Shown piece by piece: positions 1 to 34,056 of a stretch of 34,056 nucleotides of DNA. Source of the DNA: Candidatus Tantalella remota (GTDB lineage Bacteria > Omnitrophota > Gorgyraeia > Tantalellales > Tantalellaceae); the NCBI GenBank assembly GCA_030765685.1, contig JAVCCB010000068.1:1-34056 (forward strand), in the 5' to 3' direction. Position 1 is the first letter of the stretch. Every line of letters begins with the position of its first letter. The notes beneath the pieces were generated by a model. That model was not told the DNA's origin. It saw nothing but the letters and a program-made list of their open reading frames with translations, and searched no databases. The position numbers and the translations under genes are program-made.

Positions 1-263
1 AATGTGAAGTGCAGCTGGCTTACGCGATAGGCGTACCGGAACCGGTAAGCGTTATGGTGAACACTTTTGGTACAGGGAAAGTGGATGAAACGAAGATAGT
101 AAAAATGGTGAGGGAGAACTTTGACCTTACACCTGGAGGGATAATAGAAACGCTTAAGCTGAGGCGTCCGATATACAGGCGTACCGCGGCATATGGTCAT
201 TTCGGAAGGGATGAAGAAGGTTTTACCTGGGAAGAAACAGACAAAGCGGATGTTTTTAAATAA
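1..263 (+). CDS. metK: S-adenosylmethionine synthetase, 3' end only
   Basis: C-terminal 86 residues of methionine adenosyltransferase, which makes SAM from methionine and ATP in the cytosol. The gene is cut by the window edge; the reading frame is open from base 3. The fragment reads [17 protein letters not shown], then NTFGTGK, and near the end [17 protein letters not shown], all typical of the MetK C-terminal domain. It ends at TAA 261-263. A 54-bp gap separates it from ahcY, so the two genes of the SAM/SAH cycle are probably co-transcribed. The family call is secure; nothing can be said about the N-terminal half. Confidence 0.95.
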
Positions 264-284
264 GCCGCCTAAAGTTCAGGCGGC
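264..284 (+). other. metK-ahcY intergenic hairpin
   Basis: GCCGCCT and AGGCGGC form a perfect 7-bp stem around a 7-nt loop directly after the metK stop codon. No T-run follows, so it is a poor intrinsic terminator. It more likely protects the metK 3' end or tunes read-through into ahcY. The gap is too short for a known SAM or SAH riboswitch. Confidence 0.45.
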
Positions 285-317
285 GGAGAAGAAAGCCCTA
301 AAATTAAGGAGAAAGCG

Positions 318-1733
318 ATGACTGTCTCGACGGAGAACTATAAGATCAAGGATATGTCCCTTGCGGAGTTCGGGCGTAAAGAAATAGATGTAGCCGAACA
401 TGAGATGCCGGGCCTTATGTCCATCAGAAAAAAGTACGCGAAAGAAAAACCGCTTGCGGGGGTAAGGATAACCGGTTCGCTGCATATGACCATACAGACG
501 GCTGTTCTTATCGAAACACTGGTAGACCTTGGAGCCGACGTCCGGTGGGCAAGCTGTAATATCTTTTCCACGCAGGATCACGCGGCGGCTGCTATAGCTG
601 AGACGGGTGTGCCTGTGTTCGCGTGGAAGGGGGAGACTCTCGCGGAGTACTGGTGGTGCACGGAGCAGGCGCTTACTTTTCCGGACGGAAAAGGGCCACA
701 GCTTATAGTCGATGACGGAGGAGATGCTACGCTTATGCTTCATCTGGGCGCCGACGCGGAAAAAGACGCTTCCGTGCTTAACACGAAACCGGGCGGAGAG
801 GATGAGGAAGAGCTTTTTAAGGTCTTCAAGGAAAGATTAAAAGACGCTCCCGGCAAGTGGACCGAAATGATAAAAGAATGGAAGGGCGTATCCGAGGAGA
901 CGACTACCGGAGTACATCGTCTTTACAACATGATGGAGGAAGGGTCTCTTCTTGTTCCGGCGATAAACGTTAATGACTCTGTAACCAAGTCCAAGTTCGA
1001 CAACCTGTATGGTTGCCGTGAATCTCTGGGCGACGGACTGAAAAGGGCCACGGACGTCATGATAGCCGGGAAGGTAGCGGTTGTCTGTGGATATGGCGAT
1101 GTCGGAAAAGGTTCAGCGCAGTCGCTGCGCGGTTTCGGGGCCAGGGTAATAGTGACGGAAATAGATCCCATATGCGCGCTGCAGGCTGCGATGGAAGGAT
1201 TCCAGGTCGCTACCGTCGAGGAGACTCTGGGCAAAGGTGACATCTACGTTACGGCCAGCGGGAACAAGGATGTTCTCAGGATAGAGCATATGGAGAAGAT
1301 GAAAGATCAGGCGATAATCTGTAACATAGGACATTTTGACAACGAGATACAGGTGCCGCAGCTCAACGCTTTTCCGGGGATAAAAAAGGTGAACATCAAA
1401 CCACAGGTTGATAAATATGTTTTTCCTGACGGAAGAGAACTTTATCTTCTCGCTGAAGGCAGGCTCGTAAACCTGGGATGCGCTACCGGGCATCCGTCGT
1501 TTGTTATGTCGAATTCATTTTCGAACCAGGTACTCGCGCAGATAGACCTGTGGAAGAACAAGGACGAGTACGAGAACAAGGTGTACAGGCTGCCTAAGTA
1601 TCTTGACGAAGAAGTGGCCAGGCTGCATCTGGGGCGTATAGGCGTTAACCTTACTGAGATGACGGACGAGCAGTCGGATTATATAGGGTATCCTAAAGAG
1701 GGGCCGTATAAGCCGGAACATTACAGGTACTAA
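318..1733 (+). CDS. ahcY: Adenosylhomocysteinase (SAH hydrolase)
   Basis: Reversibly splits S-adenosylhomocysteine into homocysteine and adenosine with bound NAD, removing the inhibitory product of SAM-dependent methylation. The 471 residues include the catalytic His in GSLHMT (His56), the acidic residues of VDDGGDAT and SEETTTG, and the Lys/Asp/Cys set in [17 protein letters not shown]. The NAD-binding loop is [11 protein letters not shown]. The C-terminus KPEHYRY is the conserved tail that reaches into the neighbouring subunit. The length fits the longer bacterial form carrying an internal insert around residues 150-185. An AAGGAG Shine-Dalgarno lies 6 nt before the ATG. It sits directly behind metK, matching its place in the methyl cycle. 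Confidence 0.97.
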
Positions 1734-1744
1734 ACAGCGGATCC

Positions 1745-1772
1745 GGTACCGAGTATCGGGTACCGGGTATCG
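1745..1772 (+). repeat. Four-unit heptamer array before pfkA
   Basis: Exactly four 7-bp units (GGTACCG, AGTATCG, GGTACCG, GGTATCG) fill half of the 50-bp ahcY-pfkA gap. The last unit runs straight into the pfkA Shine-Dalgarno AGGAGAG. It belongs to the family of degenerate heptamer arrays seen across the window. Confidence 0.8.
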
Positions 1773-1783
1773 AGGAGAGAACT

Positions 1784-2767
1784 ATGAGCAAACAAATCAA
1801 GAAGATCGGTGTCCTGACTTCCGGTGGTGACGCTCCGGGGATGAACGCGGCCATAAGAAGCGTTGTGCGTACGGCCGTGAACGAAGGTATAGAGGTCTCC
1901 GGTATCATGAGAGGTTATGAGGGGCTTATTAGCGGAGAACTCATACCTATGGAATCCAGAAGCGTGAGCAATATACTTTCTCACGGAGGGACGATACTTA
2001 AGACCGCCAGGTCTAAAGAATTCATTACTCAAGAAGGCCAGGGGAAAGCGGTCAAGGTCCTGAAGGATAATGATATTGACGCGCTCGTGATCATAGGTGG
2101 TAACGGTTCTCTTCAGGGCGCTATCTGCCTCGAGAGGGATTGGGGAGTCAAGACCATAGGTGTACCCGGCACCATAGACAACGATCTGGGAGATACCGAT
2201 TATACAATAGGAGCGCACACTTCCGTCGACACCGTTCTTGACGCTGTTGACAAGATACGTGATACGGTATCGAGCATGGAACGGATCTACGTTATAGAGG
2301 TCATGGGAAGGGAAGAACCCTATATCGCTATCATGGCGGGGCTTGCCGGCGGAGCAGAAGAAATATTGTTTCCGGGCAGCGAGGTCGATATCGAGCAGAT
2401 ATCAAAAGAGATACAGGAAGCTGATAAAAAAGGTAAGAGAAGCTGGATAGTTATACTTTCAGAAGGGTATGGGAACGCGCCGACGGTTACACGTCAGATA
2501 GCCGAGAGGACGGGCTATTCGGTAAGGGGCGTGACTCTGGGGCATATACAGCGCGGCGGTTCACCTAACGCTCCCGACAGGGTGCTGGCCTCCGTAATGG
2601 GAGCCCATGCCATAGAGTCTCTTCTCGGCGGACATCACGGTAAAATGGTAGGGATAAAAGGTTCCACGCTTCACCTGGTGCCTTACCAGACAGCCTGTTT
2701 TGAGCGAGACAAAGACAGAAAACTTCATTCTATGTTGTATGACCTTACAAAGTTGCTCGCGAAATAG
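1784..2767 (+). CDS. pfkA: ATP-dependent 6-phosphofructokinase
   Basis: Phosphorylates fructose 6-phosphate to the 1,6-bisphosphate, the committed step of glycolysis. The 327-residue protein has the family length. Visible motifs are LTSGGDAPGMNAA (ATP loop), PGTIDNDL with the catalytic base Asp132, the VIEVMGRE substrate loop, and LGHIQRGGSPNAPDR. Gly108 in GGNGS and Gly129 in PGTIDND are the glycine pair that marks ATP-using rather than pyrophosphate-using enzymes. One small oddity is Asn107, where E. coli PfkA has Asp (GGDGS). The Shine-Dalgarno AGGAGAG abuts a heptamer array. With pgi at 8718 it gives two consecutive glycolytic steps in the window. Confidence 0.95.
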   Translation: MSKQIKKIGVLTSGGDAPGMNAAIRSVVRTAVNEGIEVSGIMRGYEGLISGELIPMESRSVSNILSHGGTILKTARSKEFITQEGQGKAVKVLKDNDIDALVIIGGNGSLQGAICLERDWGVKTIGVPGTIDNDLGDTDYTIGAHTSVDTVLDAVDKIRDTVSSMERIYVIEVMGREEPYIAIMAGLAGGAEEILFPGSEVDIEQISKEIQEADKKGKRSWIVILSEGYGNAPTVTRQIAERTGYSVRGVTLGHIQRGGSPNAPDRVLASVMGAHAIESLLGGHHGKMVGIKGSTLHLVPYQTACFERDKDRKLHSMLYDLTKLLAK

Positions 2768-2784
2768 TTTGAAAGGAAAATCGG

Positions 2785-2805
2785 CAGTTACCATTAGCTG
2801 TTAGC
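2785..2805 (+). repeat. Three-unit heptamer array before lptF
   Basis: Three 7-bp units (CAGTTAC, CATTAGC, TGTTAGC) lie in the 44-bp gap between pfkA and lptF, ending 6 nt before the ATG. The lptF Shine-Dalgarno is weak (AGGA at 2805-2808, overlapping the last unit), so the array forms most of the translation-start region. Confidence 0.6.
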
Positions 2806-2811
2806 AGGACC

Positions 2812-3906
2812 ATGCGGATCGTAACCAAATACTTTCTTAAAGAGCTTGGAGGACCTTTTCTGGGAGCCCTTTTTATTTCCACCATAATACTGGCTGCAGG
2901 TAATATTATGCAGACCGTTGATATGGTGATGAACAAAGGCGTCGAGATCATGCAGGTGGTACAGATCTTCCTCCTATTTCTTCCGTACGTACTTATTTTC
3001 ACTATACCCATCTCGGTACTTTCGGCCGTCCTTTTAGGTTTCGGAAGGTTGTCGGGAGATAACGAGGTAACCGCGCTCCGGACAAGCGGGATAAGCATAT
3101 ATAAGGTCGTATTACCGATACTTATATGCGGGTTCATAATAAGCCTGATGAACGTACCTCTTAACGACAAGATACTTCCGCAGTCGGAGTTTGCTGCCAG
3201 AAAACTGCTTAAACGTGTGGGGCTTAAGCATCCCGCCGCGCTGCTGGAACCGGGAGTGTTCGTCAAAGGCTTCAAAGATTACATTATTTTCATACACAGC
3301 GTGAAAGGTAATGATCTGGAGGATATCCGGATATATCAACCGAGAGAAGGTGAAGCTACGCGTACCATAGTAGCGGAAAAGGGGCAGATAATACCTTTGC
3401 CCGAAGAGAACAGCGTAAAGTTAAGGCTGCTCGACGGCACGGCGGACGAGATCAGCGCGGACAAACCGGACGAGTTCTATAAACTGTCGTTCAAGGATTA
3501 TTACATGACGCTGGACCTTGATGGGGCGGTCGATACAGCGAATATACAGAAAAAAGCCAGGGAGAAAAGCATCAAGGAGATCCTGACCGAGGTCGCGTCG
3601 CTTAAAAAGGGCCACGAGGACATCGTGCCGCTGAAGATAGAACTGCATAAGAAACTGGCGCTGGCGTTCTCTAATTTTGTTTTTGTGTTCGTCGGGGTGC
3701 CTTTGGCGATAACGACGCATCGACGGGAAAAGTTTATAGGGTTCGGTCTGGCAATAGGTATTTTTCTCATATTTTGGGGCATTATGCTGAGCGGTATCGC
3801 TTTTGCCATACGGGGGCTTATCCCGCCATGGGTGGGTGTCTGGACCGCGAACATCGTCCTGACCGCGTTTGGGGTCGTGATGTTCCGCCGTCTGTCCAGA
3901 GGATAA
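2812..3906 (+). CDS. lptF: LptF-type LPS-export permease (YjgP/YjgQ family)
   Basis: Inner-membrane half of the LptB2FG ABC transporter, which extracts lipopolysaccharide from the inner membrane and passes it to LptC and the periplasmic bridge. The 364 residues show the family layout: three membrane segments at about 12-32, 48-78 and 98-118, a periplasmic beta-rich domain at about 125-265, then three more membrane segments. SGDNEVTALRTSGIS after TM2 is the conserved cytoplasmic coupling-helix region facing the ATPase. A second family member follows after 9 bp, giving the usual F/G pair. Naming F versus G rests on gene order and is less certain than the family. LptB and LptC are not in the window. 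Confidence 0.88.
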   Translation: MRIVTKYFLKELGGPFLGALFISTIILAAGNIMQTVDMVMNKGVEIMQVVQIFLLFLPYVLIFTIPISVLSAVLLGFGRLSGDNEVTALRTSGISIYKVVLPILICGFIISLMNVPLNDKILPQSEFAARKLLKRVGLKHPAALLEPGVFVKGFKDYIIFIHSVKGNDLEDIRIYQPREGEATRTIVAEKGQIIPLPEENSVKLRLLDGTADEISADKPDEFYKLSFKDYYMTLDLDGAVDTANIQKKAREKSIKEILTEVASLKKGHEDIVPLKIELHKKLALAFSNFVFVFVGVPLAITTHRREKFIGFGLAIGIFLIFWGIMLSGIAFAIRGLIPPWVGVWTANIVLTAFGVVMFRRLSRG

Positions 3907-3915
3907 AAGGGGAAA

Positions 3916-5004
3916 ATGAAGATACTTGAAAAATATGTACTGAAAAGTTTTGTATGCTCTTTTCTTTTCTGCATAACACTCCTTATAGTGCTTGGAATAA
4001 TAGGGGATATCCTGGGATTTCTCGATGATATATTCAAGCATGACATACCCCTGGGCAGTATAATGGCGTTTTATTTTTATCTCGCTCCGTTCGCTTTCGT
4101 GAACATGCTTCCGTTTGCCTGTCTTCTCAGCGCTGTCTATGTCTTCAACACTTTGAGTAAAAACCATGAAGTAACGGCGGTGGTCGCGAGCGGCCTAAGC
4201 TTGTGGGAACTGCTCCGGCCGGTACTTCTGGTGACGTTCGTTTTTTGCCTGGTCGCTTTTATAGTGAACGACAGGGTCGTTCCCTCGACCATGGAGAAAT
4301 CGAATCGCATAAAAAAAGAGGAACTCCAGAACAGGGGAGATAAGAAGGATAAGGGCATAGAGGATATAGCCGTCTACGGCCGGGGGGGGCAGATAATATT
4401 CGCGAAGTCGTATATGCCGGCGACAAAGACCCTGAAGCATGTCATCGTCCACAAGCAGAACGACGAACGTGTTATAACCGAAAAACTAAGCGCCCGTCTG
4501 GTGAAGTGGGACTCTGGCGGGGTATGGAAGGGTGAAGACGTTGTTGTTTTTAAGGTCGACGCGGCAGGTGATTTTGTAAGCGATCCCGAGGTCCACAAGA
4601 CGTTTGATGTGGACATAGAAGAAACTCCTGATGATTTTCTGAATAACCAGTGGGATCCCAGGTTCATGAGCTATCGCCAGCTTAGGGAATATCTTAAGAT
4701 CTTTAATGTAGGGTCTACTTCCACGGTCAGAAGACTTTTGGTGGATCTCAACTATAAGTTGGCTTTGCCGTTCACGGCGCTTATTACAGTGCTTATAGGC
4801 GTACCTTTCAGTATCGAGACAGGGCGCGCCAGCGCTCTTATAGGAATGGCCAGGGGCATAACAATAGCCATACTGTATCTTCCCGTTATGGCGATAAGCC
4901 TCGCGCTGGGCAAGGGAGGGATCCTCCCGCCGGCGCTTTCTGCCTGGCTGTGCAATGTCATCTTCATGTTTATAGGAATCTATTACGTAAATCGCAAAAG
5001 CTAG
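3916..5004 (+). CDS. lptG: LptG-type LPS-export permease (YjgP/YjgQ family)
   Basis: Second permease subunit of the LPS exporter, 362 residues, with the same 3 TM - periplasmic domain - 3 TM plan as its neighbour. The motif KNHEVTAVVASGLS corresponds to the coupling helix of the upstream copy, and NDRVVPSTMEKSN parallels its NDKILPQSEF. It starts 9 bp after the lptF stop with GGGGAAA as a weak Shine-Dalgarno, so the pair is co-translated. It is the last gene before an 880-bp repeat-rich gap. Presence of LptF/G supports an LPS-bearing outer membrane. Confidence 0.88.
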   Translation: MKILEKYVLKSFVCSFLFCITLLIVLGIIGDILGFLDDIFKHDIPLGSIMAFYFYLAPFAFVNMLPFACLLSAVYVFNTLSKNHEVTAVVASGLSLWELLRPVLLVTFVFCLVAFIVNDRVVPSTMEKSNRIKKEELQNRGDKKDKGIEDIAVYGRGGQIIFAKSYMPATKTLKHVIVHKQNDERVITEKLSARLVKWDSGGVWKGEDVVVFKVDAAGDFVSDPEVHKTFDVDIEETPDDFLNNQWDPRFMSYRQLREYLKIFNVGSTSTVRRLLVDLNYKLALPFTALITVLIGVPFSIETGRASALIGMARGITIAILYLPVMAISLALGKGGILPPALSAWLCNVIFMFIGIYYVNRKS

Positions 5005-5059
5005 CGCTTGGCGATAGTGAGCGCGAATCTTGGGAATTGTGAAGAGGGAATAGGGAAAT

Positions 5060-5195
5060 CGTCATCCCCGAATGCGACCGAGGGGCATAGGTCTCCGAGG
5101 AAGTGCCGAATGCCAGAGGGCTTCGGCCTCTTAGCGGGGACCCAATAAAAATATTTTGACTTCTATTTGATTCCCGCATGCGCGGGAATGACGTT
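5060..5195 (+). repeat. R1 hairpin element, copy a
   Basis: Starts CGTCATCCCCG and closes with CGGGGACCCAATAAAA, the stem enclosing a cassette of about 60 nt (GACCGAGGGGC ... AGAGGGCTTCGGCC). This is followed by a second perfect stem, ATTCCCGC-ATGC-GCGGGAAT at 5170-5189, then ACGTTCGAGTTTGTCCC. Related copies are at 5634 and 6654-6885. The ATTCCC/GGGAAT stem resembles the dRS3-type inverted repeats known from Neisseria. Confidence 0.75.
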
Positions 5196-5324
5196 CGAGT
5201 TTGTCCCAGATCTCCCAATATCCTGATCCCCCGATCCCCTGAATCTGATCCCTGCTTGTTAGTTTAATCAAAGAGCCTGCATTTATAACCTGGTTAGTTT
5301 CTGCCAGGTTACCGCATTTAAATC

Positions 5325-5359
5325 TCAAATATCAAAAATCAAATATCAAAGTGCAAATA
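5325..5359 (+). repeat. Five-unit heptamer array (tcaaata)
   Basis: Five consecutive 7-bp units: TCAAATA, TCAAAAA, TCAAATA, TCAAAGT, GCAAATA. A different unit (gtcttgg) is arrayed 14 bp further on at 5373-5397. Confidence 0.8.
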
Positions 5360-5399
5360 ATATAGCGCATCAGGTCTTGGGTCTTGGGTGTTGGGGATG

Positions 5400-5600
5400 A
5401 ACCATAACCCAGCAATATTAGATTTCTCGACTACGTGCCCTTTGGGGCACTCCGCTCCCGCCTTCGCTAAAGCTACGGCGGACAGGCGAAATGACAGAAG
5501 TACTGTCATCCCGAGCGACCCCTGCTGCTGTTTTGCGCAGCAAAGCGCGGGGGGAGTCGAGGGATCTACCAGGCGACCATGGTTTAACCGCCACCCTTCA
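5400..5600 (+). repeat. R2 element, copy a, with 30-nt insert
   Basis: Shares with 25467-25650 the blocks GCAATATTAGATTTCTCGAC, TACGTGCCCTTTGG, GTCATCCCGAGCG, AGTCGAGGGATCTA and CCATGGTTTAA. Relative to that copy it carries an extra 30 nt at 5457-5486, a palindromic CCGCC...GGCGG sequence, and a different spacer between CCCGAGCG and GTCGAGGG. Confidence 0.8.
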
Positions 5601-5633
5601 GGCAACAACTGAAGTAAAAAGTGAAAAGGGAAA

Positions 5634-5845
5634 TCGTTTCTCGCATGCGACCGAGGGGCAAAGGCTCCCGAGGAAGTGTTGAATGCCAGAGGGCTTCGGC
5701 CTTTAAGCGGGGATCCAATAAAAAATGGTTACTTTTATGTGATCCCGGATATTCGCCGTCGGCGAATTCCGGGATGACGTTGTGTTTCCCGCTGGAGTTT
5801 ATCCTGTACCGAACTTGTTCTGGTACAGGACGGGAATGACGTTCG
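5634..5845 (+). repeat. R1 hairpin element, copy b, with changed stems
   Basis: Same order as copy a: the GACCGAGGGGC...GGCTTCGGCC cassette (5649-5702), GCGGGGATCCAATAAAA, then a stem ending in ATGACGTT. Here the terminal stem is TCCCGGA/TCCGGGA (5743-5773) instead of ATTCCCGC/GCGGGAAT. A further 9-bp stem TCCTGTACC/GGTACAGGA (5802-5830) is inserted before a final GGGAATGACGTTCGAGTTCGTCCC. Confidence 0.7.
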
Positions 5846-5887
5846 AGTTCGTCCCTGATCTCCCGATACCCTGAATCTGATCACTGA

Positions 5888-6568
5888 TCACTGATGACTG
5901 CTTTTTAGTGGTGTTCGCGCGAGCGTTAAAGCGCAGACATTCCGAGCTCCGGCGCGAAGCAGCTCGCGCGCGCATGCTTCCAGAGTAGCGCCCGTTGTCG
6001 TGATATCATCCACGAGGATAACACTCCTTCCGGTAACGCGCAGCCGGTCTACGACAGCGAAAGATCCCCGCAGGTTATTTATTCTTTTTTGTTTCGTGAG
6101 GCCCGTCTGGGACGGGGTGTTTCGGGTCTTAACCAGCAGGTGCCGGTCAAGACGGTGTTCTGATCTGCTGGTAACCACCTCTGCCAGCAGCTCCGACTGG
6201 TTAAATCCCCGGAATTCTCTTTTTGAGGGGTGTATCGGAACCGGTACCAGGAGTTTTGGTTTCGGTCCCGCGAGACTCTTATCTTCGATGAACGGATACA
6301 GTATTTTCTCGAACAATGGAAGAAACCCTCTGTTACCGTCGTATTTAAATCTTTTTATGCATTCGCGCAAGGCGCCTTTGTTCATCCGGCAGGACCATGT
6401 GATGCTGACGATGTCAGAGTAAAGAGTATCACAGGGAGCGCCCGAGAGGATCTTTTGCCGGCAGCTATCGCATAACATATGGGGATATTCCGCCCCGCCA
6501 TACCCGCATCCCGAGCAGGGGGAGGGTAGCACCAGACTCATGCAGGAATGTAATATTTGTTGGATCAT
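5888..6568 (-). CDS. comF: ComF-family phosphoribosyltransferase-like protein
   Basis: ComF proteins are cytosolic PRTase-fold proteins needed for natural DNA uptake in several bacteria; their enzymatic role is not well defined. The 226 residues begin with a zinc-finger pair (Cys18, Cys21, Cys33, Cys36) and end with the PRPP loop VILVDDITTTGATLE at 183-197. RFKYDGNRG and RGFNQSELLA are also typical. I chose the ATG at 6568 because AAGGAGG stands 6 nt upstream; a longer frame to 6622 lacks a ribosome site. A TATACT -10-like box lies at 6594-6589 on the minus strand, without a clear -35. It is the only minus-strand gene and is flanked by repeats on both sides. Confidence 0.9.
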   Translation of the reverse strand: MIQQILHSCMSLVLPSPCSGCGYGGAEYPHMLCDSCRQKILSGAPCDTLYSDIVSITWSCRMNKGALRECIKRFKYDGNRGFLPLFEKILYPFIEDKSLAGPKPKLLVPVPIHPSKREFRGFNQSELLAEVVTSRSEHRLDRHLLVKTRNTPSQTGLTKQKRINNLRGSFAVVDRLRVTGRSVILVDDITTTGATLEACARELLRAGARNVCALTLARTPLKSSHQ

Positions 6569-7044
6569 AGTGTTCCTCCTTAAATTGTAGTATAAATGCA
6601 GGTCCTGGGTTTTGGGACACACACCTAAAACCTAACACCCCTTAATCTTGACTGGATTCTCGCTTCTGCGGGAATGACGTATTTAAATTCTATCCGCTTC
6701 GCCGAAGCCCTCTGGCTTTCGGCACTTTCTCGGGGGACTTTGCCCATCGGTCGTGAGGGAATGCCGTCGCTGCTTAACGTAAATAATAAAAAACGTCATC
6801 CCCGCATGCTCTAAGCGGGGATCCAATAAACATTATTATTTCTATGTGATTCCCGCTTCCGCGGGAATGACGTTCGAGTTTGTCCCTGATGTTCCGGTAC
6901 CCTAGTTCCCAATACCCGGATCTCCCGATACCCTGTTTCTACGAGTACCTAGAATCGAGAATCCAGTATCTGACTTCAGTTTTACCCCTATACTACTATA
7001 GACAAGTTTTCACACCATTTTCTTGCACTTTTTTTTTAATTTTC
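6569..7044. repeat. Repeat-rich gap upstream of doxX
   Basis: After the comF start region come cctaaaa/cctaaca heptamers (about 6603-6640), an inverted fragment of the R1 cassette (6690-6760), a short R1 copy (6793-6885) and a ccctagttcccaatacc-type array (6886-6950). I see no gene in it. Confidence 0.7.
6654..6885. repeat. R1 hairpin element, copy c (two orientations)
   Basis: 6656-6675 is an ATTCTCGC...GCGGGAAT stem. 6690-6760 is the approximately 60-nt R1 cassette in reverse orientation (GCCGAAGCCCTCTGG, CCCATCGGTCGTGAGGG). 6793-6832 is the R1 outer stem with a short loop and no cassette (CGTCATCCCCGCATGC ... AGCGGGGATCCAATAAA), followed by a perfect ATTCCCGC-TTCC-GCGGGAAT stem at 6849-6868 and ACGTTCGAGTTTGTCCC. 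Confidence 0.75.
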
Positions 7045-7072
7045 TTGCTTTTAGGCGTCTTTTGACTAAAAT
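7045..7072 (+). promoter_or_regulatory. Sigma-70-type promoter for doxX-like gene
   Basis: TTGCTT (7045-7050), 16-bp spacer, TAAAAT (7067-7072), then the AGGAGGG ribosome site and GTG start 25 bp downstream. Confidence 0.55.
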
Positions 7073-7096
7073 AGTTGTAGTTAACAGGAGGGTAGA

Positions 7097-7504
7097 GTGA
7101 AACAGGAGAACCTTTTCAACCTGTCGATGTTTTTGGTCAGGGTAATAATAGGTGTCATTTTTGTAGGGCATGGAGCTCAGAAGCTTTTTGGTATGTTCGA
7201 TGGCGTAGGCCTCGAGGGTACGGCAAAAATAGTAGAGGGCCTGGGCATGTCTGACGCTTATATCATAGCTATGATATGGGGCGCCATAGAGTTCTTCGGA
7301 GGTATTTTCCTTATATTCGGCATAACCGCGCGATGGGCCGCTTTTCTGATAGTTCTTACCATGATAGTGCGATTGTGGAAGGTCAATTTGGTGTACGGGT
7401 CTTTTATAGAGAACGGTGGTATCGAGCAGAACCTGATAGTTATCGCGGCATGTCTTCCTGTCATTTTGGCCGGAGGCGGCAGATGGTCTGTTTGGGACAT
7501 ATAA
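7097..7504 (+). CDS. DoxX-family membrane protein
   Basis: A 135-residue integral membrane protein with four hydrophobic segments (about 8-28, 52-75, 78-96 and 108-128). The N-terminal RVIIGVIFVGHGAQKLFG and the central GAIEFFGGIFLIFG are the DoxX family hallmarks. DoxX proteins have been linked to redox homeostasis and small-molecule oxidation, but the reaction of this member cannot be told from sequence. Start is GTG 7097, preceded by AGGAGGG. A ferredoxin gene follows under its own promoter, a suggestive but unproven redox pairing. Confidence 0.85.
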   Translation: MKQENLFNLSMFLVRVIIGVIFVGHGAQKLFGMFDGVGLEGTAKIVEGLGMSDAYIIAMIWGAIEFFGGIFLIFGITARWAAFLIVLTMIVRLWKVNLVYGSFIENGGIEQNLIVIAACLPVILAGGGRWSVWDI

Positions 7505-7524
7505 AAGAATGAGAGGGGTATTTC

Positions 7525-7553
7525 TTGACCAGAATACCTCATTTTGATAAAAT
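7525..7553 (+). promoter_or_regulatory. Sigma-70-type promoter for ferredoxin
   Basis: TTGACC (7525-7530), 17-bp spacer, TAAAAT (7548-7553). A short stem GGTATT/AATACC around the -35 box could also act as a weak terminator for the doxX-like gene. Confidence 0.7.
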
Positions 7554-7581
7554 ATCCGAAAAGAAAGAGAGGTGTTTTGAT

Positions 7582-7767
7582 ATGAAAGCTGTAATAGATG
7601 CGGAAATGTGTATTGGTTGTGGTTTGTGCGCCCAGGTAGCCCCTGAGGTATATGAGATGCAGGATGACAAAGCAGTTGTGATAGGCGACGAGATCTCTGA
7701 GGATAAGGCTGAGGACGCGAAAAGCGGTGCTGATCAGTGTCCTGTGAACGCCATAGTGATATCATAA
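7582..7767 (+). CDS. Single-cluster [4Fe-4S] ferredoxin
   Basis: A small cytosolic electron carrier of 61 residues. Cys10, Cys13 and Cys16 (CIGCGLC) plus Cys53 in CPVNAI are the four ligands of one [4Fe-4S] cluster; the second cluster motif of clostridial ferredoxins is absent. The acidic middle (DEISEDKAEDAKSGAD) is typical for docking to basic partner surfaces. I use ATG 7582, behind GAGAGG. The in-frame TTG at 7525 is rejected because it is the -35 box of the promoter. A terminator follows, so this is a single-gene unit. Confidence 0.93.
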   Translation: MKAVIDAEMCIGCGLCAQVAPEVYEMQDDKAVVIGDEISEDKAEDAKSGADQCPVNAIVIS

Positions 7768-7796
7768 ACGCGCTTTATCCTGATCGATCGTTAGAG

Positions 7797-7850
7797 CCGA
7801 CCCCTTGTTAAGCTGTCTTTAAGCCAGGCTTTTGAGGGGTCGGATTTTAT
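7797..7850 (+). terminator. Intrinsic terminator after ferredoxin
   Basis: CCGACCCCT (7797-7805) pairs with AGGGGTCGG (7835-7843), with further pairing possible inside the long loop, followed by ATTTTAT. Confidence 0.75.
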
Positions 7851-7864
7851 GGGGACATACACTT

Positions 7865-8653
7865 ATGAGAATAATCAAATTAGCGGCTACATTGGTCTTC
7901 ACGGCGGTTATACTGGCGGCGACTTTTTATGTCGCGTACATGAAGCCCAGGCATGTCGTGCCGATACTGATGTATCATGCCGTGAGTGACGTTGAGGGAA
8001 GCTCACTTAACGTCACTCCGAAGAACTTTGCTCGCCAGATGGATTTCCTGCATGACGCCGGATATTCGGTTATATCTCTGAATGAGCTTGTAGACAAGAT
8101 AAAAAAGGGAGATAAAGCCGCGCCCAAAACCGTTGTTATAACCTTCGATGACGGTTATGAAGACAACTATCTGCACGCGTTCCCGTCTCTAGAAAAATAC
8201 GATATGCCGGCTACTATCTTTTTGATAACCGGCTATGTTGACACACGCAAGAACTACTTAAAGTGGGAACAGGTGCGCCTGATGATGAAGAACGGCATGG
8301 ATTTCGGAGGGCATACCCGGGATGATGTCTATCTTCCGGGAGTCAGAGATGAACATAGCCTGTGGAACCAGATAGCCGGATCCCGTGAAGACATAGAATC
8401 CAACATTGACGGGGAAGCCCTGTATTTCTGTTATCCTACAGGAGGGTTTACTGAACAGGTGAAGGACATCGTGAAAAAAGCGGGATATAAGGGGGCGTGT
8501 ACCACCAACAGGGGGTACGACCGCTCGAACACGGATGTCTACGAATTGAACCGCGTGAAAATAACCAATTCTGATACGACTAAACCGTTCCATTTTCGGG
8601 CGAAGCTGTCAGGGTATTACAACTTATTCCGCAGCCTGAAATCTGGCAGCTAA
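7865..8653 (+). CDS. Membrane-anchored polysaccharide deacetylase (NodB fold)
   Basis: Predicted to remove acetyl groups from an envelope or extracellular polysaccharide (chitin-, PNAG- or peptidoglycan-like); the substrate is unknown. The 262 residues have one N-terminal membrane segment (about 5-25, anchor or uncleaved signal). The NodB domain contains PILMYHAV, TFDDGYEDNY with the catalytic and metal Asp pair, and FCYPTGGF. In the HxxxH metal motif only the first His is present (GGHTRDD); the second position is Asp. I chose ATG 7865; the in-frame TTG at 7832 lies inside the terminator stem of the ferredoxin gene. The Shine-Dalgarno is poor. Confidence 0.85.
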   Translation: MRIIKLAATLVFTAVILAATFYVAYMKPRHVVPILMYHAVSDVEGSSLNVTPKNFARQMDFLHDAGYSVISLNELVDKIKKGDKAAPKTVVITFDDGYEDNYLHAFPSLEKYDMPATIFLITGYVDTRKNYLKWEQVRLMMKNGMDFGGHTRDDVYLPGVRDEHSLWNQIAGSREDIESNIDGEALYFCYPTGGFTEQVKDIVKKAGYKGACTTNRGYDRSNTDVYELNRVKITNSDTTKPFHFRAKLSGYYNLFRSLKSGS

Positions 8654-8671
8654 TTAGCGCTCGAGGTTTAC

Positions 8672-8699
8672 TGAATATTAAATACTGAATACTGAATAC
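8672..8699 (+). repeat. Four-unit heptamer array (tgaatac) before pgi
   Basis: TGAATAT, TAAATAC, TGAATAC, TGAATAC, exactly 28 bp. The same unit recurs at about 24069-24097 and, inverted, at about 25769-25792. Confidence 0.85.
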
Positions 8700-8717
8700 A
8701 AGAAAGACAGGAGCACA

Positions 8718-10007
8718 ATGGCCAAAAGTTTGCAATACGATACCAAATACATGGAAGGGTTCGTTTCGAAACAAGATATCGACGGTATCCTGCCTGAGAT
8801 AGAAAAAGCTCACACCATGTTAAAAGATAAGACTGCTCCCGGAAGCGATTTTCTGGGGTGGATGGATCTTCCCGCTAATGTGGATGAAGACGTCCTGAAC
8901 AATATCGCGAGCGTAGCTGGGGAGCTCGACCAGAAGTCTGATGTAATGGTGGTAATAGGTATCGGAGGTTCTTATCTCGGTCCCAAAGCCGCGCTTGAAA
9001 TACTTCTGCCTTATCCCGGAGACAGAAAAGTTAAGTTCGCCGGCAACAACCTTTCCGGCGACTACCTTTGCGGCCTTCTTGAGTATCTGAAGGATAAAGA
9101 TTTCTGTGTAAATGTGATATCAAAGTCAGGGACCACCACCGAACCCGCCGTGGCGTTTAGGATAATGGAAAAGTTCATGGAGGAGAAATACGGAAAGAAT
9201 AATGTGTCTGACAGGATAGTCTGTACGACGGACCGGGAGAAAGGCGCCCTGAAAAGAATGGCCGATGAAAGAGGGTACCGTAGTTTTGTTATCCCGGAGG
9301 ACGTGGGCGGGAGGTTTTCAGTCCTGACGCCCGTCGGACTTCTACCGATGGCCTGCGGAGGAATAGATATCAGGAATCTTATAGCCGGGGCAGCCGATCA
9401 AAGGGAAGCTGTCGCGGAGATGGATATTGAGAACAATATAAGCTACAAATACGCCGCTTTGAGGAATATCCTTTATCGTAAAGGCAAAAAGATAGAGTTA
9501 CTGGCAAGTTTTCACAGCAGACTGCATTATGTAGATGAGTGGTGGAAGCAGTTGTTCGGAGAAAGCGAAGGCAAGGGGGGACGGGGGATATTTCCCGCGT
9601 CATGTGATTTTTCTACGGATCTTCATTCGATGGGACAGATGATACAAGAGGGCGAGAGGAATCTTATGGAGACGTTTCTCGTAATAGATAAAATGGGATC
9701 CTCCTGTGTTATTCCCGAAGACGCTGATGATCTGGATGATCTTAATTATTTGGCGGCCCATCAGATGGATCATGTGAACCGGAAAGCGTATGAGGCCACC
9801 TCCGAAGCTCATTTCGAGGGCGGGGTCCCGAATTCCACGATACACCTTGAAGACAGGACGGCGTATTGTCTGGGGCAGCTTTTTTATTTCTTTGAAAAAG
9901 CGGTCGCTATTTCGGCTCTTGTCTCCGGGGTGAATCCCTTCGACCAGCCCGGCGTGGAATCCTACAAGAACAAGATGTTTAAGTTACTGGGCAAGCCGGG
10001 AGTGTAA
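8718..10007 (+). CDS. pgi: Glucose-6-phosphate isomerase
   Basis: Interconverts glucose 6-phosphate and fructose 6-phosphate in the cytosol, feeding pfkA. The 429 residues correspond to the shorter bacterial type (Bacillus/Thermotoga-like). Visible motifs are VVIGIGGSYLGPKAALE, ISKSGTTTEPAVAFR (phosphate-binding SGTT), VGGRFSVLTPVGLLP (family signature), QLFGESEGKGG with the catalytic Glu, and DFSTDLHSMGQ. Start ATG 8718 has AGGAG 6 nt upstream. It is preceded by a heptamer array and followed by a hexamer array. Confidence 0.96.
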   Translation: MAKSLQYDTKYMEGFVSKQDIDGILPEIEKAHTMLKDKTAPGSDFLGWMDLPANVDEDVLNNIASVAGELDQKSDVMVVIGIGGSYLGPKAALEILLPYPGDRKVKFAGNNLSGDYLCGLLEYLKDKDFCVNVISKSGTTTEPAVAFRIMEKFMEEKYGKNNVSDRIVCTTDREKGALKRMADERGYRSFVIPEDVGGRFSVLTPVGLLPMACGGIDIRNLIAGAADQREAVAEMDIENNISYKYAALRNILYRKGKKIELLASFHSRLHYVDEWWKQLFGESEGKGGRGIFPASCDFSTDLHSMGQMIQEGERNLMETFLVIDKMGSSCVIPEDADDLDDLNYLAAHQMDHVNRKAYEATSEAHFEGGVPNSTIHLEDRTAYCLGQLFYFFEKAVAISALVSGVNPFDQPGVESYKNKMFKLLGKPGV

Positions 10008-10024
10008 GACCGCGCCTGGGAGGC

Positions 10025-10073
10025 TAAAAGCTAAACCTAAACCTAAACCTAAATCTTAACCTCAACCTTAACC
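10025..10073 (+). repeat. Hexamer array (taaacc) between pgi and AEC gene
   Basis: About eight 6-bp units drifting from CTAAAC/TAAACC to TTAACC/TCAACC. A related hexamer array, complementary in sense (ggttaa/gattga), is at 19840-19870. These are the only arrays in the window with a 6-bp period. Confidence 0.75.
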
Positions 10074-10119
10074 TGGTATCCAAAGCGCCCACGATCAGCG
10101 GGCAGGTAACGAGAGACCT

Positions 10120-11076
10120 ATGGAACTGCAGTTCACTTTTTATACGATAGCTCTGGCGGTGGTGAAGACCTTTGTCCTTATGGGCGTAGGGTATTTACTT
10201 TACAGGACCAAAGTAATAGACGGTAAGTTTACCGATACGCTCAGCATCATACTCGTCCGCGTCATCTTTCCCGCTTTGATAGTTTCCAAGATGATAACGT
10301 ATTTCAGTTTCTCGGGATATCCGGGATTGTGGGTCCTGCCGCTTTTTGCGATAGCATTTTCACTGATAGGGATGGCCTTGGGATTGATCGCTTTTCCTTT
10401 TTTAAAAGGTTTCAGTCCCAAAAAAGAGTTTGTCGCTAGCAGCGGCTTCCAGAACTGCGGGTATTTGCCTATGACGCTCCTGCTTTTTGCTTTTCAGGGA
10501 GCGATAGAAGAAAAGCTGCTTATTTACCTGTTCTTTTTTATCATAGGGTTTAATATCTTGATGTGGTCTATCGTCCCTCTGGTCCTTTCGGGAGACATAA
10601 AGAAAGGGTTTAGCGCTAAGGTGATGCTGAATCCGCCTGTTCTGGCTACGGTGTTCTCGCTTTTCTGGGTAGCGGTAGCTGGGAAGGGAAGCATGCCTTC
10701 GATCCTTATGGATCCGATCACGCGACTCGGCCAGGCGGCTTTCCCCATAGCGATGATAACATTGGGGGCGTATCTTAGCATGCACCAGGCACACAAGCCT
10801 GAGCGGATAATGCCGCTTGTGACCTGCGGTGTTATAAAGCTCGTACTTCTTCCGGTAATAGTGTTTTCGGCGTTGTTTTTTCTGCCGCTAAACGGGGATA
10901 TGAAATTTTTCCTCTTTCTTGAAAGCATCATGCCCACCGCCGTATCCCTTGTGGTCATAGGAAGCTATACGGGCGCGGACAACAGGTTTTTCAGCAGTGT
11001 TATATTTTATACGCACGTTGTAGCCATTTTTAGCATCCCTCTGTGGCTCGCGCTGTTTCACGCCGTGATGAAGTGA
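10120..11076 (+). CDS. AEC-family transporter (auxin efflux carrier type)
   Basis: A 318-residue inner-membrane secondary transporter of the AEC/BASS-like superfamily. Ten hydrophobic stretches run through the protein in two similar halves. Family-typical features are MGVGYLLYRTKVID near the N-terminus, SGFQNCGYLPM in the first half (the conserved N/G-rich crossing) and ESIMPTAVS in the second. Bacterial members move organic acids such as malate or malonate; the substrate here is unknown. Ribosome site is GAGAGA before ATG 10120. It stands alone between repeats and a promoter-like gap. Confidence 0.85.
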   Translation: MELQFTFYTIALAVVKTFVLMGVGYLLYRTKVIDGKFTDTLSIILVRVIFPALIVSKMITYFSFSGYPGLWVLPLFAIAFSLIGMALGLIAFPFLKGFSPKKEFVASSGFQNCGYLPMTLLLFAFQGAIEEKLLIYLFFFIIGFNILMWSIVPLVLSGDIKKGFSAKVMLNPPVLATVFSLFWVAVAGKGSMPSILMDPITRLGQAAFPIAMITLGAYLSMHQAHKPERIMPLVTCGVIKLVLLPVIVFSALFFLPLNGDMKFFLFLESIMPTAVSLVVIGSYTGADNRFFSSVIFYTHVVAIFSIPLWLALFHAVMK

Positions 11077-11100
11077 CCCTCATTTAAGATGCCCCTGAAC

Positions 11101-11155
11101 TTGACTAAAGGTTCTATATAGGGTATTTTCATATTAAATAGGCGCTGAGTATAAT
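11101..11155 (+). promoter_or_regulatory. Promoter-like region for small gene and lon-type gene
   Basis: TTGACT (11101-11106) with 17 bp to TATTTT (11124-11129), and a perfect TATAAT at 11150-11155 lacking a good -35. Either could drive 11224 and the protease gene behind it. Confidence 0.4.
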
Positions 11156-11223
11156 ATTATAAATATTCGGTAGACAGATGACGCGGTCATAGATCTTTCC
11201 CTGAAAAATAGACAGGAGTCGAC

Positions 11224-11409
11224 ATGTTGTTCGGAGCAATTCTCATTATTTGCGGCATACTTATAGCGGTGTATCCACCGCTTCTTTCACTTGTAGTAGC
11301 GGCGGTGCTGGTTGCGGTGGGGACCATACTCAGTATTATAAGCTATAGGTACAAGAAGACCGCTAAGCAGTTTGATGATCCTTTTCTCGATTTTTTCATG
11401 AAGATGTAA
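11224..11409 (+). CDS. Small two-helix membrane protein, unknown function
   Basis: A 61-residue protein I do not recognise. It has two hydrophobic segments (about 3-18 and 20-42) joined by YPP, then a basic stretch SYRYKKTAKQ and a short amphipathic tail FLDFFMKM. A clear AGGAG precedes ATG 11224, which supports real translation. It lies 64 bp ahead of the Lon-family protease start, so co-transcription is likely. It could be a protease substrate or adaptor, but that is only inferred from position. Confidence 0.65.
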   Translation: MLFGAILIICGILIAVYPPLLSLVVAAVLVAVGTILSIISYRYKKTAKQFDDPFLDFFMKM

Positions 11410-11439
11410 TGGTCAGGAAGGGTAAATTGTACACTTTAT

Positions 11440-11455
11440 GCCCCCGGACGGGGGC
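11440..11455 (+). other. GC-rich hairpin just before lon-type ribosome site
   Basis: GCCCCC-GGAC-GGGGGC forms a compact 6-bp tetraloop stem 8 nt before the AGGGAG ribosome site of the protease gene. There is no T-run. It may modulate translation or act as a processing barrier. Confidence 0.4.
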
Positions 11456-11473
11456 CTGCCAAAGGGAGTATAC

Positions 11474-13888
11474 ATGAAAGAGCTGAAAGCGAAAGACCTT
11501 AAGAAAATATGCGATCCTTCAAAATTTCCTTTTAAGACCACCGAGGACTATGAGTTTGAGCTGGAGCCTCTCCATCAGGAGAGGGGGGTAAACGCGATCG
11601 AGTTCGGGCTCAACGTAAAATCCGATGGGTACAATATCTTTGTCTGCGGTCCTGCCGGCACCGGCAGAAATACGCAGGTAAACAAGCTTGTCAACGATGT
11701 GGCGGCAGGACAGGAATGTCCGGGTGACTGGATATATGTTAATAATTTTCTTAATCCGGATGAGCCGATAGCGATACATCTTCCCGTCGGCAGGGGGATA
11801 ATCTACAAGAAAGACATAGAGGAGCTTGTTGAAGAGCTCAAGGTAGAGATACCAAAAGCTTTTGAAAGTGAAGATTATGAAACACGGAAACACGATCTCT
11901 TGAAGGAATATATGGATAAAAGAGACGTTACGATGCAGGATATCGAGGACAGGGCTTTTGAAAAAGGTTTCGTCCTGAAACAGTCCGCGACCGGCGTGAT
12001 ACTTGTGCCCCGCAAAGGCGACGAGCCGATGACTAACGAAGAGTATGAAGAGCTCGAAGACGGCGAGAAAAAAAAGACAGAAAAAAAGAAACACGATCTT
12101 CATATCAAGATAGAACAGGTACTGGGGGAAGTGCGCAGTATGGAAAAAGCGGCTAAGGTGGTGATAAAAGAGCTCGAAAAAGAAGTGGCACTGTTCTCCG
12201 TCAAACACATAATAGACGAGCTCAGGTTCAAGTATCGGGAATTCGAGGACGTTATCGAACATCTTAACCACGTCCAGGAAGATGCCGTCGAGAATATAGA
12301 CGCTTTCAAAGAAGAGGAGGAAGGCGCGCAGCAGGGTTTTTTCGGCATGAAAGGCGCGGCCCCCAAGAACTCTTTCCTGAAATATCAGGTGAACCTTCTG
12401 GTGGACCACAGGCATTCCAAGGGGGCTCCCGTCATAAGAGAGCCGAACCCCACGTACTATAATCTTCTGGGGAGGATAGAATATGTGTCCCATTTTGGGT
12501 CGATGAGCACAGACTTCACCATGATAGCGCCGGGAGCGCTCCATAAGGCTAACGGCGGATATCTTATACTTCAGTCCATGGACGTCTTAAGCAGTTTTAT
12601 GGCCTGGGATGTGCTTAAAAGAGTCGCCCGAAACCATGAGATAAAGGTCGAAGACATAAACGAGCAGTACAGGATGATATCGACCACCAGTCTTAAACCG
12701 AAACCGATACCTTGCGATATCAAAATAGTTATGATAGGACCGCCGTGGCTTTACCAGATGCTTTACAGGTTTGACGAGGATTTTCGCAAGATGTTCAAGG
12801 TGAAAGCTGATTTTGCCGTAGAGATGGACCGCGACGAACAAAAAATAGAGAAATATGCCGCGTTCATAAAAGTGAGATGTGAAGAAGAGGGTCTTTTGCA
12901 TTTTGACAGGAAGGCGGTAGCCAAGGTCATAGAATACGGGTCCCGGCTGACGCATGACCAGGAAAAACTTAGCGCGAGGTTCATGTATGTGGCTGATATG
13001 CTTCGCGAGGCGGATTACTGGGCGGGTAAGGACAACGCTAAATATGTGGACGCGCCGCATGTGGCGAAAGCCATGCACGAGAAAATATACAGGTCAAGTC
13101 TGATCGAGGATAAGATAAACGAGCTGATAGACCAGAACGTCCTCATGATAGACGTGACCGGAAAAGTGGTCGGCCAGGTGAACGGGCTGGCCGTTCTTGA
13201 TATCGGAGAGTATATGTTCGGGAAACCGTCCCGCATAACAGCCCGTACTTTTATGGGCAAGGGAGGCCTGGTGGATATCGAGCGACAGGTCAAGATGGGC
13301 GGGAGCATACATTCAAAGGGAGTGATGATACTCAGCGGATATTTCGGCGAGAAGTTCGCCCAGGATATGCCCCTGAGCCTGAGTGCCAGCATATGTTTCG
13401 AACAGTCCTACGACGGTGTGGACGGCGACAGCGCTTCGAGCACCGAAGCGTATTGTCTTTTGTCCTCGCTTTCAGGGGTACCGATAAAACAGTCTATCGC
13501 TGTCACGGGGTCGATGAACCAGCATGGTGTCGTCCAGCCGATAGGAGGCGCTAACGAGAAGATAGAGGGTTTTTACGACGTGTGCAAGATAAAGGGGATC
13601 ACAGGGAAACAAGGCGTGATCATCCCCGGATCGAATATCAGGCACCTTATGCTCAAGGATGAGGTCGTGGATGCCGTTAAGAAAGGAAAGTTCCACATAT
13701 GGCCTGTATCCCATGTGGATGAAGGAATAGAGATACTTACCGGGAAAAAAGCCGGGCAGAAGGGGAAAGACGGCAAATATCCCAGAGGCACCATAAACTA
13801 TCTCGTAGAAAAGAAGCTGAAAGAGTATAACGATAAGCTGAAGCACGGCGGGAAGAAAAAAGCGGATAAGAAGAAAAAGAAAAAATAA
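11474..13888 (+). CDS. Lon-family ATP-dependent protease (AAA_32/LonB-like type)
   Basis: An 804-residue cytosolic AAA+ protease of the Lon-like group that includes E. coli YcbZ. The P-loop reads CGPAGTGRNTQV, with Arg where most P-loops have Lys, as is usual for this group. A long charged, coiled-coil-like insert spans about 110-290. The protease domain has Ser653 in DGDSAS and Lys696 in NEKIEG, 43 residues apart, exactly the Ser-Lys spacing of E. coli Lon. The C-terminus is a Lys-rich tail. I chose ATG 11474 behind AGGGAG; an in-frame ATG at 11438 lies in the leader hairpin and lacks a ribosome site. Likely role: protein quality control or a specific regulated proteolysis. Confidence 0.9.
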   Translation: MKELKAKDLKKICDPSKFPFKTTEDYEFELEPLHQERGVNAIEFGLNVKSDGYNIFVCGPAGTGRNTQVNKLVNDVAAGQECPGDWIYVNNFLNPDEPIAIHLPVGRGIIYKKDIEELVEELKVEIPKAFESEDYETRKHDLLKEYMDKRDVTMQDIEDRAFEKGFVLKQSATGVILVPRKGDEPMTNEEYEELEDGEKKKTEKKKHDLHIKIEQVLGEVRSMEKAAKVVIKELEKEVALFSVKHIIDELRFKYREFEDVIEHLNHVQEDAVENIDAFKEEEEGAQQGFFGMKGAAPKNSFLKYQVNLLVDHRHSKGAPVIREPNPTYYNLLGRIEYVSHFGSMSTDFTMIAPGALHKANGGYLILQSMDVLSSFMAWDVLKRVARNHEIKVEDINEQYRMISTTSLKPKPIPCDIKIVMIGPPWLYQMLYRFDEDFRKMFKVKADFAVEMDRDEQKIEKYAAFIKVRCEEEGLLHFDRKAVAKVIEYGSRLTHDQEKLSARFMYVADMLREADYWAGKDNAKYVDAPHVAKAMHEKIYRSSLIEDKINELIDQNVLMIDVTGKVVGQVNGLAVLDIGEYMFGKPSRITARTFMGKGGLVDIERQVKMGGSIHSKGVMILSGYFGEKFAQDMPLSLSASICFEQSYDGVDGDSASSTEAYCLLSSLSGVPIKQSIAVTGSMNQHGVVQPIGGANEKIEGFYDVCKIKGITGKQGVIIPGSNIRHLMLKDEVVDAVKKGKFHIWPVSHVDEGIEILTGKKAGQKGKDGKYPRGTINYLVEKKLKEYNDKLKHGGKKKADKKKKKK

Positions 13889-13899
13889 GAGCACAGCCT

Positions 13900-13927
13900 T
13901 AAACGCTATACGCTAAATGCTGAAATA
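13900..13927 (+). repeat. Four-unit heptamer array before antiporter gene
   Basis: TAAACGC, TATACGC, TAAATGC, TGAAATA: 28 bp within the 50-bp gap. Confidence 0.7.
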
Positions 13928-13938
13928 GCGCGCATGAT

Positions 13939-15576
13939 ATGAATATATTACTAATAATAGGCATAGTTATCCTGCTGGGTACGGTGGCAGGGAAGGTATT
14001 CACCCGGCTTAAGCTGCCGCAGGTCACGGGTTATATTATCATCGGCCTTGTTCTGGGAGAATCTTTTAACGGTTTCCTGAGCGGCCCGGTGATGGATTCG
14101 TTCGGCCCTATCATAGAACTTGCCCTGGGCATAATAGGGTTTATGATCGGCTCAGAGATCAACCTGGAGCGGTTCAAACGCTACAGCCGGTCCATCTATA
14201 CGATACTTTTTATGGAAGCCTTCCTCACGTTCTTTCTTGTGGCCGGTGTTACCGTTCTTATAACGGGAAAGGTCTATCTGGGCCTCATTTTGGGCGCTCT
14301 CTCATCAGCTACGGCGCCCGCGGCGACATACAGTGTCCTTGGTGAGTATAAAGCCAGAGGCCCTCTTACTATGACGACACTTTCGATAGTGGCTATGGAT
14401 GACGCGCTGGCACTTATTATATTCGGTTTCGCCAGCGTTTTTGCCAAGTCTCTCATAATACATCAGTCGGTATCCCTCGTCCGGACTATGGGGATGCCTC
14501 TCTTCCAGATAGCTATGTCGATCTTAATAGGTGTAGTGGCGGGACGCGTCCTGCACAGGCTGGTTTCACGCGTGAGGGAAAGGGAACGTATACTTCCGTT
14601 TACGCTGGGCACTATAATCTTTGTTGTGGGATCGTCTATATATTTCAAAGTGGATCCTATCCTCGCGTCCATGGTCCTGGGATTTGTGGTATCAAACCTC
14701 CAGACATCTGAGAATAGGGAGATGTTCGACCTTATTAAGCGGTTCAGCCCGCCGATATTCATTCTTTTCTTTGTGCTGGTGGGAGCGCGCCTTGACGCGT
14801 CAATCATGCTGAAAGGCGGGGTGCTTTTTCTCGCTGTCGCGTACATGATAACACGTAGCATAGGAAAAGTAGCGGGCGCCTACATAGGTGGAAAACTGTC
14901 GGGGGCTAAGCCTACCGTTACGAAATATCTCGGGTTTTGCCTTTTTGATCAGGCGGGCGTAGCGGTAGGTCTTGCCATAGCGACATTTAACGGATTCAGC
15001 GTTCTCGGCGAAGAGGCTAAGATGGCCGGTATCCTTATTATAAGCATCATAACGGCTACTACTTTTATCCTGCAGCTCGTAGCACCTCCGATGATAAAAT
15101 ACGGAATAAAAAAAGCTGATGAGATGGACAGGAATGTTACCGAGGAGGATATAATAGCGGCGCATAAAGTGGAGGAGATGATGGAGGAAGATTTCTTTGT
15201 CATAAGAGAGAACAACAATCTCCACCAGATAATAAATACCATGAAACAGAGCGACTCTTATAACTTCCCGGTCATTAATATGAAGGGTGAATTCATAGGG
15301 ATAATCTCTTTGGGGGACATGAGGGATGTGCTCGACGAGGAGCAGCTGGACCAGCTAGTTTTGGCCGGGGATGTAGTCAAGGAAGTGGATGACGTGGCTT
15401 ATGCCTCTCAGGGGCTCGATGTAGCGATGCACATATTTGATACTAAAAAGATAGGATATATAGCGGTGATGGAAAAGGAAGGGTCGACAAAACTTGTCGG
15501 TCAGCTCCAGTATCGGAATGTAAGGAATAATATTACCAAAGAGGTACTGCTTAGGCAGCAGGAACTCGAGGTGTAA
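13939..15576 (+). CDS. Kef/CPA2-type cation:proton antiporter with CBS pair
   Basis: A 545-residue inner-membrane Na+/K+:H+ exchanger. About twelve hydrophobic segments fill residues 1-385, with LKLPQVTGYIIIGLVLGE near the N-terminus and the AMDDALALIIFG crossing carrying the acidic pair used for ion exchange. A soluble tail follows (about 400-540) with two CBS domains (VIRENNNLHQIINTMK..., VKEVDDVAYASQGLDVAM...), which usually sense nucleotides or ionic strength. The KTN/TrkA-N domain of E. coli Kef proteins is replaced by this CBS pair. No strong ribosome site precedes ATG 13939. A secreted-protein gene follows almost at once. Confidence 0.88.
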   Translation: MNILLIIGIVILLGTVAGKVFTRLKLPQVTGYIIIGLVLGESFNGFLSGPVMDSFGPIIELALGIIGFMIGSEINLERFKRYSRSIYTILFMEAFLTFFLVAGVTVLITGKVYLGLILGALSSATAPAATYSVLGEYKARGPLTMTTLSIVAMDDALALIIFGFASVFAKSLIIHQSVSLVRTMGMPLFQIAMSILIGVVAGRVLHRLVSRVRERERILPFTLGTIIFVVGSSIYFKVDPILASMVLGFVVSNLQTSENREMFDLIKRFSPPIFILFFVLVGARLDASIMLKGGVLFLAVAYMITRSIGKVAGAYIGGKLSGAKPTVTKYLGFCLFDQAGVAVGLAIATFNGFSVLGEEAKMAGILIISIITATTFILQLVAPPMIKYGIKKADEMDRNVTEEDIIAAHKVEEMMEEDFFVIRENNNLHQIINTMKQSDSYNFPVINMKGEFIGIISLGDMRDVLDEEQLDQLVLAGDVVKEVDDVAYASQGLDVAMHIFDTKKIGYIAVMEKEGSTKLVGQLQYRNVRNNITKEVLLRQQELEV

Positions 15577-15601
15577 CGCAATGAAAGGAGACTCCGGGGA
15601 T

Positions 15602-16210
15602 ATGAAGAAAACATTTTTTATGATACTGATTATGGTGCTGGTGTTCGCCGTGGCTTTTCCGCAGACGGGGATGTGCCGGGACAAGGTGAATATGCACGCT
15701 ATGCTTAAAGATGCCAAAGAGGTGGCTGTGTATGTCGAGGACATCACTGACGCCACTGGCAGTTCTGACCACGTACTGGAGGGGATCAAAAAGCATCTTG
15801 AGAACGCTCTGGATACCAGGATGAGCGTAAATTTCGAGGTGGTCGAAGATATAGACGACGCCGATCTCGTTATTTCGTGTGAGGTTACCGAGTACATATG
15901 GCTGGAAGAGGATCCGGTGGATCAGATCACGGGTGCAACAGGTGTGGCATACGATGTTCTTATGAAAGAGAATTATGCTAGGCTGCAGGCAACGTTTTCC
16001 GTCAGGAAAGGCCCTAAGAAGGTAGTTCTTTTTAAGAGGAGAGGGGGGCTTTTTCGCCGGAGGAACATACTGTACAAGAACAACCTGCAGGTCACGATTA
16101 CCAGGAAAACAATGTCCATGGACGAGAGTGTTCCGCTTGTCGAGGAAGGCATAATAAAAGTGTTCATGAGAAGATGTTTCAGCAAGAACGCCAAATCGCT
16201 GCGCAGGTAG
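15602..16210 (+). CDS. Secreted protein of unknown function
   Basis: A 202-residue protein I cannot assign. The N-terminus MKKTFFMILIMVLVFAVAFP is a Sec signal peptide; the Cys after it is not in a good lipobox. The mature part opens with a VAVYVEDITDATGSSDHVLEG strand-helix pattern and has DADLVISCEVTEY, like periplasmic proteins that combine a mixed alpha/beta fold with a beta sandwich. An LptE-like or DUF4410-like relation is possible but weak. I chose ATG 15602 for the signal peptide; ATG 15581 in the same frame is possible. It lies 25 bp behind the antiporter gene and is closed by a strong terminator. Confidence 0.75.
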   Translation: MKKTFFMILIMVLVFAVAFPQTGMCRDKVNMHAMLKDAKEVAVYVEDITDATGSSDHVLEGIKKHLENALDTRMSVNFEVVEDIDDADLVISCEVTEYIWLEEDPVDQITGATGVAYDVLMKENYARLQATFSVRKGPKKVVLFKRRGGLFRRRNILYKNNLQVTITRKTMSMDESVPLVEEGIIKVFMRRCFSKNAKSLRR

Positions 16211-16222
16211 ATATTATCACTA

Positions 16223-16258
16223 CTCGGCGCCCGTTGAGGGCGCCGAGACATTCTTTTA
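16223..16258 (+). terminator. Intrinsic terminator
   Basis: Perfect 10-bp stem CTCGGCGCCC/GGGCGCCGAG with a 5-nt loop, followed by ACATTCTTTT. It closes the lon-antiporter-secreted protein region. Confidence 0.85.
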
Positions 16259-16274
16259 AAAATCCCACAAAAAC

Positions 16275-16303
16275 TTGACTTTTGGCCTTTTGTAGCGTAA
16301 CAT
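16275..16303 (+). promoter_or_regulatory. Sigma-70-type promoter for clpB
   Basis: TTGACT (16275-16280), 17-bp spacer, TAACAT (16298-16303). The transcript would carry a leader of roughly 225 nt containing repeats. No CIRCE inverted repeat is present. Confidence 0.6.
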
Positions 16304-16349
16304 ATAGATAGATGCAAATATGTAAATACGTCTATACGATTAGTAAGGT

Positions 16350-16482
16350 GTTAGGTCTTGGGTGTTCCTCCTTCGCTATCCTCTTTCGCTAAAGCTTCAG
16401 CGGACAAGAAGCTTCGGCGGACAAGTAGGTGTTGGGGGTTCCTCCTTCGCTAAAGCTTCGGCGGACAAGTAGGTGTTGGAGT
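16350..16482 (+). repeat. Mini-element repeats in the clpB leader
   Basis: GGTGTTAGGTCTTGGGTGTT heptamers are interrupted by CCTCCTTCGCTAAAGC-TTCGGCGGACAAG modules, complete at 16441-16469 and rearranged at 16368-16424. GTAGGTGTTGG recurs on both sides of the complete module. The same palindromic core occurs as the 30-nt insert in the R2 element at 5457-5486. Confidence 0.75.
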
Positions 16483-16533
16483 AAAATATATCGTACCAAA
16501 GACCCAACTATTATTTAATAGGAGGCAATAAAC

Positions 16534-19128
16534 ATGTTACCGGAAAAACTTACAGTAAAAACACAGGAAGCCATAAGGGGCGCGCTTCGGGAAGCCGTAG
16601 ATAGAGGGCAGCAGGAGGTAGGCGCGGAACACCTCCTGTATTCGCTTCTTTCCGACGGGTCGGGGACCTGTGGGATAATATTGAAAAAGATAGGAGCTTC
16701 TCCCGCGGGGATGATGGCAGAATTGGATGAGGAGTTGTCCAAAAGAGCGCAGGTAAGCGGAGCGTCGGCGCAGGCGTACCTTTCGGCTGAGATGAACAAG
16801 CTTATGCAGGAAGCGGACAAGGAAGCCAGAAGCCTCAAGGATGATTATATCAGTGTAGAGCATCTGCTTTTGGCGATGACCAAAGAAAAGAAAGGCAGTG
16901 TGGCCCAGATCCTTAAGAAGCATCATGTTACTGCCGACAGGGTCTTGAGCGCTCTTCAGGAGATAAGGGGCGGGCAAAGGGTCGAGGATGAAGACCCGGA
17001 GGGCAAGTATCAGGCTCTCGAGAAATATGGTCGCGATCTTGTAGAGCTCGCGGATCTTGGAAAACTTGATCCCGTGATAGGCCGGGATGAAGAGATCCGG
17101 AGGCTAATACATGTCCTGTCCCGGAGGACAAAGAATAATCCGGTGCTGATAGGCGACCCCGGGACGGGAAAGACCGCCGTGGTGGAAGGACTGGCGCAGA
17201 GGATATCGTCCAAAGACGTACCCTCGACGCTTAAGGACAAACGGGTAATAGCGCTCGACCTGGGCGCTCTAATAGCGGGTGCAAAGTACAGGGGAGAGTT
17301 CGAAGACCGGCTGAAAGCGGTGATGAAGGAGATCAAGGAAAAAGAGGGCCAGATAATAGTATTCATAGACGAGTTGCATACGATCGTGGGAGCAGGCGGA
17401 GCGGAAGGAGCGGTCGACGCGTCCAATATGCTCAAGCCCGCTCTCGCGCGCGGAGAATTAAGATGTATCGGAGCTACGACTCTGGACGAGTATCGCAAGT
17501 ACATCGAAAAGGACAAAGCTCTGGAGAGGCGCTTCCAGCAGATTTTCATCGGAGAGCCCAGCGTGGAGAATACTATAGCGATCCTGAGGGGCCTCAAGGA
17601 GAAATACGAGATACATCACGGTGTAAGCATCTCCGATTCGGCAATAGTCGCGGCCGCTACGCTTTCGGACAGATATATCACGGCCCGTTTTCTCCCGGAT
17701 AAGGCTATAGATCTTATAGATGAAGCGGCGTCGAAGCTGAGGATAGAGATCGACAGCGTTCCTACTGAGATCGACCAGGTGCAGAGAAAGATAATGCAGC
17801 TTGAGATAGAAAATCAGGCGCTCAAGAAAGAAAAGCATACAGCCAGCGGGAAGACCAAGGTCAAGGACGTCGAAGAAGAGCTTAAGGGATTAAGGTCAAA
17901 GCTTCAGGAAATGAAAAAACACTGGGAAAAAGAAAAAGCCGTCATAGGAAAGATACAGGAGATAAAAGAACAGATGGACACCGTTCGCATCGAAGAGTCT
18001 AATGCCGAAAAAGAGGGAGATCTCGCGAAAGTCTCCGAGGTCCGTTATGGCACGCTTGTCAAACTTCAGGAAGCGCTTGATAAAGAGACATTGGAACTGG
18101 AAAAGGTCCAAAAGGATAACAAGATGCTGAAAGAAGAGGTGGACGACGAGGATATATCTGAAATAGTCTCACAGTGGACGGGGATACCGATAACCAAACT
18201 CATGGAATCGGAAATAGAGAAGCTTATACGGATGGAAGACGTCCTGGGCGAGCGCATCGTCGGTCAGGATGAAGCGGTGGAAAAGATCTCCGACGCTGTC
18301 CGTCGGTCACGCAGCGGTATGGGCGATCCGAACAGGCCTATAGGGTCCTTTCTGTTCCTTGGTCCTACCGGAGTGGGTAAGACCCATATGGCGCGTACGC
18401 TGGCCTGGTTTCTTTTTAATGATCCGGAAGCGATGGTGAGGATAGACATGTCGGAGTATATGGAAAAACATGCCGTGTCACGTCTTATAGGCGCGCCCCC
18501 GGGTTATGTGGGTTACGAGGAAGGCGGCCAGCTGACAGAGAAAATAAGAAGGAGGCCCTACAGCGTCGTTCTTCTGGATGAGGTAGAGAAGGCGCATCAC
18601 GACGTATTCAATATACTCCTGCAGATACTGGATGACGGGAGGCTTACCGATAATCAGGGGCATATCGTGGATTTTAAGAACACCATAATAATAATGACCT
18701 CTAATATAGGTAGCCAGTATTTCGTCGACGGCACGAACGGCAAAGAGGACATATCGCGTTTGGTGATGGAAGACGTTAAAAAACATTTTCGTCCGGAATT
18801 TCTCAATAGGCTTGATGAGATGGTGATATTCAACAGGCTTTCGGAAGATGATATAGTAAAGATCGTAGACCTGGAGCTTAAGAATATAACCGGCAGGCTT
18901 GCTGAACGGGATATCTCTGTCGAGATAACAAACGCTGCTGAAAAAGAGCTTGCCAAGCGCGGATATGACCCTGATTACGGGGCCAGGCCGCTCAAAAGGC
19001 TGATACAGAGAGAGATACAGGACAAAATGGCCCTTGAAATACTCAAGGGAGAGATCATCGACGGATCCATGGTGAAGGTGGATTTCGACGGTAAAAAAGA
19101 GACGTTCACTTTTAAAAATATAAAATAA
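16534..19128 (+). CDS. clpB: ClpB disaggregase (Hsp100)
   Basis: Hexameric AAA+ chaperone that pulls proteins out of aggregates together with DnaK/DnaJ/GrpE. The 864 residues show the double Clp N-domain (1-145), NBD1 with Walker A GDPGTGKT at 207-214 and sensor region, the coiled-coil M-domain (about 410-535) that contacts DnaK, and NBD2 with Walker A GPTGVGKT at 610-617. NBD1 signature [15 protein letters not shown] and the C-terminal [12 protein letters not shown] are present. The M-domain and lack of a ClpP loop distinguish it from ClpA/ClpC. AGGAGG lies 8 nt upstream of ATG. A J-domain gene follows after 11 bp in the same unit. Confidence 0.96.
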
Positions 19129-19139
19129 GAGAGGATATC

Positions 19140-19814
19140 ATGGCGAATAAAGATTATTATCAGGTCCTGGGAGTCAAAGAGGATGCTTCGGACGCGGAGA
19201 TCAAAAAAACTTACCGCAAACTCGCGGTCAAGTACCATCCTGATAAAAACCCCGGAGATAAAAAAGCCGAAGAGACGTTCAAGTCCATATCGGAAGCGTA
19301 TTATGCGCTGGGAGATAAAAAGAGAAGAGCGAAGTACGATAATATGAGGAAGATGGGCGGATTTGACGGTAACTTTTCTTCTGACCAGGGATTCGATTTT
19401 TCTGAATTCATCAAACAGTTTGGAGGCGGCGGAGGCGGCGCTTCAAGGGGAGGGTTCTCATCAGGTTCTCAGTTTGGGGACATTTTTGGCGATATCTTCA
19501 CCTCGCAAGGCGGTGCCTCACGCGGCAATGGAGGGCGTACCTATTATTATTCCAGTGGAGGAGGTATGCGCCCCTCTGAGCAGGGCGCTCAGGAAGTCGA
19601 TACGGATGTTAGAGTCGAATTGCCCATCCCCGCGGATTTGGCAAAAAAGGGAGGGGAAGCCAAGTTTAAACTCTCAAGTGGCAAAAACATAACTCTCAAG
19701 ATCCCGAAGGGCACAAAGACCGCTCAGAAGATGAGACTCAGGGGGCAGGGGAGCAAATGCCCCTGCTGCCGGCATAAGGGGGATCTCATAGTGAAATTAA
19801 AGGTCAAGAAATAG
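19140..19814 (+). CDS. Short J-domain co-chaperone (DnaJ/CbpA-like)
   Basis: A 224-residue J-domain protein that should stimulate DnaK ATPase and deliver substrate. The J-domain fills 5-70 with His33-Pro34-Asp35; a Gly/Phe/Ser-rich linker follows (about 75-145, runs of G). Only one C-terminal beta domain is present (about 155-224: [20 protein letters not shown] ... [19 protein letters not shown]). The four-repeat zinc finger and the second beta domain of full DnaJ are missing, so it is shorter than CbpA (about 300). The ending [11 protein letters not shown] mirrors the end of CTD I/II in DnaJ. Its place behind clpB suggests a dedicated disaggregation partner. Confidence 0.88.
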
Positions 19815-19839
19815 TCAACGACGATGGGCGCTCGGCAGG

Positions 19840-19920
19840 TTAAGGTTGAGATTGAGATTAAGGTTAAGATTTTATTAACAACGGATATCTGATCACTGAT
19901 GACTGGTCACTGGTCACTGA
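19840..19920 (+). repeat. Hexamer then heptamer arrays before arsR-type gene
   Basis: 19840-19870 is a ggttaa/gattga hexamer array; 19889-19920 is a heptamer array of TGATCAC, TGATGAC, TGGTCAC, TGGTCAC. The second unit type also occurs at 5871-5900. Confidence 0.75.
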
Positions 19921-19933
19921 CAAGGAGCACAAA

Positions 19934-20224
19934 ATGGCAGAATACGATCTCGTAAAGATATTCAAGGCGATGGCCGACAAGACCAGGCAGGATATACTGG
20001 AACTCCTCGCTGAAGAAGAAATGAACGTGACCGAGATCTGCTCCGAGTTCAGGATCTCTCAGCCGACGGTATCGCATCACCTGCACATATTAAGGAACTG
20101 CGATCTTGTAGATTATCGCAAAGACGGAAAGAATATTTATTACTACGTTAAAAGGGAAGTGGTAAATGATGTTTTCGGAAGGGTTGTCCGGAAAATGTAT
20201 ATAAAGATCATTAAGAAAAAGTAA
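19934..20224 (+). CDS. ArsR-type winged-helix transcription regulator
   Basis: A 96-residue DNA-binding protein. FKAMADKTRQDILELLAEEEMNVTEIC begins the wHTH, and FRISQPTVSHHLHILRNCDLV is the recognition helix region, followed by the beta wing RKDGKNIYYYV. The alpha-3 metal motif ELCVCDL of ArsR/SmtB sensors is not kept (only one Cys there), so it may sense something other than metal. AAGGAG precedes ATG 19934. The stop TAA is inside the first unit of a heptamer array. No target gene is evident; it may regulate itself. Confidence 0.9.
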   Translation: MAEYDLVKIFKAMADKTRQDILELLAEEEMNVTEICSEFRISQPTVSHHLHILRNCDLVDYRKDGKNIYYYVKREVVNDVFGRVVRKMYIKIIKKK

Positions 20225-20500
20225 ACAGTGAACAGTAAACTGTAAACAGATAGTAGCAGGTTAGAGCTCATAGATGATAGGTGACAGAAAAAGTCCTATG
20301 ACCTAGGACCTATGAGCCATCAGTGATCAGGGCATCGGGGGATCAGGATATTTGGGACTAGGGTATCAGGAAATCAGGGGATCGGGGAAAGGTTCTGTCC
20401 CTGATATCCCAATAGCCCGATATCCTAGTTCCCGATAACCCGATAACCTGATACCCTGTGTTTGCGTAACCGGTCAATGATGGACATGATCAGGTATCAG
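20221..20500 (+). repeat. Long inverted-array element A1
   Basis: Begins with four heptamers (GTAAACA, GTGAACA, GTAAACT, GTAAACA; 20221-20248). Next is a hairpin with GCTCATAG/CTATGAGC ends (20266-20317), then a left arm of ggatcagg/gggacta-type units (20330-20390) and a complementary right arm (20397-20458: CCCTGATATCCC, CAATAGCCCGATATCC ...), and a tail GTGTTTGCGTAACCGGTCAA. A diverged copy in the same orientation is at 23853-24050. No gene lies here. Confidence 0.85.
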
Positions 20501-20531
20501 GGATCAGTAACGCTCGCCGCACACGCTAACC

Positions 20532-20560
20532 TTCACATAGCACCCTCTGTGTGCTATTAT
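20532..20560 (+). promoter_or_regulatory. Promoter placing the start site at the ATG of the NYN gene
   Basis: TTCACA (20532-20537), 17-bp spacer, TATTAT (20555-20560; an overlapping TATACT is at 20558-20563). The expected start point falls at about 20567-20570, on the ATG itself, and no Shine-Dalgarno is present. The messenger may be leaderless. Confidence 0.45.
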
Positions 20561-20567
20561 ACTCCCT

Positions 20568-21065
20568 ATGATTACCACGCTTGTAATAGACGGATATAAC
20601 GCTATCAACGCTATTCCGGAAGCGCGAAAGAAGATCAATGAAAGTCTTCTTTCGGCGCGGAGCGCTATAATCATCATAGCCAAGGAGTTTGTGCGTTCGA
20701 GCGGTTATATAAATGATTTTTGTGTTGTCTTTGATGGACAGAATAAATACAGGAATCTGGAGAGGATGCACATCCCGGTCGGGGGCGTACAGGTATTTTC
20801 TGAAAGCGGGGAAGGCGACGATACGATAATAGATACAGTTCGAAAGTACGCGAACGAAGGCAGGGTAATAGTCGCTTCCAACGATAATTATGTGAAGAAT
20901 ATGTCCAGGGGGTATGGCGCTTCTCTTATGTCGGTGGACGATCTTGTCCGCAGGAAGGGGAAGGATTCCTGGAAGAAGAGCGAGGGCGACGAGAAAAAGA
21001 GAATAGGTAGGCGAGACCAGAATAAGATCACGAAGGATTACATGAAGGAACTTGGGCTCGAGTAG
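20568..21065 (+). CDS. NYN-domain (YacP/Rae1-like) predicted endoribonuclease
   Basis: A 165-residue PIN-like protein of the YacP group; the Bacillus member Rae1 cuts mRNA on the ribosome. The N-terminal TLVIDGYNAINA carries the first acidic residue, VVFDGQNKYRN the second, GEGDDTIIDTV the central acidic pair and VASNDNYVKN the last, together forming a plausible metal site. A basic tail (RRKGKDSWKKSEGDEKKRIGRRDQNK) probably binds RNA. ATG 20568 has no Shine-Dalgarno and may be translated leaderless. The neighbour is dusB, another RNA-related gene. Confidence 0.85.
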   Translation: MITTLVIDGYNAINAIPEARKKINESLLSARSAIIIIAKEFVRSSGYINDFCVVFDGQNKYRNLERMHIPVGGVQVFSESGEGDDTIIDTVRKYANEGRVIVASNDNYVKNMSRGYGASLMSVDDLVRRKGKDSWKKSEGDEKKRIGRRDQNKITKDYMKELGLE

Positions 21066-21072
21066 AAGCAAG

Positions 21073-21155
21073 GTGAGGGATAAAGGATAAGGGATAAAGG
21101 TTGAGGTAAAGGAACAACCTTTAATTTAACCCTTAATCTTCAATCCTTAACCCTG
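21073..21155 (+). repeat. Inverted heptamer arrays between NYN gene and dusB
   Basis: Left arm of ggataaa/gggataa units (21075-21115) and right arm of complementary cctttaa/cccttaa units (21117-21155) form an imperfect stem of nearly 40 bp. Confidence 0.8.
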
Positions 21156-21177
21156 AGGAAGGCCATAAATAGCGAGC

Positions 21178-22212
21178 ATGAAAAAGAAAACAGCGAACGA
21201 AATACAAGAAACGAACTACGAGATAACGAACAGGGATGCTATAAGGCAGATGATAGCCGCGAAGGCTGTTCTCGCGCCTATGTCAGGTATAACCGATGTC
21301 CCTTTCAGGATGATATGCAGAAAATTCGGATGTTCCTTCGCGTTCACCGAGATGGTGGATGTGAATGGTATAGTCTACAATAACAAAAAGACTTTTAAAT
21401 ATCTTGAAAGACTTCCCGGAGACCATCCGTTGGGAGCCCAGCTAGTGGGGCAGGACGAGGAAAGGCTTTTGCGCGTGGCCAGGCTGTGCGAGGAAGTAGG
21501 GTTCGGTATGGTCGACCTTAACGCAGGATGTCCCGCCAGGAAAGTTATTACCGGAGGTAAGGGGGCGTATCTGTTGAAGACTCCCGGTAAAATAGGCAGG
21601 CTGATAGCCAGGATGGTCAAGGGATTGGCAATACCTGTGACGATAAAGATAAGGAGCGGGTGGGACGAAGACTCTCTTAATTATCTTGAAGTGGCCAGGA
21701 TAGCGGAGGCCGAAGGGGCAAGCGCGATATGTATTCATCCCAGGACAAAAACCCAGATGTACAGGGGGCAGGCTTATCATGAGATGACACAGGAGGTAAA
21801 AGAGTCTGTAAGGATACCTGTTTTCGCGAGCGGTAACATGTTCAAGGCAAGCGACGTTAAGACTGTGATGGAAGATACCGGATGCGACGGGGTGTACATA
21901 GCAAGGGGCGCTCTTGGAAGGCCCTGGATCTTTGATGAGATAAACCGGATGTTTCAAGGTAAGGACGCTAAGGATGCCCCGGATCTTGACAGGATCAAGG
22001 AAGTTGTGGAAGAGCATTACCGGCTTTCACTGGAACATCACGGTGAGTTTCTTGGGAATAAAAGGATGCATAAACATCTTTCATGGTACCTTAAAGAGTA
22101 CAAGAACCTGAACGAGATGCTGAACGAGTATCGGGAGACAAAAGACCTGGATTCGTTTTTGGTGTTTTTGAAACGCTTGAGCCTGGATGGAAGAAAGCTT
22201 TATCTAAAGTAA
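21178..22212 (+). CDS. tRNA-dihydrouridine synthase, DusB-like
   Basis: FMN enzyme that reduces specific uridines in tRNA to dihydrouridine using NADPH. In the 344 residues the TIM-barrel starts with LAPMSGITDVPFR. DLNAGCPARKVITGGKGAYL holds the catalytic Cys, IKIRSGWDED the FMN/substrate Lys, ICIHPRTKTQMYRG the conserved His, and IARGALGRPWIF the phosphate-binding end. A helical domain closes the protein. The 25-residue N-terminal extension is unusual and weakly supported; Met at 21250 is an alternative start, though neither has a strong ribosome site. Placement in the DusB branch rests on motif resemblance. Confidence 0.92.
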   Translation: MKKKTANEIQETNYEITNRDAIRQMIAAKAVLAPMSGITDVPFRMICRKFGCSFAFTEMVDVNGIVYNNKKTFKYLERLPGDHPLGAQLVGQDEERLLRVARLCEEVGFGMVDLNAGCPARKVITGGKGAYLLKTPGKIGRLIARMVKGLAIPVTIKIRSGWDEDSLNYLEVARIAEAEGASAICIHPRTKTQMYRGQAYHEMTQEVKESVRIPVFASGNMFKASDVKTVMEDTGCDGVYIARGALGRPWIFDEINRMFQGKDAKDAPDLDRIKEVVEEHYRLSLEHHGEFLGNKRMHKHLSWYLKEYKNLNEMLNEYRETKDLDSFLVFLKRLSLDGRKLYLK

Positions 22213-22318
22213 TCCGGGAGTTGGGAATTGGGAATAGGGAAGTGGGAATGGTGAAAAGCCGGGAATTGAGAATAGTGCCCCTGTTACAATTCCCTATTCC
22301 CCGTTCACCCTTCCCCAA
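22213..22318 (+). repeat. Inverted heptamer element before maf (copy 1)
   Basis: Five units GGGAGTT, GGGAATT, GGGAATA, GGGAAGT, GGGAATG (22216-22250), a centre containing GAATAGTG...GTTAC, then complementary ATTCCCTATTCCCC and CACCCTTCCCC. A shorter relative with the same centre lies on the other side of maf. Confidence 0.82.
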
Positions 22319-22362
22319 AACAGCGCACCCTATCTTATGCGCTAATACAAGGAGAGCACTAT

Positions 22363-22953
22363 ATGAAATCTATTATCCTCGCTTCCGCGTCCGAGAGGAG
22401 ATCGCGGATACTCATCGAGTGCGGTATTAAACATGAAGTGCGTGTAAGTAATGCGGATGAAAATGCCGGTGGAGACAAAAGTGTTTACAATATAGTAGTG
22501 GAGAACGCTTCTAAAAAAGCTGACGTTATAGTGAAGGACTGTAAAAAATCCATTGTTATAGGTGCCGACACGATGGTCTTGCATGGCGAGACCATCATAG
22601 GCAAACCGGCGGATGAAAATGAGGCCAGGGGGATGCTGAAAGAGTTCTCCGGAACAGGCATCGAAGTCTATACCGGTCTTTGTGTTGTTGACGCGGATGG
22701 AAAGAGAAAAGTTTGCGGATATGACAAGAGCAGTCTTGTCGTAGCTGCCCTTTCAGAAAAAGATGTGGATAAGTACTTTAAGCTGCTGGGGCCTTATGAT
22801 AAAGCAGGAGGGTTCAGCATAGAGGGGGTAGGGTCTCTTATTTTTGACAATATCAGAGGTTCTTATTTTAATATTTTAGGATTACCGATGATGAAACTCG
22901 CGGAACTGTTCCATGAGCTTGGGGAGGATATCGCGGGATATATACAGAAATAG
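22363..22953 (+). CDS. maf: Maf-family nucleotide pyrophosphatase
   Basis: Hydrolyses (modified) nucleoside triphosphates to monophosphates, a house-cleaning function. In the 196 residues the N-terminal ILASASERRSRIL is the Maf signature. IGADTMVLHGETIIGKPADE contains the catalytic Asp and conserved Lys, and GPYDKAGGFSIEG with GSYFNILGLP close the fold. Subfamily (dTTP/UTP- or m7GTP-type) cannot be set safely. AAGGAGAG precedes ATG 22363. Its stop codon TAG is the start of the heptamer array that follows. Confidence 0.92.
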   Translation: MKSIILASASERRSRILIECGIKHEVRVSNADENAGGDKSVYNIVVENASKKADVIVKDCKKSIVIGADTMVLHGETIIGKPADENEARGMLKEFSGTGIEVYTGLCVVDADGKRKVCGYDKSSLVVAALSEKDVDKYFKLLGPYDKAGGFSIEGVGSLIFDNIRGSYFNILGLPMMKLAELFHELGEDIAGYIQK

Positions 22954-23020
22954 GGAATGGGGAATAGAGAATTGAGAATAGTGTCACAGTTCCCTATTCC
23001 CTATTCACGATTCCCCAAAT
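22951..23020 (+). repeat. Inverted heptamer element after maf (copy 2)
   Basis: TAGGGAA, TGGGGAA, TAGAGAA, TTGAGAA (22951-22978), centre TAGTGTCACAG, then complementary TTCCCTATTCCCTATTCAC and GATTCCCC. The first unit includes the maf stop codon. Confidence 0.85.
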
Positions 23021-23041
23021 GCGTGCCCAACATCTAACACT

Positions 23042-23857
23042 ATGAAACACTACACAATACCATTTTTTATTCCCAACAAAGGATGCCCAAACCAGTGCAT
23101 CTTTTGTGATCAGGGCAGGATATCGGGGGAGTCTATGCCGGATCCTGAAAGTGTGCCGGGTAAAATAGAACAATATCTTGCTACGATGCCCGGCTCCGGT
23201 GTTCACAAAGAAGTAGGTTTTTTTGGCGGTACTTTTACGGGGCTCTCGCTTCAGGAGCAGCGGCACTTTCTTGAGCCTGTCAGGCCGTTCCTGGAAGAGG
23301 AGCGGGTGCAGGGGCTAAGGCTGTCCACCCGGCCCGACCTGGTGGATGAGAAAAAGGCGCGGTTCCTGAAGACACATGGAGTTACCTGTGTAGAGCTGGG
23401 TGTTCAGTCCATGTCAGATAGCGTCCTTGCCCGTTCTAAACGGGGACATACGGCGGAAGACGTGAAGAACGCTTCATGGGCGATACTCACCGAAGGCCTT
23501 AGCCTGGGGCATCAGATGATGGTGGGGCTCCCTGATAGTAGTCTGGAAGACGAGCTGTATACAGCGAAATGCATAGCCCATCTGGGAGCATCCCAGGTAA
23601 GGATTTATCCCGTAATAGTGATCTGCGAGACCGAACTGGCCGAGGAGTGGCGGTTGGAAAAATATGAACCTTTACCTCTGGAAGAGGCTCTCGATCGCGC
23701 GGCCCTCCTGATACAGTTTTTTGAATCCAACGATATCAAAGTCATAAGATGCGGCCTGCATCCTTCGGAAGGATTGTTGTCCGGCGAGGAATATCTGGCA
23801 GGACCGTTCGATCCCCGTTTTGGGCAGCGAGCTCGAGAGAGGGTGCGTAGTAGTTAA
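23042..23857 (+). CDS. Radical SAM protein (Elp3-like group), short C-terminus
   Basis: A 271-residue radical SAM enzyme. CPNQCIFC (Cys15, Cys19, Cys22) binds the [4Fe-4S] cluster that cleaves SAM. FGGTFTGL is the SAM-binding glycine motif, and LSTRPDL and ELGVQSMSDSVL are typical of the Elp3/HemN-like oxidoreductase group. The substrate is unknown. The frame ends in RVRSS where GTTAACA, the first unit of a heptamer array, supplies TAA. Relatives usually continue after the GPFDPRFGQ region, so the C-terminus may have been replaced by the repeat. No Shine-Dalgarno is seen before ATG 23042. Confidence 0.85.
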   Translation: MKHYTIPFFIPNKGCPNQCIFCDQGRISGESMPDPESVPGKIEQYLATMPGSGVHKEVGFFGGTFTGLSLQEQRHFLEPVRPFLEEERVQGLRLSTRPDLVDEKKARFLKTHGVTCVELGVQSMSDSVLARSKRGHTAEDVKNASWAILTEGLSLGHQMMVGLPDSSLEDELYTAKCIAHLGASQVRIYPVIVICETELAEEWRLEKYEPLPLEEALDRAALLIQFFESNDIKVIRCGLHPSEGLLSGEEYLAGPFDPRFGQRARERVRSS

Positions 23858-24050
23858 CAGTAAACTGTAAACAGTGAACAGATTCAGGATATCGGGGGAT
23901 CAGGAGATCAGGGACTAGGATATCAGGAAATCAGGGGCGCGGAAAAAGGTTCTGTTCCTTATACCCCAATAGCCCGATACCCTAGTCCCCGATAACCCAA
24001 TAACCCAATAACCTGATACCCTGTGTTTGCGCAACCGATCAACGATGGAA
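23853..24050 (+). repeat. Long inverted-array element A2
   Basis: Direct, diverged copy of A1: four heptamers GTTAACA, GTAAACT, GTAAACA, GTGAACA (23853-23880), left arm (23885-23937), right arm (23954-24022) with CAATAGCCCGATACCCTAG, and the tail GTGTTTGCGCAACCGATCAA. The small GCTCATAG hairpin of A1 is missing. Confidence 0.85.
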
Positions 24051-24068
24051 GTGACCAGTCAGCAGGCT

Positions 24069-24097
24069 GAATACTAAATACTGAATACTGAATACAA
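24069..24097 (+). repeat. Heptamer array (tgaatac) before DUF6873-like gene
   Basis: TGAATAC, TAAATAC, TGAATAC, TGAATAC: nearly identical to the array before pgi at 8672, 15.4 kb away, next to an unrelated gene. Confidence 0.85.
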
Positions 24098-24112
24098 AAT
24101 ACGCGTCCAAGT

Positions 24113-24823
24113 ATGCTCATTATCCACGATAACAGATTGCCTCAAGAATATGTTAACGCGCTTCAGCGTGAACTACCCGATGCTGACCTTGTCCCGTTTC
24201 GCGGTGAGGGTGTGTACGAGTCGATACTTTCCCATCCCGACATACATCTTTTCAAACTTGCTGAAGACGCGACCATACACTCACCCGCGGTGGGCGGTGA
24301 CTTCTTAACCATCCTTAGAGGGAGAGGCATAGGTCTCATAAAAGGAGAAGAAAACCCTTTCGGCAAATATCCCGACACAGCAGTTTATAACGCGGTCCGC
24401 GTGGGAGGCGTGCTGCTGCATAATAGTGAACATACCGACGAAAAGATCCTGGAAGAGTGTGCCTCGCGCGGAGTGAAAATAGTCGACGTCAAGCAAGGGT
24501 ATGCTAGATGCTCGGTGATCCCCGTGGGGGCGAGGGGTCTTATTACGTCAGACGGTGGAATAGCTTCCGCAGCGAGTGGGGAAGGGCTTGATGTACTATT
24601 TATATCTTCCGGTGAGATAGAGCTCCCCGGAGAGGAAAACGGGTTCATCGGTGGAGCCTCCGGCACCCTGGCTGATGGTACCGTGGTATTTCTGGGGGAG
24701 ATAGGTTGTCATCCTCAAGGAACAGAGATATCGGATTTTCTGGCTAAATACGATATGGCCAGCATAAGCCTACCAGGTTTGCCGTTATATGACGCGGGCA
24801 CCCTGCTTATATATGACAAATAA
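24113..24823 (+). CDS. DUF6873-like (guanidino-modifying-enzyme fold) protein
   Basis: A 236-residue cytosolic protein without signal or membrane segment. VDVKQGYARCSVIPVGARGLITSDGGIA and ENGFIGGASG match what I remember of the uncharacterised DUF6873 family, assigned a five-bladed GME (guanidino-modifying enzyme) fold. The Cys in GYARCS and acidic or His residues nearby could form a hydrolase or transferase site, but no reaction is known. It starts at ATG 24113 without a Shine-Dalgarno, downstream of element A2 and a heptamer array. It has no obvious partner. Confidence 0.7.
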   Translation: MLIIHDNRLPQEYVNALQRELPDADLVPFRGEGVYESILSHPDIHLFKLAEDATIHSPAVGGDFLTILRGRGIGLIKGEENPFGKYPDTAVYNAVRVGGVLLHNSEHTDEKILEECASRGVKIVDVKQGYARCSVIPVGARGLITSDGGIASAASGEGLDVLFISSGEIELPGEENGFIGGASGTLADGTVVFLGEIGCHPQGTEISDFLAKYDMASISLPGLPLYDAGTLLIYDK

Positions 24824-24860
24824 TCAAATAAAAAGTTATTATAAAGCATATGAAAAAATC

Positions 24861-24889
24861 TTGACAAAAAAGAAGTTTAGTATTAAAAT
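24861..24889 (+). promoter_or_regulatory. Strong sigma-70-type promoter for the PilZ gene
   Basis: TTGACA (24861-24866), 17-bp spacer, TAAAAT (24884-24889): the closest match to consensus in the window. Confidence 0.8.
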
Positions 24890-24930
24890 GAATACAGTAA
24901 ACGTTAAAAAAAGTCAGATAGAGGGAAGGG

Positions 24931-25269
24931 ATGCACGAAGATAAACGTCGATATATGAGGTATAATGTTTTTTTACAGCACTTCAAATGTCTGAACTGTG
25001 ATTCTGAAGATTCCGTTATCGATATTTCCGATATTTCATGTACCGGGTTAGGCATATCAACGACAGACCAGCTTTACTCGGGAGATAAAATGGATCTGGA
25101 AATAATCTTCCCTCAAGATGATGTGCCGATGTTTATCACTGGCGAGATCGCCTGGGCTTACCTTGAAAACAATTCTGAAGGAAGATATACCGCGGGTGTG
25201 AAATTTTCCAAAATAAGTCATTGCGACAAAAAACGTCTGGTAAGGTATATTCAGACCAGTCATGCGTAG
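24931..25269 (+). CDS. Single-domain PilZ protein (c-di-GMP receptor)
   Basis: A 112-residue cytosolic protein. RRYMR near the N-terminus (Arg6-Arg10) is the RxxxR c-di-GMP motif and DISCTGLG the D/NxSxxG motif, so both ligand loops are intact. The beta barrel continues with GDKMDLEIIFP, ITGEIAWAY and YTAGVKFSKIS, and an alpha tail DKKRLVRYIQ. GAGGGAAGGG gives a Shine-Dalgarno-like site before ATG 24931. It stands alone under a near-consensus promoter; no cyclase, phosphodiesterase, pilus or flagellar gene is nearby, so its output is unknown. Confidence 0.9.
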   Translation: MHEDKRRYMRYNVFLQHFKCLNCDSEDSVIDISDISCTGLGISTTDQLYSGDKMDLEIIFPQDDVPMFITGEIAWAYLENNSEGRYTAGVKFSKISHCDKKRLVRYIQTSHA

Positions 25270-25320
25270 GAACGCGTATTTAACCCACCACGTATAGACC
25301 ACAGACCACATTTTTAATGT

Positions 25321-25420
25321 CAAATGACAAAATCCAAATAACAAAACCCAAAAGTAGCGTTTCTTTTGGATTTTGGATTTTTATGATTCTTTTGGATTTT
25401 GGGCTTTGGTTTTTGGATTT
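25321..25420 (+). repeat. Paired caaaatc / ttttgga heptamer arrays
   Basis: CAAATGA, CAAAATC, CAAATAA, CAAAACC, CAAAAG (25321-25354) face ttttgga/ttttggg units (25363-25420) as a long imperfect inverted repeat. Confidence 0.8.
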
Positions 25421-25466
25421 ATATTCTACGAGAATCTAGCATCCAGCAGCTAGTATCTCGTTTCTG

Positions 25467-25650
25467 AACCAGAACCCGGCAATATTAGATTTCTCGACTA
25501 CGTGCCCTTTGGGCACTCCGCTCGAAATGATAGAAGTGCTGTCATCCCGAGCGCAAAGCCCGACGTAGCCAAATAGATCTAAAATAGTTCGGCGAAGGCG
25601 GAAGCGAGTCGAGGGATCTAACTGGCACCCATGGTTTAAACGCAACTCTT
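25467..25650 (+). repeat. R2 element, copy b (empty site for the 30-nt insert)
   Basis: Shares GCAATATTAGATTTCTCGAC, GTCATCCCGAGCG, AGTCGAGGGATCTA and CCATGGTTTAA with 5400-5600. TCCGCTCGAAATGA (25517-25530) is uninterrupted here, where the other copy carries 30 extra nt. Confidence 0.8.
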
Positions 25651-25851
25651 TAACGATAGACGATTCGATAGACGTAACCCTTAAACGCAAGACGGATTTT
25701 GTCCCTGATATCTCAATATCCTGAGAACCTAGTCCCTAATACCCTGATCCTCTGATATCCTGTATTTCGTATATAGTATTCGGTATTCAGTCCAAGACCT
25801 AACACCTAAGACCCAAGACCCATTTCCATTTGTATTTCTGCGAAAAATAAG

Positions 25852-25857
25852 TATACT
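25852..25857 (+). promoter_or_regulatory. Candidate -10 box for the exbB operon
   Basis: TATACT in an AT-rich stretch 73 bp before exbB; TTTGTA is a weak -35 candidate at 25829-25834. Other AT-rich boxes nearby could serve. Confidence 0.3.
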
Positions 25858-25929
25858 AATATTAACCTTATTATAAAAGGTCAAGTGTAATAATAATACT
25901 ACTCTCATTTAACCTCATAAGGGGGAGAT

Positions 25930-26679
25930 ATGTCCCGTCATAAAAAGCATTTGCGTATTATCTTTATCATGATCCTACTGGCCATCGTGGTCGCGCCCTT
26001 AAGCATGAGCGCGGAAAAACTCGAGAAGTATATTCCCGACACACAGGCGGCCGAAGAAGGGATGACGTTGTGGCAGATAATAGCCGCCGGAGGCGAGGTG
26101 ATGATAGTACTCGCGCTCATGTCTGTGGCCGCTCTCGGCCTGGTCATATATTATTTTATGACCATCAAACAGGAAGCGCTTGTGCCTCAGGAGTTTCTGG
26201 AGAAGACCATTCTGCTTGTCAAAAATGGAAAATTCGACGAGGCGAAGGAAAAATGTTCCTCGGAGGATAATCTTATCTCAAGAGTTCTTCAGGCCGGTCT
26301 TATGCGCGAGGATAAGGACAAGGTCATAGTTAAGGAAGCTATGCAGGACGCGGGCAGAAGATCCACTGATGATCTGTGGCAGAAGTTGAGCTATCTCGCT
26401 GATGTCGCTGCGATCTCTCCCATGGTGGGGCTTTTGGGAACAGTGCTTGGAATGATACAGGCGTTCAACGTTATAGCTTTTCAGACAGGCGCGGTAAAGC
26501 CCATTTTGCTCGCGAGCGGTATATCCAAAGCTATGGTTACCACGGCTACGGGTCTTATAGTCGCTATACCCTGTATGATATTTTATTCGTTTTTCAAAGG
26601 GCGGGTTCAGGATTGTAACGCGCGCCTTGAAAACATATCGACGGAACTGTTCCACCTTATAACGGACAAAAAAAAATAA
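25930..26679 (+). CDS. exbB: ExbB/TolQ/MotA-family proton channel subunit
   Basis: Forms with ExbD a proton-driven motor in the inner membrane. The 249 residues have an extra N-terminal hydrophobic segment (about 8-28, ending LSMSA) that looks like a cleavable signal. The three usual membrane helices follow (about 48-76, 152-180 and 195-222), with a cytoplasmic stretch KFDEAKEKCSSEDNLISRVLQAG between. SPMVGLLGTVLGMIQAF and GISKAMVTTATGLIVAIPCMIFY are the diagnostic pore helices. GGGGGAG stands before ATG 25930. First gene of the exbB-exbD-TPR-VWA unit. Use of exbB rather than tolQ is by convention only. Confidence 0.9.
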   Translation: MSRHKKHLRIIFIMILLAIVVAPLSMSAEKLEKYIPDTQAAEEGMTLWQIIAAGGEVMIVLALMSVAALGLVIYYFMTIKQEALVPQEFLEKTILLVKNGKFDEAKEKCSSEDNLISRVLQAGLMREDKDKVIVKEAMQDAGRRSTDDLWQKLSYLADVAAISPMVGLLGTVLGMIQAFNVIAFQTGAVKPILLASGISKAMVTTATGLIVAIPCMIFYSFFKGRVQDCNARLENISTELFHLITDKKK

Positions 26680-26701
26680 ACAGCGTGAATTAGGGGATAA
26701 A

Positions 26702-27130
26702 ATGGATTTTACCAGCGGAAAAAGAGCGATAGCCGACAGGCCTACCATACAGATGGCGCCGTTGATAGATATCGTCTTCTTACTTCTCATATTCTTCATG
26801 TCCGCTTCGATATTCTCCCAGCTGGAAACTGAGATCAATATTACTGTTCCTACCGCCAACGAGTCGACCGATATAAAACGCGCTCCAGGAGAGATCATTA
26901 TAAACATTCGTAAGGATGGCATGATCATAGTCAATCAGAGGCAGCTGAGTTATGAGGACCTTGAGCGTATGCTCCGGAGAGTAGCGAGTCTGTATCGTGG
27001 ACAGCCCGTCATAATAAGGGCGGACCAGGAGACTTATCACAAGGATGTCATACGGGTGCTGGACATATGCGCCGGTGTCGATATTTGGAACGTATCCTTT
27101 GCGACGATGAAGGAAAAAAATGCGGATTGA
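26702..27130 (+). CDS. exbD: ExbD/TolR-family proton channel subunit
   Basis: A 142-residue partner of ExbB with one membrane helix. Asp23 in APLIDIVFLLLIFFM is the proton-carrying Asp of the family (Asp25 in E. coli ExbD). The periplasmic domain follows, with IIINIRKDGMIIVNQRQLSYEDLE and PVIIRADQETYHKDVIRVLDIC giving the TolR/ExbD fold. It starts 22 bp behind exbB with a GGGGA ribosome site, and its 3' end overlaps the TPR gene by 11 bp, pointing to coupled translation. Confidence 0.93.
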   Translation: MDFTSGKRAIADRPTIQMAPLIDIVFLLLIFFMSASIFSQLETEINITVPTANESTDIKRAPGEIIINIRKDGMIIVNQRQLSYEDLERMLRRVASLYRGQPVIIRADQETYHKDVIRVLDICAGVDIWNVSFATMKEKNAD

Positions 27131-29501
27131 CCGGACCTTTTTTTACAAAAACATAATGCGTACTGTAAGACTCGCGCTGGCCGCGGCAGTCTTTTTCACG
27201 GTGTGTACCGCAGCGTATTCCCAGGAAGAATCCACGGGTAAAGAAGTTGAAGAATTTGATTTTGCCAACGGTCTTTTTGCCAGGGGCATGTATGACATGG
27301 CGATCTCGGGATACGGAGATTTTATTAAAAAATATCCGGACAGCGCGTACACGAAAATAGCCGAATTCCGGATAGGGGAATGTTATTTCCTGGACGGAAA
27401 GTATGACGAGGCGCTTAACAGGTTCAATGCTTTTCTCAAGGGCGGTTATTCCGATGAACTCGCGGGCAGGGCTCTTCTCAGGAAAGGGCAGATCTTCTAC
27501 ATGAAGAAAGATTACCCGGCCGCTGAGAAAATATTGACTTCTCTCGCGTCCAGGGGGGGCAATGAGGGTGCCGCCGGCCCGGCCAGATATTACCTTTCGG
27601 GGATATACTTCAAGCAGGGGGACTATACCACTTCAAAAAAGATGCTCGAGCGTCTTTTGTTCGATAATCCCAAAGGCGAATATTCATCGTTCGCGCACCT
27701 GAGTCTTGGAGACATATACATAAAGATGGGCAGTGACGATAAGGCGGCGGAGGAGTATCGCGAAGCGGCCATCTCCGCCGCGAGTAAAAGCCTGGCGGAT
27801 GAGGCGTATGCCAGGGCCGGAGCCGCTTTTTACCGCGCCGGAAAATATAAAAGGGCGAAAGCACTTTACAGTAAAATACTTGATTCTGCGGAGCCTTCAG
27901 ATTCTTATGATAGCGCTGCGCTGGGGCTGTTGTCGTCCCTTTATAAAGGCGGGGAATACAAGAGGATAACGGAAGAGTCGGGTGGCATCCTTCCCAGGAT
28001 GGCTTCACCCGCATCGAAGGCACAGGCTCTTTTTATCATAGGCAACAGTTATTTTCAGCAGAATATGTTTGCCGAGGCGGAAACGGCCTATTCCGAAGGC
28101 GCGGAGAAATATCCCGATACGGAATACGGGATAAAATCCCGTCTTAACGTATGCTGGACGCTGTATAAACTGGGCAGGAACGAAGAATGCCTGCGTGAAG
28201 TTGCCGCGTATATGGTCGCCGCGGAAGATGCCGTTGACGAAGCCCTGTACATCAAGGCGAAAGCGCTTACGGCGATGGGACGCACTACGGAGGCTCTTGA
28301 GGCCTACAGGCGCATCATGGATGAGTTTAAGGATTCAAACTTGCGTAAAGAGGCCTTGTATGAGATGGGCTGGGCGGCGGAACAGGCGGGATTTTCTGAG
28401 GACGCGGTAAGGGATTTTCGCGCCTTCGCGGAAGAGTATCCCGACGATGAAAGAAGTCCGTCGGTTCTTTTGAAGGCAGCGCAGGAGAGCTTCAAGGCTG
28501 AAGACTATCCCACAGCGGAAAAATATTACAATCTGTTCCTTGAAAAATATTCTGAAAACTCCCTGCGGGAAAATGTCATGTACCAGCTCGCGGGCGCTTA
28601 TCAGGAGCAGGGTATGTACGATAAGGCCATAAATGCCTATGAGGAACTGGTCCGGGATTTTCCGGAGTCAAAGGTGCGGGAGCCTGCCGTTTACTGGATG
28701 GGAAGGGCTTATCAGAATCTGGAAAAATGGAACCAGGCCATCAAGTCGTTCACGGAGCTCGTTTCTGACGAAAAAGGAGCTTATTATGCCAGGGGGATGG
28801 AGTCGGTAGCTTTCTGCTATTTTCAAATGGGGATGCATGATAAAGCGGCCGAAAAATATTATGAGCTTATCAAACGGGATCCTAAATATAAACTCCCCGA
28901 CGGCGTATACCGCTGGGTAGCGGATTTTTATCTTACCGACGGGCAGAATGAAAGATCCCTGGCGATGCTCGGCGCGTTGGCGAAGAACTATCCCGACATA
29001 GCCGCGAGCGGGGAAATTTCTTTCATGTTCGGTGAAAACTATTACAACACCGAAGATGTTGATAAGGCTATCAAATATTTTACCGAAGCCGTAAGTAAGC
29101 AGACGCCGTCGCCGTATATGGAGAGGGCATATCTGGGTCTGGGCAGGGCGTATTTTTCCAAGGGAGATTACAGCGAGTCACTTTCGTTTCTCAACAAGGC
29201 TCTGGAGGGCAATAAGGATAACCGTACCGGAGCCAATATAAGGTTCGAGATAGGGAACGTGAACGCCCGCATGATGAATTTTGAGGAGGCGGCTAAGCAG
29301 TACATGATGGTGGCCATACTCTACGAAGACAAAGATATATGTCCCAGGGCGCTTTACCAGGCCGGTGAATCGTTCGAAAAAGCGGGGGACCGACCCAAAG
29401 CATTGGAAGTCTTCCGGGAGCTTATAGAAAGATACCCGGAGAACGAAATGTCACAAAAAGCTTCCCAACAGATCCAACGGATAGAGAATGAACTGGAATA
29501 A
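27120..29501 (+). CDS. Large periplasmic TPR protein
   Basis: A 793-residue protein with a Sec signal (hydrophobic 18-34, ending TAAYS) and then tetratricopeptide repeats to the end. Many units are of the YbgF/BamD-like type 'A...Y..F...YPDS' (e.g. AISGYGDFIKKYPDSAY, AEKYYNLFLEKYSENS, AINAYEELVRDFPES, ALEVFRELIERYPENE). It is a solenoid for binding other proteins, placed in the periplasm. In Tol systems the gene in this position (CpoB/YbgF) links the motor to cell-wall synthesis. ATG 27120 has AAGGA upstream and overlaps exbD; Met at 27156 lacks a ribosome site. The last 14 bp overlap the VWA gene. Confidence 0.88.
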   Translation: MRIDRTFFYKNIMRTVRLALAAAVFFTVCTAAYSQEESTGKEVEEFDFANGLFARGMYDMAISGYGDFIKKYPDSAYTKIAEFRIGECYFLDGKYDEALNRFNAFLKGGYSDELAGRALLRKGQIFYMKKDYPAAEKILTSLASRGGNEGAAGPARYYLSGIYFKQGDYTTSKKMLERLLFDNPKGEYSSFAHLSLGDIYIKMGSDDKAAEEYREAAISAASKSLADEAYARAGAAFYRAGKYKRAKALYSKILDSAEPSDSYDSAALGLLSSLYKGGEYKRITEESGGILPRMASPASKAQALFIIGNSYFQQNMFAEAETAYSEGAEKYPDTEYGIKSRLNVCWTLYKLGRNEECLREVAAYMVAAEDAVDEALYIKAKALTAMGRTTEALEAYRRIMDEFKDSNLRKEALYEMGWAAEQAGFSEDAVRDFRAFAEEYPDDERSPSVLLKAAQESFKAEDYPTAEKYYNLFLEKYSENSLRENVMYQLAGAYQEQGMYDKAINAYEELVRDFPESKVREPAVYWMGRAYQNLEKWNQAIKSFTELVSDEKGAYYARGMESVAFCYFQMGMHDKAAEKYYELIKRDPKYKLPDGVYRWVADFYLTDGQNERSLAMLGALAKNYPDIAASGEISFMFGENYYNTEDVDKAIKYFTEAVSKQTPSPYMERAYLGLGRAYFSKGDYSESLSFLNKALEGNKDNRTGANIRFEIGNVNARMMNFEEAAKQYMMVAILYEDKDICPRALYQAGESFEKAGDRPKALEVFRELIERYPENEMSQKASQQIQRIENELE

Positions 29502-31146
29502 GCCCGTAATCCTAGCGATATTCATTTCATTGATCGTGCACGCTGTGTTTTTGGCCGCGGCGCCGCATATGGTCATGTCGGGGATGTGGCAGGTGGTCGA
29601 TCAGACGCGGAAGATGTTCCGGATAAGGGATGTCGACAAGGAAACCGCGGACGTTTCTCTTTTTCAGGAAACCCGTCCGCGCCCGTCTTCGGTAAAGATG
29701 ACACAGCAGGTCTCGAGGCTCAAGGGCGTGAATTTTAAAAGCATGATGCTTGAGGAAAAGCCAAAAGAGGAGATGTCTCTTGAAATTAAGAAAAGGGATA
29801 TGATAAAAGAACCCGTGAACGAAGTCATCCCCGATACGAACCCCCTTGATATGATGAAGTCCGAAGCTGAACGGGCGAAAAAAGAAGTAACTCCCGACAA
29901 GCGGTCACTGGCTGACCGGCTTTTAACGGAAGATCTGGTGGACAATACGGTGAATTCCGATGCGAGCGACAGGGAGATGTCACATGAACCCGGACAGAGG
30001 TCTTTTGACAGATTCGCTGATGGTCTGGGAGATTGGGAAAGTGCGTCGCACGCGGCATACGGTCCGGGTGAAGGCGATATGTCCGCGATACAGGCGGGCG
30101 CCCGTCTTGGGGAGTATGAGGATATAGGGGAGCATCTGGACGTCCGGCTGAAGACCTATGAAGACCCGGTCACAGGGGAAAAATATTTTGAGATACTCAT
30201 AAGCGTAAAAGAAGGAAGCCGCCTGGAAGTCATTCCCAAGGAGATAATTTTTCTTGTGGATTCGTCGAAAAGTATTACCGAAGAAAAACTGGCGTACATA
30301 AAAGAAGGCCTGCTGGATTCCATCAAAAGCCTTAATCCGGAAGATCGGTTCAATTTGGTCGCCTTCAGGGGGAATCTGGTAAAATACGAACCGTATCCGG
30401 TAAAGGTCTCGGAGAGGATGCTGAAGAAAGCCAGGCCATTTATCAACCAAATGGAGGCGGTAGGCCAGACAGACGTCGAGAACGCCCTTCTGGAGATAAT
30501 AGAGGAGCCTGTCCAATTCTATCCGTCATATATAGTCCTTATCACTGACGGCAGGCCTACCACGGGCGTTATCTCATCCAGAGAGATCATACAGCAGATA
30601 ACAAGGAGAAACAATATGCGCCGCCCGATATTCTGTTTCGGGGGAGGACGGCGGGTAAACAGGTATCTTCTGGATTTTATATCATACCAGAACAGGGCGT
30701 GGAGCCGTTTCGCGGAGACCACGTATGATATCAGGGACGACTTTGATGGATTTTATAACCAGCTCAAGGATCCGCTGCTTCTGAATGTGAGGTACAGGAT
30801 GCTGGGGTTGTCCACCTCGGAGATGTATCCGAAATATCTTTCAGACTTTTATTACAACAGGCCTTTTACGCTGTACGGCCGTTTTAACAATGAAGACGCT
30901 TTTTCCATGCAGCTTCTTGGGGAGATAAACGGCATGACCAAGGAACTTATTTTTGAAAAAGCGCTGAGTAAAGCCGAGCCTGGGGATGAGAGTATCGCCA
31001 GAGAATGGGCGTTCAGGAAAATATATTATCTTATCAGCCGGATCACTATGGGCAGGGGGGATTCCGGGAGGCTGAGAGATGAGATAGACAGACTGAGCCA
31101 GAAATATAACATAAAGACACCTTATGATATAGAGGACGCGGACTAG
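29488..31146 (+). CDS. TonB-like anchored VWA protein (inter-alpha-trypsin-inhibitor-like)
   Basis: A 552-residue protein in the position of TonB/TolA. It has a single N-terminal helix (6-26) with Ser14-xxx-His18, the SxxxH motif that lets TonB and TolA respond to ExbBD/TolQR. A charged, flexible stretch (about 40-215) spans part of the periplasm. The von Willebrand A domain follows, with an intact MIDAS: Asp258-x-Ser260-x-Ser262, Thr328 and Asp354 (ITDGRPTTG). The C-terminal part (about 415-552: PFTLYGRFNNED, REWAFRKIYYLI, YNIKTPYDIED) resembles the segment after the VWA domain in inter-alpha-trypsin inhibitor heavy chains and bacterial VIT-VWA proteins. No VIT domain or TonB C-terminal domain is seen. 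It overlaps the TPR gene by 14 bp. Confidence 0.85.
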   Translation: MNWNKPVILAIFISLIVHAVFLAAAPHMVMSGMWQVVDQTRKMFRIRDVDKETADVSLFQETRPRPSSVKMTQQVSRLKGVNFKSMMLEEKPKEEMSLEIKKRDMIKEPVNEVIPDTNPLDMMKSEAERAKKEVTPDKRSLADRLLTEDLVDNTVNSDASDREMSHEPGQRSFDRFADGLGDWESASHAAYGPGEGDMSAIQAGARLGEYEDIGEHLDVRLKTYEDPVTGEKYFEILISVKEGSRLEVIPKEIIFLVDSSKSITEEKLAYIKEGLLDSIKSLNPEDRFNLVAFRGNLVKYEPYPVKVSERMLKKARPFINQMEAVGQTDVENALLEIIEEPVQFYPSYIVLITDGRPTTGVISSREIIQQITRRNNMRRPIFCFGGGRRVNRYLLDFISYQNRAWSRFAETTYDIRDDFDGFYNQLKDPLLLNVRYRMLGLSTSEMYPKYLSDFYYNRPFTLYGRFNNEDAFSMQLLGEINGMTKELIFEKALSKAEPGDESIAREWAFRKIYYLISRITMGRGDSGRLRDEIDRLSQKYNIKTPYDIEDAD

Positions 31147-31165
31147 GGGAGACTGAAGGAGCAGC

Positions 31166-31543
31166 ATGAACAAGACAGATGAAGAGACCAGGGAAAAAGA
31201 ACAAGAGCTGGAAGCGGAGCTGCGAAGTTTTGAGAAGGATCGGGATAATATAAGACGTATCGTCGGGCGCCTGGGCGGTCTACCAACGGGGAAGGCCCGC
31301 ATTGTGAACGTAATTTTCATAATCCTTGTCCTTGCCGCGTTCGCGGGGTCCATAGTATGGGGCGGCCGTATGAGGTTTTTTATGATAGAGGTAGGTATCT
31401 TTCTTCTGTCGATAAAACTTATATATTTTCTCGAATCCTATATGCGTCTTAACCATTTTCAGTTCTGGATACTCTCGTCGCTGGAATGGCGGCTGGATAA
31501 GATCGATAAGAAATTAAAGGAAATGACTAAGGAGGAAAAGTAG
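31166..31543 (+). CDS. Small membrane protein with coiled-coil ends, unknown function
   Basis: A 125-residue protein I cannot place in a family. Residues 1-35 are a charged coiled-coil (EETREKEQELEAELRSFEKD), 46-65 and 70-90 are membrane helices, and 100-125 is a second amphipathic helix (LEWRLDKIDKKLKEMTKEEK). GAAGGAG stands 5 nt before the ATG and the gene is 19 bp behind the VWA gene, so it belongs to the same operon. It may be an accessory subunit or assembly factor of the ExbBD-VWA complex, inferred from position only. Confidence 0.7.
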   Translation: MNKTDEETREKEQELEAELRSFEKDRDNIRRIVGRLGGLPTGKARIVNVIFIILVLAAFAGSIVWGGRMRFFMIEVGIFLLSIKLIYFLESYMRLNHFQFWILSSLEWRLDKIDKKLKEMTKEEK

Positions 31544-31584
31544 CGCGGGTTTGTAGGAAACAGGCATGCCTGATCCCTACGCGC
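31543..31584 (+). other. Hairpin closing the exbB operon
   Basis: GCGC...GTAGG pairs with CCTAC-GCGC around a 12-bp palindrome CAGGCATGCCTG (31561-31572). No T-run; possible transcript 3'-end protection or factor-dependent stop. Confidence 0.45.
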
Positions 31585-31594
31585 ACACAAAGAC

Positions 31595-32068
31595 ATGTGT
31601 CAGGAACAATTCATGAAAGCGGCGATAGACGAGGCTTACAAGGGGATAGACTCTGGCGACGGAGGTCCTTTCGGAGCGGTCCTTGTTTCGGGAGACCGGA
31701 TACTGGCATCATCGCACAATAGGGTACTTGCCGATAACGATCCGACACGTCACGCGGAAGTCAATGTCATTTCCGAAGCTGCCCGCGGTAAAGGGACCTA
31801 TGATCTGTCCGGAAGCGTTCTTTATACGACGACGGAGCCATGTCCGATGTGTTTTTCGGCCATACATTGGGCACGCATAGAAAAAATAGTCTACGGCACG
31901 GATATAGAGGACGTGCGTGTTCTCGGGTTTAACGAGCTGACCATACCCGTAAGCGAGATGAAGAGTCGGGGAGTATCCGGCGTGGACTTAAAAGGTGGCT
32001 TTATGCGCGCAGAATGCGAAGAGCTTCTGAAGTATTGGAAAACCCTCCCGGACGCGGAAGTGTATTAA
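31595..32068 (+). CDS. Guanine/nucleoside deaminase family protein
   Basis: A zinc hydrolase of the cytidine-deaminase fold, 157 residues. His53-Ala-Glu55 in DPTRHAEVNVI and Cys83-Pro-Met-Cys86 bind zinc and activate water. GGPFGAVLV and the SSHNRVLADNDPTRHAE run are closest to the GuaD-type guanine deaminases, which convert guanine to xanthine, rather than to tRNA adenosine deaminase TadA. The C-terminal GGFMRAECEELLKYWK also fits GuaD. ATG 31595 gives the full family N-terminus; ATG 31613 has a better-placed AGGA. Confidence 0.85.
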   Translation: MCQEQFMKAAIDEAYKGIDSGDGGPFGAVLVSGDRILASSHNRVLADNDPTRHAEVNVISEAARGKGTYDLSGSVLYTTTEPCPMCFSAIHWARIEKIVYGTDIEDVRVLGFNELTIPVSEMKSRGVSGVDLKGGFMRAECEELLKYWKTLPDAEVY

Positions 32069-32085
32069 AAATAAGGGACTTTTTG

Positions 32086-32113
32086 TTGACTCGGGCCGTA
32101 TTGCCATTATACT
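32086..32113 (+). promoter_or_regulatory. Sigma-70-type promoter for 64-aa protein
   Basis: TTGACT (32086-32091), 16-bp spacer, TATACT (32108-32113), followed 35 bp later by the ATG. Confidence 0.75.
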
Positions 32114-32147
32114 TTGAGATATAAATGATGTTTAAAAGGAGGATAAA

Positions 32148-32342
32148 ATGCAGAAGATGAATGTTGCTGAAGGATCTCTTGTTCTCGTAGGATTTTTGCT
32201 GCTCTTGAACGGTCTGGTACATAAGTTCATAGGGTTCAGTTTGCTGTTTCCGATGATAAACACCACTCTGGCTTCTTTTGTGGCGGCAAACTCATGTTTT
32301 CTCACAGCGTTTATAATAAACATGTACGACAAGCCTGAATAA
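32148..32342 (+). CDS. Small membrane protein, unknown function
   Basis: A 64-residue protein that I do not recognise. Two hydrophobic stretches (about 9-25 and 28-56) with GLVHKFIGF between them suggest a helical hairpin in the inner membrane. A perfect AAGGAGG precedes the ATG, with its own good promoter and terminator, so this is almost certainly an expressed single-gene unit. The ending INMYDKPE is hydrophilic. No functional link to neighbours. Confidence 0.8.
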   Translation: MQKMNVAEGSLVLVGFLLLLNGLVHKFIGFSLLFPMINTTLASFVAANSCFLTAFIINMYDKPE

Positions 32343-32394
32343 TAACAGATACAGGCGATAAAGATAGCTTGATATAGCAGGAGCAAACAGATAG

Positions 32395-32442
32395 AATAGG
32401 ACCGGTAAGCGGGGTTGATCCCCGAAACCGGTCCTATTTTTT
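32395..32442 (+). terminator. Intrinsic terminator after the 64-aa gene
   Basis: AATAGGACCGGT (32395-32406) pairs with ACCGGTCCTATT (32427-32438), with an inner CGGGG/CCCCG stem, followed by TTTT. The arms are symmetric, but A/T runs favour the + direction. Confidence 0.92.
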
Positions 32443-32459
32443 ATTCCCAGGAAACTGAT

Positions 32460-34056
32460 ATGACGTCTATAAAACATCTTTTTGAAGAAGGCGGAGCGAT
32501 AGCCGAGAACATGCAGGGTTACCAGGTGAGGTCCCAGCAGCTCCAGATGGTAGAGGCCATCGAGGAAGCTATCGAGGCACCTGATAACCTTATTCTTGAG
32601 GCCGGCACCGGTACCGGTAAAAGCTTGGCATATCTGGTACCGCTGATATACTGGGCCGTGCGCGCCGGCCGAAAAGTCGTTATCTCCACATATACCCGCG
32701 CGCTTCAAAACCAGCTTTTCGTGAAGGATCTGCCGTTCCTGGAAAGATCCCTCGATGTAGAATTTAAGTACGCGCTTTGCATGGGCGCGGAGAACTACGC
32801 CTGCCTTAAAAAATCAGGCCGTACAGCGGGCCTGGACTTGTTCCGTTCGAAGAAAAGAAAAGAGCAGGTGAGGAAGGTCTCTGAATGGCTTGAGCATACC
32901 GAAAGCGGTTTGCGTACGGATATGGACTTTGTCCCGGAAAGCGCGGTGTGGGAGAAATTCTGCCGGGATCCTGATACCTGCACCGGCCGCCAGTGTCCGT
33001 ACGGAAAAGAATGTTTTCACCGCCGCGCGCGTCTGGAACAGTCGGCGTCACATGTTCTGGTGACCAACCATTCGCTTCTTTTTACGGATATGGTCGCGGA
33101 TGCCCAGGTGCTTCCGGAGTATCATGCTGTAGTCCTGGATGAGGCGCATACTCTCGAAGATATAGCTACCAGCCATTTCGGCAGGGAGGTCTCCTCTTAC
33201 GGAGCGCGTAACCTTGCCCAGGGGCTTAAGAGTTTTATCTCCGGGAAAAGAATGAAGCGTGATCCAGGGGAAGGCGTGTCGGAGAAGGCGGCCGAAGTAG
33301 AGGCCTGGGCCGGGAAGTTTGAATTGTTCCATGAAAGTTTTTTCGGCAAAGCGGAAGAAGTTTTCGGACAGGATAACCGTACCGCCTGGTTTGATCGTGA
33401 CGATATGTTTCCTGATGAGATGAGTACGGCTCTGGCGGCGCTGTCGTTCTCGCTTATGGAACTTTCCAGTGTTCTCAAGGATCCCGAGAACCGCGATACC
33501 TCGCGCGCTATAGCGGACAGGTGCAACCGTCTCGCGGAAGCGCTGGACTTTGTTTTCTGCGGCGATGATGAAGGTTATGTATGGTGGGTGAACGTGAAGA
33601 CCTGGGCTTCGGGGACGAACTTTAACTTTCATGTGGCGCCTATAGAAGTCGGCAAGCAGATGCGTACATATCTTTTCGATAAGGTATGCCCGGTGATACT
33701 TACCTCCGCGACTCTTTCATCGAGTGAAGGCCACGGAGCCGATTTTGGTTTCATACGGTCCCGCCTGGGAATAGAGAACTGTATGGAACTGTCTCTCGGA
33801 TCTTCTTTTGATTATGCCAGCAATGTGATGATATATCTTCCTAAAGGCATGCGCGATCCCCAGTCAAGCATTAAGGACTTCAAGGAGCAGGTGACGACAG
33901 AGATACTTAATGTCTTTGATATTATGAAAGGTAGGACTTTTGCGCTTTTTACCAGTTATAATATGCTTAATTTCGTGGCTGCCGATCTCGCGAAGAAGAG
34001 AGAGGGCATAAATATTCTGAAACAGGGAGACCTTCCCAGATACGTACTTCTTGACG
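32460..34056 (+). CDS. dinG: DinG-type Fe-S DNA helicase (XPD/Rad3 superfamily 2), 5' part
   Basis: ATP-driven 5'-3' helicase thought to clear R-loops or forked structures. The frame starts at ATG 32460 (AGGA upstream) and stays open to the window edge, 532 codons. Walker A EAGTGTGKS (Lys54, Ser55) and Walker B Asp227-Glu-Ala-His230 are present. Cys115, Cys174, Cys179 and Cys185 are placed as the [4Fe-4S] ligands of E. coli DinG; the last three have the same spacing (5 and 6). VTNHSLLF and VILTSATLSS are further family motifs. Helicase domain 2 is only begun (TFALFTSYNML); the C-terminus is outside the window. DinG versus YoaA is not resolved. Confidence 0.9.
   Translation, partial: MTSIKHLFEEGGAIAENMQGYQVRSQQLQMVEAIEEAIEAPDNLILEAGTGTGKSLAYLVPLIYWAVRAGRKVVISTYTRALQNQLFVKDLPFLERSLDVEFKYALCMGAENYACLKKSGRTAGLDLFRSKKRKEQVRKVSEWLEHTESGLRTDMDFVPESAVWEKFCRDPDTCTGRQCPYGKECFHRRARLEQSASHVLVTNHSLLFTDMVADAQVLPEYHAVVLDEAHTLEDIATSHFGREVSSYGARNLAQGLKSFISGKRMKRDPGEGVSEKAAEVEAWAGKFELFHESFFGKAEEVFGQDNRTAWFDRDDMFPDEMSTALAALSFSLMELSSVLKDPENRDTSRAIADRCNRLAEALDFVFCGDDEGYVWWVNVKTWASGTNFNFHVAPIEVGKQMRTYLFDKVCPVILTSATLSSSEGHGADFGFIRSRLGIENCMELSLGSSFDYASNVMIYLPKGMRDPQSSIKDFKEQVTTEILNVFDIMKGRTFALFTSYNMLNFVAADLAKKREGINILKQGDLPRYVLLD

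Follow-up and report, generated by a model that had tools for sequence, protein, structure and literature searches.

It is likely that an operon in the window (the whole stretch of 34,056 nucleotides that was analysed, which makes up one entire contig of a Candidatus Omnitrophota MAG with 96 contigs and 2.03 Mb) specifies a proton-driven ExbB-ExbD motor that works with an arm of its own, a membrane-anchored VWA protein that transmits force in place of the usual TonB or TolA. The preliminary description of this DNA had put the VWA protein in the place of TonB or TolA on this ExbBD pair, and that placement has good support from an S-x3-H helix, a motor box at TonB-like spacing, a gene order shared by two phyla, an ExbB clade of its own and covariation at the residues where TonB is known to touch ExbB.

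The operon has a core of four genes

The ORF list contains five + strand ORFs and agrees with the preliminary description on their coordinates and on the overlaps of 11 bp (exbD/TPR) and 14 bp (TPR/VWA):

25930..26679, + strand: exbB/tolQ-like motor ring subunit, 249 aa (Pfam PF01618 MotA_ExbB, 2e-32; conservation; E. coli ExbB/TolQ alignment; dedicated clade)
26702..27130, + strand: exbD/tolR-like motor axle, 142 aa (Pfam PF02472 ExbD, 8e-27; D23 in 22/22)
27120..29501, + strand: large periplasmic TPR protein, 793 aa (Pfam/NCBIfam; N-termini of relatives)
29488..31146, + strand: probable VWA force-transducer arm, 552 aa (Pfam VWA_3, 8e-17; AF2; alignment of relatives)
31166..31543, + strand: small two-helix membrane protein, an occasional neighbour outside the core (seen in 4 loci; without family match)

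ExbB begins with a signal-like extension, and the proton-carrying Asp23 of ExbD sits within APLIDIVFLLLIFF. The TPR protein starts with a signal peptide that has no lipobox and carries at least 10 TPRs by Pfam, with YbgF/CpoB- and BamD-like repeats. The two-helix protein has no family match in Pfam, NCBIfam or PHROGs; its gene is found in only four loci (the window, L022, L023 and L025), all of the window's own family, and is absent elsewhere. Since it is confined to these four loci we rejected it as a component of the system, so that of the five-gene system proposed earlier the four core genes remain: exbB, exbD, TPR and VWA are the core of the operon.

Upstream of exbB the window holds a PilZ-domain gene (24931-25269), and similar short genes lie near the operon in L022, L025, L027 and L058, which is possibly a link to c-di-GMP. 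A DUF6873 protein (1.2e-60) is encoded further upstream (24113-24823). In the neighbourhoods of the relatives we found no conserved outer-membrane partner adjoining the operon.

The VWA protein is built like TonB and TolA

The VWA protein has a transmembrane helix (residues 4-27) carrying S14-x3-H18, followed by a motor box (D-box) strand, F44-R-I-R-D-V49, and a disordered linker of ~185 residues that leads to the head. In 29 aligned arms the part ahead of the head has only three positions conserved at 90% or more, S14 (27/29), H18 (29/29) and F44 (28/29), and His occupies position 18 in all 26 Omnitrophota arms. The leucine and the second serine of the SHLS motif are not kept among the arms, and the motor box follows the short hydrophobic pattern F44-x-I/L/V-x-x-V at nearly constant spacing. 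The corresponding residues of the known arms, S16/H20 of TonB and S18/H22 of TolA, are the positions that touch ExbB and TolQ (PMC12215075), and the D-box of E. coli TonB, residues 46-49, extends the ExbD dimer by one strand (PMC10907165). The distance of ~30 residues between S14 and F44 is alike in E. coli TonB (S16/H20 versus D-box 46-49). AlphaFold2, run on the arm with 29 relatives, likewise gives a transmembrane helix and a disordered linker, with pLDDT below 50 across most of residues 41-206. Pfam finds no TonB_C domain in the VWA protein; its anatomy, helix, motor box, linker and globular head, is of the TonB/TolA type.

The head resembles inter-alpha-inhibitor heavy chains

The predicted head (~210-545, pLDDT mostly above 90) consists of a beta-sandwich, an inserted VWA domain with a MIDAS, and C-terminal helices. 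Its closest PDB match by Foldseek is inter-alpha-inhibitor heavy chain 1 (6.5e-24), and a profile search against the PDB returned ITIH4 (2.5e-41) and ITIH1 (7.8e-40). The MIDAS residues, D258-x-S260-x-S262, T328 and D354, are complete in 77 of 78 arms. Sequence comparison and the structural model thus support, as a prediction, an inter-alpha-inhibitor heavy chain fold with an intact MIDAS metal site. E. coli YfbK aligns to the arm head across the VWA core only, whereas in VIT-VWA/ITIH proteins (the bacterial 'marine sortase target' proteins and ITIH1) the whole head of ~330 residues is homologous to that of the arm; the secreted bacterial VIT-VWA protein L034 matches it over 332 residues at 31% identity. 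In contrast to these proteins the arm has neither a VIT domain nor a signal peptide and is held by a TonB-type membrane anchor. The S-x3-H helix is absent from 18 secreted VIT-VWA-type proteins of Omnitrophota and Hydrogenedentota, and no ExbBD genes adjoin them within the stretches fetched. In a tree the arm heads form a clade separate from the VIT-VWA-type heads (support 100/99); a single further sequence, L239, groups with the arm heads, and it too carries such a helix (S-F-L-I-H). A segment of a Pontibacter plasmid protein annotated as a SusC/RagA TonB-linked outer-membrane protein (L128:3200-7894) also resembles the arm head (24.5%); here a Ton system has its VWA module on the outer-membrane side.

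The gene order is kept in two phyla

A single-sequence scan of genome contigs returned nothing; an alignment-based scan succeeded. The genomes all belong to uncultured lineages and are mostly MAGs. The A2 profile matched 35 of the 285 Omnitrophota genomes (~30 arm-type) and 63 of the 68 Hydrogenedentota genomes (~60 arm-type, judged by E-value). The preliminary description had proposed a search for its gene order in other genomes, and the order exbB-exbD-TPR-VWA is indeed kept in 19 Omnitrophota loci and in 43 of the 44 Hydrogenedentota loci that have all four genes, so that 62 of 63 four-gene loci in the two phyla together share it. In most loci the TPR gene overlaps with, or lies directly against, that of the arm.

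Two loci depart from this arrangement. In G003 a TPR-VWA pair (L026, G003:C10) follows secA and an Lnt-like gene without adjacent exbBD, and the two other ExbBs of this genome both fall outside the VWA clade. The second is the divergent L239 (2169-3923), an orphan arm of an Omnitrophota family, with a MIDAS head and no motor genes beside it. Separately, an arm-type VWA head was seen in a MAG labelled Deltaproteobacteria (L059:7082-7885), where exbBD was not detected in the upstream 7 kb; this locus may be mislabelled or broken.

The motor retains its working residues and forms its own clade

All 22 sequences compared have Asp23 in ExbD and the pore threonines Thr171 and Thr205 in ExbB. These residues bear on the direction in which the system works, as the arm could also be a sensor of tension or ligand, in which ligand binding at the VWA head would put the arm under tension and so gate ExbBD, information passing inward with no work done on the ligand. 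The anatomy of the arm would fit such a sensor equally, and integrins use the MIDAS fold for regulated binding. Tension on the TonB transmembrane helix itself has, moreover, been proposed to gate ExbB (PMC12215075). However, ExbD and ExbB retain the full set of Asp and Thr residues expected of a working motor, and the neighbourhoods of the relatives contain no conserved signalling partner adjoining the operon; we consider a sensor unlikely.

In a tree of 43 ExbB sequences the 25 VWA-linked ones, from both phyla, form one clade (100/99), and the 18 other ExbBs from the searched Omnitrophota genomes, including the TonB-linked ones of the same genomes, lie outside it. The window's genome itself has a paralogous operon, TPR-exbB-exbD-TonB-like (L020, G000:C62:508-4774), which is widespread in the family. 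Its TonB-like protein of 240 aa has an S-L-G-I-H helix and a degenerate TonB_C; at E 0.001 the genome gave no TonB_C match, the C62 protein reaching only a sub-threshold 0.059. This operon is probably the resident Tol/Ton system. The earlier view that the VWA protein is the only candidate arm needs a correction, as the proposed search for a separate tonB or tolA does turn up a TonB-like protein in the genome, albeit one that has a motor in its own TPR-exbB-exbD-tonB operon.

That protein, with its S-x3-H helix, could in principle be the partner of the window's ExbBD, the VWA protein being an accessory like TtpC or CpoB. We regard this as highly improbable, as the ExbB encoded beside this TonB is of a different clade, and G074, a genome that is 95% complete, has the VWA-linked type as its sole ExbB. 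The VWA-linked clade and the separate operon with tonB together indicate that the VWA arm and the TonB arm each own a motor. The tree and the gene neighbourhoods support the view that the window's ExbBD motor would be dedicated to the VWA arm.

Arm and motor covary at the predicted contact

While Omnitrophota arms are uniform at position 18, the 56 Hydrogenedentota arms carry 27 His, 28 Tyr and 1 Gln there, and in the same genomes ExbB 65/66 shifts from Ser-Val/Ile to Gly-Phe. Across 36 dereplicated genomes the pair arm 18/ExbB 65 is His/Ser in 12, non-His/Gly in 20, His/Gly in 3 and non-His/Ala in 1. In this set arm residue 18 covaries best with ExbB 65 and next best with ExbB 66, out of 241 ExbB columns; seen from ExbB 65, arm residue 18 comes first of 524 arm columns. 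ExbB S65 aligns with Ser34 of E. coli ExbB and Ser28 of TolQ, and the contacts seen are TonB His20/ExbB Ser34, by cryo-EM, and TolA His22/TolQ Ser28 (PMC12215075). The covarying pair thus coincides with the TonB His20/ExbB Ser34 contact; the covarying columns were spotted first and the contact residues looked up afterwards. The His-to-Tyr/Ser-to-Gly change tracks clades, and an independent-pairs test on supported branches was not significant, with only 2 pairs, too few for significance. As all columns share one tree, the reciprocal rank carries more weight. We give about even chances to the interpretation that part of the Hydrogenedentota swapped the arm's essential TonB/TolA-type His and the ExbB Ser jointly for Tyr and Gly (with the adjacent Phe), giving a separate motor-arm class on the common motor with the inter-alpha-inhibitor-type head as the tool at its far end.

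The covariation also bears on whether arm and motor are coupled at all. BatA/B and BatC resemble the pairing of VWA and TPR proteins, and the operon could hold a Bat-like module to which ExbBD is a mere genetic neighbour, the VWA protein being mechanically uncoupled; the TPR-VWA pair without exbBD in G003 and the orphan arm L239 would suit this. Such a reading is very unlikely, however, given that conservation in the N-terminal half of the arm centres on its motor-binding residues, that linkage to exbBD is in one order in nearly every four-gene locus, and that ExbB covaries with the arm where they would touch.

Proposed mechanism and relation to known systems

For a motor-driven arm, the sequences support a picture in which the TonB/TolA-type helix would dock on ExbB, at Ser65 of its first membrane helix, and the motor-box strand would lie directly beyond the membrane, in the position at which TonB and TolA meet ExbD and TolR, with the long disordered linker bearing the globular MIDAS head. 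Proton flow through ExbBD would then pull or turn the arm, and the head would pass the force to a protein ligand held via the MIDAS metal. This ligand might be the periplasmic TPR protein of the same operon, or a protein of the outer membrane or cell wall that the TPR protein presents; from gene order the TPR protein is the most likely partner, because its gene so often overlaps or abuts that of the arm. The adhesive head and the scaffolding TPR protein of the preliminary description are putative roles.

The operon shares with ExbBD-TonB and TolQR-TolA the motor genes, the S-x3-H helix, the motor box, the linker and a globular periplasmic head, but where those arms end in a TonB/TolA C-terminal domain, this one has a MIDAS VWA domain as its head. 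It shares with Bat (BatA/BatB VWA, BatC TPR) a membrane VWA protein and a TPR partner, but has an ExbBD motor, and no MoxR ATPase or BatD occurs among the immediate Pfam-scanned neighbours.

The preliminary description held that the system recalls Tol-Pal and Bat without matching either; it does match a kind already published, the vWA force transducers. Such arms, encoded with TPR and TolQR genes, were reported by Williams-Jones et al. (2025, Mol Biol Evol msaf138, PMC12204202), who proposed that they are pmf-driven and likened their fold to E. coli YfbK. In that account TPR genes, TolQ and a heterologous TolR pair are 'often' adjacent, in PVC, and Omnitrophota and Hydrogenedentota are not named (PMC12204202). 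Both have a transmembrane helix with an SHLS-type His, a motor box, a disordered linker, a vWA head, and adjacent motor and TPR genes, and by this anatomy the operon belongs with the Williams-Jones class. It differs in having a single exbD instead of a heterologous pair, in its order exbB-exbD-TPR-VWA, in a linker of ~185-220 residues compared with the ~100 reported, and, going by the published description, in a head of the inter-alpha-inhibitor type as against the YfbK-likened fold.

The vWA force-transducer class itself, first described in 2025, is thus already known; new are the inter-alpha-inhibitor-type head, the single ExbD, the two further phyla and the putative dock changed from His/Ser to Tyr/Gly. 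The published case for motor-driven vWA arms consists of structure prediction and synteny, to which the covariation of arm 18 and ExbB 65 adds independent evidence, though not phylogeny-corrected, and it offers a two-residue swap that is testable in E. coli. With ~60 of 68 Hydrogenedentota genomes carrying it, the system probably belongs to the core envelope machinery of that phylum, and one proton motor would appear to bear quite different tools.
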